NCBI GenBank assembly: GCA_029261295.1
Contig: JAJDBP010000018.1
Span: 1-64,000, forward strand
DNA from: Nitrospirales bacterium
Lineage (GTDB): Bacteria; Nitrospirota; Nitrospiria; Nitrospirales; UBA8639
Length of the DNA stretch: 64,000 nt
Direction: 5' to 3'
The translations under genes were made by a program, and so were the position numbers. Positions 1-64,000 of this stretch are shown here, in pieces. The notes under the pieces are model-generated. The model had not been told where the DNA came from, did not search any database, and saw nothing but the letters and a program-made list of their open reading frames with translations. The first letter of the stretch is position 1. Each line of letters opens with the position of its first letter.

Positions 1-190
1 CGACTTCGGAGGAAGGCGCGCACTGTGTGAGCGCAGCGAGTTTGCGCGCCGCCGAAGTCGACGGCACGGCGCAGGGCACCCGAAGGGCCAGGACACGGCC
101 AACATGGTTTTGGCTACTTTTGCCGAAACAAAAGTGGCTCGTGCGCCGGGGCGAAACCCGACAACCTTCGCCGCATCAATTTCTCGGTAG
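1..190. repeat. Palindromic dispersed-repeat-like element
   Basis: Bases 1-9 (cgacttcgg) pair with 52-60 and bases 15-22 (ggcgcgca) pair with 43-50, giving one long imperfect hairpin whose loop holds the gagcgcagcgag sequence. A second hairpin follows: acttttg at 116-122 pairs with caaaagt at 129-135. An open frame at 27-227 would encode a peptide containing FWLLLPKQKWL. I recall similar peptides as common mis-annotations of intergenic repeats in many genomes, so I treat this as a repeat and not a gene. The element may extend left beyond the window. Confidence 0.5.
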
Positions 191-256
191 GAACAACCGA
201 GAATTACCCCTGAGTATGTTTTATTGAAAATATCCTGACCATATCACGACAAAACA

Positions 257-390
257 ATGGCCCCAACCCTCCAAGCCTCTTTCCCTTAAAAAAGGCCAGA
301 AGCCCTTAAGCCACACCACCATTCATGGGTGGCCCGCCCTTGTGTTCGATCCGCTCTTTGTCCTCAATGGGGTCCCCTAGCCTCACCATT
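257..390 (+). pseudogene. Decayed N-terminal copy of the 1763-2728 membrane-protein gene
   Basis: The stretch from the ATG at 257 matches the first part of the intact gene at 1763 nearly base for base in blocks: ATGGCCCC.AC.CTCCAA, CCCTTAAGCC.CAC.ACCAT, CATGG.TGGCC and ATGGGGTCCCCTA. Small deletions and substitutions break the reading frame, and the homology fades near 390. It looks like the left relic of a duplication whose intact copy lies about 1.5 kb downstream, on the other side of the PEP-CTERM gene. It has no coding capacity. Confidence 0.75.
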
Positions 391-727
391 AAATAAGACT
401 TGAATTTAAGTACACTCCACCCCTTAGAACGCCGACCGGTCTTGAACCCATTCCCGCATGTCCTGTCCCCCTATGCTAGGAAACGCTGTCCCAGGATATT
501 GCTCCTAGTCATTTTGAGGGGTTAGATCTTCAACCTCAATAATTCTACAATTGAGCTTCCAGAAGTATATAATGTACGTGTACATTACCTTTCAATCGAG
601 GATGTTTTCTCCAATTTAGTTATTATAAATAGCCCCCCCCGGCACCAAAATAACGAAATGGCCTCTGTATCTTTTTCAGATAATTCCCTCCTAACTGACA
701 TCATCTTTTCCTCAGAAAGGGATCACC
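391..727. other. Non-coding stretch upstream of the PEP-CTERM gene
   Basis: No convincing gene on either strand. It holds the palindrome at 570-587, and a good ribosome binding site (gaaaggga) just before the ATG at 728. I saw no clear sigma70 or sigma54 promoter. Confidence 0.5.
570..587. promoter_or_regulatory. Palindromic operator candidate
   Basis: taatgtac-gt-gtacatta is a perfect 8+8 inverted repeat with a two-base centre, about 140 bases upstream of the PEP-CTERM start. Its core octamer tacgtgta recurs in the palindrome at 38778-38793. The cognate regulator is unknown. Confidence 0.4.
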
Positions 728-1333
728 ATGAAGAAACCTCTGAAGTTTTTATGTGCAGTCATGTTGACCGTGTGTCCCATCGGAATGACCCAGGCGTGGG
801 CGATTTCCACACCGATTGATCTTAACGATTTTTTTTCTGACCCTACGGTCATCGTTGAGGTTGATGGCTCTTCCGCTAAATTGAGTGAGGACCTCACCTT
901 TGCTGAGGTAATATTATCTAATGATCCATTCTTGGGCGATCCAGAGGTCATCATTGCAGCAGTTGGGCGGAGTCTGAAATTTGACTTTGATTTTATGGAA
1001 GGGGCTGGCAATGATGATGAATTTGGGGCGTTTATTATAGACCCTGCCACAGGTGGTTCTCTTGGAACTCCATTTGAATTTTTCACCTCAGATACTTCAT
1101 CTGGCACGGTGACCTTCGACCTGAGCTCGCTGACAGGGACCTCAGACCTAGGGCTGCAATTTGATCTCTTAGCTTTTGATTTCGCCTCTGACTCCATGGT
1201 TACCGTGTCCAATGTCCGCTTGGTCGATCCAGCCAATCCTCCTGCCATCCCCGAACCCAGCACCATCTTGTTGTTCGGCACTGGCATAGCCGGATTAGCT
1301 GCCATGCGGTATCGAAAGAACATCAATGCCTAA
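728..1333 (+). CDS. PEP-CTERM sorting domain protein
   Basis: A 201-residue exported protein. Residues 1-25 form a signal peptide (charged MKK start, hydrophobic core, AWA cleavage site). The C-terminus has the tripartite PEP-CTERM anchor: Pro-Glu-Pro at about 175-177, a hydrophobic helix, and a basic tail with RYRKN. Such proteins are handled by exosortase (EpsH/XrtA) and are usually surface or matrix components tied to exopolysaccharide. The middle, rich in Asp, Ser and Thr with alternating beta-like hydrophobicity, shows no domain I can name. No exosortase gene is in the window. The start is supported by gaaaggga upstream. A terminator follows at 1363, so this is a single-gene unit. Confidence 0.9.
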   Translation: MKKPLKFLCAVMLTVCPIGMTQAWAISTPIDLNDFFSDPTVIVEVDGSSAKLSEDLTFAEVILSNDPFLGDPEVIIAAVGRSLKFDFDFMEGAGNDDEFGAFIIDPATGGSLGTPFEFFTSDTSSGTVTFDLSSLTGTSDLGLQFDLLAFDFASDSMVTVSNVRLVDPANPPAIPEPSTILLFGTGIAGLAAMRYRKNINA

Positions 1334-1762
1334 CCCATAGAACCAATCATGTAAAACCGATAAGCCTCACCTCTTCGGAGGTGGGGCTTTTTGATTGCTC
1401 CCCGCCACTCTCACCAACCCTCCCTTTCTGTCCGACTTTCTGGACGTGGCATGAACTAGGTTCCTTTCAGTTTATCCCGACAGGGGCTTCCGAAAGCCCA
1501 GAAGAAACGCGGATTCATACAATAAAAGTACGGGCAAGTCTGTTGTTACAGATATTACTTTTCAAGTCCTTTGAGTGAAATTATGTTCTGAGGTCAAGTC
1601 TATTTTTTAAATTTTTGAATAATGGATCTCAAAGCTTCATTAATACTTGCCAGGTCTCGGTTCGGCAACTCTCATCAGATCAATAAATTGAGCAGACCAA
1701 CCGAAAATACTAGACATTGATGACCGTACTCCGAGCTGTTCGGACCGTGTCAGTGAAAACCC
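1334..1762. other. Intergenic region between PEP-CTERM gene and membrane protein
   Basis: Apart from the terminator at 1363-1392 I see no gene here. The small open frame at 1381-1578 begins inside the terminator and has no ribosome site. A stretch near 1590-1615 (gaggtcaagtctattttt) recalls the ends of REP or transposase-associated repeats, but the match is too short to be sure. Confidence 0.4.
1363..1392 (+). terminator. Rho-independent terminator of the PEP-CTERM gene
   Basis: agcctcacctc and gaggtggggct form an 11-bp stem (one G-U pair) with a ttcg tetraloop, followed by a run of five T. It sits 30 bases after the stop codon. Confidence 0.9.
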
Positions 1763-2728
1763 ATGGCCCCTACTCTCCAACCACCAGCCGAGCGCATTGC
1801 CCTTAAAGGGCATACACCCTTAAGCCCCACAACCATCCATGGTTGGCCAGCTATTCTGTTTGGCGCGGTTTTTATCATCATGGGGTCCCCTATCCTTGCT
1901 ATTGGGATGGGCTGGATGGACTATCCCAAATCATTGATTCATGCTCCGCTGTGGGTGATTGGTTTTTGCGGCGGGCTATTTGTGGCGTGTGGAGCCTGGC
2001 TTATGATCCATGGCACTAAAGGCTTGCACCGGCAGTGGAATCTCTCTCATGGCAAACAAGAACTCCTTGATAGACCCTGGATGTGGGATTATCCCTGGCA
2101 CGCCTCGGGGATTACCGACAATAAATTCACGGCCTCATTTAATGGTCTGATTGCCCTTATCGCATTTGGTGCTTTTCTGGCTCCTTTTAATTGGATTGCG
2201 TTTGTCTCGAATTCTGGAGGATTGTTTTGGCAAATCTTGACTGGATTTTTTGATGTGGTGATCGCACTAGGCGTTGGAAGTTATCTGCTCAAGAATGTCG
2301 GCCAGCTCTGGACATTTGGTAACGGAAGAATCAGTTTCGGGGGTTTCCCATTTTTCTTAGGTCAGACAATGTCTCTTACCGTCGAAGGATTACCAGAAAA
2401 CCTCGACACCGTAGAATTGACTCTTCGATGTATTGAAGAAGCTTATGAAATTCGAATAGGAGAAGGGGGACGGAAACGAGAGTCAGTGGTCGTCTGTTAT
2501 CAAATCTATCTTGCTGTTCAAACATTTCGAGGAGAACTGGTCAACGAGAGCGGACAACTTCGTTGCTCGTGGAATCTCCCAGACGATGCTCATCTCACCA
2601 GCACACCCAGTGAACGTCCCGCGACTTTCTGGGAACTCGAGGTTGAGGGGAAACGCCCTGGCATTGACTATCACTGCCACTTTCTCTTGCCCGTCTATGA
2701 CAAAAAATCAGCGGTCCTTACAGGTTGA
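1763..2728 (+). CDS. Four-helix membrane protein, unknown function
   Basis: A 321-residue protein with four predicted membrane helices at about 28-50, 61-83, 127-148 and 153-176. A soluble C-terminal half (about 190-321) looks all-beta, with alternating hydrophobic residues and few charged helices. No signal peptide, catalytic motif or known domain is recognisable. The fold pattern (membrane helices followed by a beta domain) is seen in several uncharacterised families, so I give no name. The start matches the ATG shared with the decayed copy at 257, which supports the call. No strong ribosome site is visible. It appears to be transcribed alone and converges with the VOC gene on the other strand. 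Confidence 0.75.
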   Translation: MAPTLQPPAERIALKGHTPLSPTTIHGWPAILFGAVFIIMGSPILAIGMGWMDYPKSLIHAPLWVIGFCGGLFVACGAWLMIHGTKGLHRQWNLSHGKQELLDRPWMWDYPWHASGITDNKFTASFNGLIALIAFGAFLAPFNWIAFVSNSGGLFWQILTGFFDVVIALGVGSYLLKNVGQLWTFGNGRISFGGFPFFLGQTMSLTVEGLPENLDTVELTLRCIEEAYEIRIGEGGRKRESVVVCYQIYLAVQTFRGELVNESGQLRCSWNLPDDAHLTSTPSERPATFWELEVEGKRPGIDYHCHFLLPVYDKKSAVLTG

Positions 2729-2753
2729 CACTTCTTCAGGTGTGATTCATAGC

Positions 2754-3161
2754 TCATATGGGCGCACTGAGGACGATTCGGTTCCCATCCGGGTCATGTA
2801 ACCAACATTCCAAATTTCCCCAAGGCATTTCCATTAACGCTGTGACTTGAGCCTCTAGCGAGGAGACATGTGCATGCAGAGATTGGATGTCATCGACATA
2901 GAGATAACAATTGGAAGGTGATGATAGCGTCTCATCGTCTGGCTGGATTTGGCATAGATGAATTTCTAGGTCCCCGTTTTTCAAAATAGCGTAGACCCAT
3001 GATGCTCCGGTTTCATCCTCATCTTGATCATTTATAAACATGGGGAGGAAGCCTAAAGCGATTCTATACCATTCAATGGCTTCTTTCACCTTTGCGACGG
3101 GAAAGACCGGCGAAATTCGATGAAATGTTGAGACCATGAGAAGGTGAATTCGTGGAGCCAC
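2754..3161 (-). CDS. VOC (glyoxalase/bleomycin-resistance) family protein
   Basis: A 135-residue single-module vicinal-oxygen-chelate protein. It shows the usual pattern: a PVFPVAKVKEAIEWY start to the first beta-alpha unit, LGF, a central DLEIHL strand, YLYVDDIQ, and the terminal DPDGNRI that closes most members. Family members are metal-dependent lyases, isomerases or dioxygenases, or metal-free binding proteins; the substrate cannot be told from sequence. The first codon is GTG without a clear ribosome site. The ATG at 3137 (MVSTFHR) would remove eight residues and is equally likely. Confidence 0.85.
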   Translation of the reverse strand: MAPRIHLLMVSTFHRISPVFPVAKVKEAIEWYRIALGFLPMFINDQDEDETGASWVYAILKNGDLEIHLCQIQPDDETLSSPSNCYLYVDDIQSLHAHVSSLEAQVTALMEMPWGNLECWLHDPDGNRIVLSAPI

Positions 3162-3268
3162 ACATTAAGAAACAGGCTGGGAACGTTGCCAAATCTCTTA
3201 GAAACTATGAGAGACGGGACACCCTGTGTCAAATGATGGCAGAAAATGAAAAGAGAAAATGAGACGTA

Positions 3269-3742
3269 TCACTCAGAAGAGAGATGTTGCACAGAAATTA
3301 TTTGAGCATCTAGGAAGAGCTCCAACCCAGCCCCTTCTTCTTGATGATCAAACCCTAGATTCAATTTTTGGCCGATGGCGGTGAGTTGAAAGTATTTCCC
3401 CCAATTATTGACGTGCTCAGGAATGATCACCGTCTCATTCACCGTCATGAGCACATCATCTTTTCCGTCTTCTCCAAGTTGCGAGTCTGCTGAATCCCTA
3501 TCAATAAAGGTAAAGGTGAGATTCACCACCACTTTTTCAGGAGAGGGATTATTCCATTGGGTCCAGACTTCAAATGTTTTTAAGTCATTCTTCTGGAAAT
3601 GGCCTATGTCGGTAAGGCCCAGTTGCAGGGGATAGGCCTGCCGATTCAAAAAGGTTGGACTCGCCCAGAGGGGCGAAAAAGACAAACCTGTCAATACAAT
3701 TGAGAAAAGAATAAGCAGGAAAACACGTAATCGGGGCCGCAC
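3269..3742 (-). CDS. Secreted protein, tandem paralogue A
   Basis: A 157-residue protein with an N-terminal signal peptide (hydrophobic core, LWAS cleavage region). The mature part, from SPTFLNRQAYPLQLG onward, is nearly the same as that of the gene at 3921-4397. It probably forms a beta-rich domain, with repeated strand-like stretches and acidic loops such as DRDSADSQLGEDGKDD that could bind a metal; that last point is inference. No family is recognised. Translation starts at GTG (3742), placed by a strong site (ggggagg, seven bases upstream). Both paralogues and the PagL-like gene run in the same direction. Confidence 0.8.
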   Translation of the reverse strand: MRPRLRVFLLILFSIVLTGLSFSPLWASPTFLNRQAYPLQLGLTDIGHFQKNDLKTFEVWTQWNNPSPEKVVVNLTFTFIDRDSADSQLGEDGKDDVLMTVNETVIIPEHVNNWGKYFQLTAIGQKLNLGFDHQEEGAGLELFLDAQIISVQHLSSE

Positions 3743-3920
3743 CAGATTACCTCCCCTGTCTCTTGGGTATTTTTAGTTGTGGTTGTGTTCTCTTTCTGTC
3801 TCTGTGCAATACCTCTTACATGAAGATCTTTACAATACCTCTTTGGAGGTACGATTCACTATACACCCAGGAGAAAAAAGATGCCAATGATAGGAAAGAA
3901 GGAAGGTTTTCCCTTAGATA

Positions 3921-4397
3921 TTACTCTGTAGAGAGATGCTGCACTGAAGTCACCTGCGCATCGAGATAGAGCTCTAACCCGGCTCCTTCTTCTTGATGGT
4001 CAAACCCTTGATTGAGCTTCTGGCCGATGGCGGTGAGTTGAAAGTATTTCCCCCAATTATTCACTTGCTCAGGAATGGTGACCGACTCCTGCACCGTCAT
4101 GAGCACATCGTCTTTTCCATCTTCTCCTAATTGCGAATTTGACGAATCCCTATCGATAAACGAAAAGGTGAGTGTCACCAGAATTTTCTTATTGGATGGA
4201 TTATCCCATTGGGTCCAGATTTCAAAAGTTTTTAAGTCATTATTATGAAATTGGCCAATGTCGGTGAGGCCCAGTTGTAAGGGATAGGCTTGACGATTTA
4301 AAAACGTGGGGCTCGCCCAAAGCTCTGTGGCAGAAAGATTAAGGGAAAGGATGAAAAAGACAAAAACCACACACACTCGAAATTGAAGGTACACCAC
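3921..4397 (-). CDS. Secreted protein, tandem paralogue B
   Basis: A 158-residue partner of the preceding gene. The mature domains share long identical blocks (for example NNWGKYFQLTAIGQKLN and FDHQEEGAGLEL), while the signal peptides are clearly different, as expected when only the exported part is under selection. The likely start is GTG at 4397 with a GGAG site five bases before it. The function is unknown. The two genes are separated by about 180 bases with no gene in between, so each may carry its own promoter. Confidence 0.8.
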   Translation of the reverse strand: MVYLQFRVCVVFVFFILSLNLSATELWASPTFLNRQAYPLQLGLTDIGQFHNNDLKTFEIWTQWDNPSNKKILVTLTFSFIDRDSSNSQLGEDGKDDVLMTVQESVTIPEQVNNWGKYFQLTAIGQKLNQGFDHQEEGAGLELYLDAQVTSVQHLSTE

Positions 4398-4536
4398 ACT
4401 TTCTCCACTTTAGAAGACGTCTCATGACATATCCTTTCCTTTCGGCAAAATAGCCATTTTCCTTGCGTAATAGATCTCCGCATATTACCAACTCATAACA
4501 ATGGGTTATAAATGACATTTTGGAACCTCAAGCCCT

Positions 4537-5109
4537 CTATGAGAAAAGTTCAAACCGATAACGCAGTTCCAGCATATGAAGATCTACCCCTCGGTTATTC
4601 CCATAGATAGTTCCGTCAGACATATGATGGAAACGATATCCTGCCAATAGGTTTCCAGGAAGGTGAAAGAGCACGCCCCCATGGGCACTAATCTGAAAAG
4701 GGCCTCCCACATTTTGCCCAGGGAATCTCCATTTACTGAGCAATGCCCCACCAACTCCAATATCTAGGGTGGTTCGCCATTCTTCTTTTGTTATGGCTAT
4801 TCCCCCTGTCAGAGTGCTAATAAATCCAAGTGCCTCATCTCCCCTCAACACCCCTGCCGTCGTATTAAGTTGATAGCGAGCTTTCCAATCCCCAGGAATT
4901 TCCCAACGGCCTGGAAAACCAAGCACCCCGACAACATCAAATTGTTCAAAATCGACTTTTTCTCCTGGAGGTAATCCAGCCTCTTTAAAATTCACGGCTC
5001 CACGGATTCCAACTGATAACCATTCAAATTTCTCCGCCCAGCTTGATTGAATAGGCAATAGCAGTAGGGCAAAAAATACTATTCGAAAATATGTAGTCAT
5101 TCTGATTTT
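4537..5109 (-). CDS. PagL-like lipid A 3-O-deacylase (acyloxyacyl hydrolase family)
   Basis: A 191-residue outer-membrane protein with a signal peptide (residues 1-26, ending SSWA) and alternating beta-barrel strands. PagL enzymes use a His-X-Ser-X11-Glu triad to remove the 3-O acyl chain of lipid A. Here the motif is H163-M-S165 in RFHHMSDG, followed by NNRG and then D177 at the spacing where PagL has Glu. The barrel ends in LELRYRFELFS with an aromatic near the end, as usual for outer-membrane insertion. The Asp-for-Glu change makes activity likely but not certain. No strong ribosome site is visible before the ATG at 5112; the second ATG (5100) would also leave a signal peptide. Confidence 0.7.
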   Translation of the reverse strand, partial: KIRMTTYFRIVFFALLLLPIQSSWAEKFEWLSVGIRGAVNFKEAGLPPGEKVDFEQFDVVGVLGFPGRWEIPGDWKARYQLNTTAGVLRGDEALGFISTLTGGIAITKEEWRTTLDIGVGGALLSKWRFPGQNVGGPFQISAHGGVLFHLPGNLLAGYRFHHMSDGTIYGNNRGVDLHMLELRYRFELFS

Positions 5110-5389
5110 CATGATTCAAAGACAAATCACATCGAAACAATTGCTCAGGAAAATTTTTGCTAACCACCTCTTACATGATCTCTTTAATGAAAGATAGTCA
5201 AATGGGTCCAAAAAATATTACACAGCTGTTTTCGATGGGATGGTAGAAACAATAGAGAAAACGGGTCGAGCAGAAAAAGGAAAAGCCATGACGCCCCCTT
5301 TCACGATAAGAAAAATCCTGTCAAAAGTAGGTAGCAAAAAACACATCATCTACTCAAAACATTTCTCATCCTTTTTTGGTTTTTGGATT

Positions 5390-6265
5390 CTATTCCTTCC
5401 AGTCAAAACCTGTAGCTGCGGCGAGAGAACGGGGCGTCTGAAGACCGGTCATTCGCTGTTTGCCAATAATCCAGGTCGGAAAACTCTTGACGTTTTCTGC
5501 TACACACGCCTTGGTCAGGGCACTTCCTCGACCTCCAGAACTACATTCAACATAGGGCAACCGTTCTCCTGAAGCTTCAAATGCCGCTTTTTGTTGTTGA
5601 CACCGTGGACACCAATACGCCCCATAAAATTTTACTCCCTTATCCGTTAGGTGAATGGCCAATGCCTGGAGTTGCGGATCTTCGGGACCGGCTGCTGCAT
5701 CAAATACACCGCTAAAATGCAGATGTAATCCTCCGACCAATAAGAAGGCAATCACAAGTCCCTCCTTCAACGAGGTCGTCCAATTCGGCGGTTGCCGCAC
5801 GAGGGTGAGAACCATCATCGTCGTCATAATTCCAAATGAAGCCAGACAATAGGGGCATGTGGCTTCAATTTCTATGACTGAGACAACCGTCAGATACGCA
5901 CTAATCGCGAACCCGCACACGACGACAAACACAATCATCGTCCAACTACCCGGCTTCTTTTTACCTCTCCAGATCAAGTGGGCTAACAACACATACGTTA
6001 ATAATCCCCAAAAGGCCATGGGCAGACCAAGCAGGGTCGCCCACCGACTGGCTTGAACCAGATCGCACCCTGAACCTTCACTACAAAATGCCGGGTGGGA
6101 CTCAAACCAGGCGACATAGGACAGATAGGCGGTAAGCAGAATACCGATTCCAGCTAGCACTAATATGACCAAATCAAGCACGGAGGTAGACTTCGTCTTG
6201 CTGGCCGAACTGCCTACCTCAGGCTTAGGAGTTTCGGTTGGTTGACGTTTACTACGTTTGCCCAT
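5390..6265 (-). CDS. VKOR-thioredoxin fusion, disulfide-bond formation
   Basis: A 291-residue membrane enzyme. After a basic, Pro-rich N-terminus come several membrane helices of a vitamin K epoxide reductase module, with the loop Cys pair (HPAFCSEGSGCDLV) and the redox CPYC (ATCPYCLASFG). A C-terminal thioredoxin-like domain follows with WCPRC (GAYWCPRCQQQKAAF). Known homologues in cyanobacteria and other bacteria do the job of DsbB plus a DsbA-like partner, passing electrons from periplasmic thiols to quinone. The start at 6265 is set by gagaggaac just upstream; a longer reading to 6364 has no ribosome site. It is divergent from pdxB. Confidence 0.9.
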   Translation of the reverse strand: MGKRSKRQPTETPKPEVGSSASKTKSTSVLDLVILVLAGIGILLTAYLSYVAWFESHPAFCSEGSGCDLVQASRWATLLGLPMAFWGLLTYVLLAHLIWRGKKKPGSWTMIVFVVVCGFAISAYLTVVSVIEIEATCPYCLASFGIMTTMMVLTLVRQPPNWTTSLKEGLVIAFLLVGGLHLHFSGVFDAAAGPEDPQLQALAIHLTDKGVKFYGAYWCPRCQQQKAAFEASGERLPYVECSSGGRGSALTKACVAENVKSFPTWIIGKQRMTGLQTPRSLAAATGFDWKE

Positions 6266-6440
6266 GTTGCGTTCCTCTCTCCATCCTAAGCAAAAAAAGG
6301 TATTTCCTGTTATGTATAACCGTTCGAAGAGGAATATCAAAACTTTGAGAAGAATGCAACGCAAGCATCTAGGCGAGACGGGTGTATTGTCTCATGATAG
6401 GATGAAAATGAACTTAAACAGGAACACGTATCCATAACAT

Positions 6441-7628
6441 TTGAATGAACACGAAAATATGAACCCCTCTCTCAACATGGTCGCGGGAGAAAGTATTCCC
6501 TATCTCAAAGACGCGTTCGAAACGCTGGGAAACCTTTCAATTTTGTCGGGCCGTGCGATTTCCTCTACGGATTTACACGATACCCAGATTTTACTCATCC
6601 GATCGATTACTCAAGTCAATAAGACCTTACTCCAAGGGACTCCAGTGAAATTTGTGGGTTCGGCTTCGGCTGGAACCAACCATATTGATACGGCATATCT
6701 ACAATCTCAAAATATTGAGGTTGCTTCGGCTTCAGGGTCAAATGCTAATTCGGTCGCCGAGTACGTCGTGGCGGGATTACTTTATCTTAGCAAGCAAGGG
6801 AATTTCGTCCTGAAGGGCAAAACTATCGGCATTGTTGGGGTAGGAAATATTGGCAAGTTGGTCAAGCAAAAAGTAGAGGCCCTCGGGATGCAACCGATCC
6901 TTCATGATCCACCGTTAGCTAAGCTTAAGCAAATTGATCACCGTTCACTAGAAGAGACACTGAATTGTGATGTGGTCACCCTACATACGCCACTGACGAC
7001 CGTGGGACCCTATCCAACTTATCATTTACTCAATGAGCAGACCTTCAAGTGGCTGAAGCCCTCATCCATTTTCATTAATGCGTCCCGAGGTGAAGTTGTC
7101 AAAACTTCTGCACTGTTGCAGGCCATCGCCGAAGAACGCGTCGGGCCCACCATTATTGATGTCTGGGAACACGAGCCTGATATCAACTGGAAGCTCTTTC
7201 AAGCCGTCTCATTAGGCACGCCCCATATTGCCGGGCACTCCCTAGACGGTAAAGCCAATGGGACTTTTATGATCTACACAGCCTTGTGTAACCATCTGGA
7301 CATAGAACCTATTTGGAATCCTGCCCAATCGCTTCCCTCCCCAACTCTGCCAATAATTGACGTGTCCAATTCTTCACAATCCAATCAGGAACGGGTTCGA
7401 GAAACGATCAAGAAGATTTATGATATAGAATCGGATTTTCAACGAATAAAAGAATTGCTTCTCTTATCTCCGAATACACGCCCCACGCAATTTGATGCCC
7501 TTCGTAAAAACTATCCCATCCGACGCGAATTCCATCACTCAAAATTGAGATTCACTAAATCTAATGAGGAACTGGCCCATACGCTCATTGGTTTAGGGTT
7601 TCTCAAAGACGTTGAAAAAGGCTCCTAA
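6441..7628 (+). CDS. pdxB: 4-phosphoerythronate dehydrogenase
   Basis: A 395-residue D-2-hydroxyacid dehydrogenase for vitamin B6 synthesis, oxidising 4-phosphoerythronate with NAD. PdxB-type signatures are seen throughout: GESIPYLKDAF at the start, FVGSASAGTNHID, the nucleotide-binding GIVGVGNIGKLV, DVVTLHTPLTTVGPYPTYHL, INASRGEVV, DVWEHEPDIN with the catalytic Glu, and GTPHIAGHSLDGKANG with the catalytic His. After about residue 290 the tail is longer and diverges from the enterobacterial form. The start could be the ATG at 6441 or the one at 6459; neither has a strong ribosome site. It ends at a shared bidirectional terminator. Confidence 0.93.
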   Translation: MNEHENMNPSLNMVAGESIPYLKDAFETLGNLSILSGRAISSTDLHDTQILLIRSITQVNKTLLQGTPVKFVGSASAGTNHIDTAYLQSQNIEVASASGSNANSVAEYVVAGLLYLSKQGNFVLKGKTIGIVGVGNIGKLVKQKVEALGMQPILHDPPLAKLKQIDHRSLEETLNCDVVTLHTPLTTVGPYPTYHLLNEQTFKWLKPSSIFINASRGEVVKTSALLQAIAEERVGPTIIDVWEHEPDINWKLFQAVSLGTPHIAGHSLDGKANGTFMIYTALCNHLDIEPIWNPAQSLPSPTLPIIDVSNSSQSNQERVRETIKKIYDIESDFQRIKELLLLSPNTRPTQFDALRKNYPIRREFHHSKLRFTKSNEELAHTLIGLGFLKDVEKGS

Positions 7629-7680
7629 CACTGTTTCCGAGAGATAGCCAATACAAAAGATCATCGTGGGGAAATAAAAA

Positions 7681-7729
7681 AAAAGCGGCCAGGGAAAAGA
7701 GTGGATTTCTCCTTTCCTTGACCGCTTTT
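7681..7729. terminator. Bidirectional terminator between convergent genes
   Basis: aaaagcggccagggaaa (7681-7697) pairs with tttccttgaccgctttt (7713-7729) with two G-U pairs. Both ends carry A/T tracts, so the hairpin can serve pdxB on the plus strand and the barrel lipoprotein on the minus strand. Confidence 0.85.
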
Positions 7730-7749
7730 CAGTTGTTGTTCTTAAGAGC

Positions 7750-9069
7750 TTAAAAATCCCTTCGCAAAAACACCCCGGCGTTCCAATCAAAGGCATCTTC
7801 CGTTTGAATTTTTTTCACTCCCTGGAGCGGGTTCTCTCGATTAACCACTCCTCCTCGTTCTTCGAGGTAATCCATTCTCCCCATGACCCCTAATTTAAAA
7901 CGATAGCTGAGGTCGACACTCATTCCTACCCTTGCTACCACCCCATAGGTAAACCCAGAATCGTCATCGTTCACCTTAGCGGTAAAATTATTAGCTGCCG
8001 TGCACCCACCAACAACACACCGATTCTTTTGTTCAGACTTGAGTTCGGTATCACGGTAATAGCCAGTGATGTCCACACCCCCAAAAACATCTATTCCAGG
8101 ATCTGCAAAAGTTTTTGTCACCCATGCCCCTGTACCAATCCCGTAATAATTATCATCGAGGTCTTGTTCAGTTTCAGAGAGAATGTCATCATTGAGAAAG
8201 GTTAAACTCCTGAAGTCCCCCCAGCCCATTTGCCAAAAACCTCGATAGGAAAGGTTAATGTTCGGGGCGACCGAAAACCCAGCCCCCAAATCGATATCAC
8301 CCGTCACCCCTAAATCAAGATCAAGACCCTTTACATGGTTTTCAGATCGTGCCTCTGCTCCGGTGGCTCCTAACCCTACGCCAGTAGAAGAACCGCTTGA
8401 GGCACTCCGGTCATACGTCAGAGCTACCGTGCGACCACCTGCTTGCTCTTGAGTTGATTCTCTTGCTTCCCCATATTGGTAGCGCCCTCGGAGATATATC
8501 TGGGAGTTAGAAAAGAACACCCTGGGACCTAAATCATACGAGATGTGAGAGTGGACATATGTGGTGTTAATCCGATCGTCATTTTCGGCTAGAGATTGTT
8601 CCCTTCCACCCTTGTTAACCGTTCCGATTCCAAACCGCGTGCCCTCTACTTGTCCTACCCCACCGGCGATGCCAATTTGTAAGGGACCAGGCTTTTTAAC
8701 AACATATCTTCCTAAATCTGAATCCCAACCTGCGTTAACTTGAGTATTGGGATCGTGTGTCAGAGTATAGTTTCTCGTTGCACCGTCGTCCCAATGCTGT
8801 GTGATAGTCATTGTCCCATCAAGCTGTTCAAGCGGCGGATCTGCCGTAATCTCGCCAGGGGCACCCTCATATAGCGTCTGGCCTGCACCATTTTTTACCG
8901 TAATTTTCTCAACAGAAGGCACAAGATCCAGCTTAAGAACGGGAGGGTCCATGATGGTTAACCCAACATTGCAGCATCCAGAAAATAGGACAAGAACCCC
9001 AATACTCATAGACATTCTGAGGGGGCCCGTGAGGATCTGCAACCCTTCACGGGAGAATGATCTACTCAT
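7750..9069 (-). CDS. Outer-membrane beta-barrel protein with lipobox-like N-terminus
   Basis: A 439-residue envelope protein. The start at 9069 is fixed by a near-perfect aaggaggtttaac site. Residues about 19-32 give a hydrophobic stretch ending LFSGC, a probable lipoprotein signal, though Phe at -3 is not ideal. A small N-terminal domain (KLDLVPSVEKITVKNGAG onward) is followed by about 300 residues of amphipathic strands of the outer-membrane type (FRLGVMG-, GIGTGAWV-like segments), ending in Phe (FLRRDF). A disulfide may form in the CVVGGC loop. I cannot assign a transported substrate; porin, surface structural or adhesin roles are all possible. It is a single-gene unit. Confidence 0.75.
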   Translation of the reverse strand: MSRSFSREGLQILTGPLRMSMSIGVLVLFSGCCNVGLTIMDPPVLKLDLVPSVEKITVKNGAGQTLYEGAPGEITADPPLEQLDGTMTITQHWDDGATRNYTLTHDPNTQVNAGWDSDLGRYVVKKPGPLQIGIAGGVGQVEGTRFGIGTVNKGGREQSLAENDDRINTTYVHSHISYDLGPRVFFSNSQIYLRGRYQYGEARESTQEQAGGRTVALTYDRSASSGSSTGVGLGATGAEARSENHVKGLDLDLGVTGDIDLGAGFSVAPNINLSYRGFWQMGWGDFRSLTFLNDDILSETEQDLDDNYYGIGTGAWVTKTFADPGIDVFGGVDITGYYRDTELKSEQKNRCVVGGCTAANNFTAKVNDDDSGFTYGVVARVGMSVDLSYRFKLGVMGRMDYLEERGGVVNRENPLQGVKKIQTEDAFDWNAGVFLRRDF

Positions 9070-9298
9070 GTTAAACCTCCTTCGTTGAATCGAAAAACTA
9101 AGATTTGGATTTTTGCAACACACACCGATTAGATGAATTCTTTTAAGGGGAATTATTGAAAAAAGAAAGCCACACCAACATTTTCAAAAAAGACGACTGC
9201 TCTATCTTTCGCTACATTACAAAACAATTGTCCTTAAGACAATATTTTGTTGGCTGATCCTGACAAGATAGGAGTGCAATGGTAGGTTCAAATCGCGC

Positions 9299-10033
9299 CT
9301 ATTTGGCAAAAACCTCTTTAAGCAATTCCGTAACACGTGCAGCCGGATTGGTTCGAATTTTTTGTTCTTCTTGAGCCAAGGTATGAAACAACCCGTCCAA
9401 ACTCTTTCCTACCACATAACTATCCAGATCAAAGATTTCCGCATTGACGAAGGGCAGAGAAGAGTATTGACCAACCAGAGACTTATATTGGGCGGCCACC
9501 CCAACTTGATCCATCGCTTGAGCAACTTTTGGCTTAAAAGCCTCCGCCAACTTCGCCTTTGTTTTTTCCTTAAAGTAATCGGTTGCGGCAGTATCTCCAC
9601 CATTGAGAATTTCCTTCCCATCCTCAAAGGTCATTTCTGTGACCGCATCTTTAAAAATAGGTTTGGCTAAGGGAGCTGCTTGTTCAGCCGATCGATTCAT
9701 ACTCACTACGAACTCATCAATTTGGGGCCCAAACCCGATCATGCGTAAAGTTTTATCCATTTTTTGCAATTTTTCAGGAAGCAAGATTTTAATCGATTCA
9801 TTCTTTAAGTATCCGTCAACATGACTGGTCAGCTCAACAGTCTTTTCGGTCCCTACTTCAAGCACTTCTTTCAAGCCAGAAATAATCTTCTCGTTGCTTA
9901 GATCACCGCTGCCAGATTTATCCAGCAACTCCACCCCTTTCTTTGTCAGATCTTCGAAAAAGTCAAATTGAGCACAAGCCGCATTTGGAATGAAAAGAAC
10001 AATCAGAATACCGATGAGCTTAGCAATCATCAT
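9299..10033 (-). CDS. DUF4197 family exported protein
   Basis: A 244-residue protein with a cleavable signal peptide (MMIAKLIG to AACAQ). The mature part is alpha-helical, with the DUF4197 pattern: ISGLKEVLEVGTEKTVELTS near its start, an IKILLPEKLQKMDKTLR segment, MNRSAEQAAPLAKPIF, AVTEMTFEDGKEIL and TDYFKEKT. The family is widespread in Gram-negative bacteria and has no established role. The start at 10033 is chosen over the upstream one because ggaggtctgcc sits right before it. Confidence 0.88.
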   Translation of the reverse strand: MMIAKLIGILIVLFIPNAACAQFDFFEDLTKKGVELLDKSGSGDLSNEKIISGLKEVLEVGTEKTVELTSHVDGYLKNESIKILLPEKLQKMDKTLRMIGFGPQIDEFVVSMNRSAEQAAPLAKPIFKDAVTEMTFEDGKEILNGGDTAATDYFKEKTKAKLAEAFKPKVAQAMDQVGVAAQYKSLVGQYSSLPFVNAEIFDLDSYVVGKSLDGLFHTLAQEEQKIRTNPAARVTELLKEVFAK

Positions 10034-10155
10034 GGCAGACCTCCGTAAGTCCATTAGGATAGATAGGCCGAAGAGGAGGGGGATCTCGAAACTTAGTGTA
10101 AGACTTCAGAATCCACTAAGCAAACAAAGGAAAAGGCAGAATGTCCGTTCAAACT

Positions 10156-10620
10156 TTATTGAGAGAAGGAGAACCCATGCTGCCGCCAAGCCTCGTAGAC
10201 AACCACCGCTACCGCATTGCTTAAATTGAGGCTTCGAGAGTTTGGTTGCATGGGAATTCTGAGACGTTGCGTGGAAGGAAGTGTCTCGAGAATATGCGCG
10301 GGAAGACCTCGAGTTTCAGGGCCAAAGAGCAGCGCATCGCCAGCTTGAAACGCCACATCATGATAATTGGTTTGACCCTTGGTCGTTATCGCCAATATTC
10401 GTGAAGGATTGTTTGCATTTAGATAGTCTTGCAGGGTGGGATAATCTCTCATCCGAGCAAGCTCGTGATAATCCAACCCCGCACGACGCGCCCGTTTATC
10501 ATCCAACTCAAAACCCAATGGATGAATTAAATGCAACCCAAACCCCGTATTGGCACACAAACGAATAATATTCCCAGCGTTTGGCGGAATTTCTGGCTCA
10601 AAGAGTACGACATCTAACAT
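10156..10620 (-). CDS. trmL: tRNA (cytidine/uridine-2'-O-)-methyltransferase TrmL
   Basis: A 154-residue SPOUT methyltransferase that 2'-O-methylates the wobble base 34 of tRNA-Leu. Typical motifs are [18 protein letters not shown] at the N-terminus, [19 protein letters not shown] and [24 protein letters not shown], the knot that binds S-adenosylmethionine. Length matches the family (about 155). It lies downstream of the HEAT-repeat gene on the same strand, with about 65 bases between them. Confidence 0.95.
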
Positions 10621-10685
10621 AAGGGATGGCTAACTCGGCTTGTCGAATCCTCCTAACTGAAAATTGAGTAAACAATCACGCAAGA

Positions 10686-11816
10686 TTAAAAATCATCTCC
10701 GTGGCCTCCTTGTTTGACTTCTCGAATGCTCCAATCCACCGCTTCTCGAAATTCTTGAAGATCCGTTCCTGGAGAAGGGTCATTCCAAATCTCCCGCTCT
10801 AATCCTAATAAAGTCGAGTAGGCTTGCATGTCTGGGGCCTTGCCTAAAGCCCAAACTAATTCGGTTCGTACCCGCAAATCGACCATCGGATCTTTCACCA
10901 TTTCCAAAAAAAGCGGGGTCTGTTGACTATTACCAGTCGCTGCAGCGATGCGCCCTAGACCTTTTGCAGCAGATACTTGGAGCGACGGACTTGAACCATC
11001 TTGTAGGATAGAGAGTAAATGCTTTTGGCCTTGGAGCCCAAAATACCCTAATGCCTCTGCGGCTTCTTTCGCTACTTCTGGATCACGTAATTTTTGCACA
11101 AGGACGGGATATCCTTTTTGAACTTGAGTTTCCCCCAATAAGATCAGAATCAAACGTTGCCGAGAGACATCTGTATCAGGATTCTTGAGAACCTGTAGGA
11201 GACGATTGATATGTCCCCATTCTGCTGCCAACAATACTGGAAAATCATATAAGTGAAAGAACTGCTCAACACATTCCTTGGGATTAAGCCTCCTTGCACC
11301 TTGGGAAATGCGCTGCATCGTGGCCACACTTTCTGAGTAAATCAATCGATCCACATTTTTCCATGGAACCACTTGTTGCTTAAAGCTATAGGCCAACTCG
11401 CAGGGAGGCCCCAGAACTCGAACTTCTGCTATGGCTCCTTTTCCAGCTTGGGAGGAAACGGCGTTTATTTTCTCCCGCAAAACCTGGCAATGAATCTGAA
11501 GCCAAAGACCTCCCGACGAATGCGTGGAAGGCTCAGCCACACGATACCCCAATTGTTCTAATCGCGGTTGGACCGTTTCAAGGATCGTTATAGGAGACAG
11601 AAGATCTTGAGCTGCTCCCATATGGACCAAAATACCTACCTGTGAAATTTCTGATATCCCCGGAAGGGGCTGACGGGAATGACGAAGATCACTTAATTGC
11701 GCAAACACTGAGGTACCCAAAGCCAACACACAACCAAGACCAAGGATACCCTTAAGAAAAATCAAAAATACAGTCGCCCAGAGGAAGTTTTGCCGTTTTT
11801 TACTCCTGCTCCACAT
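10686..11816 (-). CDS. Exported HEAT-repeat protein
   Basis: A 376-residue protein with a long N-terminal hydrophobic segment (about 10-40, signal peptide or anchor). It continues with an unassigned domain to about residue 190, then armadillo/HEAT-like helical repeats (about 200-350). The repeats show units such as LVQKLRDPEVAKEAAEALGYFG and LQVSAAKGLGRIA. Such repeats are scaffolds for protein contacts. The partner is unknown. The C-terminal ordering and the small gap to the RluA gene upstream (about 37 bases) suggest one transcript of RluA, HEAT and TrmL. Confidence 0.85.
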   Translation of the reverse strand: MWSRSKKRQNFLWATVFLIFLKGILGLGCVLALGTSVFAQLSDLRHSRQPLPGISEISQVGILVHMGAAQDLLSPITILETVQPRLEQLGYRVAEPSTHSSGGLWLQIHCQVLREKINAVSSQAGKGAIAEVRVLGPPCELAYSFKQQVVPWKNVDRLIYSESVATMQRISQGARRLNPKECVEQFFHLYDFPVLLAAEWGHINRLLQVLKNPDTDVSRQRLILILLGETQVQKGYPVLVQKLRDPEVAKEAAEALGYFGLQGQKHLLSILQDGSSPSLQVSAAKGLGRIAAATGNSQQTPLFLEMVKDPMVDLRVRTELVWALGKAPDMQAYSTLLGLEREIWNDPSPGTDLQEFREAVDWSIREVKQGGHGDDF

Positions 11817-11852
11817 ACGAAGACCATTATTCTTGTTCGACGGATTCTCTAG

Positions 11853-12806
11853 CTAACAGGATGTGTTACGTTGGTTTTCTAGGTGACTTATAAGCAATTC
11901 CATTTCCGTAGGAGTTTTACTGCAAAATTCCACTTCCCGCTTGGAGACGGGGTGGCAAAACTTTAAACTTCGAGCATGCAACATCATTCTTGGATAAGGA
12001 TTTCCTTGAATTTGTGACTCCTGCTGCCCGCCATAGAGTTGATCCCCTAAAATTGGACACCCAAGTTCTGCAACATGAACTCTAAGCTGATGTTGACGAC
12101 CTGTATACGGAATTAATTCGAGATGACAAGCCACATTTTTGAATGATTGTATCACCTTAAATTCTGTAGCTGCGTTTTGCGCTTGATGGGTCTGGCTAGA
12201 CACCTTCTTCTTGTCGTAGACATCACGTCCAATGGGAATACGAATGGTTCCTCGCTCCATTGTTGGCCTTCCATATACCAGCGCTTCATAGGATCTGATA
12301 ATGGTGTGATCTTCAAATTGTGAACCAAGATCACGCTGGGTCTGCTTCGTTTTTGCCACGACCATGACCCCGGACGTCTCCTTGTCGAGTCGATGAACCA
12401 ACCCAGGAAGGCCATTTGAGGTATTCAACTCATTCACTTTGCCATGTGTTTGAAAATGATCTAACAACCCATTCAACAGGGTTCCATGCCAATTTCCTGA
12501 TGTCGGATGCACCACGACACCACTCGGTTTATTAATGATGAGTAACGCTTCATCTTCATACAGAATATCAAGTGGAATAGGTTTGTTGTCGCTCAGCATT
12601 GGGCCTGGTTTTGGTTGTTCTATGGTAATCCAATCACCAGGTTTAATTTTTCGACTGGGACGTACCACGGCAGCATTGACGCGAATCCGGCCTGCGAGAA
12701 TAAGGCGCTGGAGGCCAGATCGAGAAACGCTTCGCTCGCGGCTTACTAAAAAGGCATCCAGGCGCTTGACCCTTTCTCCCTCTGCCACAAGAAATTCAGT
12801 AATCAT
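11853..12806 (-). CDS. RluA-family 23S rRNA/tRNA pseudouridine synthase
   Basis: A 317-residue enzyme with an N-terminal S4 RNA-binding domain (about 13-75: KRLDAFLVS, SRSGLQRLILAGRIRVN) and a pseudouridine synthase domain. The catalytic motif is GLVHRLDKETSGVMV, where the Asp of HRLD attacks the uracil. Later ARSLKFCHP and TGRQHQLRVH also fit the family. The length and S4 domain point to an RluD-like enzyme (23S rRNA positions 1911/1915/1917), but RluC-type substrates cannot be excluded. Confidence 0.92.
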   Translation of the reverse strand: MITEFLVAEGERVKRLDAFLVSRERSVSRSGLQRLILAGRIRVNAAVVRPSRKIKPGDWITIEQPKPGPMLSDNKPIPLDILYEDEALLIINKPSGVVVHPTSGNWHGTLLNGLLDHFQTHGKVNELNTSNGLPGLVHRLDKETSGVMVVAKTKQTQRDLGSQFEDHTIIRSYEALVYGRPTMERGTIRIPIGRDVYDKKKVSSQTHQAQNAATEFKVIQSFKNVACHLELIPYTGRQHQLRVHVAELGCPILGDQLYGGQQESQIQGNPYPRMMLHARSLKFCHPVSKREVEFCSKTPTEMELLISHLENQRNTSC

Positions 12807-12989
12807 CAGAAGTCATTTCGTGCCAGAAGATTTATAACCACCTTCATTATTTTTACTTCTTAGTCATTATACTTCAATCAGTGAAGCCCATTTCTTTATC
12901 TATGAGCAAGGATTTCGTCTACAAACCGATAAGACTCCTAGGCCGTTTGAAGACCAACCACCAGTATTCACTTTGGAAGGAGCACAATT

Positions 12990-13238
12990 GTGGAACTCAA
13001 CACCGTAGCCTCCCAACCGTTTTCCCCAAAGAATGTCGGCATCCATCAGACCCAGCAGTCGACAACAGCGACCAACGCCACTTCTAAAACCCCAGATAAA
13101 GCTAAAGAACAAGGGGGACCAGCTCCTGTCCAAGATCATGTGACTCTCTCAAAACAAGCCCAAGCGCTCGCAACCTCCACCTCCCCAACGGCAAAAAACA
13201 ATACTTTTCAACAATCGCCGTCACCATTTGATCGATAA
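12990..13238 (+). CDS. Small Ser/Thr/Gln-rich protein with FlgM-like DHVTLSKQAQAL motif
   Basis: An 82-residue polar protein starting at GTG, set by a strong GGAAGGAG site seven bases upstream. It lacks a signal peptide or membrane helix and is likely disordered. Residues about 49-60 read DHVTLSKQAQAL, like the VxLSxxAxxL segment found in the N-terminal part of many FlgM proteins and in other small flagellar-locus proteins. It lacks the sigma28-binding C-terminal half of FlgM. The function is unknown; a motility link is inference, supported by FlgM and PilZ genes 5 kb downstream. Confidence 0.65.
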   Translation: MELNTVASQPFSPKNVGIHQTQQSTTATNATSKTPDKAKEQGGPAPVQDHVTLSKQAQALATSTSPTAKNNTFQQSPSPFDR

Positions 13239-13350
13239 TCTTTCAGTAACTATAGGGAGAGATATTCTATTTAGCATGTCTCTCACTAGAACTAATATCG
13301 GGAATAATTTCTCCGAAATTTTGGGGAATCCGTCAAGAATCAGTACTGAC

Positions 13351-14019
13351 TCATCGTCGTTCATAGAGCAGTTCACAAGCCTGGGCATATCCTAGTATCC
13401 ATCCCTTATGATACGCCTGATTTAAGGTTTGTCGAAGCTGATCAATCGTTTTAGTTCCTTGAAAGGATCCGGGAACTTCTGAACACACCATTTCAACCGC
13501 AATATCAACTAAACGTTCACGTAGTTGCTCTAACTCTTCCGTGACTAAATCTTTAAGACCTTCTTCTCCACACTGAGTAACAACTTTTTCTAAAAAAGTA
13601 TCATACCCTTGTAATGCAATAACTCTTTCACGAATTTGCCTTAATTCTTCCTTAATTCTATTCGTATCTTTCATCATGGCCTTAAAAATTTGCTTGCGTG
13701 CTTCTTCGCATAGGGTTCCTTCCATACGCTCCAAAACCATACTTGGTGAAGGAGAGGTATCTTCGTCCTCTTCTTGCTGGCGAGACACTGACGGTCCGAC
13801 ATGGCCCATTCGCAATCGATCATAGGCTTTCCGAGCATCCGGATCTCCTAGGATCTCATAGGCCGCATTCACTTCCCGGATTTTTTGCTCGGCTTGGCGA
13901 TTTCCTTGATTACGATCAGGATGATATTGAAGTGCTAATTTTCGATACGACTTTTTAATTTCATCCTGGGACGCTTGAAGAGACACTTCAAGAACCGCAT
14001 AATAGTTCAAGTTCGCCAT
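13351..14019 (-). CDS. J-domain (DnaJ-like) co-chaperone
   Basis: A 222-residue protein with an N-terminal J domain (residues 3-66) that carries the essential HPD at 33-35 ([10 protein letters not shown]) and the helix IV signature [15 protein letters not shown]. There is no Gly/Phe region and no zinc-finger domain, so this is a type III J protein. It should stimulate the ATPase of a DnaK partner; the C-terminal helical region (about 80-222, with a Cys-containing coiled segment) probably chooses the client. The start at 14019 is preferred over the TTG at 14034. The client is unknown. Confidence 0.88.
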
Positions 14020-14130
14020 AGGATCACTTTCCAAGCGGATCGCTTCTTTTTAGAATCACTGGATGATGGCCATGAATTCAATCGTGTCTGCTGCTTGGAA
14101 ATATTCATTCTTTTACACAGATCTCTTTCC

Positions 14131-14649
14131 ATGAATATTTTGTATTTTTGTAAGACCCTGATTATCGGAACCTTTTTCTTGATATCAAATGGAGAAGAGC
14201 TGACCGCTCATCATAGAAAAATTCCCCAACAACCCCCAGACCACCAACGCCCATTGAAGATTGCGCCTTTCTCTCCTAACCCGCCAAAGGCCTTCACTTT
14301 TAGCACATCAGCCCAAGAAGTCTCTATTCCTGAGCTAATTCAAAATGGGCACCAGCATCACCAACACATTATTTCTATTCGCGGCGAGATTTCCCAACCT
14401 GAATTACATTTGGATACTACTGAACTCTATTTAGATTTTGTGTTTCGTCTGAAGCAGGGAACCGATTCCCTCGTCGTCTATGGCCGGCATGATCGCACCC
14501 TTGGACCACCAGCGATTCAAATGGGTTCAACCGTTATCGTGGTTGGGACTTTTTTTAAAGAACAAGATAGAAACGGAACCCTCCTATTGAATGTTCTCGA
14601 AGCGATCGAGGTGAAGCCTTATCCATCTTCCATTCCCCAAAGCACGTAG
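14131..14649 (+). CDS. Exported OB-fold-like protein
   Basis: A 172-residue protein. The ATG at 14131 gives a signal-like N-terminus (hydrophobic 4-20). From about residue 80 the sequence has the strand order of an OB-fold (IISIRGEISQPELHL, LYLDFVFRL, DSLVVYGRH, GSTVIVVGTFFKE, LLLNVLEAIEV), similar in spacing to the domains of periplasmic or cytochrome-c maturation-like OB proteins. The ligand is unknown. The open frame extends upstream to 13975, but that part overlaps the J-domain gene on the other strand and has no ribosome site. Confidence 0.6.
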   Translation: MNILYFCKTLIIGTFFLISNGEELTAHHRKIPQQPPDHQRPLKIAPFSPNPPKAFTFSTSAQEVSIPELIQNGHQHHQHIISIRGEISQPELHLDTTELYLDFVFRLKQGTDSLVVYGRHDRTLGPPAIQMGSTVIVVGTFFKEQDRNGTLLLNVLEAIEVKPYPSSIPQST

Positions 14650-14680
14650 CCTTGCATACATCACTTTTGGATATCCATCC

Positions 14681-15763
14681 TTAAAGATAGTCCCTCAAGA
14701 CACTCGCAACGCAAAGAGAGCCGGACTTGGGAAGGGGATCCAATGGAAGGGGTAACGCCATGACCCTATGGATAGCCTCAATCCAAACACCAGACTCAAA
14801 ATGCTTACGACTGAGTTCCTGGGCACGGCCATGCTTATGAACATAGTCGACTAAGGGTTGTTCATCGACAAAGTTATGGCGCCGTACATAGATGAGGGGA
14901 ATTCCATAATGCACGACCGTGGTTATTGTTGCATACCCTGGCTTGGACATCACCACATCAACCTGCCTCATGATTTCCCCAAAGGATAACCCAACATCTT
15001 CTACTCGATGAACTCGTTCCGACAATAGATTCCCCAACATCCCAGCTACCAAAAAGTGAACGCCCTCACATGCTTCCATCTGCTCCAAAGGGAGACTCGT
15101 CAGGGACACTCCTCCAAATGCAACAAGGACAAGCCGTTCTTCGCTTTTCATCTTCAACGATTTCCGTACATCTTTTGAAGAGGATTTCAATAATGGGAAC
15201 GAAGGTCCGGCTTCCGTGTGAGATGAGAAGGCCGGCATATCGATCCCTGGATGCAATTTAATAAGATGATTCACTTTTGAATATTCCATTTGGATATGGT
15301 CAAGCACGGTTTGTTGTTCTGGACTCAAAGAGGAGAGAAGACCTTGTAAGACTTGATCCCAGGAGAGCGAGGCAATGGCAACGACGGGGCAATTGACTTC
15401 GACCGCACTTCCAATAGCCAAGTAAGAAATATTGGAAATCACCAAATTTGGTTGTACCCCACGCATGTCTTGGACTTCCTGCGCCATTCGAGATTTCCAA
15501 TTTTCATGAAACTCCTTATAGGCTGCCCACGTTCCATCAATATCAATCTCCAACGGCCCTGGCTGACAACACCCGACATCTTGAGCCACTGGCTGCAATG
15601 TCCAAGGCACATGCAATGACTCTTCAAAAATATGTGGCACCACCTCGGTTCGAAGAATCACACGAAGACTTTTAACAAGATTACCCAATTCATTTAGAAT
15701 AGGAATCACTTGTGCTGCATGGCCAAAACCATGAGCAGAAATAGCGCACCAAACGATTGGCAT
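14681..15763 (-). CDS. MurG/GT28-like glycosyltransferase family protein
   Basis: A 360-residue two-domain (GT-B) protein. The N-terminus has the GHAAQVIPILNEL signature of sugar transferases and related nucleotide-sugar enzymes (SAHGFGHAAQ). The second half has LVLVAFGGVSLTSLP, DVVMSKPGYATITTVVHYGIPLIYVRR and a Glu-rich donor-binding loop typical of GT28/MurG-like proteins. The acceptor is not apparent, and related sequences occur in several bacteria with uncertain roles, including fusions to sugar kinases. It begins close to, and divergent from, the TPR lipoprotein. Confidence 0.7.
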   Translation of the reverse strand: MPIVWCAISAHGFGHAAQVIPILNELGNLVKSLRVILRTEVVPHIFEESLHVPWTLQPVAQDVGCCQPGPLEIDIDGTWAAYKEFHENWKSRMAQEVQDMRGVQPNLVISNISYLAIGSAVEVNCPVVAIASLSWDQVLQGLLSSLSPEQQTVLDHIQMEYSKVNHLIKLHPGIDMPAFSSHTEAGPSFPLLKSSSKDVRKSLKMKSEERLVLVAFGGVSLTSLPLEQMEACEGVHFLVAGMLGNLLSERVHRVEDVGLSFGEIMRQVDVVMSKPGYATITTVVHYGIPLIYVRRHNFVDEQPLVDYVHKHGRAQELSRKHFESGVWIEAIHRVMALPLPLDPLPKSGSLCVASVLRDYL

Positions 15764-15897
15764 TCAATCTTCCTTTCAGGCCTTTTCAAAACCCTAACAA
15801 GGAGTTCGGTGGATTCCGACTTGCAGAGATCCCACAAAACTTCATAGAATTGATTAGAGTAAATGATAATTTTAGAATTGCTGCTATTTCGATAAAT

Positions 15898-16359
15898 ATG
15901 CCCAACCCTATACTCACAAGGCAGCCATTCATTCTGCTCGTTGGCCTTACCCTTTTATTCACGCTCATTTCAGCCTGCCACCATCACCCCAAACATTCTC
16001 CTCAAAGCCGTAAAGCCACACAAACCCAACCACGCCTCGTTGAACAACAGTTATTGGCGACAATCAAAAATGCTGAAGCTCTCGGACAAGGAAACCCCCT
16101 TCTTTTAAGTAGCCTCTATAGCTTGGCTAATTTTTATCAGGATCGAAAAGAATTTGATAAAGCTGCTGACCAATATCAACGGGCTCTTCACATAAAAGAA
16201 CGTACCAGTGGACCAAATCACCCTGAAATTGCTGCTATCCTCAAACGTTACGCCCATGTTCTACAAGAAGCTCAACACCCCACTCAAGCGGCCAACCTCT
16301 TGGCACGAGCCGATGCTATTTTAGCCAGATCCAACTCTTCCCCGGTCCCCACTAAATAA
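15898..16359 (+). CDS. TPR lipoprotein
   Basis: A 153-residue lipoprotein. The ATG at 15898 gives a short signal with lipobox LISAC (Cys near residue 23), followed by a His-rich linker. From about residue 70 there are two tetratricopeptide-like repeats (SLYSLANFYQDRKEFDKAADQY and an IAAILKRYAHVLQEAQ stretch). The pairing of alternating helices suits a peptide-binding scaffold. The open frame extends upstream to 15757, but that part overlaps the glycosyltransferase gene and has no signal-peptide logic. Confidence 0.75.
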   Translation: MPNPILTRQPFILLVGLTLLFTLISACHHHPKHSPQSRKATQTQPRLVEQQLLATIKNAEALGQGNPLLLSSLYSLANFYQDRKEFDKAADQYQRALHIKERTSGPNHPEIAAILKRYAHVLQEAQHPTQAANLLARADAILARSNSSPVPTK

Positions 16360-16460
16360 TCTATAAAATCTCAGCCTCCACATTTCGACCGAGTGCGACT
16401 GGAAGAAATTACCTACCCTCTTCAATTTCATCCAGATTTTTTATGTATTTAATGAAGATT

Positions 16461-16478
16461 GATGCATATTGTTGCATC
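16461..16478. promoter_or_regulatory. Inverted repeat near the sigma54-like promoter
   Basis: gatgca and tgcatc are perfect arms separated by six bases, lying a few bases upstream of the sigma54-like element. It may be a regulator site; this is inference. Confidence 0.3.
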
Positions 16479-16485
16479 TTCTGTT

Positions 16486-16501
16486 TGGCACAAGACTTGT
16501 T
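16486..16501 (+). promoter_or_regulatory. Sigma54-like -24/-12 promoter
   Basis: TGGCAC-aagac-TTGTT matches the RpoN consensus TGGCAC-N5-TTGC at the -24 box exactly and at the -12 box except for GT in place of GC. The GG and GT dinucleotides are 10 bases apart as required. It lies about 50 bases upstream of the start at 16550. Confidence 0.5.
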
Positions 16502-16549
16502 AATAACAAAGGGAGAAAAGTTGAAAGACTCTAGACGAAGGACTGACTC

Positions 16550-16834
16550 ATGAAAAAAATCCCCCAAGTACCAGCCAAACGAGGACGTCCACGAAAGAAG
16601 TCGGCGAAAAATCCTTCAACAACATCAACACAGGCTGACAAGCACCCGCGTTGCTCCCGCTGTGGATCCCGCACAGTTAATTTAGAACAATTAGAGCAAG
16701 AACTCTTAGTGACTCTCAGCATTCATTGTCTGATTTGTGGCCATCACTCTTTTATCGGCCGACCTGTTATTCGCCTCCTGAAACGACCGAATGTCACAAT
16801 TCCCGAATCCATTACTCGCCCCACCATGGGTTAG
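16550..16834 (+). CDS. AT-hook and zinc-ribbon small protein
   Basis: A 94-residue basic protein. Residues 11-14 are RGRP within KRGRPRKK, the core AT-hook that inserts in the minor groove of AT-rich DNA. Cys35-X2-Cys38 and Cys60-X2-Cys63 form a likely zinc ribbon. Together they suggest a DNA-bending or transcription-linked factor, though AT-hook motifs also arise in disordered basic tails. It stands alone, between the TPR lipoprotein and the ferredoxin reductase-like gene on the other strand, behind a candidate sigma54 promoter. Confidence 0.7.
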   Translation: MKKIPQVPAKRGRPRKKSAKNPSTTSTQADKHPRCSRCGSRTVNLEQLEQELLVTLSIHCLICGHHSFIGRPVIRLLKRPNVTIPESITRPTMG

Positions 16835-16876
16835 ATTGAGAATTTTCCAACGAAACGGACCATCACCCACTCGTCT

Positions 16877-17776
16877 CTACCAGGATTCCTTTCGCACTGA
16901 AACCGGACAAATATCCTTTTCTTGTAAGCCTTGTAGTAATTGACGACACGCCTCAATACTTCCGCAAATTCTGAGATCAGATTGCGCTATATTTGGGATA
17001 GATGTCTGTAAGGGCGAAAGGTCAATTTCTTGCTCTCCAGAAGATAAGGCATTTATGCGAATCATTCGACCTTTGAGTGAGGTCCAATCATTTGGCCAGG
17101 ATCGGGTTAAGACGGGTATATACTGAAAATGTTCTGGGAACTTTCGAGCGATCTCCAACAGTTCTTGATGAAGCATGAGTTGCCCTTCATGGCGTGCGCT
17201 CACCATAAGAGTCATATGACCATGAGACTCCCTAGCGCTTGAGAGCCAATCCCCATGGGCCATGTAACGGATATACGAAAGAAATGGCGTTATACCAGTT
17301 CCAAAGGCGAGACAAACTAACCGTCGCCCTTCCCACTCGCCGTCAGGTTCTAAACGAAGATTTGATTCTTTACACACGGCAGTATTTTCATACACCCTTG
17401 CGCAATTTTGGTCTTCATCAAATGTGACTCGCACATCAATGCCTTGTTCCTTTTCATACCAATCATCGACTATTTGTGACTGCCACCAAATTGAGGTATC
17501 TGCTTGTTGACGATGCGTATGATTAATAAACGTCTCCAAGATACCTGGCTCCTGGTTAGAGGAATTCGATCTGGTATACATACGACGTCGAACCTTGTCC
17601 GTCCGACTTCCCCAAGGTTTTGCCAAAAATGCTGTTCCTGGCCTCATGGTATCTAACAGTGGAACACGTCTCCCCTTGATCTCAAGATATGGCGGCAAAA
17701 CCAATTGCACTCGACGAATTTCCCCTGGATCAATAGCCTGAAGTTTGGCAATACGAGCTGGAACAACATATTCCAT
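16877..17776 (-). CDS. Ferredoxin-NADP reductase-like flavoprotein
   Basis: A 299-residue protein with the FNR fold: an N-terminal FAD-binding barrel with RMYTRSN (equivalent to the RxYS FAD motif), and a C-terminal NAD(P) domain with LAFGTGITPFLSYIRYM (the GTGxxP loop), LMVSARHEGQLMLHQEL and CGSIEACRQLLQ (the CG near the C-terminus). It probably moves electrons between NAD(P)H and a ferredoxin or flavodoxin. About 60 residues between the FAD motif and the nucleotide domain (near LETFINHTHRQQADTSIWW) are not typical. The ATG at 17776 follows agaggaatttct. Confidence 0.82.
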   Translation of the reverse strand: MEYVVPARIAKLQAIDPGEIRRVQLVLPPYLEIKGRRVPLLDTMRPGTAFLAKPWGSRTDKVRRRMYTRSNSSNQEPGILETFINHTHRQQADTSIWWQSQIVDDWYEKEQGIDVRVTFDEDQNCARVYENTAVCKESNLRLEPDGEWEGRRLVCLAFGTGITPFLSYIRYMAHGDWLSSARESHGHMTLMVSARHEGQLMLHQELLEIARKFPEHFQYIPVLTRSWPNDWTSLKGRMIRINALSSGEQEIDLSPLQTSIPNIAQSDLRICGSIEACRQLLQGLQEKDICPVSVRKESW

Positions 17777-17861
17777 AGAAATTCCTCTTAGTGGCTTTAT
17801 TTGATTCTTTTCTCAATTTTTTCTATGATTTTCTTGAGACATTTCCTTTAGAATAGAACAT

Positions 17862-18194
17862 ATGGATCCACTAGACTCAAACCCTATTCCCTCGGTCTCA
17901 CCTTCTTCTCAATCAAAGACCCGACACACCTCCATCAACCCCGGCAACAACCCTCAGGCCCCGAAGACCATCCCAGAAACAGAACCCACTTCCCTTTCTC
18001 AGACAAGCCAAGAAATACATCGATACACTGAAGCGCTCGCAAACCTTCCAGATATTCGGCAAGAGCACATCACCAGAATTCAAAAAGCCTTGGAATCAGG
18101 CACCTACGAAATCTCCTCCAACGACCTTGTTGACAGACTTATTCAAGACATCTTAAATCCAAGACCAAAGGACTCTCTTTCCCACCCTAATTAA
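17862..18194 (+). CDS. FlgM-like anti-sigma28 factor
   Basis: A 110-residue protein. The first half is Pro/Ser/Asn-rich and disordered; the second half has LPDIRQEHITRIQKALESG and YEISSNDLVDRLIQDIL, the FlgM signature (RxExVxxLrxaIxxGxYxvd...iAxxll) that binds FliA. FlgM keeps sigma28 silent until the flagellar hook is complete, then is exported. No flagellar structural genes are in the window, so the link to motility rests on this motif and the PilZ gene next door. Confidence 0.75.
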   Translation: MDPLDSNPIPSVSPSSQSKTRHTSINPGNNPQAPKTIPETEPTSLSQTSQEIHRYTEALANLPDIRQEHITRIQKALESGTYEISSNDLVDRLIQDILNPRPKDSLSHPN

Positions 18195-18412
18195 CTTACC
18201 CGCCTTCCTCTCCTTCCTAACAACTTTTACAAATCGTCTTTCGACAACCACTAACATTCACCACAGATTTAACTATTCTTTGGTTTTCTTTAACCTAGAA
18301 TTTCGACAAAGTTATTGTATATTGTGTGATGTTTCATTCATTTCCTCTTCCTCTCTCTTGTTTCACTTTTTTTTGCCTTGTAGCATGAAGGACAACAACC
18401 GAAAAGAGAGCA

Positions 18413-19072
18413 ATGAGTACGACTTCTCGCTATTCTGCCATGGGTTCAAATATTCTGTGGTTAACCATTTCATCTCAGCCGGAAACGATCTTAATCCGAT
18501 CATCCCTTCTCGGCTTAGGACCTGACAATTCCCTTCTGTGTGCACTCCCTAAAGACCAACCTCTTGATTTACTGACAAAAGGTCTTCTGTGCAAAGGCCG
18601 TTCATATATTGATGGAGATGTCTATGAATTTGAAACTGTCATCCAAGAATTCCTCACCTTTCCCCCGGCTGTTCGCCTCGAAGCCCCTCCAAAAATTCTG
18701 CGTCAAGTTCCTCGTTCTTTTCCTCGTTTAACCATCGACATACCTGGAGTGGTTCGTCCCCTTAGCAAAAACGGACAGATAGTTGCGGTCCTTCCGGTCC
18801 AACTAAGCAATCTCTCTCCCTCTGGATGTCAATTTAGCATCGACCCTTCGGCATGGCCAAAAGTTTCCAACCTCCATCTTTTCATTAGTTGTCGATTACC
18901 AGGATTTGACCATCAATCAAAATTTCATGGTTCAATCGAATGGGTCCAACCTACAAATGAACTGATCATGGGAATCAAATTTATTTTTGAATCAGACAAT
19001 GATATCGCCAATCAGAATATCCTCCAGTGGTATCGTTCTCAACAAGCCAATTTCGTCAACACCAGAGCCTAA
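18413..19072 (+). CDS. PilZ-domain protein, YcgR-like c-di-GMP receptor
   Basis: A 219-residue protein with two parts: an N-terminal YcgR-N-like beta domain (about 10-95) and a PilZ domain (about 100-205). The c-di-GMP motif is present in weak form: RQVPRSFPR (for RxxxR) and LSNLSPSGCQFSI (for D/NxSxxG). YcgR-type proteins brake flagellar motors when c-di-GMP is high. Its position after the FlgM-like gene fits a motility module. gaaaagagag precedes the ATG. Confidence 0.75.
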   Translation: MSTTSRYSAMGSNILWLTISSQPETILIRSSLLGLGPDNSLLCALPKDQPLDLLTKGLLCKGRSYIDGDVYEFETVIQEFLTFPPAVRLEAPPKILRQVPRSFPRLTIDIPGVVRPLSKNGQIVAVLPVQLSNLSPSGCQFSIDPSAWPKVSNLHLFISCRLPGFDHQSKFHGSIEWVQPTNELIMGIKFIFESDNDIANQNILQWYRSQQANFVNTRA

Positions 19073-19358
19073 TCTCCCCTCGCCCATCCTATCTGCTTAG
19101 GGTTGTTTATCAAAATCTTCACCCTGCTCCCCTTTCGTTATTGAGCCATTCTTGTGTCAGATCCAATACCTGACAGTTGGTTGTAGAGCCCCCCTCCCGA
19201 CTTTCTCCTGACCCTATAAATGAGCTGAGGGGATACTCGCGCAGCCTCAGTTGCCTGAGAAAGGACCTTCCGATTACAATATCTTCATAATTCCCTTAAA
19301 TTTTGACATTCAGGGTTATTTATTTCTTTTCCTTTTGCCCCAACGAAAGATCTATCTC

Positions 19359-20429
19359 ATGGCTATGCGTCTGAACAACCAAAACATTATTGATATTGCC
19401 CCACTTCCTGCGCCGAAACACATTCAAGAAGGCCAGCCGCTCCCACAGGAAACTGGGCAAAAGGTGTTAAAAGCTCGACAGGCCATCCGAGATATTCTTC
19501 ATGGACAAGATACTCATCGTCTTGCAGTCATTATTGGCCCCTGCTCAATTCATGACCCTGAGGCGGCCATTCAATACGCTGAACAACTCAAACAGGTGGC
19601 TGATCGTGTTCAAGATCATTTGTTAGTCATCGCTCGAACCTATTTTGAAAAGCCTCGCACGACCGTTGGTTGGAAAGGACTGATCAACGATCCCAGATTA
19701 GATGGCTCGTGTGATATCGAGGAAGGGTTAGAACTCGCGCGTTCTATCCTCCTAAAAATCAATCATCTGGGCATGCCCTGTGCGACAGAATTTCTCGATC
19801 CCGTGACGCCTCAATATATATCAGATTTAATTAGTTGGTCAGCGATTGGTGCACGAACGACGGAAAGCCAAACTCACCGGGAAATGGCGAGTGGCCTATC
19901 CATGCCAGTGGGATTAAAAAATGGAACTGATGGCGGGCTTCAGGTTGCCCTCAATGCGATGGTCGCCGCACGGCATCCGCAAAGTTTTATAGGCGTGAAT
20001 GCGGAAGGGATCACGTCTATTATTAAAACAAATGGAAACCCCGATCGCCATCTCGTACTCCGTGGCGGAGGTGGCCGTGTAAATTACAACCCTGATGATA
20101 TATCCAAAGCCGTACAATGTCTTTCCCAAGAAGGGATTCATCGACCTGTTATGGTTGATTGTTCGCATGGCAACTCCGAAAAAGATCACACACGCCAGGT
20201 CCCCGTTGCTCGCTCAGTGGTCAATCAATTTGCTGAAGGGCAAAGGGCCATTATGGGGCTGTTGATTGAAAGCAACCTTAACCCTGGCAATCAAAAATGG
20301 GAGGCTGGAAAGGCTTTAAAGAAAGGCGTATCGATTACTGATGCGTGCATTGGATGGGAAGACACAGAACATCTTTTGGAAGAACTCGCCGAGACTTTAG
20401 ATAAATCCGCAAACAAAGCTCCCGTATAA
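19359..20429 (+). CDS. aroG: 3-deoxy-7-phosphoheptulonate synthase (DAHP synthase, type I)
   Basis: A 356-residue enzyme of the shikimate pathway, condensing phosphoenolpyruvate and erythrose 4-phosphate. Type I-alpha signatures: IIGPCSIHDPEAA (metal Cys), ARTYFEKPRTTVGWKGLINDP, WSAIGARTTESQ, LKNGTDGG, RGGG, DCSHGNS. The start at 19359 (MAMRLNN) gives the normal length. An upstream TTG frame to 19251 adds a hydrophobic non-homologous extension and is rejected. An inverted repeat (ctgagg and cctcag, 19223-19248) lies in the leader. Confidence 0.95.
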   Translation: MAMRLNNQNIIDIAPLPAPKHIQEGQPLPQETGQKVLKARQAIRDILHGQDTHRLAVIIGPCSIHDPEAAIQYAEQLKQVADRVQDHLLVIARTYFEKPRTTVGWKGLINDPRLDGSCDIEEGLELARSILLKINHLGMPCATEFLDPVTPQYISDLISWSAIGARTTESQTHREMASGLSMPVGLKNGTDGGLQVALNAMVAARHPQSFIGVNAEGITSIIKTNGNPDRHLVLRGGGGRVNYNPDDISKAVQCLSQEGIHRPVMVDCSHGNSEKDHTRQVPVARSVVNQFAEGQRAIMGLLIESNLNPGNQKWEAGKALKKGVSITDACIGWEDTEHLLEELAETLDKSANKAPV

Positions 20430-20494
20430 TTATTTATATCGAGGAAATATTCTTTACCCCATAGAAGGGATCTTCCTCATTTTTATTGTGTAAA

Positions 20495-20977
20495 TTACGG
20501 ATTGGAAGATAAATCAGGTATAGGATCTATCTTAGCCGATGTAGGCTCGTGAACATGCTCATGAGTATGACAGCCAAGGTCATGACAGAGACGGCGATTC
20601 CAAAAACCAGCCCAAGCAATTAGTCCTGCACCAAGAACATCCAGAAAAATTTCTGTTCCACTCCCCGGTTCTATCCAAAGATGAGACACCGCTAAAACGA
20701 ATAGCCCAAGTATGGTCAGAACAGTCGGCCGAATATCACGATGACGAGGATAGGTTGCTAATAAACCAAATCCGGCCAAGAGAGCAATAATAGCGATAAA
20801 GACCCATTCAGTCGTATCAGCCCAAAAGACCCCTAAGAGTCCATCTAAACCATCCCAAGAATGGGCGGCAATGACCGGGAGAGCCAGCAAGGCTAATGGG
20901 GTTACCGCACAATGCACAGCACACACCAATGAAGCAATAGATCCAGCTTTAGAGAGTTTTGGGCCAAATGTACTCAT
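20495..20977 (-). CDS. MerC-family membrane protein
   Basis: A 160-residue membrane protein of the MerC type. It shows Cys19-X3-Cys23 in SLVCAVHCAVTP, the paired thiols of the family, several hydrophobic helices, and a His/Cys-rich C-terminus (CHDLGCHTHEHVHE). MerC proteins move mercuric or related thiophilic metal ions across the inner membrane. It follows the Fur-family gene by 17 bases with its own good site (agaaggaagatca), so the pair is an operon. With a Fur-type regulator, a zinc or nickel-linked role is as likely as mercury. Confidence 0.85.
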   Translation of the reverse strand: MSTFGPKLSKAGSIASLVCAVHCAVTPLALLALPVIAAHSWDGLDGLLGVFWADTTEWVFIAIIALLAGFGLLATYPRHRDIRPTVLTILGLFVLAVSHLWIEPGSGTEIFLDVLGAGLIAWAGFWNRRLCHDLGCHTHEHVHEPTSAKIDPIPDLSSNP

Positions 20978-20994
20978 TGATCTTCCTTCTTAAA

Positions 20995-21462
20995 TTACTG
21001 GCATTTTGGACAAAACCCCGAAAACTCCAAGGTATGATCTTCCACCACAAACTGTGTTCTTTCTTCAATTAACTTGGTCAATTTCTTTAACGGGCATAAC
21101 AATAAATCAACGATTTTCCCACACATTTGACACCGGATGTGATGATGATGTTTTCGTCCTTCTTTTAACTCATACCGGGATTGCCCCTCTTGGTGTAGAT
21201 CCAATTGAACAACCAAACCAAGCTCCTTCAACACATTCACTGTGCGATATACGGTTACCAAGTCAATGGCAATTTGATCTTTCTGTAATTGCAAAAAAAT
21301 CTCAGACGCACTTAAAGGCTGCTGTGTACCTTCTAGGAGAGACAAGACTGCTTTTCTTGTGCGAGTCATTCTTCGCCCAGTAGCTCTCAAACCCTGGCTG
21401 GTCGTTTTCTCTAACAACAGAAATAATCTCCACGAAAAAATGCCTTTTATTAACAAATTCAT
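20995..21462 (-). CDS. Fur-family metal regulator (Zur/Nur/PerR-like)
   Basis: A 155-residue regulator. A winged helix-turn-helix (about 20-95, MTRTRKAVLSLLEG, DLVTVYRTVNVLKELGLV) is followed by the metal-sensing HHHH (RKHHHHIRC) and the structural zinc pair CQMC and CPKC. The lack of a clear Fur iron-site signature and the partner MerC gene suggest Zur- or Nur-like sensing. A TTGCAA-N5-TTGCAA box lies 12-28 bases before the ATG, so it probably autoregulates. The first residues (MNLLIKGIFSWRLFLLLEK) are unusual for Fur proteins; a later start is possible. Confidence 0.85.
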   Translation of the reverse strand: MNLLIKGIFSWRLFLLLEKTTSQGLRATGRRMTRTRKAVLSLLEGTQQPLSASEIFLQLQKDQIAIDLVTVYRTVNVLKELGLVVQLDLHQEGQSRYELKEGRKHHHHIRCQMCGKIVDLLLCPLKKLTKLIEERTQFVVEDHTLEFSGFCPKCQ

Positions 21463-21473
21463 TTAATCATTTA

Positions 21474-21490
21474 TTGCAAGTCTATTGCAA
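21474..21490. promoter_or_regulatory. Fur/Nur-type operator, TTGCAA-N5-TTGCAA
   Basis: Two palindromic hexamers ttgcaa with a gtcta spacer, 12-28 bases upstream of the Fur-family start. Nur, the nickel-sensing Fur-family repressor of Streptomyces, binds tTGCaa-N5-ttGCAA, and this site matches that arrangement exactly. It could block the regulator-MerC operon. Confidence 0.5.
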
Positions 21491-21837
21491 GTAAAAAATA
21501 GCCCATACGTGGACAGAGATCCTCAATTTTCAATAGACAGAACAATATCCTAGATATTCCCCTTCATGGGAGTCTTAATGATTCTAAGGATCGTAAGGAA
21601 AATTTTTACTTGAGGGAAGAAGTCTGTTTCCCGAAAAAGGGATTAGACCATGCTCATGAATTTAAATAGGGAAGTACTCAAAAACCAGAAGAAAAGGGAA
21701 TTGGGAAATTGTCGGTCAGAACTTCGAAAAGCTGGACTAAGTGGGTTCCGCGAAAAATTAATGCCCCCGGTGTGGGATCCCTCGAAAAAGAGGAAAATTA
21801 CGGAAAGTCATTAATGATGGCTAGTAGAGAAAAATGC
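21491..21837. other. Intergenic region with one weak small ORF
   Basis: Between the Fur-family gene and the OmpA gene. The open frame at 21650-21814 (54 residues, Lys/Arg-rich) has a start without a clear Shine-Dalgarno and no homology I can recall. I list it only as a possibility and give it low weight. I see no RNA gene. Confidence 0.3.
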
Positions 21838-22398
21838 TTATTCTAATAACAAATCTGCTCTTCGATTGAACTGATGGCAGCGACGCTCATCATCTACATC
21901 ACAAAGAACCAGGGTATTCCCATAAGACACAATATCTAATCGAGTTCGTGGGATACCCAAATTCACCAGATAATCTTTTACGGCGTTTGCCCGCTTTACT
22001 CCCAATATCATGTTGTAACTTTCACTACCTCGGATGTCTGCATGCCCCTCAATCGTCAGGCCATACGTCGAAAAATGAGTCATCCACTTGGCTGTGGCAT
22101 CTAGCCGCTCCCGTAATTTAGGGGTAATTTCCCAGCTATTAAAAGGAAAATAGATAGTCGGGAAAGGCTCTACCTTGCCGGATTTTCCTTTAAGGTCATC
22201 TTCTGCCGAAACTTCAGGAATGACCATACGGTCTGAGAGTGGAGTCTCTTTGTCAAAATTCGCTGAATTTGACAGGGAAGTGAGTGAGAGCAACGGTTGG
22301 ACTGGTTTTGTCTCATCGGCAGTTCGATGATTCACAGAATACGACTCGCACCCACAAATAAGAAAGATAAGAAAAATCGCAAGTATTCGTAGCATCAT
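21838..22398 (-). CDS. OmpA-family (Pal-like) lipoprotein
   Basis: A 186-residue lipoprotein. The start is best taken at 22398 (MMLRILAIF), since the ggagg site touches the first ATG at 22410. Lipobox LICGC is near residue 16. After a Ser/Thr-rich linker comes an OmpA C-terminal domain (about 85-186): IYFPFNSWEITPKLRERLD, LTIEGHADIRGSESYNMILGVKRANAVKDYL, LDIVSYG, FNRRADLLL. It binds diaminopimelate peptidoglycan to hold the outer membrane, as Pal does. No tol genes are present, so a Tol-linked role is not shown. It lies just downstream of the Flp pilin gene on the same strand. Confidence 0.85.
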   Translation of the reverse strand: MMLRILAIFLIFLICGCESYSVNHRTADETKPVQPLLSLTSLSNSANFDKETPLSDRMVIPEVSAEDDLKGKSGKVEPFPTIYFPFNSWEITPKLRERLDATAKWMTHFSTYGLTIEGHADIRGSESYNMILGVKRANAVKDYLVNLGIPRTRLDIVSYGNTLVLCDVDDERRCHQFNRRADLLLE

Positions 22399-22532
22399 AA
22401 TTTGAAACATCCTCCAGTTTACGATGCTTATCGGAAAAGAAGAACTTGGACTTGAACAAATAAGGAAGAATATCTATTTGGAAGGGAAGAAAAGAGAAGA
22501 AAATTCAGATTTGAGGAAAAAATAAGAACTTC

Positions 22533-22724
22533 TTATTTTTGAGGACCACCAGACTCTTCGAGTATAAGAATCGAGGGAAGACCGTCATTTATATTAGTAA
22601 ATACCTCCATCAAATTCCCACCTAGAATATGAAGAGCCCCAGCCATGACAAGTCCAATAAAACTTATAAACAGGGAATACTCTATGGCTGCTGTTCCTCG
22701 TTCATCATAAAAAAATTGGTACAT
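22533..22724 (-). CDS. Flp/Fap type IVb pilin
   Basis: A 63-residue protein of the class IVb (Flp) pilin type. The Flp motif is GTAAIEYSLFISFIGLVMAGAL: the cleavage site just before it, the Glu at +5-like position, and the hydrophobic helix that packs pilins. The start at 22724 (MYQFFYDERG) uses a ggaga site and leaves the short basic/aromatic leader of Flp prepilins. Assembly needs Tad machinery, which is not in the window. Confidence 0.85.
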   Translation of the reverse strand: MYQFFYDERGTAAIEYSLFISFIGLVMAGALHILGGNLMEVFTNINDGLPSILILEESGGPQK

Positions 22725-22760
22725 TTCAAGAATTCTCCATTGAGCGTTCCATCCCCACAT

Positions 22761-23158
22761 GCAAGCTTCCTTAAAATTTCAATAATGCAAAGACCAAACC
22801 ATGACTTCACAGCCTGATTCTTACCTTCCAATTTTACGCTTTCCTATCAGTAGAAAATGGAAACTAGTTCGAAGGAGGGATGAATGACACAAGATCCTAG
22901 GCCTCAACTGTTCGAAATTTTAACGATGTCTCATTGACAGAAGAAGGAAAAATCAGGAATTCACCAAAACCCATAAAAACATCCGGTAATTGGATCGAAT
23001 ATTGTTAATCTCAATGACAAAATCTTCTTTGTGAGTGATGAAACTTAGTAAAAATGAAACCTACATTTTCAGGTTCCCTAATATCGTTGCCATTCCTTAC
23101 CCCTTGTTTCCTTAGAGATCCCAATTGCAGTGATTAATAATAATCATAAAGGTCTTCC
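22761..23158. other. Non-coding region before the copper operon
   Basis: Between the Flp gene and the copper promoter at 23159. I see no gene, RNA or repeat. Confidence 0.5.
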
Positions 23159-23187
23159 TTGACGATCATTTGTGTTCCTGTGATAAT
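23159..23187 (+). promoter_or_regulatory. Sigma70 promoter of the copper operon
   Basis: TTGACG at 23159-23164, a 17-base spacer and extended tgtGATAAT with -10 hexamer at 23182-23187 form a near-consensus promoter. The CsoR-type operator begins inside the -10 box, so binding would block polymerase. Confidence 0.8.
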
Positions 23188-23213
23188 ACCCTTACCCTAT
23201 GGGTATGGGTATT
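23185..23213. promoter_or_regulatory. CsoR-type operator
   Basis: aataccc-tt-accc-tat-gggt-at-gggtatt is a near-perfect palindrome with paired G/C-tracts, the known target shape of CsoR/RcnR regulators (two G-tracts separated by AT-rich centre). It overlaps the -10 box and start site. Confidence 0.8.
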
Positions 23214-23243
23214 ATTCCCGCCTAAAAAATGAAAGGATTGCCT

Positions 23244-23507
23244 ATGAAACCGAAAATTCATACGGATGCGTTGAAACGTTTATCCTATATTGAAGGCCAC
23301 TTACATGGCGTTCGAAAAATGTTAGAGGAAGACCGCTATTGCGTAGATATCCTGAAACAAACGCACGCTATTCGAAAAGCTATTGAGAAGTTCGAAGCTC
23401 TCCTTTTGGATAGTCATCTCAAAACCTGTGTTATTGATGGAATTCAAAACGGGAAATCCGAACAAATCATTGATGAACTTCGTTCGCTGTATACGGTAGG
23501 ACGATAA
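23244..23507 (+). CDS. csoR: CsoR-family copper-sensing repressor
   Basis: An 87-residue all-helical repressor of the DUF156 family. From the ATG at 23244, Cys33, His58 and Cys62 (in YCVDIL and SHLKTC) form the copper-binding triad of CsoR. Copper(I) binding releases the promoter. The ATG is set by the GGA before it; an earlier ATG at 23229 is possible. It is the first gene of a csoR-copZ-copA operon with 26-base spacing to the next gene. Confidence 0.93.
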   Translation: MKPKIHTDALKRLSYIEGHLHGVRKMLEEDRYCVDILKQTHAIRKAIEKFEALLLDSHLKTCVIDGIQNGKSEQIIDELRSLYTVGR

Positions 23508-23533
23508 ATCTGTATGGAGAAAGGAATCGAAGA

Positions 23534-23755
23534 ATGAAGATGAGTCAACATTTCCCTATTCAGGGAATGACATGTGCTAATTGCGTCCGACATGTAGAAA
23601 ACGTTCTCAAAAATTTCCCCGGGATCTCTCTACTCCAAGTGAATCTTGAAAATCATGACGCTCTGATTGAATACGATTCTGAATCGGTAACATATGAGGC
23701 CATGGCTTCCGCGCTCAAGGAAGCTGGCTATACTCTAGACAAAATAAAAGACTAG
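23534..23755 (+). CDS. copZ: CopZ-like copper chaperone (HMA domain)
   Basis: A 73-residue ferredoxin-like domain with the metal site GMTCANC (Cys14, Cys17). It carries Cu(I) to the CopA N-terminal domains. Overlap in style with the HMA domains of the next gene is strong. It follows csoR closely. Confidence 0.92.
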   Translation: MKMSQHFPIQGMTCANCVRHVENVLKNFPGISLLQVNLENHDALIEYDSESVTYEAMASALKEAGYTLDKIKD

Positions 23756-23767
23756 CGATCCACTAGC

Positions 23768-26272
23768 ATGACAACTCATACGACACATGTCTCATTGCCC
23801 ATTCGCGGAATGACTTGCGCGTCTTGCGTCAATCATATTCAACAGGCTTTGAAAGCGATTAAAGGTGTCACGGACGTCACCGTGAATCTTGCCACAGAAA
23901 TGGCTTCCGTGAACTTCGATCCATCCATCACATCCCCAAAACTGATGGCACAAGTTATTGAAGCGTCCGGCTATGAGGTTTTCGCTCAATCACAGTCGAT
24001 TTCCATTGGTGGCATGACCTGCGCGTCCTGTGTCAATCATGTGGAAAAGGCATTGGCCACAATACCTGGAGTTTTATCGGCAAATGTTAATTTGGCAACT
24101 CACACCGCCAACATATCCACCAGTACCGGCCAAATCCCAATTACTTCGCTCCAAGAAGTCATAACCAACGCTGGGTACACTCTTATTTCTCCGCCAGCCA
24201 AGGAAGAGTCACCCGACCAAAACAAACCTGAGCCACAAGAAGACAATACCCAGCTATTATTGAAACGGGCCATTCTAAGTGGAAGCTTTGGAGTGTTTGT
24301 TATGTTGGTAACCATGAATGTCTTACCAGGTTTTTCTTCTCTTACCCAACATACACGCCACATTGGACTCTTTTTCATTACGAGCTTCGGCTTACTTTTA
24401 GCAGGACGACCTATTTTTATGGCCGCTTGGAAAGCGGCCATTCACTACTCCTTGAATATGAATTCACTTATTGCAGTAGGCACTCTTTCCGCTTTTGGGT
24501 ACAGCGCTTTTGCCACATTCCTACCTACCTTTTTCCAGGCTAAAGGAATTCCCGTTGCCGTGTATTATGACACTTCCCTCATAATTATCGCGCTCATCCT
24601 TTTTGGACGTTATCTTGAAGCCCGAGCAAAAAAAGAAACCTCATCGTCGATTCATTCACTCATGCGCTTGCAACCAAAAATGGCCAGAGTTCGACGAGAA
24701 AACGACGATAAGGACACGTTGATTGAACGTATTCAAACAGGAGAACTCATCGTCATTCGACCAGGTGAACAAATACCTGTGGATGGAGAAATTACTGAAG
24801 GTCACGCGTTAGTGAATGAAGCTATGCTAACTGGCGAAAGTCTCCCGATTGAAAAAGGGCCAGGCTCAACAGTCTATACCGGTACCATAAACCTCTCGGG
24901 AAGCTTCCTGTTCACAGCCTCATCCATTGGAGCTGATACCGTTCTTGCCCGAATCGTCCATCTCGTTCAAGAAGCTCAAGGCTCAAAACCTCCGATTCAA
25001 CGCTTTGCTGATTATGTTGCGAGTATTTTTGTCCCAGCCGTCATGGGGATCGCAACACTCGCTTTTATTCTATGGTGGGGATTTGGGCCGGAACCTGCCC
25101 TCACCTACGCCATTCTTACCTTTGTCGCGGTGCTTATTATTGCCTGCCCCTGTGCACTTGGGCTTGCTACACCAACAGCCATTATGGTGGGAACAGGACG
25201 AGGCGCAGAACAAGGAATTTTAATTCGCCAAGGTGAAGCCTTGGAGATGGCTCATCAAATCGACACCATTGTTTTTGATAAAACAGGCACATTAACCAGT
25301 GGAGTCGCGACCGTCACTGACGTCATTGCTCCAGGTGGAAATCAGAGGGAACTCATTCGATTGGCTGCATCCCTAGAACGTGGCTCGGAACATCCTTTCG
25401 CACAAGCCATTATAAAATACGCTATTCAGGAATCTTTGGAACTTGGAGAGTCGCAAGATTTTAAGAATACACCAGGTCAAGGCGTTACTGGCACCGTTAC
25501 TGGCAAATCAGTGATCGTTGGAAATTCTAAATTTATGACAACACACCTTGGCCCAACCAGTGTAGAAAGGATATCTGACTCAATACGACAGCTTTCCCAA
25601 GAAAGCAAAACTCCCCTCCTGGTTGCGATTAATGGAAATATCGAAGGTTGCATCGGCATAGCCGATACCATTCGGCGAGAATCAAAAACAGTCATTCAAG
25701 AACTTCAAAAGGCTGGGCTAGAGGTCATCATGTTAACTGGAGATCATCGGCAAGTGGCAGAGGCGATAGCCTCCACCTTGGGAATTTCACAGGTCTTAGC
25801 AGATATTCTTCCGGACCAAAAAAAATCCGCAATTTTAAAACTTCAACAACAGGGACAAAAACGAGTCGCCATGGTTGGAGATGGGATCAATGATGCCCCT
25901 GCCCTGGCGCAAGCAGATTTGGGGATGGCTATCGGCACCGGAACCGACGTGGCCATGGAAACCGCCCAGATTACCTTAATGAGTGGAAACCTTCATGGCG
26001 TCACCCGAGCGCTTCAGTTAAGTCGTGCTACTATGCGTACAATTTATCAAAATTTGTTTTGGGCTTTTGCGTATAACATTGCCCTCATTCCAATTGCTGC
26101 TGGAATTCTCTATCCTGTCTTCCACGAAATTGGTGGAGTACCACAGGGACTGGAATGGATTTTTGGTGAGTATGGTTTTCTGCAACCCATTATGGCTGCA
26201 ACAGCTATGGCACTGAGTTCCGTGAGTGTCGTAGCCAATTCCCTCCGCCTCAGAAATATTTCCCTAGCCTAA
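23768..26272 (+). CDS. copA: Copper-exporting P1B-type ATPase CopA
   Basis: An 834-residue pump. Two N-terminal HMA domains have GMTCASC at Cys17/20 and Cys85/88. The membrane metal site is CPC at 460-462 (IACPCALGLATP), the phosphorylated Asp is D504 in DKTGTLTSG, and the hinge GDGINDAPAL is near 710. TGES in the actuator loop (MLTGESLPI) is present. The last membrane helices carry YNIALIPIAAGILYP and MAMSSVSVVANSLRL, which match Cu(I)-specific (1B-1) pumps. The operon is copper-inducible through CsoR. Confidence 0.97.
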   Translation: MTTHTTHVSLPIRGMTCASCVNHIQQALKAIKGVTDVTVNLATEMASVNFDPSITSPKLMAQVIEASGYEVFAQSQSISIGGMTCASCVNHVEKALATIPGVLSANVNLATHTANISTSTGQIPITSLQEVITNAGYTLISPPAKEESPDQNKPEPQEDNTQLLLKRAILSGSFGVFVMLVTMNVLPGFSSLTQHTRHIGLFFITSFGLLLAGRPIFMAAWKAAIHYSLNMNSLIAVGTLSAFGYSAFATFLPTFFQAKGIPVAVYYDTSLIIIALILFGRYLEARAKKETSSSIHSLMRLQPKMARVRRENDDKDTLIERIQTGELIVIRPGEQIPVDGEITEGHALVNEAMLTGESLPIEKGPGSTVYTGTINLSGSFLFTASSIGADTVLARIVHLVQEAQGSKPPIQRFADYVASIFVPAVMGIATLAFILWWGFGPEPALTYAILTFVAVLIIACPCALGLATPTAIMVGTGRGAEQGILIRQGEALEMAHQIDTIVFDKTGTLTSGVATVTDVIAPGGNQRELIRLAASLERGSEHPFAQAIIKYAIQESLELGESQDFKNTPGQGVTGTVTGKSVIVGNSKFMTTHLGPTSVERISDSIRQLSQESKTPLLVAINGNIEGCIGIADTIRRESKTVIQELQKAGLEVIMLTGDHRQVAEAIASTLGISQVLADILPDQKKSAILKLQQQGQKRVAMVGDGINDAPALAQADLGMAIGTGTDVAMETAQITLMSGNLHGVTRALQLSRATMRTIYQNLFWAFAYNIALIPIAAGILYPVFHEIGGVPQGLEWIFGEYGFLQPIMAATAMALSSVSVVANSLRLRNISLA

Positions 26273-26298
26273 TCTAATTCAGCCTAGTACTGAAACCC

Positions 26299-29200
26299 TC
26301 AGACCAAGGAACGTGCCTTCTTCTTTTGAATCGCCAATTGAATAGCTCTTGCCAAATCATCCATCAACACTGGCTTTGTTAAATAAGCCTGAAGGCCCAT
26401 TTCCGATGCCTTACTCTCATTCATGGTATAACTGAATCCCGAACATACAATGACCGGGAAATTAGGACGAAACTTCATCACCTGTTGCGCCAACAATTCA
26501 CCAGTCATACCGGGCATCGTTTGATCAGTCACTAAGACATCATACGTTTCTGAATCCTCTTTAAAAGCTCCTAATGCATCTGTGGCATTAGTAAAAACGA
26601 AGACACGGTACCCTAGAGCTTCTAATACGTCTTTCCCCCACCGTGCAATAGAAACTTCATCATCAACAAACATGACCGTTCCCTGACCAAAAGAAGATAT
26701 TGGAGCAACTGAAACAGATGTCTCAGCACTTCGCTCCATGTTTGAACAGGGAAGATAAATAATAAACGTCGTATTTGCACCTTCAAGGCTTTCCACCTGA
26801 ATGGTTCCCCCATGACTGGTAACCACACCATGAATAACTGACAGTCCCATCCCCGTCCCTTCTCCCACATCTTTGGTCGTAAAGAAAGGATCAAATATTC
26901 GCTTTTGAATATTGGGAGTCATGCCTTTTCCAGAATCAGAAAAAGTAAGACGAATGTATGTCCCAACCGAAAAACCTTGCCGTAAAAGAAGATGGCCTTC
27001 ATCCACTTCGATCTGAGCAAGTCTGACCACTAATTTCCCACCAAATTCACGCATAGCATATTCTGCATTAGCACCGAGGTTCATGACCACTTGATGAATT
27101 TGTGTCGCATCCGCCAATACAGGCAAGGTGTCGGCTTCCAGATCTACTTCCAAGGAGATGGTGGACGGAAGGGAGGCACGAAGTAAATTGAGTGCTTCTT
27201 CAACGATGGTTTGAATACATAAAACTTTTTTCCCAGATTCATCCTGTCGACTAAAAGTCAAAATTTGGCGGATAAGTTTCTTGGCACGATAGCCAGCCTT
27301 GAGGACCTCTTGCAATCGGGGAACCACACCGTTGGTTCCCTGGCTTTTTGCCATTGCGAGTTCAGTATAACCGATAATAGCAGACAAGATATTATTAAAA
27401 TCATGGGCAATCCCGCCGGCTAAGGTTCCGATGGCTTCCATTTTTTGGGCTTGCCGTAATTGTTCCTCACTTTTCCTCAAGGCCTCCTCCGTTTGGCGCC
27501 GCTCAGTGAGATCTCGCATAAACCCACTAAAAATAAATTGCCCTTTTGATCGAACGGCTGTCATCGCAAATTCAAGGGGGAATTCATGCCCATCTTGATG
27601 CAAACAAGACAATTCCATTCGCTGGTTTAAAATTTCACTCGATCCAGTTTTGACATAAACTTGCAAACTCTCAAGGTATCCCTTTCGACAGGTTAGTGGA
27701 AAAATATTTTCGACCAAGGATTGGCCGACGATGTCTTCACGGGTCCACCCAAACATCCGCTCTGCCTGAAGATTCCAACTAAGAATAGAACCACTCTCAT
27801 TGAATGTCACCACCGCATCGAGAGCTGTATCTAAAATGAGACGGGTTTGCTCTTCCCTTTCGCGTAAGGCCATTTCAGTATTTTTGCGTTGCATAAATTG
27901 CCCAATTTGACTTCCCACTGATAACAATTGATGCAACAAATCTTGATCAGGCTCTTGTATCTCTCGACTAAAAAACTCCATAACTCCATGGATTGAAGGC
28001 CCTAATTGAATAGGAAAGGCAAACGCAGCATGCAAGTCCTCTTTTGCAGCCATAGGAGCCCGAGGAAAGTTTTGATCTTGAACAGCATCTGGAATCCAAA
28101 CAGGCTTCCCTTCTTTCCATGTCCTCCCCGGAAGACCCACGCCCTTTTCAAATACCATTCCTTGAGTTTGAGCCACAAAACGAGAAAAACGTTCAGGAGA
28201 AGCTCGCCAAACTTCAACACACCGTAATACCTGTGTCTCGAAATCAACCTGCCACAAAATCCCGACTTGCCACCCCAAGCTTTCACATACGGCTCTAAGT
28301 ATTTCCGGAGTAGCTTCTTGAATAGTCGTACATTCTGCCAACACTTGTGCGACGGCATATTGAGCAGCCAATCGACGTTCGGCTAACTTTTGCTCAGTGA
28401 TGTCCCGCAATAATACGGTAAACAACCGATGCCCCCAAATGGGCGCTTCGGTTATGGTTAAAGTAAGAGGGAAAACCGTCCCATCTTTTCGCTGAGCCTG
28501 AAATTCTTTCACCACTCCTGACATTCGGGTCGTACCCTGAGCACGGTAGGTCAACAAAAACGTATCACATCTATTTTGGTCAGATGCTAGAAGCAAAGAC
28601 TCAAAAGGCTTTCCAATTATTTCATCCTTGGTGTACAAGAACATGGACTCTGCGGTCTCATTAAATGTTTCAATATTAGAATATTCGTTAAATGTCACAA
28701 TCCCTTCACCAGCACTGGCAACAATAGCCCGAATGGTCGCATCATTCTCCTGAATAGGTTGCGGGCTAGCATCTTTTCGGGAAAAAATGAACCTGCCGCC
28801 CAACAACATTGCGAGAAGTCCGATGAAACCAATCCCAAGACCTGACTGTAAATACAATAGTCGAATTTCTTGAATTTGGCGTGTTGCCGCAATCCCGAAA
28901 GAAGCTTCCTTATAAGGAACATATGCAGCAAGAATTTCCCCACCTATTGAATTAAAAAGAGTTTCCCTTTGGCTGATATCGGAATTTCTCAAGCCACCAA
29001 ATCTATTATCACTAGGAACAAAAACTATTTCCCCTGTTTTACCAAACCGATGATGTTGGGCTTGAGAATCATATATTTCCTTTATATGGTTTTCCAGGAA
29101 GCCCTGATTCTCAATAAAGGATAAATCTCCTCCTGAGGAATTTTTCAAACTTTCCAACTGCTGAACATGGAAAAGAGCTAAATATTTTAACCCATTTTTT

Positions 29201-29313
29201 TCCCGCTCAAGGGTTCCCGTATACAACCAACTCAAGAGAACCCAATTGGCAAAAACAATAAGGCACACCAATACAAAAAAGATACGACGACTGCTTAGCC
29301 ATCCTCTCATCAT
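26299..29313 (-). CDS. Hybrid histidine kinase: sensor-PAS-GAF-PAS-HisKA-HATPase-REC
   Basis: A 1004-residue inner-membrane kinase. Two membrane segments (about 9-33 and 152-174) flank a periplasmic sensor of about 120 residues. Then come a PAS domain (about 188-310), a GAF domain (about 318-480), a second PAS (about 490-610), the dimerisation domain with phospho-His in [17 protein letters not shown] (about 630), a complete HATPase with DSGKGM and GEGTGMGLS, and a C-terminal receiver with DD, the acceptor Asp in VTDQTMPG and the Lys in LTKPV. The C-terminal receiver acts as an internal relay to a missing phosphotransfer partner. The signal is unknown. No response regulator is adjacent. Confidence 0.93.
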
Positions 29314-29522
29314 TCAATAACCTAGAAGGTTTTGGTTAGTTATAGAGAAGGAATAAAAACAAAAACTAGGAAGGAAAAACCGAAACCAAACACCGGAATC
29401 GGAGAGGACGATCATATTTCCTACTCACAATTGGTGAGAAAGCTGAAACACCAAATCTAGTATTGGAGGAAGAATACTCGTTTTCCGCGTAAAAGTCTAC
29501 GTAAAAACATGAGTCCTGTAGT
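29314..29522. other. Intergenic region
   Basis: About 200 bases with no clear gene, promoter or terminator. Confidence 0.4.
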
Positions 29523-29696
29523 TTACTTTATTCGGAAATGAATACGGACGGGAACCTCCCCCTCAACAGGTTGATCTCCCCTCATTTGAGGCAAGAAAGT
29601 CCATTCGGCAAGAGCTTTTAAAGACACTTGGTCAACGCTCGATCCACCCAATACACCGCGTGATAGGAATAATTCACGACGCAGGCTGACAAGCAT
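29523..29696 (-). pseudogene. TonB C-terminal domain remnant
   Basis: A 57-residue frame from the ATG at 29696 ends in SLKALAEWTFLPQ and MRGDQPVEGEVPVRIHF, which matches the last half of the TonB_C domain (LxALxxWxFxPAxxxGxPVxxxVxVxIxF). The first half of the domain, the Pro-rich linker and the membrane anchor are absent, and no frameshifted continuation was found upstream. It is a decayed gene or, less likely, a small periplasmic domain protein with no export signal. Confidence 0.6.
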
Positions 29697-29800
29697 CCAA
29701 GATTTCAAGAGTTATTCAAAGGAAACCGACAAGCAAGGATAGAACCATCGGCGACTAAAATTCACTTCTATTTTGCCGTACTGATTCAGGGGACTTTCGT

Positions 29801-30355
29801 ATGGGATCAAGTCGTTTTTTCATCATATTAGGACTGATATTTATTGGAGCCGTTGTAGGGGGTGAAAAGATATTTAGTCACCTCCCTTTAGACCCAACTA
29901 TCTTTAAACCGAAAATGGGTATGGCCACATCTGGAAATATTACGGTAGGGTCTGAAGATTCAGTTATTCCATTGGAACGACAAGGAGGGGTATGGGTGGT
30001 GAACGTAGAGTTTAACGACTTACACGATGCAAAACTCATCGTGGATACCGGTGCAACCTTTACCACAATTTCCGAGGACCTCGCATTTGACGTCGGCATT
30101 CAATCCGATCCACGAAACCCTCATATAAATTTATATACGGCAGGAGGAAACGTTAAAGCGGCTATGGGGATCGCTCCAAGAGTTCGCGTTGGACATGCTG
30201 GGCGCGAAAATGTTCGAGTGGTCATCCATACAATACCTAGTCTTCCTGAAGGAATTGATGGACTGTTGGGACTCAGTTTTTTCGATCGTTTTATAGTCCA
30301 GTTAGATCATTCGCAACGGAAACTTCACCTCACACCCAAATCGTCCAAACTTTAG
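29801..30355 (+). CDS. Clan AA (retropepsin-like) aspartic protease
   Basis: A 184-residue exported protein. After an N-terminal hydrophobic anchor (about 5-25) comes a single retropepsin-type domain with the active-site LIVDTGATFT (Asp-Thr-Gly), the flap-like AAMGIAPRVRVG and IDGLLGLSFFDRFIVQLD. Clan AA members dimerise to form one active site. The anchored single-domain form is a known bacterial family of unknown substrate. GGGGA precedes the ATG. Confidence 0.85.
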   Translation: MGSSRFFIILGLIFIGAVVGGEKIFSHLPLDPTIFKPKMGMATSGNITVGSEDSVIPLERQGGVWVVNVEFNDLHDAKLIVDTGATFTTISEDLAFDVGIQSDPRNPHINLYTAGGNVKAAMGIAPRVRVGHAGRENVRVVIHTIPSLPEGIDGLLGLSFFDRFIVQLDHSQRKLHLTPKSSKL

Positions 30356-30515
30356 AGTTTTCATTAGCCATATAAACATCCCCTCATTCTCCTTTCCAAT
30401 TGCCCTTAGTCAACCCCGGCCTTTCGGTCAAAACTCTTCGCCAAAAACTTTCCTTGACAGTCCGCAAAGGCAGTATGGTAATACTATCTGTTGCTTAAAC
30501 GAACAGGAATACACT

Positions 30516-30959
30516 ATGCGATTTTTTATGTATGCGGACAATCTCAACGCCTCCCAATTAAAACGGCGAGCACCTGAACACCAATTTTTGTTTAAGGCCT
30601 ACATTCCTGACCACACCATTTCATTTGGCCGTTGGTCCAATCAATGGCGATGTGGCCTTGCCACGATTACTCCCTCTGCCGGGGAACGGGTTTGGGGTGC
30701 GGTTTTTGAATTAACCCAGGAAGACGTCAAAGAACTAGACAAATTTGAGGGTGATCTACCTGAAGAAGCGTTTCGACATATTGAAATTCACGTGTTTACA
30801 GAAGACGATCAAAAGGAATTCGTGACCACCCATGTCGGACAAGCGATTGGGAAGTTTAAGGCAAAAGACCATTATTTGGATTGGGTCATGACAGGCGTTC
30901 AAAAATGGGAATTACCTAACGAATGTATTGATATGTGGGATCTCTTCCGCACTCGGTAA
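30516..30959 (+). CDS. Gamma-glutamylcyclotransferase-like (GGCT/AIG2) protein
   Basis: A 147-residue protein with the GGCT fold: MRFFMYADNLN (for YGSNL), WGAVFELTQEDVKELDKFEG with the catalytic Glu in KFEG, and a C-terminal KAKDHYLDWVMTGVQ. Family members open gamma-glutamyl amine bonds; substrates range from glutathione-related peptides to modified proteins. AGGA supports the ATG. It leads a tight set with the ferredoxin and MoaB genes. Confidence 0.82.
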   Translation: MRFFMYADNLNASQLKRRAPEHQFLFKAYIPDHTISFGRWSNQWRCGLATITPSAGERVWGAVFELTQEDVKELDKFEGDLPEEAFRHIEIHVFTEDDQKEFVTTHVGQAIGKFKAKDHYLDWVMTGVQKWELPNECIDMWDLFRTR

Positions 30960-31034
30960 CGCAAAACACAACTAAAGACCCGTTCTATCCTATCTCAAAG
31001 CTTTTTCACATTCTTTTAAGAACAAGGAGATTCT

Positions 31035-31361
31035 ATGCCAAAGCCAAAATATCATATTCTTGTGTGTACAAATTCTCGTCCTCCCGGCCACCCCAAACCT
31101 TCGTGCGGATCAGCAGGAGCTCAGAATCTACTGATGGCCTTGAATATGGGATTGATTGAACGTGGAGTAGAACCAGGGGAAGTGTTGGTGACCGGGACAA
31201 CCTGCCTTGGCCCCTGTGAACAAGGACCAAATGTTGTGGTCTACCCCACAGGCACTTGGTATTCACAAGTCAAAGATTCAGATGTGGCCATCATTTTAGA
31301 CGAGCATATTAAAAAAGGAGAACCTGCCACACAACTCAACCCTGATTCGATTTGGGCCTAG
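31035..31361 (+). CDS. Thioredoxin-like [2Fe-2S] ferredoxin
   Basis: A 108-residue protein of the thioredoxin-like ferredoxin (complex I NuoE-type) fold. Four Cys are arranged as CTNSRPPGHPKPSCG and TTCLGPCEQGP, the cluster ligands of this family. Such proteins carry electrons in redox enzymes. ggagattct right before the ATG is a strong start signal. It precedes MoaB with a short gap. Confidence 0.88.
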   Translation: MPKPKYHILVCTNSRPPGHPKPSCGSAGAQNLLMALNMGLIERGVEPGEVLVTGTTCLGPCEQGPNVVVYPTGTWYSQVKDSDVAIILDEHIKKGEPATQLNPDSIWA

Positions 31362-31388
31362 CTTCCTTCGACAAGAAAGTATTCGATT

Positions 31389-31937
31389 ATGGGTGATCAT
31401 ACCCAACATGAAGAACATACACACTCTGACCAGCCCTCACATGTCTCCCATAAGGCCCATGGCTCAATTGCACTTGATTGCGTAGTGGTGACCTGTAGTG
31501 ATACCCGCACAAAGGATACCGATACAAGCGGGAAACTCATTTGCCATTTACTCAAAGAACACGGGCATACGATTAAGGACTACCAGCTCAGTAAAGATGA
31601 ACCAGCAGAAATTTCCCAGCTACTGAAACAAACAGCTCAACATCCCGATAATCAGGTGGTTATTATTAACGGAGGAACAGGCATTTCCAGGCGAGATTCT
31701 ACGTTTGAAGCTGTTGATGAGTTTTTACAAAAAAGACTGGATGGATTTGGTGAATTGTTTCGCTACCTAAGCTTTAAGGACATTGGCTCGGCGGCCATGC
31801 TCAGCCGTGCAACCGCAGGTATCCATGAGAATTTGGTCATTTTTTCAATTCCAGGATCTCGCGGCGCAGTTCAATTGGCGATGGAACAATTGATTCTCCC
31901 TGAAATGAGCCATATTGCGGGAGAGCTATCAAAATAG
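31389..31937 (+). CDS. moaB: Molybdenum cofactor biosynthesis protein MoaB
   Basis: A 182-residue MogA/MoaB-type protein. It has SDTRTKDTDTSG, the GGTGISRRDSTFEAV loop that binds molybdopterin, and the PGSRGAVQLAMEQLILPEM C-terminus. MogA adenylylates molybdopterin before molybdenum insertion, while MoaB's role is similar or partly redundant. The His-rich extension (HTQHEEHTHSDQPSHVSHKAHG) is not usual and might bind metal. No other moa/moe gene is near. Confidence 0.9.
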   Translation: MGDHTQHEEHTHSDQPSHVSHKAHGSIALDCVVVTCSDTRTKDTDTSGKLICHLLKEHGHTIKDYQLSKDEPAEISQLLKQTAQHPDNQVVIINGGTGISRRDSTFEAVDEFLQKRLDGFGELFRYLSFKDIGSAAMLSRATAGIHENLVIFSIPGSRGAVQLAMEQLILPEMSHIAGELSK

Positions 31938-31991
31938 TTTATTCAGGAAGTGGAATGCATTGAATCAATCAATGCACTTTTCACCATTCCC

Positions 31992-32924
31992 TTAATACAC
32001 CATCTTTCCTTCGGCCACCATCACCACCTGGCCACCTACCTTAATTTCCTGAATCATATCGTCATCTGAAAAGATTTGAACGAGAATCCGTGAAGGGCGA
32101 TCCATTTCAAACCCCTGTTCCATCACGACTTCCGTCGTCGGCCCGATCTCCACAACTCCATTTTTCACTAAATACGCCCCCAATGCCCCACTAGCACTCC
32201 CGGTCGCTGGATCTTCTGGAATCCCAATGGGGTCGGCAAACATACGGGTATGCACCGTAGAATCTTCTTCGAGGGTCATCGTGGTAAACACCATGATCCC
32301 ATTTACACCTAATCGAGCACATAAATCACAAATTGCCGCATGATTCACCTGCATAGATTTCACGGCCGTCAATGTTCGAACTGGTACAATTAATACGGGC
32401 AACCCAGTGGAGGCGACCTCTACAGGAAAAGGGGAATCTGTAATTAACGACTTGTGAATTCCCAATGCTTTCGCCAGTTCATACAGCATTTCGACCTGTA
32501 AGACCACCTCGAGAAACTCGGGAGCGGGTTGAGTCATGACGACTTGTTCAATTTGACCTTTGAGGACAATAAGCTCTAGTGGAAATACCCCAATATGGCA
32601 TTCATACCATATTTTTGTCACCGGCTCCTGGATGGGAAGACGCTTAAGGGCAGCAAGTATAAAAAACGTACCTAAAACTGGGTGCCCAGCAAAAGGGAGT
32701 TCTTGAGAAGGGGTAAAGATACGGATTTTTGCGACGGCTCGGGAATCGATCGGAGGCAACACAAAAACGGTCTCCGAAAGATTCATTTCTCTGGCAATTT
32801 GCTGAAACTCCCGATCCGTCAATTGACCCGCATCAGGAAATACGGCAAGCGGATTCCCACCAAATGGTTCGCTTGTAAAAACATCCGCCTGATAAAACTG
32901 AAGCCAATTACGAGAAATATCCAT
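31992..32924 (-). CDS. PhzF-family isomerase/epimerase-like protein
   Basis: A 310-residue protein of the diaminopimelate-epimerase-like PhzF fold: QADVFTSEPFGGNPLAV, LSETVFVLPP, FTPSQELPFAGHPVLGT, and the paired second half (PEDPATGSASGALGAYL). PhzF isomerises 2,3-dihydro-3-hydroxyanthranilate in phenazine synthesis, but most genomes carry a copy of unknown substrate, as is likely here. The ATG at 32924 is preferred over a TTG upstream. Confidence 0.9.
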   Translation of the reverse strand: MDISRNWLQFYQADVFTSEPFGGNPLAVFPDAGQLTDREFQQIAREMNLSETVFVLPPIDSRAVAKIRIFTPSQELPFAGHPVLGTFFILAALKRLPIQEPVTKIWYECHIGVFPLELIVLKGQIEQVVMTQPAPEFLEVVLQVEMLYELAKALGIHKSLITDSPFPVEVASTGLPVLIVPVRTLTAVKSMQVNHAAICDLCARLGVNGIMVFTTMTLEEDSTVHTRMFADPIGIPEDPATGSASGALGAYLVKNGVVEIGPTTEVVMEQGFEMDRPSRILVQIFSDDDMIQEIKVGGQVVMVAEGKMVY

Positions 32925-33001
32925 GACAATTTGGCACAGGACCAAGAAACAATGAACGAGCAGCTTTCAAGACCGAAAATTATTCGAGAAAGATAGCAGG
33001 T

Positions 33002-34240
33002 TTATGCAGTAAGCGGAAAGGCTTCATAGGAACGAGTCAAAGGATTTCGCACATAATCTTCCACGTAATTTTGCAAAGAACCATTTCTATATAAACGATT
33101 ATTAGCAAACTTGGTATCAATTTTCCTTAAGGTTCGTACTTTCACCCCGGTCATTTTGACAAAGTCATCTACATGAACTCCCGCAATATCTCGCCCCGCA
33201 CCTCGTCCAGATTCGACAACACTTTGAGGGATATAAATATACTTTTCATTAGTCAGGCATTTGGCAATATCATTGAGTGTCAGCAACACCGTACAATCTG
33301 AATCTCCACCAAGCGTGGCATTCGGGACATGCAAAAATTTCGCTCGACCCTTTCGGAACATTTTTAAGATCCGATAGACACTTCCCGCCATCACAACAGG
33401 ATCACGCTTTTCTAGCTCTAACGAATCAAATAAACTAATAATACGCCGGCGATTGAGAAATGCCGTCACGTAGGCTTCCGTATGAATGGTGGTCGAATTC
33501 GGAAGCCCAGCATCATAAATTTTTTCGGCTTCAACAGGCAGATATTGTCGGCCTTGCCGCATGATCGTCTTGGTTAAATCATTAATGCCACCGACTGGCG
33601 TTAAACAGCCCATCCATAAGACACATTTCGAATTAATTTCTGAAATAGCTTTGGCATCTTTTGACATAGTATCCTGATCAAAAGCATAAAAATTCGCCGA
33701 AGATACAGCCGGGCCATCCAACACTTTCATTAAATGCTTCACTGATGGGGCGTGCGGCATTAATTTCTGTCGATAGTCGCCAAGAGTAATCACAGATAAT
33801 TCGAAATTAATTCGGCCAGGATATTGCTCCACCAATCGATGAATCTTAGGAACATGAACAAACCCAACCGTAAAGAATTGAACATTCTTATCAGTATGAA
33901 TTAGGAAGTCCTCAAGCCACTCCATTGCCTTGGGATGCAAAAAAAGATCCGTCCACTCCATGAATTCATTTCCCCCCAAACACCAAAATTGTAGGGGGTC
34001 CGTCGGCCGGGAATTGATATAATTCAGCATAAATTCCCAGTCTTCCTGCGTCGTCTTTGGTGGATCGAGCGTTTCTCTGTACGAATGATCTAATTCATAG
34101 CAAAACTCACATTTTACCGGACAAGCTTTTCCAAGGCTGAGGGGAATTTTCCCCGCATCCATTTCTCGCTTTAACACATCACGATAATTTTGTTTTCCAA
34201 ATAACTGAGGGGCTTCCAATAGGGGGAGTTCTCGTGCCAT
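33002..34240 (-). CDS. DUF512-like radical SAM protein
   Basis: A 412-residue radical SAM enzyme. The cluster motif is canonical: CPVKCEFC (CX3CX2C). The C-terminal part (about 300-400) has HVPNATLGGDSDCTVLLTLND and VHVDDFVK, which resemble the VPN...FGG...LLTG.D and FLDD blocks of DUF512-family radical SAM proteins; this is a weak, remembered match. A linker GLPNSTTIHTEAYVTAF lies between. Role unknown; it may process a protein, tRNA or cofactor. It is part of a strand-mixed neighbourhood with two B12-type radical SAM genes downstream on the same strand. Confidence 0.75.
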   Translation of the reverse strand: MARELPLLEAPQLFGKQNYRDVLKREMDAGKIPLSLGKACPVKCEFCYELDHSYRETLDPPKTTQEDWEFMLNYINSRPTDPLQFWCLGGNEFMEWTDLFLHPKAMEWLEDFLIHTDKNVQFFTVGFVHVPKIHRLVEQYPGRINFELSVITLGDYRQKLMPHAPSVKHLMKVLDGPAVSSANFYAFDQDTMSKDAKAISEINSKCVLWMGCLTPVGGINDLTKTIMRQGRQYLPVEAEKIYDAGLPNSTTIHTEAYVTAFLNRRRIISLFDSLELEKRDPVVMAGSVYRILKMFRKGRAKFLHVPNATLGGDSDCTVLLTLNDIAKCLTNEKYIYIPQSVVESGRGAGRDIAGVHVDDFVKMTGVKVRTLRKIDTKFANNRLYRNGSLQNYVEDYVRNPLTRSYEAFPLTA

Positions 34241-34334
34241 TAGTGTACTCTACTCGTCCAATCGTTCAATTAAAATCTCGAAAAATTCGATTGACAGAAA
34301 GACCAGCCATCTGAAAAACTCGACTCAGAACCGA

Positions 34335-34616
34335 ATGTCGCCAATCAGAAACTTCACCCACATGAATTCACTTGACTCAACAGCAATAGAACAGGCCATA
34401 CAATTATTACATCTCACCAAACCACTTTCGAAAGAAGCTTTAACGCAACGTTATGAGGAAGCTCGCCGAACTTGGTATCCCTCCCGTTATGCAGGCCTCA
34501 CCAACAATCCTGGGAAATACATGGAAATGTATAAAAAGGGAGAGGCTAAAACCAAAGAAATTCAAGCAGCCTATCAACTACTCCTCACTTACCTGGAAAT
34601 CCAGGAAGAGAGTTAG
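34335..34616 (+). CDS. Degenerate J-domain-like small protein
   Basis: A 93-residue (or 84 from the ATG at 34362) all-helical protein. The pattern LTQRYEEARRTWYPSRYAGLTNN, then KEIQAAYQLLLTYLE, follows the spacing of a J domain (helices II and III with the conserved A-Y at the end), but the essential HPD is replaced by YPS. It should not activate DnaK. It may be a scaffold for the nearby radical SAM enzymes; that is inference. No strong ribosome site is visible. Confidence 0.5.
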   Translation: MSPIRNFTHMNSLDSTAIEQAIQLLHLTKPLSKEALTQRYEEARRTWYPSRYAGLTNNPGKYMEMYKKGEAKTKEIQAAYQLLLTYLEIQEES

Positions 34617-34664
34617 GCCTTTCTCTTCTTAGACATCCCTCAATTCCATCCTGAAGAAATGAGA

Positions 34665-36632
34665 TTAGGGAGCCACATGACTGACAACCCGGGACATTCC
34701 TGATTCTCCAGACCCATCTTTCTCGGCAGGACCATGAGCTACCGGCCAGGTCACCAGTCCTTGCACCCCATCAGTTCGTGGTTCTTCCTGCCCAGCTTCC
34801 ATGGCATAAATTTGTGGGAGATAATTAGTGCCGTATTTCGAAATATAGAGAAAAACATGCTCTCGAGCATTCACTCGAACCGCCCAGGGCTCAAAGTCCT
34901 TTTGATAGAATTCTTCGGCCTTTTTCATCGCGTCTAAACACGTCATGCCACCTGGTTCGTTCAGCGTATAATAGTAATCCAATGGCATATCATAATCGTC
35001 CTGTTTATGAATCGTAATCCCAAACTTATCAGGATTCCTGACCATTGGCGTATGCCGATACGCCACAAAATAGAATAACTCAACCGAATGAATATACCGT
35101 TTGTTATCCAAAAGAAATTGACGAGTATCTTCAGCTTCATCAAACGTTTCACCGGGAAATCCGTAGAAAGCCATCACATGATTCCAAATGCCTGCTTTGG
35201 CGGCTTCTCGTAAATTGTTCTCAATGACAGATTTCTTGGCATGCTTATCCATTAATTCCAATACGCGCTCATTCGCTGATTCCATCCCATAATAGAGCGT
35301 ACAGCAACCAGCCTCCACAGCCTGCTTCCAAATCTCAGGATCTTGCAGCGTCTCCTCAAACCGAATCAAGGTCGTCCATTTAATTTTGACTTTTTCTTGA
35401 ATTAACAATTGAGAGACTTTTTTCAATAAAGCTGGTGGGTAGGATTCATCAGAAAACAAAAAGTGTTTCGCGTCATATTTATCTTGCAAGGCCTTAATTT
35501 CTCGTACCACATCCTGTGCTGGCTTACCACGATATTGATCGAAATATCCTTGGCCATGGTCACAAAATGTACACCGCCCCCAATAACACCCTCGCGTCGC
35601 GAGATACGGCAAAATTCGTTCAGGCACAAAGTACATATCGAGTGGCAACCCATCAAAATCTGGAAGAGGCAACGCGGTGGTCTTCTCGGTATAAATTTCC
35701 GTATTGACCTTGACCTGGCCATCCTGATGCCACATGAGATTCGGAACTTGTTCCCAGGCCCGCTCCCCCGCCAACGCTTCCAACAGCCAAACAAGAGCAT
35801 GTTCACCCTCATAGAGAATGGCCGAGTCAAACACATCAGTAAAAAATTTATCCTGCTTTGGAAGGTCTTCTTGCAATCGAGTGATCACATTCCCGCCAAC
35901 GGTCACGTGAATATCCGGAAATTCGGCCTTAATCATTTTGCAAAAGGTCATCCCCGCCAATAACTGCATTTGGGTTCCTATAGAAATACCCACTACTTCT
36001 GGCTGTTCTTTCTGAATAGCAGGAAGGACCAGTTGTCGGCAGACATCCCGGTAGATATTCACCTGTTCATCTTCCAGACTTGCTAACACTTCAGTAGATA
36101 CCCCGGAACGATACCCTAAGTTGCTTTCCATTGGATAAAACACCAGAGATGCCGGGAAATAGGCAGCCGAAATATATTGCATCACATCTCGAAAGGTATT
36201 CAGCGCCCCTTCCAATTTTTCAGCCTGGTAAAATCCTTCTCCCCGAACAATGATCTTGGCTTCTTCAGCCTGGTCAGCCAAGGCCATCACATCAACCCCA
36301 TCTTGTGCACGAAGGCACGTCAATCGTTCACGTTCCACATCGGATAACTGCTGACGAACTTCTCGCTCTTCAAGCCCGCGACGTTGCTGATCCATTCGCA
36401 TCTTGACCCAAATCAAGAAGTTAGCAGTAAAAAACAAATCGTACATTTCAATATTAATGTCTTTTTGAATGACCTCATGCCCATAGTCCCGAAGAACAGC
36501 GGTGAGACTAGGTAACGCAAGATAGGGAGCTGTAGGAACCCATTCCGGGGGAAAGAGGAGCATTGTTTTGAACTTGCGGCGAGGCTTTGCGGTTGATGTT
36601 GCCCCGTCAATATCAATAAGGGTATCAGTCAT
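34665..36632 (-). CDS. B12-binding radical SAM enzyme, paralogue 1
   Basis: A 655-residue enzyme. The N-terminal part (about 25-260) is a Rossmann-like cobalamin-binding domain: FPPEWVPTAPYLALPSLTAVLRD followed by VVGISIGTQMQLLAG. The radical SAM core begins with TRGCYWGRCTFCDHG, cluster Cys at 349, 354 and 357. Note four, not three, residues between the first two Cys. FSDESYPPALLKK and AFYGFPGETFDEAEDTRQFL follow the barrel logic. Class members methylate unreactive carbons or modify substrates with methylcobalamin. It is nearly adjacent (19 bases) to the next paralogue. Confidence 0.9.
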   Translation of the reverse strand: MTDTLIDIDGATSTAKPRRKFKTMLLFPPEWVPTAPYLALPSLTAVLRDYGHEVIQKDINIEMYDLFFTANFLIWVKMRMDQQRRGLEEREVRQQLSDVERERLTCLRAQDGVDVMALADQAEEAKIIVRGEGFYQAEKLEGALNTFRDVMQYISAAYFPASLVFYPMESNLGYRSGVSTEVLASLEDEQVNIYRDVCRQLVLPAIQKEQPEVVGISIGTQMQLLAGMTFCKMIKAEFPDIHVTVGGNVITRLQEDLPKQDKFFTDVFDSAILYEGEHALVWLLEALAGERAWEQVPNLMWHQDGQVKVNTEIYTEKTTALPLPDFDGLPLDMYFVPERILPYLATRGCYWGRCTFCDHGQGYFDQYRGKPAQDVVREIKALQDKYDAKHFLFSDESYPPALLKKVSQLLIQEKVKIKWTTLIRFEETLQDPEIWKQAVEAGCCTLYYGMESANERVLELMDKHAKKSVIENNLREAAKAGIWNHVMAFYGFPGETFDEAEDTRQFLLDNKRYIHSVELFYFVAYRHTPMVRNPDKFGITIHKQDDYDMPLDYYYTLNEPGGMTCLDAMKKAEEFYQKDFEPWAVRVNAREHVFLYISKYGTNYLPQIYAMEAGQEEPRTDGVQGLVTWPVAHGPAEKDGSGESGMSRVVSHVAP

Positions 36633-36651
36633 CGTAATCCCTTCCTAATGG

Positions 36652-38547
36652 TTATACCGAGGCAAGAGTTGAGGAAGGATCTTGTGAGCCTAATTGGAAC
36701 TGCAACGCTGGCAATTTATTTGAACCGAAATGTGAAACATAGAGAAAGACGTATTCCCGAACAAAGATTTTTAAATCCCATCCGGCATAATGATTTTGCT
36801 CAAATTCCTCGAATACCCGCTCGGCATCTTCAATACTCAAACCTTCTTTGACCGTAAAGTAATAATCCATGGCCAAATCCCATTCAGGGTTTTGATAAAA
36901 GGTAATCCCAAATTTCTCAGGATTCTTCGCCACCGGAGTATGCTTACTGAGGTCAAAGGTTCCAAATCCAATGGAATGCACATGTTCACGATTATCTTCC
37001 AAAAATTGGGTAGAAAATTTCGCGTCCTCGTAGGTCTCCCCAGGAAATCCAAAAAAGCCCATCACATGATTCCAGACACCATGACGTGACGAAAGCTCCA
37101 AGCTCTGTTGGATAATTTCAGTCGTCGTGGCCTTATCCATTAATTGTAAGACTCGCTCACTCCCCGACTCATAACCCATATGCAAATACTTGCATCCAGC
37201 GTCTTCCGCGTCTTGCCAAATCTCATCCGACAAGAGGCTTTTTTCAAATCGAATATGTGTGGTCCAGGCAATATCCAACTTGGATTCGACCAGCTTTCTC
37301 GTCAATTTCCTGAACAGAGCCGGTGGATAGGACTCATCAGTAAAATGGAAATGTTTGGTCTGATATTTCTCTTTCAAGAAGGTGAGTTCGTCAATGATTT
37401 GCCAATCCTTTTTCGTGCGATATCCAGAGGTATAGCCTTCTCCATGATCACAAAATTCACAACGTCCCCAATAACAGCCTCGCGTAGCTAAATATGGCAA
37501 AATCGGCTCAGGGACGAAATACTTTTCCATCGGCAACCCATCAAAGTCTGGTGGAGGCAAGGCTCCCATGTTCTCCGCAAATGTTTCACTATTCACATGA
37601 ATACCTGCGTCATCTCTGAAAATCAGATTCGGTACATGCGAAAGCTCTGTCCCATTGGCAATCCCTTCTACCAATCGCAACAGGGCCGTTTCGCCTTCAT
37701 AGACAATGGCACTATCAAACAACGCAAAGAGCTTGGGCGTGTTGGGTAGCACATCCCGGAAACGGGTCACCGTATTCCCACCAATGGTGACATGGATGTC
37801 CGGAAATTGTTCCTTGATCATCGCGCAAAAAGTCATGGAGGAAAACAATTGCTGACGAAGTACAATGGAAATGCCAATCACCTCTGGCTTTTCAGCAAGA
37901 ATAGCGGGTTTCAAGATATGCTCAAACACATCGCGATACACATTCACTTGAGTGTCATACACCGCATCCAACACTTCAGTCGACATGAAGAGCTTATAGG
38001 AAAGATCCGTTTCCATCGGAGGCATACAAATTCGAGCGGGGGAATAGACAAGAGAAATAGTTGTGGTGACTTCCCGAAAGACGGCAATAGCCCATTCAAG
38101 CCTCTCACTATCGTAAAACTCCGGGGTGCGCACCACTCGTTTGGCTTCTTCAGCCTTTTCAACCAATTCTCCAATTCGACTTCGTGAACAATCACAGAGC
38201 GCGAGCTGCAACTCAACTTCCGCCTCAGTCAAATCCCGATCTCTAGATATTTTTTTCAATCGGTCCAACTGCTGCGGAACTTTTTTGAGCACACGACGAA
38301 GAAAATCTCCACTAAAAAACCAATCATACATTTCAAGATTGACGTCTTTTTGTATCACCTCATGCCCAGCCTCTCGAAGAAAGGCGGTTAGAGTTGGAAG
38401 ACTGAGGTAGGGTTCAGAGGGATACCAATCAGGAGGAAAAACTAACATGACCTTCCCCCGTTTTCCTGGACTGACGGAAGTTGAGGAAGATTGGGTTTTC
38501 GCACGAAGAGGACTAATTAAGCCGCCTTTGTCATAATTGATTCTCAT
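36652..38547 (-). CDS. B12-binding radical SAM enzyme, paralogue 2
   Basis: A 631-residue paralogue of the preceding gene along its full length (PPDWYPSEPYLSLPTLTAFLREAGHEVIQKDVN, ILPYLATRGCYWGRCEFCDHG, HFHFTDESYPPALFRKL, FFGFPGETYEDAKFSTQFLEDN). Its cluster Cys are 358, 363 and 366, with the same CX4CX2C spacing. The C-terminal ends differ most, so the two may take different substrates. The first 25 residues are basic and Ser-rich. It is first in the minus-strand pair; a divergent promoter region with palindrome 38778-38793 lies upstream. Confidence 0.9.
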   Translation of the reverse strand: MRINYDKGGLISPLRAKTQSSSTSVSPGKRGKVMLVFPPDWYPSEPYLSLPTLTAFLREAGHEVIQKDVNLEMYDWFFSGDFLRRVLKKVPQQLDRLKKISRDRDLTEAEVELQLALCDCSRSRIGELVEKAEEAKRVVRTPEFYDSERLEWAIAVFREVTTTISLVYSPARICMPPMETDLSYKLFMSTEVLDAVYDTQVNVYRDVFEHILKPAILAEKPEVIGISIVLRQQLFSSMTFCAMIKEQFPDIHVTIGGNTVTRFRDVLPNTPKLFALFDSAIVYEGETALLRLVEGIANGTELSHVPNLIFRDDAGIHVNSETFAENMGALPPPDFDGLPMEKYFVPEPILPYLATRGCYWGRCEFCDHGEGYTSGYRTKKDWQIIDELTFLKEKYQTKHFHFTDESYPPALFRKLTRKLVESKLDIAWTTHIRFEKSLLSDEIWQDAEDAGCKYLHMGYESGSERVLQLMDKATTTEIIQQSLELSSRHGVWNHVMGFFGFPGETYEDAKFSTQFLEDNREHVHSIGFGTFDLSKHTPVAKNPEKFGITFYQNPEWDLAMDYYFTVKEGLSIEDAERVFEEFEQNHYAGWDLKIFVREYVFLYVSHFGSNKLPALQFQLGSQDPSSTLASV

Positions 38548-38880
38548 CTATAATTCCTAGGTAAAAATATTAATTGTTTATCGCTGGGAAATATCCGAGA
38601 AAGCCCATGTCCATTCACCTGATTATAAGAAAAGTAACTCTTTGATTTATCAATATTTTTTGACAAATCGATTGTGCATTCTAAGTCCTTGAAAAATAGA
38701 TGGTCAAGGGCACCCATGAAATGATTACCAGAAGAACCACCCTGCAAAATTGACCCAATTTCTGCTATCGATTACTATACGTGTATACATGTAAACAGTC
38801 CCGCCTAAAAAGCAGACTCCTTCACCCACAACGTTCGGCCTTCCTGTCTAGATAAAAGGGAGGCGTATTGAGGAATCACC
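38548..38880. other. Divergent intergenic region with palindrome
   Basis: Between the radical SAM gene and the unknown gene at 38881. Besides the palindrome I find no open frame with a ribosome site; a 67-residue frame at 38544-38747 lacks one. Nothing else is recognised. Confidence 0.4.
38778..38793. promoter_or_regulatory. Palindromic operator candidate
   Basis: tacgtgtatacatgta has a perfect tgtataca core and 14 of 16 symmetric bases. It lies 88 bases upstream of the gene at 38881 and in the divergent promoter of the radical SAM pair. The core tacgtgta is shared with the site at 570-587. Confidence 0.35.
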
Positions 38881-39399
38881 ATGAATGCTATGATTGTGCC
38901 TGAACCACGAAATTGGATGTCCTATCTGATGGATTCGTTAGTCAATTCTGGAGCCATGCCGACATGGGACGCCATGGAATATCTCACAACCAACTTGGTG
39001 GGAGAAGCCCCAAATCCGAATTTACATCATTCCAAATCACCTTATGAAACGATTCAACAATTATTACATCGCGTTTATAGGCCTATCGTCGAGGCAGCTT
39101 CACGGACCGTCACCATCCCACAGCAATCCATGATTCACATGTTTACGGACATTAGCCTTATGGGCAAATCAGCCATTCTCGTCGTCTACCATCCAGGACA
39201 GAATCAACCGCATCAATTACTCCTACTCGATTCGATCCCAGCCTGGGATATTGTTTTTGAAACCTCATCAGGATTTAACAACTGGGCAGAAGAACGATAT
39301 GGGTGGATTGTGTCAGCCCTTAAAACCGTCGCTCATCCAGCTGGATCAGCTCCTATTGAACAAATCGCTGATTTGCAACCGGCATTGGTGGAATCCTGA
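38881..39399 (+). CDS. Unknown protein beside the radical SAM cluster
   Basis: A 172-residue cytosolic protein, no signal peptide or membrane helix. It has helical stretches (LMDSLVNSGAMPTWDAMEYLTTNLVG) and a beta-rich segment (KSAILVVYHPGQNQPHQLLLLDS). No domain is recognised. The ATG is preceded by gaggaatcacc, a good site. It faces the radical SAM pair across a shared promoter region, and the short gene at 39427 follows at 28 bases. Confidence 0.7.
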   Translation: MNAMIVPEPRNWMSYLMDSLVNSGAMPTWDAMEYLTTNLVGEAPNPNLHHSKSPYETIQQLLHRVYRPIVEAASRTVTIPQQSMIHMFTDISLMGKSAILVVYHPGQNQPHQLLLLDSIPAWDIVFETSSGFNNWAEERYGWIVSALKTVAHPAGSAPIEQIADLQPALVES

Positions 39400-39426
39400 C
39401 CTCTGACCCTGCTATGGTGATAGCCG

Positions 39427-39651
39427 ATGCCAATTAATGTCCTACCAAAAGAGACTCCACGAGGCCGAGGTCCCGATCCTACTCAAGTTGCCAATACTAA
39501 AGCAGAAGGGTCGGCCGAAGGTGAAAAAGCCTTACAAGAAAAGGAATCCGAGCTCGCTGACCTTGAAACCCAAGCTCTCTGGGAATCCCAAGAAGTAGGC
39601 AACACGAGTTGGTCAGGCGCCGACGGCACCCGCTACTCCGACCCCCACTAA
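39427..39651 (+). CDS. Small acidic protein of unknown function
   Basis: A 74-residue hydrophilic, Glu-rich, probably disordered protein (GEKALQEKESELADLETQAL) ending in VGNTSWSGADGTRYSDPH. No homology is recognised. Its position, close after a cluster gene, and a polar tail make a precursor or substrate role imaginable, but nothing in the sequence proves it. The ribosome site (ggtga) is weak. Confidence 0.5.
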   Translation: MPINVLPKETPRGRGPDPTQVANTKAEGSAEGEKALQEKESELADLETQALWESQEVGNTSWSGADGTRYSDPH

Positions 39652-39668
39652 CCCTATTAAACAACAAA

Positions 39669-39690
39669 TTAGGGGTCAGACTCGAATTAT
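39669..39690. repeat. REP-like fragment
   Basis: aggggtcagactcgaattat matches the flanking sequence I associate with REP-associated tyrosine transposases. No partner palindrome half or transposase is present, so it is a relic at most. Confidence 0.35.
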
Positions 39691-39847
39691 AGTTCCCATT
39701 TAAATTACTGCCCCTTAAATTATGGCATAACCCTCATTCACTGAACCTTATACTGGTGGACCTCGAAATCCTAGGAGATTGCGATTAACGTACTGGGCAG
39801 ACCACTAAATTAGGTTCGATCGTTTTCAATCAAAGAAACGATCCCCA

Positions 39848-42800
39848 TCAGGCTTTATCTGGATCGTATCCAAGATTGGGGGAGAGCCAGCGTTCGACCA
39901 CCGGCACTTCCATGTCTTTTCGCTTGGCATAGTCTTGGATTTGGTCTTTTTTCAATTTCCCCACCGAAAAATATTTGGCTTGGGGATGGGCAAAATAGAA
40001 GCCACTGACTGAGGCCGCCGGATACATCGCATACGATTCGGTGAGTGTGATTCCAATATTTTTTTCAACCTGAAGCAACTCAAACAAGTGCTGCTTCTCC
40101 GTGTGATCCGGACAGGCCGGATAGCCTGGTGCGGGGCGAATGCCACGATATTTTTCTTGAATGAGTTCCTGGTTGGTCAATTCTTCGTCTTGTCCGAACC
40201 CCCATTCCTTCCGCACTTCGCGATGTAACCATTCGGCAAAGGCCTCTGCTAACCGGTCGGCCAGAGCTTTAGTCATGATGGAGTTATAATCATCATGATC
40301 TGCTTCAAACCGCTTACAGAGGGCTTCAACTCCAATACCCGTTGTGACGGCAAAGCCACCGATATAGTCCGCCTTGCCGCTGGATTGAGGTGCCACGAAA
40401 TCCGCTAATGCAAAATGAGGATCACCCTTGGGCTTTTCACTTTGCTGGCGCAAGGTATGGAAAACGGAAATCGGTTCAGAACGCGTTTCATTGGCATAGA
40501 TGGTGATGTCATCCCCCTGACTATTCGCGGGGAATAATCCGTATACGCCTTTCGCGGTGAACAATTTTTTGTCAATTATTTCATTCAGGAGCTTTTGCGC
40601 GTCATCAAAGAGTTCTTTGGCTTTTGGACCCACAACGGGATCCTCAAATATCTTTGGATATTTCCCCCGCAATTCCCAAGCCTGGAAAAACGGTGACCAA
40701 TCAATGATGGGAACCAGGGTTTCGAGCGAGAAGTCTTCAAGAACTTTGACACCTAGGGAGCTTGGCTTGGGGATGTCCGTGGTCGCCCAATCAATATCCA
40801 CACGCTGTTTTCTGGCATCCTCCAACGAGACAAGTTTTTTGGCTGAGGTTTTGGACTCATAGGCTTCACGAGTTTTCTGTTGTTTCTCCTGAATATCCTG
40901 AACAAAGGCGGCCTTATCGTCTGTGCTCATGAGTTTACGCACCACATTCACGGCTAAGGACGCATCTAAGACATGCACCACCGGATTCGTGTAACCTGGC
41001 GCAATTTTCACCGCCGTATGGGCCTTACTAGTCGTGGCTCCGCCTATAAGTAAGGGGACTGTAAAACCTTGGCGCGTCATTTCTTTTGCGTTTTGAACCA
41101 TCTCATCTAACGAGGGCGTAATCAGCCCACTGAGCCCTATAATGTCGACATTTTCCTCACGTGCCTTTTGTAAAATTTTATCGCATGGAATCATGACACC
41201 CAGATCAATAATTTCATAGTTATTACACGCCAACACGACCCCCACAATGTTTTTCCCAATATCATGCACATCCCCCTTGACGGTCGCGAGCAAGATTTTC
41301 CCTTGGCTCCGACTCGCGCCTGCCTCTTTTTCCGCATCCATAAACGGCAACAAATACGCCACCGCCTTTTTCATGACCCGCGCGCTTTTCACCACCTGTG
41401 GCAAAAACATTTTTCCCGCACCAAACAATTCCCCAACGATATTCATGCCGTCCATTAACGGACCTTCAATCACATCCAAGGGCTTATTGAGTTTCTGACG
41501 GGCTTCCTCAACATCGGCATCAATAAATTCGACAATCCCTTTAATCAACGCATGTGAAAGCCGTTCCTCCACCGTTCCCTTGCGCCAGGCATCATCTTTG
41601 ACGACCACTTTGCCTTGTTGTTTCACCGTCTCGGCAAAGGTCACCAATTCCTCGGTGGCTTCTGGGCGACGATTCAACAAGACATCCTCCACCAGCTTCA
41701 GCAGGTCTTTGGGAATTTCTTCATAGACGCCCAACTGGCCTGCATTCACAATCCCCATATCCAACCCGGCCTTCACGGCATGGTAGAGAAATGCCGTATG
41801 CATGGCTTCGCGCACCACATTGTTGCCTCGAAACGAGAATGAAATGTTGCTGACTCCGCCACTGACTTTACAAAACGGCAACGTGGCTTTGATTTGTTTC
41901 GTGGCTTCAATGAAATTCACGGCATAGCCATTGTGTTCTTCCATGCCGGTGGCCACAGTCAAAATATTGGGATCAAAAATAATGTCTTCTGGTGAAAAAT
42001 CCAACTTATCCGTTAAGAGCCGATAGGCTCGCGTACAAATTTCTACCTTTCGTTCAAACGTATCCGCCTGCCCGGATTCGTCAAACGCCATAATGACGGT
42101 CGCTGCGCCATACCGTTTAATGAGCTTGGCTTGTTCCAGAAATTTTTCTTCGCCTTCTTTCAGACTGATGGAATTGACCACACCTTTTCCCTGAATACAT
42201 TTCAAGCCCGCCTCAATAACTGACCATTTCGAACTATCGATCATGATGGGTACGCGGGAAATATCCGGCTCAGAACCAATCAGGTGTAAAAATTCCACCA
42301 TCGCCTTTTCTGAATCTAAAAGTCCTTCATCCATGTTCACATCGATGATTTGGGCCCCGCCTTCTACTTGCTGACGGGCCACGGCTAAGGCTTCCTCCAA
42401 CTCTCCATTGAGAATCAGCTTGGCGAATTTTGGAGATCCCGTGACATTGGTTCGCTCACCAATGTTGAGAAAGTTCGCCTCCGGTCGAATAGCCACCGGT
42501 TCTAATCCACTTAAGCGAGTCATACGCGGAATGTGTGTTTTTTTATGCGGGGCACAATCCTTCACTCCTTCCGCAATGGCTCGAATATGATCGGGGGTAC
42601 TTCCGCAACATCCGCCCACAATATTGACCCATCCCTGGCTGGCAAAGTCTCGAAGATCTGCGCCCATGCGTTCTGGAGTCTCATCAAACCCGCCAAAGGC
42701 ATTGGGCAACCCCGCATTGGGATAACAGCTAATATAGGTGGGAGCCACCTTGGACAGTTCAGCGATATAGGGCCGCATTTGCGGAGCTCCTAAGGCACAA

Positions 42801-43528
42801 TTAATTCCCACACTCAAGAGATTGGCATGGGAAATGGAATTCCAAAAAGCTTCGATCAATTGCCCTGAGAGCGTGCGACCACTCAGATCCGTAATGGTCA
42901 CAGAAGCCATGATGGGAATATCACGATGTATTTCTTCGCAGTATTGCGCAATGGCAAAAAAAGCGGCCTTGGCATTCAAGGTATCAAAAATGGTTTCGAC
43001 CATAAGCAGGTCGACGCCCCCTTCGACTAACCCTTTGACCTGCTCATAATAGGCCTGAGCTAAGTTATCGAAGGTGACCGCTCTAAAGGCTGGATTATTG
43101 ACATCAGGCGACATGGACGCTGTTCGATTCGTTGGTCCTAGCGCACCAGCCACAAAACATTGGCGACCCGGCTGTTCGGCCTCGACACGAGCGGCCGCCC
43201 TTTTTGCCACTTGAGCCCCTGCCACATTGAGCTCATGGGCGAGCGTTTCCATGTGATAATCAGCCATGGAAATCGCGTTGGAATTAAAGGTATTCGTCTC
43301 GATGATATCTGCGCCCGCTTGAAGATATTGGACATGAATATCTTCGATGATCTTTGGCTGCGTCAGGACCAATAGATCATTGTTGCCTTTCACGTCACAG
43401 ACATGATCGACATATCGTGTTCCACGAAAATCTGCTTCCTCTAATTTATGGTTTTGAATCATCGTCCCCATTGCACCATCCAGCACAAGGATCCGACTAT
43501 TTAATAGCTCTTCCATTTTTTCGATCAT
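39848..43528 (-). CDS. metH: Cobalamin-dependent methionine synthase
   Basis: A 1226-residue four-module enzyme, same length as the enterobacterial form. Homocysteine domain: [15 protein letters not shown] and [10 protein letters not shown] (zinc Cys residues). Pterin domain (about 355-615): [20 protein letters not shown]. Cobalamin domain: [16 protein letters not shown] (the DXHXXG lower ligand). Reactivation domain: [15 protein letters not shown] for AdoMet binding. It transfers a methyl group from methyltetrahydrofolate to homocysteine. No cobalamin or SAM riboswitch is visible upstream. It gives the AdoMet that radical SAM enzymes nearby would use, but this may be coincidental. Confidence 0.98.
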
Positions 43529-43616
43529 GCCTGTCCTCCCATCACGTATAGACCCTACCCTTCATGTTTCCTCATGGTGTTTTCTTGACTTCGGTGATTT
43601 TCAACAAATAGGATGA

Positions 43617-44453
43617 ATGGTTGTCCCTCAATCCAATAATGTTATGACATTTTCTCACCAATATTGTAAAAGACCCCTCTCGAACGCTTACATTCTCGCG
43701 ATTGCATTGCTCTTGTGCCTCGTAACATTTACTGTCTCTCCTCCGCATTCCCTTGCAAAGCCTTTTTTTGAAGATGGGCTCTTGGGTCTCACTCAAGAGG
43801 AAATACGTGCCCAATTGGGAACACCGATGGCCGTTCGTTCCCGAAAGGCCGCATTGCGGATCTTTAGTTATTACACGTACACCGATTGGCAAAAATATTT
43901 CAAAAACTTAGTTTCCCCTGAAAATGGGGAAGATGTGTATACCTACACACGAAATGGCATTCAAGTTCGGTATTCATTTACCTATATCCCTGATCTTAAT
44001 GAAGGCAAAGACTTCCCAACCTTGTATGTACGACGATGTGAAATAGAGTTCTCTCCAGCTGTTAACTTGGAGAGCCTTCCATCCTTGGTTCCGGAATTCG
44101 TCCCTTCCTCTGAACAATCGTCTCCTGCGTTTCGTTCCAATTTATGGGTCTTGGTATTTAAAGGCCCCCCTTCACCTGAAGCCTATTTCATCGCAAAGGA
44201 ACGAGGTCGGGAAAAATTATCGTGGTCGTTAGCCTACCAAATGTTTGCCGTTAATGGGATTCCTGATTATCTTTCTGTTCAAACGCCCATTGATCGTTTG
44301 GAAATTGGAACCCAAAGTCTTCAGCTTGTTCAACAACAACAACGCTTAACGCACGAACCCATTCTCAACCCGTTTTCTGCCGAATTTCAGAAACGGCAAC
44401 CCGTCAAACCACCAACGATCAAGGCCATTCCTCGCCCTCAATATGAAGATTAA
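43617..44453 (+). CDS. Exported BamE/SmpA-like domain protein
   Basis: A 278-residue protein with an N-terminal hydrophobic signal (about 22-45, ending HSLA). Right after it, FFEDGLLGLTQEEIRAQLGTPMAVR follows the BamE/SmpA pattern (G-x-T-x-EE-v-xx-LG-P). The rest is not recognised, with beta-like strands and a Pro-rich tail (RQPVKPPTIKAIPRP). Two BamE-like genes lie within 1.5 kb (see 44977). The start at 43617 is supported by agga; an ATG at 43644 is possible. Confidence 0.7.
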   Translation: MVVPQSNNVMTFSHQYCKRPLSNAYILAIALLLCLVTFTVSPPHSLAKPFFEDGLLGLTQEEIRAQLGTPMAVRSRKAALRIFSYYTYTDWQKYFKNLVSPENGEDVYTYTRNGIQVRYSFTYIPDLNEGKDFPTLYVRRCEIEFSPAVNLESLPSLVPEFVPSSEQSSPAFRSNLWVLVFKGPPSPEAYFIAKERGREKLSWSLAYQMFAVNGIPDYLSVQTPIDRLEIGTQSLQLVQQQQRLTHEPILNPFSAEFQKRQPVKPPTIKAIPRPQYED

Positions 44454-44486
44454 TAACAAATTGCGCCAAACAAGACTCCTTTCACA

Positions 44487-44840
44487 CTACAGAAATCGAA
44501 GATCTCGCTCTTCACCGATAGACAGATAGCCTTCGCCCCATTGATCATCATCATAGAGATTCCACTCCACGGCATGACCTTCCGGCTTTAACCGAATACC
44601 CCAATTCCCACCAAAAATAATATACGTCGCCCCAGCCCCAGAATCTTCTACTTTTTGCGCATAGGCAGGACAGAGGGGCTGGTCCGGGTCATCCGACCAT
44701 CCCGTGACATCGCACCACTCCCCTCGAGACAGTCGCTCATACGACTTGATTTGTCTCAGAAGGCGAGAAGGTCCCAGTTCATTAAATCTGACAAAATAGG
44801 AACCTTCAAAATTAGGATTATTTTCAACTTCAATAAACAT
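44487..44840 (-). CDS. Unknown small cytosolic protein
   Basis: A 117-residue protein (from the ATG at 44840). It is beta-rich and contains acidic clusters (GWSDDPDQPLC, NLYDDDQWGEGYL). No family is recognised and no signal sequence is present. The alternative start at 44873 is a GTG without a ribosome site. Confidence 0.55.
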   Translation of the reverse strand: MFIEVENNPNFEGSYFVRFNELGPSRLLRQIKSYERLSRGEWCDVTGWSDDPDQPLCPAYAQKVEDSGAGATYIIFGGNWGIRLKPEGHAVEWNLYDDDQWGEGYLSIGEERDLRFL

Positions 44841-44976
44841 CGATAGGTTGTCTTGACCCCTTTTCAAAGTCACTGATAGAGTGAATGAAACGCCTTAATT
44901 GGAAATTTTCAAGACGAAATTCCAACCTTACCTTGTATAGCTCAAAGTAGAGAATTCAGCAAATTCTTCAAAAATT

Positions 44977-45342
44977 ATGACACTTTCTGATAGCCAGGCT
45001 TCTCAAACCGCTCCAACTCCTTGGATTTGCCGACGACCGGTCCGTATTAGCCTCTATCTTCTCTTGGGCGCGTTTGCGCTTTGGATGATTGGTTGGGGTA
45101 TTGTCCCCCGTTTACTGGACCCTACCGGGGAACAACATATTGAAGATAAAGCGGTTATGGCTGGCATGAGTCGAGAACAAGTCATGAAAGCATGGGGTGG
45201 TCCCTATCAAATGAATGTGAGTTATACAGAAAAAGGTATTCGGCGAGAAGAATGGGTCTATGAAGACTGGATTGATGCCAGTACCATTAAACACCGGTAC
45301 TTATATTTTGAGGAAGGGAAACTTTTAGGAGGCTGGTACTAG
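44977..45342 (+). CDS. Membrane-anchored BamE/SmpA-like domain protein
   Basis: A 121-residue protein: a single membrane helix (about 23-45), then a BamE/SmpA-like domain with MAGMSREQVMKAWGGPYQMN and EEWVYEDW. This fold is used to attach to outer-membrane or envelope complexes. It converges with the gene at 45403. No ribosome site is clear. Confidence 0.65.
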   Translation: MTLSDSQASQTAPTPWICRRPVRISLYLLLGAFALWMIGWGIVPRLLDPTGEQHIEDKAVMAGMSREQVMKAWGGPYQMNVSYTEKGIRREEWVYEDWIDASTIKHRYLYFEEGKLLGGWY

Positions 45343-45402
45343 CCTTTTCTATCCCTTTTGGTCCTCCAATAATTCTTTTCCCGCTCTGTCTTCATCCATC
45401 CC

Positions 45403-45687
45403 CTACGGAGTTTCCGTAATTTGCATCCGACGTTGTTTTCCTGGGCCACCTGAAATGATTAACACACGTTTCCATTCCCGAATTTGATACACCGCCCAAG
45501 CATTGGCTTCTCCCTTATAAAACGCTTCTGGGTCTTCCCCCTTGGCACTCAAATAAATTGGGTCCATAAATCCCTCATCCATGGCATATTCCATGAGATT
45601 GTCGGTCGTGAGCCCCTCGCCTTTTAAAACGACCTCGGCTAGAAATTCCATTATACTTTGAGGATCTGCGATACTTACCGGTTCCAT
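45403..45687 (-). CDS. Unknown small protein
   Basis: A 94-residue protein from the ATG at 45687, which has an AGGGAG site nine bases upstream. It is helical (MEFLAEVVLKGEGLTTDNLMEYAMDEG) with a basic end (GPGKQRRMQ). No family is recognised. Confidence 0.6.
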   Translation of the reverse strand: MEPVSIADPQSIMEFLAEVVLKGEGLTTDNLMEYAMDEGFMDPIYLSAKGEDPEAFYKGEANAWAVYQIREWKRVLIISGGPGKQRRMQITETP

Positions 45688-45820
45688 GGTTACAGACTCC
45701 CTGGATATATGATATTCTATGGTTAGCACGTAACCCCCATTATGTTATATCGAATGGGTGATCAGGGACAACCTGCCACAATCAAAAAATAGAATTCCCC
45801 AACCTTTCATCAACGCTTCA

Positions 45821-46570
45821 ATGTTTAAAACCCTCACCTCGGACCAATTTCGTGATCGAATTTTTGATGTCCTTCGTCGGAAGCAGCATTGGGCCACCGC
45901 ATATTTTGAAAATCGCGCCATTACCAAAAAACAGTTAAATATTTATTTCCATCAAGAATATGTCGTCTACATTCGTGATTTTTCAATTCTTCTTGCACAA
46001 ATTCTTGGCAAAAATCCCCCGTGGGAAGCTCGCCGTCGGCTCGCTACTATAATTTATGAAGAGGAAACCGGGGGATTTTCCTTGGGGCGCCCTCACCAAG
46101 AATTATTTCTACAAATGATGAAGGGCCTTGGATTTAATCGTGCAGGATTTCGGGATGTGGAATTACTCGCACCCAGCCGAGGGTACCGAGAATGGCTCAA
46201 CAGCATATGCCAAGAAGAGGATTGGACCCTTGGCGCTGCCGCTCTCACCATTTTCATTAAAGGGACCTCTGGTGACCCAGAAGAAGTGTTGTATCCTAAG
46301 GCTGCACAAAACCAAACGGAAATTGAAGATCTGATTAAAAAGCACCCCCTTGCCCAGCACCAAGGCCTCACCCCAGAATCAATGGACTACATTCGGGCTC
46401 AGCACATGTTTGCCCCAGGAGCCAGAAAAATCATTTATGACATGATCACCCACAATGCCACAGACACCGACCAACAATACAAAATTCTTTCACGATTAGA
46501 AGAAGCCCTAACATTATGGGGCCGCTATCAAGATGGGATTGCACGCGCTTGCGGGATTCGACAAAAATAA
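45821..46570 (+). CDS. TenA/PqqC/CADD-like helical enzyme
   Basis: A 249-residue all-helical protein of the heme-oxygenase-like superfamily (TenA, PqqC, CADD and diiron oxidases). EEETGGFSLGRPHQELF (about 80-96) holds the early Glu and His ligand positions of diiron members. Later LRxxHxxxDxxH, typical of those, reads RAQHMFAPGAR here, so a complete metal set is not evident. A cofactor-dependent or metal-free reaction such as PqqC's is a fair alternative. The substrate is unknown. The GTG at 45758 is a longer alternative start. Confidence 0.7.
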   Translation: MFKTLTSDQFRDRIFDVLRRKQHWATAYFENRAITKKQLNIYFHQEYVVYIRDFSILLAQILGKNPPWEARRRLATIIYEEETGGFSLGRPHQELFLQMMKGLGFNRAGFRDVELLAPSRGYREWLNSICQEEDWTLGAAALTIFIKGTSGDPEEVLYPKAAQNQTEIEDLIKKHPLAQHQGLTPESMDYIRAQHMFAPGARKIIYDMITHNATDTDQQYKILSRLEEALTLWGRYQDGIARACGIRQK

Positions 46571-46670
46571 GGCCATCTGTTCTACACTTGCCTCGTTGCC
46601 TTTTCTACCTGCTCCTCTTAATCAAGACGGTATCACATAAGATCCTCACATTCTCATAGGAAAATTGTTT

Positions 46671-47489
46671 GTGAATTTTTCACTCATTAAAGCCCGCCAA
46701 TATACCTTCCAGTTTAGTGGAATGCTCCTCACACTTTTATTTTTCACACTTCAATGTACATGGACTCCTGAAGTCGAAACCATCATCTATCGTGATACAG
46801 AGGGCCTTGTGACCCTCCAAACCTCTGAGGCCTTCAAAATGCCCCCGCAACACCCCCAAGTTCTTTCTGAAGTACAGATCACACAGGTATTACGAGGCAT
46901 TTCACAAAAGCAAGAACGAGGGATTCTCCAAGAGTTGTTTATTTCTGACTCCCAACACTCTCCCGTTTTTTCTCCCACACAGATAGAATTTTTAACTCCT
47001 CATCTCATTGAAGCCCTTTCCCAGGCTACGTCAGAAGAACTCATTATGTTCCAACACTTTGGAGACAATGAAGGAGCGGATCCTATACGTGGGACGGTGA
47101 CTCTTTTCTCTCCTCATGTTTTTTTCCTGACTTTAAAGCAACCAGGAAATTCAACCAAAATGGCCACTTCTTCACGATCCCTTCACCAACACATCACGCT
47201 TATGTTTACCCAAGAAAAAGCGATGCTTCCCCAGGAAGATGGTCAACGCTTCATGAAAATCCCACCTAAGGATCCATGGATTGCCCTTGACCTTAAGACC
47301 CTTAGACCAGAAACAGAAGTTAAAAATACTCAAGAAGGGAAAAACCGTCGTAGCCCTGTTACTCCTGCCCACCAAAAACACAGCTCGCCAGAAACGCTTT
47401 CCCTGGAGGAACAACTGCAAGATTTACGAAAAAAGGTTGATGAACAAGACAAGGAAATTCGACGTCTTCAAGAAACCGGACCAAAATAG
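46671..47489 (+). CDS. Probable lipoprotein with coiled coil
   Basis: A 272-residue protein from GTG 46671, which has an AGGA site nine bases upstream (a TTG at 46665 is too close). The N-terminus has a hydrophobic segment with LQCTW that could serve as a lipobox. The rest is not recognised. Two mainly polar regions follow, and the end (SLEEQLQDLRKKVDEQDKEIRRLQE) is a clear coiled coil. Function unknown. Confidence 0.6.
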   Translation: MNFSLIKARQYTFQFSGMLLTLLFFTLQCTWTPEVETIIYRDTEGLVTLQTSEAFKMPPQHPQVLSEVQITQVLRGISQKQERGILQELFISDSQHSPVFSPTQIEFLTPHLIEALSQATSEELIMFQHFGDNEGADPIRGTVTLFSPHVFFLTLKQPGNSTKMATSSRSLHQHITLMFTQEKAMLPQEDGQRFMKIPPKDPWIALDLKTLRPETEVKNTQEGKNRRSPVTPAHQKHSSPETLSLEEQLQDLRKKVDEQDKEIRRLQETGPK

Positions 47490-47650
47490 TCTCACCCTGG
47501 AATCAAGGACTAAATACGATGACGTACTACTTCAAGAAAAATGGGTCTTCTTGATTTATCCCAAATTTCAACAGAATCGAGTTTGCCCTATTTAGAAAAC
47601 CTTTTCACCAGTCAGAGACTTCGGCACTCTGGTGTCCCCTCAAATCCTCT

Positions 47651-48067
47651 TTAAAATTTTCCTTCAAGAAGCTGCTTTAGAATTGGTTGATCAGCAGCCG
47701 GAAAATCATAAGATAATAATTCCTGGCGAGGAACCCATGCCCATTCTAGGCATTCAAGAGCCTTTGGCTCACCCTCATTGAGGGTGCATGAAAAGAAATG
47801 CAATTCTACTTCTTTATCCGGATAGCGGTAACGGAACGTTGCGACGGCCTTTACATTCATCACTTCAATATCAATCTCTTCCTTTAACTCTCTTTGCAGA
47901 CAGTCCTCTAGCGTCTCTCCCAGCTCTTGCTTGCCACCAGGAAATTCCCACAATCCACCCTGATGTGCATCAAGTTTCCTCCTGGTTATTAAAACTTTTT
48001 CATTGTGAAAGATAATGCCCGCCGTGACAACAACGAAGGGAGCCTCTTGATGCCCAGGATTATTCAT
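47651..48067 (-). CDS. mutT: NUDIX hydrolase, MutT-like
   Basis: A 138-residue protein with a full NUDIX box: GGKQELGETLEDCLQRELKEE, which has GX5EX7REUXEE with Asp in place of the last Gly. N-terminal FHNEKVLITRRKLDAHQGGLWEFPGG and WVPRQELLSYDFPAADQPIL fit MutT (8-oxo-dGTP diphosphatase). The start at 48067 overlaps the mutY stop by 8 bases (atgaataa), so the pair is translationally coupled. A longer reading to 48148 would run through the coding frame of mutY and is not needed. Confidence 0.93.
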   Translation of the reverse strand: MNNPGHQEAPFVVVTAGIIFHNEKVLITRRKLDAHQGGLWEFPGGKQELGETLEDCLQRELKEEIDIEVMNVKAVATFRYRYPDKEVELHFFSCTLNEGEPKALECLEWAWVPRQELLSYDFPAADQPILKQLLEGKF

Positions 48068-48773
48068 CAGCCGAAACAGCGCGGCAAATATTTCGCATAG
48101 GACAGAGCAGGCAAAACGGCTTTCTTGCCGTACACACCATCGCACCAAAATCCATTAAGGCTTGGTTGAAATCGTAGCATTTCCCCTTCGGAATCAATTT
48201 TTCTGATAGTAACCATAACATCGCTTTTTGTTTTTTGGGGTCACCTGTGCCAATAAATATCCGATGCAAGACCCGCATTACGTTGGTATCAAGAATGGGC
48301 GCATCCTTTTGAAAGGCAAAGGATTGAATGGCGCCGGCGGTATAACGTCCAATACCCTTCATTGACATCAATTCTTCTTCTTCGCTGGGGATGGTTCCTC
48401 CATATCGCTCCATGGTTTCACAAGCGATTCCATGAAGGCGATAGGGACGAACATTGTAGCCTAAGGGATACCAGGTTTTTCGTACCTCTTCTGGCTTGGC
48501 TTTGGCCAAATCTTGAACGGTTGGATATTTTTGTAAGAATTCATGAAATTTTGGAATAACACGATCCACCTGGGTCTGCTGTAGCATCACTTCCGACACT
48601 AATATTTTATAAGGATCCTCGGTCCTTCTCCACGGAAGATCGCGTCCCGATTCGTCATACCACTTCAATAAGCGCTTCTGAAACTTTCTCTTTTTCGAAG
48701 GGAGAATATCCTGAACTTCAGAAAAACCATCTTTTGGTTTTATCTTCTTTCGTACTTGATGGGGAGAGGGCAT
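48060..48773 (-). CDS. mutY: A/G-specific adenine glycosylase MutY, short form
   Basis: A 237-residue glycosylase that removes A from A:8-oxoG pairs. Catalytic features: SEVMLQQTQVDRV with the Glu, GIGRYTAGAI (helix-hairpin-helix), LDTNVMRVL (Asp), and CX6CX2CX5C iron-sulfur Cys in CTARKPFCLLCPMRNIC. It ends near the cluster: the C-terminal NUDIX-like recognition domain of the full form (about 350 residues) is missing. mutT directly overlaps downstream. Confidence 0.95.
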   Translation of the reverse strand: MPSPHQVRKKIKPKDGFSEVQDILPSKKRKFQKRLLKWYDESGRDLPWRRTEDPYKILVSEVMLQQTQVDRVIPKFHEFLQKYPTVQDLAKAKPEEVRKTWYPLGYNVRPYRLHGIACETMERYGGTIPSEEEELMSMKGIGRYTAGAIQSFAFQKDAPILDTNVMRVLHRIFIGTGDPKKQKAMLWLLSEKLIPKGKCYDFNQALMDFGAMVCTARKPFCLLCPMRNICRAVSADE

Positions 48774-49028
48774 GCTCGTAAACCTTTCAACCGGCGGCGG
48801 TTTTTCTACCTATTCAGAAGCGCCAATTAACTTTCCTCAAGGAAAACCGCATAGATCCCATCATGAAAATGATGGGCACCCTATGAAAAATTCCATGAGC
48901 TAGACAGTTTTACTATTTTTCAGGTAATGTCCCTTTTTTTACACAGGGTCATTATCTTATTCCATTCCTTATGTATGAACGCAGCCCTCAATGCCATTCA
49001 TTACCCCCAAATTTAGGAGGAATACGCG
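48774..49028. other. Divergent intergenic region with strong hairpin
   Basis: Between mutY (minus) and the methyltransferase leader (plus). cccatcat and atgatggg, 48857-48876, form a perfect 8-bp hairpin with a gaaa (GNRA) loop, without a T run. No gene is seen. Confidence 0.5.
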
Positions 49029-49049
49029 ATGATCCTTAAATCACCGTAA
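49029..49049 (+). CDS. Six-codon leader ORF (MILKSP)
   Basis: ATG ATC CTT AAA TCA CCG TAA follows a strong taggagg Shine-Dalgarno with eight-base spacing. Such tiny ORFs are typical of leader peptides; the peptide is not rich in one amino acid. The gene it may control starts 230 bases downstream. Confidence 0.5.
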   Translation: MILKSP

Positions 49050-49129
49050 TATTTCTATCAACCATCCAACGGCATTTTCCGGGGTCTTTGTCCTATCATG
49101 TGGACGAAATCCGGTTCTATCCTCCCCAC

Positions 49130-49163
49130 TCCCCCGTGTCCAGAATCTGGGGGAATCCTTTTT
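49130..49163 (+). terminator. Terminator-like hairpin 1 in the methyltransferase leader
   Basis: tccccc (49130-49135) pairs with ggggga (49149-49154), and a run of five T begins five bases later. It may attenuate transcription. Confidence 0.4.
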
Positions 49164-49217
49164 GTCATTTCACAAGTCGCTCTTCAACTAAACAATCGTT
49201 TTTGCCTTGCCTCTCCT

Positions 49218-49245
49218 AACCCGTATTCGGGTTCGGTTTTATTTT
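49218..49245 (+). terminator. Terminator-like hairpin 2 in the methyltransferase leader
   Basis: aacccg-tatt-cgggtt (49218-49233) is followed by cggttttatttta. It ends about 40 bases before the ATG at 49280. Confidence 0.4.
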
Positions 49246-49279
49246 ATCAATTTTCTCTTAATTCTTCAGGAGGTGCTAC

Positions 49280-50230
49280 ATGTCCATCCAAACGATCCCA
49301 CTTTCTCAGTTCATTCCAACAACCCAACCTCAAATCGAGACGATCGTCCAAACAACTGGAAACTTTATTCGAAACCTTACTCAAAAGGGCGGACCAGACC
49401 AAACCGATTACCCCTTTTTGGATTCAATTTTTCAACAATTTTCTCAAACAACCGTTCAGGAATCCTTGAGTAAACAACAACAAGCTTCAATTTATGAGGC
49501 TTTTGGCGCAGCCCTTTCACCACAAACCATCCAAGGATGGGCCTATCACAAACCATTGGGCTATGCCGGAGATTTTCAAATTATTGAAAAAATATATAAC
49601 TTCCATAGATCATCTGTCCCCGAGCTTGCCAAATGGGATGACTATTTTCATGCGCAAAAAGCTCCTCAAGCTGTAAGAAATCGCTTGTCATTTTTCCTTG
49701 ACCAACTCTGGAAAACCAAAATGGACAACCCGTCGGCCACACAAGTGCTGAATGTCGCTTCCGGCCCTGGTCGAGACATGTATGAAGCCCTACAAGTTAT
49801 CGGAGCGTCAGATTTGAAAATCGATTGCGTTGATCAAGACCATAATGCCATTGATTTTGCCAAAAATCTGTGCAGACCATTCATCCAAAATATTAATTTT
49901 ACTCATAAGAATATTTTCCGATTTTCTACAAATTCTACCTATCATTTAATTTGGTCTGCTGGGTTATTTGATTACTTCAATGACAACCTCTTCAAGCGGA
50001 CCATTCGAAAACTTTCGAAATTCTTGAAACCAAATGGGAGAATGGTTATTGGAAATTTTTCACCTAATAACCCCAGTCGCGGCTACATGGAACTCTGCGA
50101 GTGGAAACTTATTCATCGCAGCCAACAACATTTACGGCAACTCGCCCAAGAATGTGGGTATGAAGACCATCAAATTCGTGTCGAACAGGAATCTGAAGGC
50201 ATTAACCAATTTCTTGTTCTCACCAAATAG
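49280..50230 (+). CDS. PhcB-like SAM-dependent methyltransferase
   Basis: A 316-residue class I methyltransferase. The SAM motif is VLNVASGPGRDMYEA, followed by DCVDQDHNAIDFAK. Before it, WAYHKPLGYAGDFQIIEKIY is the region I recall from the family annotated as extracellular factor (3-hydroxypalmitic acid methyl ester) biosynthesis proteins. PhcB of Ralstonia makes a methyl-ester quorum signal. A strong aggaggtgctac site precedes the ATG. The family assignment to PhcB is moderate; a small-molecule or lipid methyltransferase of another kind is possible. Confidence 0.75.
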   Translation: MSIQTIPLSQFIPTTQPQIETIVQTTGNFIRNLTQKGGPDQTDYPFLDSIFQQFSQTTVQESLSKQQQASIYEAFGAALSPQTIQGWAYHKPLGYAGDFQIIEKIYNFHRSSVPELAKWDDYFHAQKAPQAVRNRLSFFLDQLWKTKMDNPSATQVLNVASGPGRDMYEALQVIGASDLKIDCVDQDHNAIDFAKNLCRPFIQNINFTHKNIFRFSTNSTYHLIWSAGLFDYFNDNLFKRTIRKLSKFLKPNGRMVIGNFSPNNPSRGYMELCEWKLIHRSQQHLRQLAQECGYEDHQIRVEQESEGINQFLVLTK

Positions 50231-50388
50231 AACAAGACTGTCTCTATGGCAGAAGACCATATTCAAAAAACGATATCAAAGAGGATATTGTTGAAATGTA
50301 CGCGTTGGGCAATTGAAGGAAAGGATTTGCGGTATGCCATCAACCTACAGGAGAAGGCTAGATCTTTTCTCTAGGAACCTCCATGCAC

Positions 50389-52692
50389 TCATAACACGGT
50401 TTCTTGTAATACAGAGTTAAGGACAAGGCTCAAATCGACAAGATTAAAGGGCTTAGCGACCCTTCCTTTAAACCCATAATTTTCATAATTTGCCAAGACA
50501 GGGTCATTAGAATACCCACTCACGACGATGGCTCGCAAATGAGGATCTAAAGAAAGCATTTCCTTCACCACCTCCTTCCCACCAAGGCCTCCTGGGATAG
50601 TCAGGTCTAAAATGACCGCAGAAAAAGGCACTCCACTGGCTTGAGCTTGTCGAAATTCCCTAAGAGCTTCCTCCCCGTCAGCAACAGCCTGAAAACTATA
50701 GCCACACGTTTCGACCATTTCTCCGAGTACTTTCCGAATCTGTACCTCATCATCCATGATGAGAATACTCCCTTGACCAAATTTGATCTCTTTCTTATCA
50801 GGAATGGGGGGATTCTGCTCGGGCGGCAGCGCCGGAAGCAGAAATGAAAATCGACTCCCAATTCCCACTTCGGATTCAGCCCACAAGATCCCACCGTGAT
50901 TTCGAATAATGGAATATGAGGTAGCGAGCCCTAAACCTGACCCTGTGGATTTAGTAGAAAAATAGGGATCAAAAACCTTTGGTAGATTTTCTTTAGAAAT
51001 GCCAATGCCCTGATCTTTGACAGAAACAAGAATCCATTGGTCATGCAATGATTCCAATTGATGGGGATGCAGGAGTCTTTCACCTTCTTCTTTATGGACG
51101 TTGGTCGCCTCAACAAAACATTCTCCACCATTTGCCATGGCTTGGCGTGCATTGATGACCAGGTTATGAAGAACTTGGCAAATTTGCCCTAGATCTACGT
51201 TCACACTCCATAACCCATCCGAATTATTGAAGACAGGGCGAACAGTTGAACCAGCCAAGACCAATCGAACATTCTCCTCTAAGATACTTTTTAAGGACAC
51301 GACGTTTTTTACGGGATCTCCTCCTTTAGAAAAAGTCAGAAGTTGGCCAGCAATATCTTGAGCTCGTAGAGAGGCCTGTTCAGCTTCGGCAAGGCGTCCA
51401 TAAAGAGGATTCGAGGCATCGACTTCATATTTTGCTAGGGATAATTGCCCCAATATGGCAGTGAGGAGATTATTAAAATCATGGGCCAACCCCCCAGCTA
51501 ATAAACCTAATGATTCGAGCTTGGCTCCCCGCACGCGTTCTTCTTCCCATTTCTTACGCTCGGTGACATCCTGAGCTAATCCGATTATTCTGGAAATTTC
51601 CCCACCACTATTTTTCAAGGGGTACGTTCGATTATGAACCCACCGAATCTCTTTATTCGCATCAATCACTCGGTATTCTATATCGACGCTCGTGCCATCT
51701 AACCGTTTCAAAAAAAGATTCTCGACCCGCGACCGATCTTCTAGCGTGACGACGGTGAGCCAATCAAAATGGTTATTGATCAGCCTTTTGGCGTTTCCAC
51801 CCCATACGCGTTCATAGGCTGGGCTCACATAGACCATACGCTGGGATGGAATATCCCATATCCAAAAAACACTATCGATCGCTTCGGCTAGTTGAAGAAA
51901 TTTTTCGTCACTTTCTTTAAATGCCAGTTCAGCTGTTCGCATATCTGTCATATCTCGACAGATCATGAGCACCGTGAGAATCTGCTTGCCGATAGCAGGT
52001 TCGGGACAAAACCTTACCTCAAAACATCTCATCCCCTGATATGTTGGGTGAGATATTTCAAAGGTAGCGGCCATTCCACCTTCTAATACCTTGGCTATTT
52101 TCGTTTCAAAAATATCTGCCACCTTGGCAGATAGACCTAAATCTTCTATTCGTTTTCCTAAATACTTCTCTGGAGGAAGCTGATCAACACTATCCCACCA
52201 CCGGTTCAAATACAGAATTCGATTTCTGTGATCAATTCGCCCAATAATATCGGGAAGGTTTCCCGTTAAGGAATGAAGCTCTTGGTCCCAACGCTGCAAT
52301 TCCTCCTGAACTTGTTGATAGTTGGGAATTTCTAACAACAAGCCTTGACAGACCCATCCCTGTCCTTTCCCATCCAATGACATCACACTATGTTCTTGAA
52401 CTAAGGTGACGCGTTGATCTTCAGTCACAATTCGGTATTCGATACAAACAACGGCAGGGAAGGAAGGTTGATCTGCCCAAGCACGTATAAATTTATTCCG
52501 ATCTTCTGGGTGAATACAACGGAAAAAGGCTCTGGGATCAGCCTTTAATTGTTCTTGTGTCTTACCTAAAAGAATTTGCACATGCGGAGTGGCAAATAGA
52601 AATTTCCTATCAAGCCCTTTTTGTAGACATCGATAGAAAACAACAGGAACATGCTCAAAGAATGAATGTAAACCTTGTTCAGCGGCATCCAT
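50389..52692 (-). CDS. Cytosolic PAS-PAS-PAS hybrid histidine kinase with receiver
   Basis: A 767-residue kinase without membrane helices. Three PAS-type domains (about 10-135, 140-265, 270-385) precede HisKA with GGLAHDFNNLLTAILGQLSLA, an intact HATPase (LVINARQAMANGG, KDQGIGIS, GSGLGLATSYSII) and a C-terminal receiver (DDE, acceptor Asp in VILDLTIPGGLGG, and AKPFNLVDL). It probably relays to a separate phosphotransfer protein. The ATG at 52692 is preferred to a TTG at 52701. It converges with the PhcB-like gene. Confidence 0.93.
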   Translation of the reverse strand: MDAAEQGLHSFFEHVPVVFYRCLQKGLDRKFLFATPHVQILLGKTQEQLKADPRAFFRCIHPEDRNKFIRAWADQPSFPAVVCIEYRIVTEDQRVTLVQEHSVMSLDGKGQGWVCQGLLLEIPNYQQVQEELQRWDQELHSLTGNLPDIIGRIDHRNRILYLNRWWDSVDQLPPEKYLGKRIEDLGLSAKVADIFETKIAKVLEGGMAATFEISHPTYQGMRCFEVRFCPEPAIGKQILTVLMICRDMTDMRTAELAFKESDEKFLQLAEAIDSVFWIWDIPSQRMVYVSPAYERVWGGNAKRLINNHFDWLTVVTLEDRSRVENLFLKRLDGTSVDIEYRVIDANKEIRWVHNRTYPLKNSGGEISRIIGLAQDVTERKKWEEERVRGAKLESLGLLAGGLAHDFNNLLTAILGQLSLAKYEVDASNPLYGRLAEAEQASLRAQDIAGQLLTFSKGGDPVKNVVSLKSILEENVRLVLAGSTVRPVFNNSDGLWSVNVDLGQICQVLHNLVINARQAMANGGECFVEATNVHKEEGERLLHPHQLESLHDQWILVSVKDQGIGISKENLPKVFDPYFSTKSTGSGLGLATSYSIIRNHGGILWAESEVGIGSRFSFLLPALPPEQNPPIPDKKEIKFGQGSILIMDDEVQIRKVLGEMVETCGYSFQAVADGEEALREFRQAQASGVPFSAVILDLTIPGGLGGKEVVKEMLSLDPHLRAIVVSGYSNDPVLANYENYGFKGRVAKPFNLVDLSLVLNSVLQETVL

Positions 52693-52763
52693 GGGAGACA
52701 ATTAGCCTAGATCAAAACAAAAAATAAGACTGCCCCGACTGCGGGTATTGTACCAAATCTGCT

Positions 52764-54977
52764 TTAGGAGAAAAGAGATTCAGAGTCAGAACTCGATGTC
52801 AGGTGTTTGGGGGAAGACGAGGAATGGGGGACAGATCCGATGAGATGCTCCTGATCAGAGCGAATACTGAGAGGGAGCTGAATTTGAAATCCAAGAACAG
52901 AATTTTTATTGGTGAACAGGCGAAATTTTCCCGAGTGCCGTTGAATAATTTGAGAGGCAAGAATGACTCCTTGCATCAAAGATGGATCGTCGAGATCTTC
53001 GGAAGTATCATCAAAACCCCAACTATCCACTGAAACCAATCTGAGATTTGGAGCAGGAAGTGTAGATTTCCAACCAACATCCACCTGAATCCAATTTTTC
53101 CCCGGGACGAGGGAATCCCATTTTGTCTCAAGGGTTAATGTTTCTGCTACATTATTAGAATCCTTGAGGAGAAATAAAAGCCCATTAAATATAGATTGCA
53201 TGAGCTTTTGGCGATCCATATGGATCATGGGAATATCAGGGCTAAAATTCCTCTCAATCATAATATGGTGGTAGCTGGGATTACTCGAAACGAATAACAA
53301 ACAGGATTCCAACACTTCGTTTATTTGAACTTTTGGAGTCAAAGAGACGGATAACGGCTTGACATAATCTCGAATTTCTTTCGTTAATTCTTCAATCTTC
53401 CCAAGGTCTTCGCCAAGAATACGATGCAGCGATTCCATAAATTCTCCGTCATGCTGCCGCAACTGGGCGACTTGAACAAATGATTTAATCGAAACCAGAG
53501 GGTTATGGAGTTCCTGTGTTAAACCATCTGCCATGGTTTCAAGCGAACGCAAGCGATCAACCTGAAACAACAATTGTTCAGAACGCCGATTTTCTTCTCG
53601 TAAGATGGCATTCTCTAAAGCCAAGGCTGATTCCTGAATGAGCGTATCCCACACTCTTTTCCCACCGACTATTTGTATGACCTCATTCGTATCCGAACCA
53701 AAAGCCAAAAAACCTAGCAATTGGTTATTTCCAAAAATTGGGTACAGTAACTCTAAGCCCATGGATTCCAGTTCTTTGCCAATTTGCATTTCCCATTCAT
53801 CCGAATGATCCAATTCCTTCACAGAAAGCCTAGAATGCGTATCTAATAACCATTGAGGAAGATCATCAAAGGTCGTCCACCCTTTTTGGATAAGGGGATG
53901 ATCTTGAGGAAAACCAACCGTGGCAATCGCCTTATACCGGTTTTCATTGACTTCCAAGCTAAAAATGGCAGCCCTAGAAGCTTTGGCCCCTTTTCCCAAT
54001 GTTTTTAAAATGGCTTCGCCCAAATCGGGAACGTTTTGAAAGTTCGAAACTTCAGATGAAAAATTGGCAAGCGTTTGGATACGGAGCTCCCGCCCTTTCA
54101 TTATAGTCCTTGCCACTGCGCCCTTGGTCCCGACCTTCATTTGAAATGCCGCCACGACCGTCAAAAGATGAAAGATTAGTTGGATAATGGCAAATTGGGA
54201 ATTAATCGATCCAAAAACCCAAATTTGGGCGAGTAAAAGAACGGGGTAAATCGGTTGGGAAAGTAAGAGCAACAGGGCAAAATAAGAAAACCCTTTTTCC
54301 ACGTACACAGAATAATCTAACCAATGAAATCGCAATAAGGTATACGCTACGATAGAGATATACACCCCGAAACCGACGGTTCCATAGGGAATTAATTCTA
54401 TCCCATACCATAGAAGATAATTGCTCCCACCCCCAAGATATCCAATGGTCGATCCAATGAGTAAATAGAGAATTTGCCGGCGGGGTAATCCCTTTTCTCG
54501 TAAATACCCTTGAAGAAGCAGTACATGAGCAACGACCACAAGAGCGATCCACCAGACTAAGCAAAAGTGAAAAACAATACCGGGAACGCCCCAATAAGGG
54601 AATATGGATATGGGTTGCACCTTTTGAATATAAAAAGGAGTGGCATCAGAAATTAAAAAAATTGCCCCGACAATATAATTCCACTTAATCGCATTCTTCC
54701 AGGCAATTTCCTTATGCAGTAAATAGAGAACATGATGCAAAAATGTGATGGGTATAAAAATGGCGCCGGCCATTAAAAGGCGAACATAAAAAAGTGCCTC
54801 CATCTCAGAAGTAGATATCTGCCATGCAAAATATCCAAAACTCCAAATAGCCGTAGATATTCCAAAAAGGCCGAAAGTCCAATGTCGAGGATCTCTGGGA
54901 GAACGAAAATAGATAAATGCGGCAAGCCCAAGGGCTGCTAAGCCATTGAGTAACCCACTAATTGCAAATAATTCCAT
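52764..54977 (-). CDS. Membrane sensor kinase with 7TM-like N-terminus and degenerate ATPase
   Basis: A 737-residue protein. The N-terminus (about 1-265) has seven or so membrane helices, like the N-terminal domains of PrsK and PhcS-type kinases. A GAF domain (about 295-460) follows. HisKA contains TQELHNPLVSIKSFVQ with phospho-His (about 510). The ATPase domain is degenerate: the G1 region reads VSVDSWGFDDT instead of DxGxG, and the N box reads MQSIFNGLLFLL. It ends with a Ser-rich tail. The domain mix also recalls PrsK of PEP-CTERM systems. Confidence 0.85.
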   Translation of the reverse strand: MELFAISGLLNGLAALGLAAFIYFRSPRDPRHWTFGLFGISTAIWSFGYFAWQISTSEMEALFYVRLLMAGAIFIPITFLHHVLYLLHKEIAWKNAIKWNYIVGAIFLISDATPFYIQKVQPISIFPYWGVPGIVFHFCLVWWIALVVVAHVLLLQGYLREKGLPRRQILYLLIGSTIGYLGGGSNYLLWYGIELIPYGTVGFGVYISIVAYTLLRFHWLDYSVYVEKGFSYFALLLLLSQPIYPVLLLAQIWVFGSINSQFAIIQLIFHLLTVVAAFQMKVGTKGAVARTIMKGRELRIQTLANFSSEVSNFQNVPDLGEAILKTLGKGAKASRAAIFSLEVNENRYKAIATVGFPQDHPLIQKGWTTFDDLPQWLLDTHSRLSVKELDHSDEWEMQIGKELESMGLELLYPIFGNNQLLGFLAFGSDTNEVIQIVGGKRVWDTLIQESALALENAILREENRRSEQLLFQVDRLRSLETMADGLTQELHNPLVSIKSFVQVAQLRQHDGEFMESLHRILGEDLGKIEELTKEIRDYVKPLSVSLTPKVQINEVLESCLLFVSSNPSYHHIMIERNFSPDIPMIHMDRQKLMQSIFNGLLFLLKDSNNVAETLTLETKWDSLVPGKNWIQVDVGWKSTLPAPNLRLVSVDSWGFDDTSEDLDDPSLMQGVILASQIIQRHSGKFRLFTNKNSVLGFQIQLPLSIRSDQEHLIGSVPHSSSSPKHLTSSSDSESLFS

Positions 54978-55209
54978 ATTTGTCTTTTTTGCGAGGGAGG
55001 GTCATGAGAGGAAAAGTGCACCTTTCAAACAGATACCCGACCGAAAGGCCGCACCAGCCTGATGGAAATCTGTCTTGAAATCGAACCGTAGCGCGAACCA
55101 ACAAAATGGTCAAGTCTTCAAGGAAAATTATGTTAATCGAGTAACCCTCTGTACGATGAATTATACAGATGAGCCCAATGTTTTCAACAACCCATTCCGC
55201 GGGAGAGTT
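54978..55209. other. Intergenic region
   Basis: About 230 bases. I see no gene, terminator or operator of note. Confidence 0.4.
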
Positions 55210-55944
55210 TTATGAGGAATGTGATGATTGAAGCAATGAAAGTTGAGGGATTAAAGCTAAAGTGGAAAGAATATCCTCTTCAGAGGAAGCAGATCCTGAA
55301 CGATCAATTAAGACTGTATGAAGCCCTGCCTTCTGAGCTCCTTCCACATCTTCAATTGGATGATCGCCGACATGCAGAACCTCATGCGGCTCAAGCATGT
55401 GTTGCTCCAATGCATAGGAGAAAATTTTTGAGGCAGGCTTTGCCGCTCCAGCAAGACTGGAAATTGTGACAGAATCAAAAAACTGGTGAATGGCCAAGGC
55501 ACGAGAAACTTCAAAAAAGCGACTATCAAAATTCGTAATGATCCCCAACTCGAAACCCTGTTCCTTTAACAGTGTCAAAACCTCAATGGTTTCAGGAAAG
55601 AGTTCCCAATGAGTCGCCTGCCCAAAGGCGTCAAACACTTCATCAAAAAAATCATCAAATCCTTCAAACATCCCGACCCTGTAAAAAACCGCATGCACCA
55701 CATCAAACCACCACAACCTCTCACATTGCTTGAGTTTTTCAGGACGCTCCACCGAGAAAATCGGCGCAGGCATGTCCTTCATGGTTTCCTTAAATCTTTT
55801 ATTAAGGGCAGTGATCGTTTCCTCAGTTTGAGGAACCCCGTACTTCTTGGCGTAGGTCAGATACACCTCACCAACAGAACCCTTCACATCGAATAATGTA
55901 CCAACTGCATCAAAAAATATGGCTTTAATGGGAGACGGTGCCAT
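55210..55944 (-). CDS. HAD-superfamily hydrolase
   Basis: A 244-residue phosphatase-like protein of the HAD type. Motif I is FFDAVGTLFD (nucleophile Asp, acid position taken by Val), with a large cap domain, motif II ITNFDSR, motif III with AKPASKIF and motif IV HVGDHPIEDVEGAQKAG. Val at motif I +2 departs from the usual DXD, as in some haloacid dehalogenase-like enzymes. The substrate is unknown. The ATG at 55944 has GGTGG six bases upstream. Confidence 0.85.
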   Translation of the reverse strand: MAPSPIKAIFFDAVGTLFDVKGSVGEVYLTYAKKYGVPQTEETITALNKRFKETMKDMPAPIFSVERPEKLKQCERLWWFDVVHAVFYRVGMFEGFDDFFDEVFDAFGQATHWELFPETIEVLTLLKEQGFELGIITNFDSRFFEVSRALAIHQFFDSVTISSLAGAAKPASKIFSYALEQHMLEPHEVLHVGDHPIEDVEGAQKAGLHTVLIDRSGSASSEEDILSTLALIPQLSLLQSSHSS

Positions 55945-56091
55945 CAAGAATCCACCTAATCAACATACGAATTTACTGAGAGAACGTATTACAAGATGTT
56001 CAGAATGAGGAAGGAGCCAAGGGAGGGATAATAGTTGCAGGACGCGTGAGGGTTGCAAGGAAAACGATGTTCAAACCAACCCGACAATTAT

Positions 56092-56202
56092 TTATTTCTT
56101 TTTACCTTTTTCCTGTCGAGCTGTCGCAAGATTTTTCACACGTTGTTGGTTTTTTCGATGTTTTCTTCGCATCTCACGATCTTTTTCACGGCCACGAGGC
56201 AT
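56092..56202 (-). CDS. 36-residue highly basic protein
   Basis: A small protein too short for usual gene callers. It runs M-P-R-G-R-E-K-D-R-E-M-R-R-K-H-R-K-N, then a QQRVKNLATARQEKGKKK end, with a strong agaaggagaatctct start site. More than half of the residues are charged. Its size and charge recall small ribosomal or RNA-binding peptides, but I know no exact family. Confidence 0.7.
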   Translation of the reverse strand: MPRGREKDREMRRKHRKNQQRVKNLATARQEKGKKK

Positions 56203-56339
56203 AGAGATTCTCCTTCTCAGATATTTATAGTAATGAGTTTATTCTATACCACAGAGGTCCTCAAGGGAACAAGGGTATATATTGCAGGGGCTTAGGTCCC
56301 ATGATAACATCCAGCCGCCTTATTCATTTCCAAACGCTT

Positions 56340-59126
56340 ATGTCATCTCCTTTAGATAAAACTTACAATCCAACGGCCGTCGAGAAAAAATGGGGTGCCC
56401 ATTGGGCTGAGCACAAACTATTTCAACCTCGTCAAACCGAAAAATCAGAACCCTTCTGTATCGTCATTCCCCCGCCTAATGTTACGGGCTCCCTTCATAT
56501 CGGTCATGCTCTCAATAATACCCTCCAGGATATCCTTATTCGGTGGAAACGTATGCAAGGGTTCCAAGCCCTTTGGCTACCAGGGACTGACCATGCAGGC
56601 ATTGCCACGCAAAATGTGGTCGAGCGGCAACTCAAAGAAGAAGGTTTATCCCGAGAAGATCTTGGCCGTCCGGCATTTATTGAACGAGTCTGGAAATGGC
56701 GGCATCAGTCCGGGGACCACATTCTTGAACAACTCAAACAGTTAGGCGCTTCCTGCGATTGGGAGCGGCTAAGATTCACGATGGATGATGGGCTTTCTCT
56801 CGCCGTCAAGAAAGTTTTTGTTCAACTCTTTGAAGAGGGAATCATCTATCGAGGCGAACGCCTGATTAATTGGTGCCCACGTTGCCTCACGGCCCTTTCT
56901 GACATCGAAGTCGAACACGAAGATGTTAAAGGCACTCTCTACCACATTCGTTATGCACTGGCTGATGAGCCTGAGGTCTTTCTCACCGTCGCCACCACGC
57001 GTCCGGAAACTTTATTGGGAGACACCGCCGTAGCCGTTCATCCTGATGACCCCCGCTATCAACACTTAATTGGCAAACGGGTGCAACTTCCCTTGACCAC
57101 TCGCACGATTCCTATTCTCGCTGACTCGATTTTAGTCGACCGAGAATTTGGTACCGGTGCCGTCAAAATTACGCCAGCCCATGACTTCAATGATTTCGAA
57201 GCTGGAGAACGACACGGATTACAACCTCTGACGATATTGGATTTCAAGGCACGAATGGATCCCTTGGGTCTGAAAAATGCCATGGTGGACCAAACCTTAT
57301 TAGCGAACCTCAGCCTCAAATCCGTAAAAGACGCTCGCCTGCTGGTTATTGAGTCATTACAAGAACAGGAACTCCTGCTTAAAGAAGAACCGCACCCTAT
57401 GGCCGTGGGGAAGTGTTACCGCTGCAAAACTGTCGTCGAACCGTATCTGTCACCACAGTGGTTTGTGAAGACAGCCCCCTTGGCAGCACCAGCAATCGAC
57501 GCTGTCGAAACGGGGGAAATTCGGATCATTCCCGAAGGATGGCAAAACAATTACCTTGGATGGATGCGACAAATAAAAGATTGGTGTATTTCCCGACAAA
57601 TCTGGTGGGGCCATCAAATTCCAGCCTGGTACTGTCGAACCTGCAACAAGGAACATCTACTGGAAACAGGACATGCGATCGGAACAACAACCGAGGGAGG
57701 AGTAATTCCTGAATCAGTAACCATGAGCTGTTTCATCACATCAGATGCTAAACCAATCGTGTCCGAAACAGCCCCGACTCAATGTCCTCAATGCGGGGGA
57801 GATAATCTCTTCCAAGACCCAGATGTTTTAGACACGTGGTTTTCTTCCTCCCTATGGCCATTTTCAACCCTTGGATGGCCTGAGGAGACGGAAGATTTCA
57901 AAAAATTCTATCCCACCTCCACCTTGGTCACCGGGCTAGATATTCTCTTCTTTTGGGTGGCCAGAATGGTCATGATGGGGATCAAATTGACAGGGCAAGT
58001 CCCCTTCCGTGATGTCTACATCCATGCTTTGGTTCGAGATGCCGAAGGACAGAAAATGAGTAAGTCCAAAGGTAACGTCATTGACCCTCTCACCAAAATG
58101 AACGAATACGGAACTGACGCCTTACGATTTACCATGGCCTCTATGGCTTCCCCCGGTCGCGACATGAAATTGGCTGAAGAACGAATTGAAGGGTACCGAA
58201 ATTTTGCAACCAAGATTTGGAATGCCGCTCGCTTCATTCAACTCCATACGGATGGAACCAAAACTCCATCACCTCCAAACTCTCGTCCATTCGCGGATCG
58301 ATGGATACTCAGTCGCCTGAATCATGCCATTTGTGAAGTCACGAAAGCCTTAGATACTTATCGCTTTGACCAAGCCACGTCGTATCTCTATCAATTCATC
58401 TGGCATGAATATTGTGATTGGTATATCGAACTGGCTAAACCCAGCCTACAACGAGACAACGACCCAGATGCTGGAGCCACTCGTCACACGCTTTTAGAAT
58501 CCTTCGAAACCATTCAACGTCTACTCCACCCGGTCATGCCATTTATTACCGAGGAAATCTGGCAATCCTTCCCTCACGAAGGTCTTTCAATAATGACCCA
58601 ACCCTTTCCTACAGAGAACGTGGATTGGAATGATGCTCAGTCAGAATTAGACTTTTCTTTACTGCAAGCGTTTGTGTCGACCACCAGGACGGGCCGAGCC
58701 CTATTGAACATTCCAGCTAATCAACCGCTTGCAATTTTTGGAACATCTACTCATAGCAACGAATCAGCAAGCCTTAAAGATTTGCAAACATCTATCGAAT
58801 CAATACTGCGCTCAACACTGACCCTGGCTGGAACCCCAGATTGGCCCTCTGACCGCATTTTGCAATTAGTGGCTGGAAATTTGACCATTGGCCTTCCCGT
58901 AGAACCCAACCTAGACCTTCAACAAGTCGTCAAAAAAGTTAAAAAACAGATTGATGCCAAACACAAAGAATGTAGCCGCTTAGAAAGTCGAGTCTCCTCC
59001 CCAGCCTTTCGGGAAAAAGCCGAGCCTTCGGTCATTCAGGAATCGGAAGAACGAGTGATCAGTCTCCAACAAGAGTTAGCCCTGCTCACAAGCAGTGAAC
59101 AACAACTCGGGACCATGTTGCGTTAA
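56340..59126 (+). CDS. valS: Valyl-tRNA synthetase
   Basis: A 928-residue class I synthetase, from the ATG at 56340 (MSSPLDKTYNP); the upstream ATG at 56301 adds 13 residues without homology. HIGH is PPPNVTGSLHIGHALNN, and KMSKS is GQKMSKSKGNV. The editing domain lies between. The last 70 residues (VVKKVKKQIDAKHKECSRLE) form the tRNA-binding coiled coil. It charges tRNA-Val and edits threonine. nadC overlaps its stop codon by one base (taATG). Confidence 0.97.
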   Translation: MSSPLDKTYNPTAVEKKWGAHWAEHKLFQPRQTEKSEPFCIVIPPPNVTGSLHIGHALNNTLQDILIRWKRMQGFQALWLPGTDHAGIATQNVVERQLKEEGLSREDLGRPAFIERVWKWRHQSGDHILEQLKQLGASCDWERLRFTMDDGLSLAVKKVFVQLFEEGIIYRGERLINWCPRCLTALSDIEVEHEDVKGTLYHIRYALADEPEVFLTVATTRPETLLGDTAVAVHPDDPRYQHLIGKRVQLPLTTRTIPILADSILVDREFGTGAVKITPAHDFNDFEAGERHGLQPLTILDFKARMDPLGLKNAMVDQTLLANLSLKSVKDARLLVIESLQEQELLLKEEPHPMAVGKCYRCKTVVEPYLSPQWFVKTAPLAAPAIDAVETGEIRIIPEGWQNNYLGWMRQIKDWCISRQIWWGHQIPAWYCRTCNKEHLLETGHAIGTTTEGGVIPESVTMSCFITSDAKPIVSETAPTQCPQCGGDNLFQDPDVLDTWFSSSLWPFSTLGWPEETEDFKKFYPTSTLVTGLDILFFWVARMVMMGIKLTGQVPFRDVYIHALVRDAEGQKMSKSKGNVIDPLTKMNEYGTDALRFTMASMASPGRDMKLAEERIEGYRNFATKIWNAARFIQLHTDGTKTPSPPNSRPFADRWILSRLNHAICEVTKALDTYRFDQATSYLYQFIWHEYCDWYIELAKPSLQRDNDPDAGATRHTLLESFETIQRLLHPVMPFITEEIWQSFPHEGLSIMTQPFPTENVDWNDAQSELDFSLLQAFVSTTRTGRALLNIPANQPLAIFGTSTHSNESASLKDLQTSIESILRSTLTLAGTPDWPSDRILQLVAGNLTIGLPVEPNLDLQQVVKKVKKQIDAKHKECSRLESRVSSPAFREKAEPSVIQESEERVISLQQELALLTSSEQQLGTMLR

Positions 59127-60037
59127 TGCCCACCAAAAAACTCGTGGCTTTCCAGCCTCCCGCATCTCATATTCGAGGGATCGTCCACGCTGCCCTAGAG
59201 GAAGACCTTGGGTTCGGTGATCTTACCTCTATGACCCTGCTCTCTCCAAACATGTCAGTCCAAGCTCAAATCGTGGCAAAAGAAGCTATGGTTATTGCCG
59301 GTCTCGCAGTCGCCCAGGAAGTTTTCCACCAAATTGACGATTCCGTAAACATACAATTCCATTACCAAGATGGAGCTTTGGTCAGACCAAACACCAAAGT
59401 TCTGACAATTGCCGGGAACGCCCAGTCCCTTCTCCAAGCCGAACGTGTTGCCCTTAATTTCATACAACGGCTCTCAGGAATAAGCACCCTCACCCGCCAA
59501 TTTTGCCGTACAGTGGAAGGATATTCAATCAAAATCGCTGACACTCGAAAAACCACCCCCGGGCTTCGTACCTTAGAAAAATGGGCAGTTCGTCTCGGAG
59601 GCGGCTCTAATCATCGGTTTTCCCTTCACGATGGCATTCTCATCAAAGACAATCACCTTATGATTCTTGGAGCAAAGAACATATCTCTCAGCCAAGCCTG
59701 CCGATTAGCTAAGCAACAAGCGCCTCATGGTCTCCGAGTGAGCGTTGAAGTCGAATCCATAGAACAGGTTCGTGAAGCCATTCAGGGTCAAGCCGATATC
59801 ATTCTGCTAGACAATATGAGCCCCGCAACAATTCGACGGGCGGTTAAGATCATCAAAGGTCAAGCATTAGTTGAAGTTTCTGGCGGTATTAACTTAAACA
59901 ATATCCAAAGCATTGCCGACACGGGAATAGACATTATTTCAATTGGGGCCCTCACCCATTCCGCTCCGGCAATGGACCTCTCAATGAATATCCTGCCAGT
60001 TGCACAGAAGAAGAGAAGACTAAAAACCCCCAAATAA
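59126..60037 (+). CDS. nadC: Quinolinate phosphoribosyltransferase
   Basis: A 303-residue enzyme making nicotinate mononucleotide from quinolinate and PRPP. Motifs: EEDLGFGDLTS, RVALNFIQRLSGIST, DTRKTTPGLRTLEKWAV, GGGSNHRFSLHDGILIKDNH and EVSGGIN. It starts within the valS stop. The short basic tail (KKRRLKTPK) is slightly longer than usual. Confidence 0.96.
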   Translation: MPTKKLVAFQPPASHIRGIVHAALEEDLGFGDLTSMTLLSPNMSVQAQIVAKEAMVIAGLAVAQEVFHQIDDSVNIQFHYQDGALVRPNTKVLTIAGNAQSLLQAERVALNFIQRLSGISTLTRQFCRTVEGYSIKIADTRKTTPGLRTLEKWAVRLGGGSNHRFSLHDGILIKDNHLMILGAKNISLSQACRLAKQQAPHGLRVSVEVESIEQVREAIQGQADIILLDNMSPATIRRAVKIIKGQALVEVSGGINLNNIQSIADTGIDIISIGALTHSAPAMDLSMNILPVAQKKRRLKTPK

Positions 60038-60068
60038 ATATCCAGAAGAAGACTCCTCGATACCAGCT

Positions 60069-60899
60069 GTGTTATCTCCAGAAAAATTAGCGAGCCTACT
60101 CCCCACAAAAATACTGGACACTTCCCTTTTTGTGTTCAGTGAATTGCCTTCGACAAATACCTTTGCCTTAGAATTGGCCAGAAAACCCACCCCACAGGGA
60201 ACGGTTGTTTTGGCTGACAGGCAAACTGCAGGGAGAGGCCGTCTCAAACGAGCTTGGTTTTCCCCACCAGAGGCTAATGTTTACGGATCACTCATATTTT
60301 CATTTAGGGGCCAACTCAAAGATCTTGGCTGGGCTCCTTTAATGGCAGGAATGTCTCTCGCGCAAGCCATAGAAGATTCCACAAATATCCGAATAAACCT
60401 GAAGTGGCCAAATGATCTATTAATTCATGACCAAAAAGTTGGTGGAATTCTATGCGAATCATTCAAACGAAATTCAACAGAAACTGGGGTGGTCATTGGA
60501 TTTGGCATTAACGTCAATCTCTCCAAATCAGAATTTCCGAAGGAATTGCAACAGCAAGCCACATCCCTCTCCATGCATTCCCAATCATCATTGGATCGCC
60601 ATCAGCTATTGAAAAATATTATCCCGACCTTGGAAAATGGATGGAACGCGCTGAACACAGAAGGGCCATCAAGCTGTAAGGTTGGGTATACCAAACGTTG
60701 CAATACCCTAGGAAAACACATTCTCGTTACCTTTCCAGATGGCACTGCGTTTGAAGGTATGGCACAATCCATTGGTGAACACGGTCAATTGCGGGTGATA
60801 CCCTCCGCTTCTGATTCTATTGGAGTATTCGCAAACATAAGGGAAGTCCATGCTGGGGATATCCAAGAAATACGAAAATCAGCCAGGCAAAAACATTAA
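60069..60899 (+). CDS. birA: Biotin-protein ligase
   Basis: A 276-residue ligase without the repressor HTH, so it is monofunctional. Motifs: ADRQTAGRGRLKRAWFSPP (GRGRxxRxW biotin-AMP loop) and KWPNDLLIHDQKVGGILCE. The first codon appears to be GTG. It couples biotin to the acetyl-CoA carboxylase carrier protein. It lies in one run with nadC and coaX. Confidence 0.94.
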   Translation: MLSPEKLASLLPTKILDTSLFVFSELPSTNTFALELARKPTPQGTVVLADRQTAGRGRLKRAWFSPPEANVYGSLIFSFRGQLKDLGWAPLMAGMSLAQAIEDSTNIRINLKWPNDLLIHDQKVGGILCESFKRNSTETGVVIGFGINVNLSKSEFPKELQQQATSLSMHSQSSLDRHQLLKNIIPTLENGWNALNTEGPSSCKVGYTKRCNTLGKHILVTFPDGTAFEGMAQSIGEHGQLRVIPSASDSIGVFANIREVHAGDIQEIRKSARQKH

Positions 60900-60924
60900 G
60901 TGATACATTAAGTATAATCAAGCC

Positions 60925-61701
60925 ATGCTTCTAGCTGTAGACATAGGAAACTCACAAATTGTTTGTGGAGTCTTCCAAAAAAACACAATAATTGCCGACT
61001 GGCGCCTATCCACAGACCCCATTAAGACCGCTGATGAATACGGGATGATACTTCGAGCTTTACTTAAGATTAATAAAATCGATATCGACAAAATACAAGG
61101 CTGCATTATCACCAGCGTGGTTCCTCCTCTGACCCACACATTTGAAACCCTCCTCGACGCACTCCTAGGACGAAAACCATTTACTGTCAGCGCCTTATGC
61201 CCACATGGCCTCACACTTAGATACGACAACCCGGATGAAATTGGAGCAGATCGGCTCGTGAATGCCGCAGCCGCATTCTCTCATTACCAACAGGGGCTTA
61301 TCATAGTGGATTTTGGAACTGCCACGACATTTTGCACCATCACCCCACTGGGAGAATATCTCGGCGGAGCCATCGCACCGGGCCTGAAAATGGCTGCCGA
61401 CTCCCTTCACCAAAAAACAGCCAAGCTTCCTAAGGTTGACTTGGTCGTTCCGGATGCCGTTATAGGACGAGACACGGCCACCAGCATGCAATCAGGAATT
61501 ATGTTTGGGTATGCCGGATTGGTTGATGCCATCGTGACGCGAATCCAAAAAGATACTGAATTACCCTATTACGTTGTTGCTACTGGAGGCTTAGCTTCCG
61601 TGATCAGCCCCATTTCTTCAACAATTCAAGAAGTTCGGCCACACCTCACGCTCGAAGGCCTCGCCCTCCTTTACTCGCGAATGAACGCTGCTTGTGGATA
61701 A
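60925..61701 (+). CDS. coaX: Type III pantothenate kinase
   Basis: A 258-residue CoaX kinase for coenzyme A synthesis. Motifs: AVDIGNSQIVCGVF, PDEIGADRLVNAAAAF and IIVDFGTATTF. Length is normal. It is the last gene of the valS-nadC-birA-coaX run. Confidence 0.97.
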   Translation: MLLAVDIGNSQIVCGVFQKNTIIADWRLSTDPIKTADEYGMILRALLKINKIDIDKIQGCIITSVVPPLTHTFETLLDALLGRKPFTVSALCPHGLTLRYDNPDEIGADRLVNAAAAFSHYQQGLIIVDFGTATTFCTITPLGEYLGGAIAPGLKMAADSLHQKTAKLPKVDLVVPDAVIGRDTATSMQSGIMFGYAGLVDAIVTRIQKDTELPYYVVATGGLASVISPISSTIQEVRPHLTLEGLALLYSRMNAACG

Positions 61702-61764
61702 CCGCAATAGCCTCATTACCTAAATAAACTCCCCAAAAAACAACAAGAAATTTCCTCTGACGGG

Positions 61765-61792
61765 TTGACTTGCCAACCTCAGTGACTATCTG
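61765..61792 (+). promoter_or_regulatory. Possible sigma70 promoter of grpE-dnaK
   Basis: TTGACT at 61765 and TATCTG at 61787 with a 16-base spacer, 48 bases before grpE. No CIRCE inverted repeat and no sigma32-type element was seen, so heat-shock control, if any, is not visible. Confidence 0.4.
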
Positions 61793-61839
61793 ACCTAGGA
61801 ATGCGGAAATTCATGTAAATACCTATAAATTGGACCTCC

Positions 61840-62478
61840 ATGACCACATTTTCTGAAGAAAGTCCCACCACATCGGCATCCGAAAGCCCAGTAGAAGAAT
61901 CCCTTTCCGAAAAAAATTCTTCAGAACCTGATCAAGCATCGGAATCTTCCCCTGATGAGGCACAAGGGACAGAACAGACTCCACAAGAAGAACTCCAGAT
62001 ATTCCAAGATAAATATATGCGACTTGCGGCAGAATTTGAAAATTACAAACGGCGGGCCCAACGAGATCAAAGCGATGCCATTCGGTATGCCAACGAGTCA
62101 TTATTGAAAAATTTACTTCCAACCATTGATAACCTGGAACGCGCGATTCAAAGCGGAAATGACGCGGGTGCCAGCGGAGCGCTCATAGAAGGGGTACAAC
62201 TCACCCATAAACAATTCCTAGAAACAGTGGGAAAATTAGGCGTACGACAAGTGTCCAGCGCAGGAGGGGATTTTGATCCCAACATCCATCAAGCCGTTGC
62301 GCATGTTGAGTCGGATACCGCCGCACCCAATACCGTGGTTGAAGAATTTCAAAAAGGGTACTTTTTACATGACAGAATTTTACGCCCGGCTATGGTGACC
62401 GTAGCCAAAGAAAAATCTAATCAGACTGAACCATCATCTACCGAAGACACAGACGAAGAGGGAGGAATACAAGCATGA
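61840..62478 (+). CDS. grpE: GrpE nucleotide exchange factor
   Basis: A 212-residue DnaK cochaperone. A disordered acidic Ser/Glu-rich start (about 1-40) precedes the coiled coil ([27 protein letters not shown]) and the beta wing with VLxEfQkGY ([25 protein letters not shown]). It opens the nucleotide cleft of DnaK. It overlaps dnaK by four bases (ATGA). Confidence 0.97.
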
Positions 62479-64000
62479 GTAAAATTATTGGAATTGATTT
62501 AGGAACGACAAATTCCTGCGTGGCCGTGATGAGTGCTGGAGACCCCAGTGTCATTGCCAACTCAGAAGGTGCACGCACAACCCCATCCGTTGTCGGTATC
62601 ACAGACAAGGACGAACGCTTGATTGGCCAAATTGCCAAACGGCAAGCCATCACCAACCCTGAGAACACGATCTACTCCGTGAAGCGGCTCATGGGGAGAA
62701 AAATTTCTGCCCGTGAAGTTCAAGAAGCTATGAAGCGGCTCCCCTATAAAATTGTGGAGGGCAACAACGGCGATGCCAATGTTCAAATTCGAGGCAAAAG
62801 CTATAGCCCAGCCGAAGTCTCCGCCATGATCCTTCAAAAAATGAAACAAACGGCTGAAGATTATTTGGGAGAAAAAGTCACCGACGCCGTCATTACCGTT
62901 CCGGCATATTTTGACGATAGCCAACGGCAGGCCACTAAAGATGCCGGACAAATCGCTGGGCTCAATGTCCTACGTATTATTAACGAACCCACGGCAGCCT
63001 CTTTGGCCTATGGCCTCGACAAGAAAAAAGATGAGCGGATTGCCGTCTACGATTTAGGGGGTGGAACATTCGATGTATCTATTCTCGAAATTGGTGAAGG
63101 GGTCTTCGAAGTCAAATCCACCAATGGAGATACCTTCTTAGGTGGGGACGACTTTGATCTCCGGGTGATTGATTGGCTCATCGAGGAATTCAAAAAAGAT
63201 CAAGGCATTGATCTCCGAAAAGATAAGATGGCTCTTCAACGACTGAAAGAAGCGGCTGAACGAGCCAAAATTGAATTATCCAGCTCACAAGAAACCGAAA
63301 TTAACTTGCCGTTTATCACGGCTGACGCTAGTGGGCCAAAACATCTTGTGCTCAAACTGTCACGATCCAAGTTCGAACAATTAGTTGACGACTTGATTGA
63401 ACGGTCGATCCAGCCTTGCAAAAAGGCTTTGGCTGATGCGGAAATGACCACGGGCGATATCAACGAAATTGTGTTGGTCGGTGGAATGACCCGCATGCCT
63501 AAAGTCATTGAACGAGTCAAACAGTTTTTTGGAAAAGAACCCCATCGGGGCGTGAATCCTGATGAGGTGGTCGCCATTGGAGCAGCCATTCAAGGTGGCG
63601 TGCTCAAAGGTGACGTCAAAGATGTGTTGTTATTGGATGTCACCCCGCTGTCATTAGGGATTGAAACACTGGGTGGAGTCTTTACTCGACTCATTGAACG
63701 CAATACAACCATTCCAACAAAAAAGAGCCAAGTGTTCTCGACTGCCGCCGACAACCAAACGGCCGTTACCATTCGGGTGTTCCAAGGTGAAAGGGAAATG
63801 GCTAATGATAATAAACTCTTAGGCCAATTTGATTTGGTCGGGCTGCCTCCTGCCCCTCGAGGCATGCCACAAATTGAAGTCACCTTTGATATTGATGCCA
63901 ATGGAATTGTCCATGTGTCCGCCAAAGATATGGCGACTCAAAAGGAACAGTCCATTAAAATCACGGCGTCCAGCGGGTTAAGCAAAGAGGAAGTTGAACG
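62475..64000 (+). CDS. dnaK: Chaperone DnaK, partial (3' cut by window end)
   Basis: The first 508 codons of Hsp70; the rest is past the window edge. Motifs: [62 protein letters not shown], and the substrate-binding start. The ATG overlaps the grpE stop. It works with GrpE and J proteins such as the one at 13351. Confidence 0.98.

Follow-up and report, generated by a model that had tools for sequence, protein, structure and literature searches.

The window analysed here is a stretch of 64,000 nucleotides from a Nitrospirales bacterium (contig JAJDBP010000018.1), a genome whose relatives are Nitrospira MAGs and isolates. Three radical SAM genes span positions 33002-38547 of the window, and the following features were recognized in and around them:

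30516-31937, beside phzF: run of genes for a GGCT-like protein, a [2Fe-2S] ferredoxin and moaB
31992-32945, minus strand: phzF, PhzF-family isomerase (TIGR00654, 6.8e-75)
33002-34240, minus strand: rsamC, DUF512-like radical SAM enzyme (ORF call)
34335-34616, plus strand: J-like protein of 93 aa with a degenerate J-domain (ORF; PDB J-domain profile match)
34665-36632, minus strand: B12a, class 1 cobalamin-binding radical SAM enzyme (Pfam Radical_SAM and B12-binding)
36652-38547, minus strand: B12b, class 1 cobalamin-binding radical SAM enzyme (Pfam Radical_SAM and B12-binding)
38881-39399, plus strand: U172 (ORF; no Pfam family matched)
39427-39651, plus strand: 74-aa ORF
39848-43528, minus strand: metH (NCBIfam metH)

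The J-like ORF, on the opposite strand, meets B12a tail-to-tail on one side and is transcribed divergently from rsamC, 94 bp away, on the other. phzF follows rsamC on the same minus strand after a gap of 56 bp, and the lengths of its orthologues suggest that its true start is the ATG near 32924.

The ORFs and their Pfam domains agree with the first-pass annotation that two B12-binding radical SAM paralogues lie 19 bases apart. B12a and B12b are 48% identical, and both have the class 1 architecture, an N-terminal B12-binding domain plus a Radical_SAM domain (3.1e-18 for Radical_SAM and 1.1e-8 for B12-binding in B12a; 6.2e-14 and 1.3e-7 in B12b, where the B12-binding score of 31.9 bits is 0.2 bits under the cut-off of 32.1). 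This architecture is shared with PhpK/BcpD (TIGR04479), the RiPP C-methyltransferases (TIGR03975) and OxsB, and B12a gave weak PDB sequence matches to OxsB and to 9ccb (named MgmA). Among the NCBIfam models, those of radical P- and C-methyltransferases come closest, with scores of 105-132 bits that fall far under the cut-offs of 282-600. Against the PhpK P-methyltransferase and RiPP C-methyltransferase models, respectively, B12a scored 132 bits (cut-off 600) and 105 bits (cut-off 282), and B12b scored 119 and 129 bits; neither protein passed either model. Unlike the known class 1 enzymes, B12a and B12b carry an insert of ~130 residues in the B12 domain, and their cluster cysteines are spaced CX4CX2C, not CX3CX2C; in B12b, the N-terminal B12 domain with its insert is accompanied by the cluster motif RGCYWGRCEFC. 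The unusual spacing (RGCYWGRCxFC or RGCYYKDCAFC) is common to B12a, B12b and a third paralogue, which is 32-35% identical to them and widespread in Nitrospirales (L084:8218-10008, that is G000 contig 9, ~461.2-463.0 kb; also L085 and L086). The neighbours of this third paralogue are of the nitrite-oxidoreductase-type accessory kind and encode a type II DMSO reductase gamma subunit, a chaperone, a NapG-type ferredoxin and TatA.

The small protein between B12a and rsamC had been described as degenerate J-like, and rightly so: its profile matches DnaJ J-domains in the PDB (E 4e-4), and the Asp of the HPD motif is replaced throughout the alignment, all aligned sequences having WHPH, WNPA, WYPS and similar. 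Because this Asp is missing, the protein cannot work as a normal J-domain. The phzF product matches the PhzF isomerase family over its full length and above the TIGR00654 cut-off; in contrast to a phenazine context, no phenazine genes were seen in the block.

We assessed the conservation of the locus by a sequence scan with rsamC, which yielded 69 loci, all from the Nitrospirales group (one record carries a Nitrospinota label). Gene order and orientation are kept in these 69 loci down to ~70% protein identity, and the arrangement of rsamC, J-like, B12a and B12b is far beyond chance. Counting only testable loci, those with enough flanking sequence, the J-like gene lies at most 700 bp upstream of rsamC in 64/64, B12a is the upstream neighbour of rsamC in 54/55, and B12b is found at most 4.2 kb upstream in 41/44. 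The tight pairing noticed in the window is confirmed as a conserved arrangement in two families of Nitrospirales. phzF directly follows rsamC, within 1.5 kb downstream, in all 55 testable loci. The conserved block continues through phzF, beyond the region covered by the first-pass annotation, which had missed the isomerase as a member. The two facing genes of that annotation do exist as plus-strand ORFs (38881-39651), but they were rejected as part of the block: U172 is present in only 7 of 42 testable loci, and conservation of both it and the 74-aa ORF is limited to near relatives, in family f1 and a few other groups. Likewise, metH was found upstream within the flank read in just 6 of 39 loci and was rejected as a member, which supports the earlier suspicion that its adjacency may be due to chance.

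B12a and/or B12b were found in 149 of 162 Nitrospirales genomes (completeness floor 90%), a count in which the B12a threshold also lets B12b through, so that a few of these genomes have just one of the pair. Within the phylum samples, orthologues of B12a and rsamC were restricted to Nitrospirales, save one distant B12a match. A tblastn search of plasmids returned no rsamC match and only distant matches for the B12-binding radical SAM enzymes, and among the papers searched none was found with a description of these genes in Nitrospira or comammox bacteria.

A new result of this analysis is that rsamC most likely belongs, as a divergent member, to the class 2 (Mmp10/DUF512-type) cobalamin-dependent radical SAM enzymes. 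We base this assignment on a profile match, a Pfam DUF512 match in an orthologue, the fit of a structural model and an invariant lower-axial Leu. The label DUF512-like in the first-pass annotation proved correct, if subtle. The window protein matches Pfam DUF512 at E 0.088, under the thresholds, while 16 of 25 orthologues reach E <= 0.1 (best 3.3e-5) and the orthologue from G023 exceeds the Pfam cut-off with 25.3 bits. An hhalign comparison of the rsamC profile with standard DUF512 proteins of other Nitrospirota gave E 1.6e-5 over 286 columns; sequence searches of the PDB with the single rsamC sequence or its profile gave no match. DUF512 proteins bind cobalamin and form methylcobalamin from SAM, DUF512 being the cobalamin domain, with Leu366 beneath the cobalt in csDUF512 (PMC11659888). 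Placed by counting along the printed csDUF512 alignment, L366 corresponds to the leading Leu in GL[LI]T and aligns with rsamC L319, which is invariant in 32 aligned sequences and falls within the predicted C-terminal cobalamin domain (~280-371). The cysteines of the cluster motif C40-X3-C44-X2-C47 are invariant in 24 rsamC and 8 DUF512 sequences, and the residue after the last of them is aromatic, Y48 in rsamC, F in the DUF512 proteins and also aromatic in Mmp10. rsamC resembles csDUF512 (9cg1) and pfDUF512 (9cg2) of PF04459 in its CX3CX2C motif with following aromatic residue, its C-terminal predicted cobalamin domain and its cap-helix Leu. It differs from the DUF512 proteins in sequence (~19% identity), in ~35 extra residues at the C-terminal tail and in its confinement to Nitrospirales; it has no PDZ domain, and neither does pfDUF512. 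The Thr that is hydrogen-bonded to the dimethylbenzimidazole tail in csDUF512 (T323) is probably not conserved in rsamC: it aligns with Ala285, or else with a conserved Ser287 located two residues on. No standard PDZ-type DUF512 protein was found in the Nitrospirales sample, where the only DUF512 matches were two rsamC orthologues; such proteins are common in other Nitrospirota families (L104-L123).

The structural evidence for this assignment leans on the alignment used. A first AlphaFold model of rsamC, made with no DUF512 sequences, had a low-confidence C-terminal domain, was too weak to classify, and matched no Mmp10 or DUF512 structure. With DUF512 sequences in the alignment, rows that may bias the model toward the DUF512 fold, the model (pLDDT 70.8) gave Z scores of 15.5 to pfDUF512 9cg2 and 12.0 to csDUF512 9cg1, and of 14.6-14.9 to Mmp10 (7qbs-7qbv; 14.9 for 7qbt) over 307-316 residues. 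pfDUF512 and Mmp10 rank above all other PDB entries listed for this model. The predicted domain order and fold are like those of Mmp10 (7qbs), the methyl-coenzyme M reductase arginine methyltransferase, at an identity of 11-12%; methyl-coenzyme M reductase is not to be expected in Nitrospirales bacteria. Since rsamC probably belongs to class 2, all three radical SAM enzymes are probably B12-dependent, including the DUF512-like one, for which the first-pass annotation had not proposed cobalamin.

The distribution of rsamC was compared with that of ammonia monooxygenase genes. rsamC is present in 98 of the 162 Nitrospirales genomes (completeness floor 90%). amoA was detected in 42 of 80 genomes tested, mostly of two genera where rsamC is often absent, and in 0/80 of the other 80; amoB added five genomes, for a total of 47 amo-positive ones. 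The two traits are mutually exclusive: none of the 98 rsamC-positive genomes has amo, and none of the 47 amo-positive genomes has rsamC. Of the 65 loci read, those with rsamC have B12a and phzF 1.65-3.8 kb apart, and those without it mostly 0.1-0.6 kb, up to 1.2 kb. In the comammox loci, rsamC has been cleanly deleted, phzF lying directly beside B12a, and B12b, B12a, J-like and phzF are kept in nearly all deleted loci; three of them are also without detectable J, and one locus, at a contig edge, showed no B12b. A joint loss of the J-like gene with rsamC was rejected, since an HMM search finds J beside B12a in most rsamC-less loci. On a FastTree phylogeny of B12a, B12b and phzF, which is a locus tree and not a species tree, the tips without rsamC fall into four clades. 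Three of these hold the amo-positive genomes; the fourth (G314/G315, family f1) has no amo. In ten rsamC-less genomes of the two genera where rsamC is often absent no amo gene was detected, and these may be incomplete or truly without amo. The comammox correlation rests on few independent loss events.

The first-pass annotation had suggested a shared pathway for the three enzymes. The conserved linkage speaks for it, but one obligatory pathway is only partly supported, because rsamC and the B12 pair each occur without the other. The comammox genomes keep B12b, B12a and phzF without rsamC, and two genomes (G028 and G318) have rsamC without the B12 pair; incomplete assembly could account for both (G028 is 92% complete), although the G318 contig continues where the pair would lie. 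In family f2, rsamC, phzF and the B12 pair are on different contigs, and the J-like gene remains beside B12a in the one readable case (L100). The most economical view is that B12b, B12a, J-like and phzF form the core, to which rsamC adds a separable step. We give about even credence to the fuller proposal that the block is a Nitrospirales-specific modification locus, combining two class 1 paralogues, the divergent class 2 rsamC, a PhzF-type isomerase and a J-like protein. Each of the three enzymes would most likely be a radical methyltransferase that uses one SAM to methylate cob(I)alamin and another to generate the 5'-deoxyadenosyl radical, which activates a carbon of the substrate to receive the methyl group. 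B12b and B12a would probably act in succession on a shared substrate, be it a small molecule, a lipid or a protein; PhzF would isomerise an intermediate, the J-like protein may serve as an adaptor, and rsamC would add a separable late modification, kept by canonical nitrite oxidisers and lost by comammox bacteria. Going further, Nitrospirales might make a triply B12-dependent modification tied to nitrite oxidation, whose class 2 step would clash with ammonia oxidation, or become superfluous through it, and was lost at each comammox origin; we consider this unlikely as it stands.

The same observations bear on a real, if less favoured, possibility, namely that the genes are stable neighbours and not one pathway: B12b, B12a and J-like would form one unit, and rsamC, perhaps with phzF, would be a second, independent B12 enzyme, which the ancestor of families f1 and f3 gained between J-like and phzF. 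The unlinked arrangement in f2, where only J accompanies B12a, and the double dissociation of G028 and G318 from the comammox genomes both fit this, and rsamC, being transcribed divergently from the J-like gene 94 bp away, has its own promoter region. It is harder to reconcile with the more than 98% adjacency of B12a, J-like, rsamC and phzF over two families in which the flanking metH and U172 have turned over, and with the position of phzF, which still adjoins B12a after the deletion of rsamC.

Other explanations concern the substrate. One is protein modification: much like Mmp10 acting on methyl-coenzyme M reductase, rsamC would methylate a residue in a respiratory enzyme, a client presented to it by the J-like protein; this is rather doubtful. 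The target of Mmp10, the nearest characterised relative, is an Arg of McrA (PMC11659888), a J-like adaptor would suit such a role, and the third B12a paralogue belongs to a nitrite-oxidoreductase-type accessory cluster; however, that paralogue is at another locus, no client was identified, and the presence of a PhzF isomerase is more in keeping with a small-molecule route. A RiPP pathway, with the J-like or another small ORF as precursor peptide for the radical SAM enzymes, is very improbable: RiPP and P-methyltransferase models are the top ones for B12a and B12b, though below cut-off, whereas the J-like protein, encoded on the opposite strand, is related to J-domains, conserved and without a variable core, and the block has neither transporter nor protease. 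Slimmer still is the case for a methionine or methyl-cycle function linked to metH. In its favour, the gene adjoins the block in the window, genes for early methionine synthesis have been reported as absent from Nitrospira, where the early homocysteine steps are unknown (PMC8115632), and HcyBio (PF01837), which was considered as the missing methionine enzyme and rejected, is absent from the whole genome G000. The low count of metH upstream within the flank read (6/39) speaks against the link.

Nitrospira marina requires external vitamin B12, for which three users have been published: methionine synthase, ribonucleotide reductase and methylmalonyl-CoA mutase (PMC8115632). This demand would rise with up to three further B12 enzymes that are conserved across Nitrospirales. 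In the genomes tested, canonical nitrite oxidisers and complete ammonia oxidisers can be told apart by rsamC, and its mutual exclusion with amo provides a concrete lead to novel chemistry. Likewise, the constant genomic setting of this divergent DUF512 family offers a route to the first class 2 substrate outside Mmp10.

Further genes accompany phzF. In Nitrospiraceae, the next gene is often that of a conserved zinc-type alcohol dehydrogenase (L038:12379-13617), which is missing in the window; this gene was rejected as comammox-linked, since many comammox loci keep it, and it also accompanies phzF in family f2 (L102). The GGCT-like, [2Fe-2S] ferredoxin and moaB genes make up a second conserved run by phzF, moaB lying within 7 kb downstream in 44 of 47 loci.
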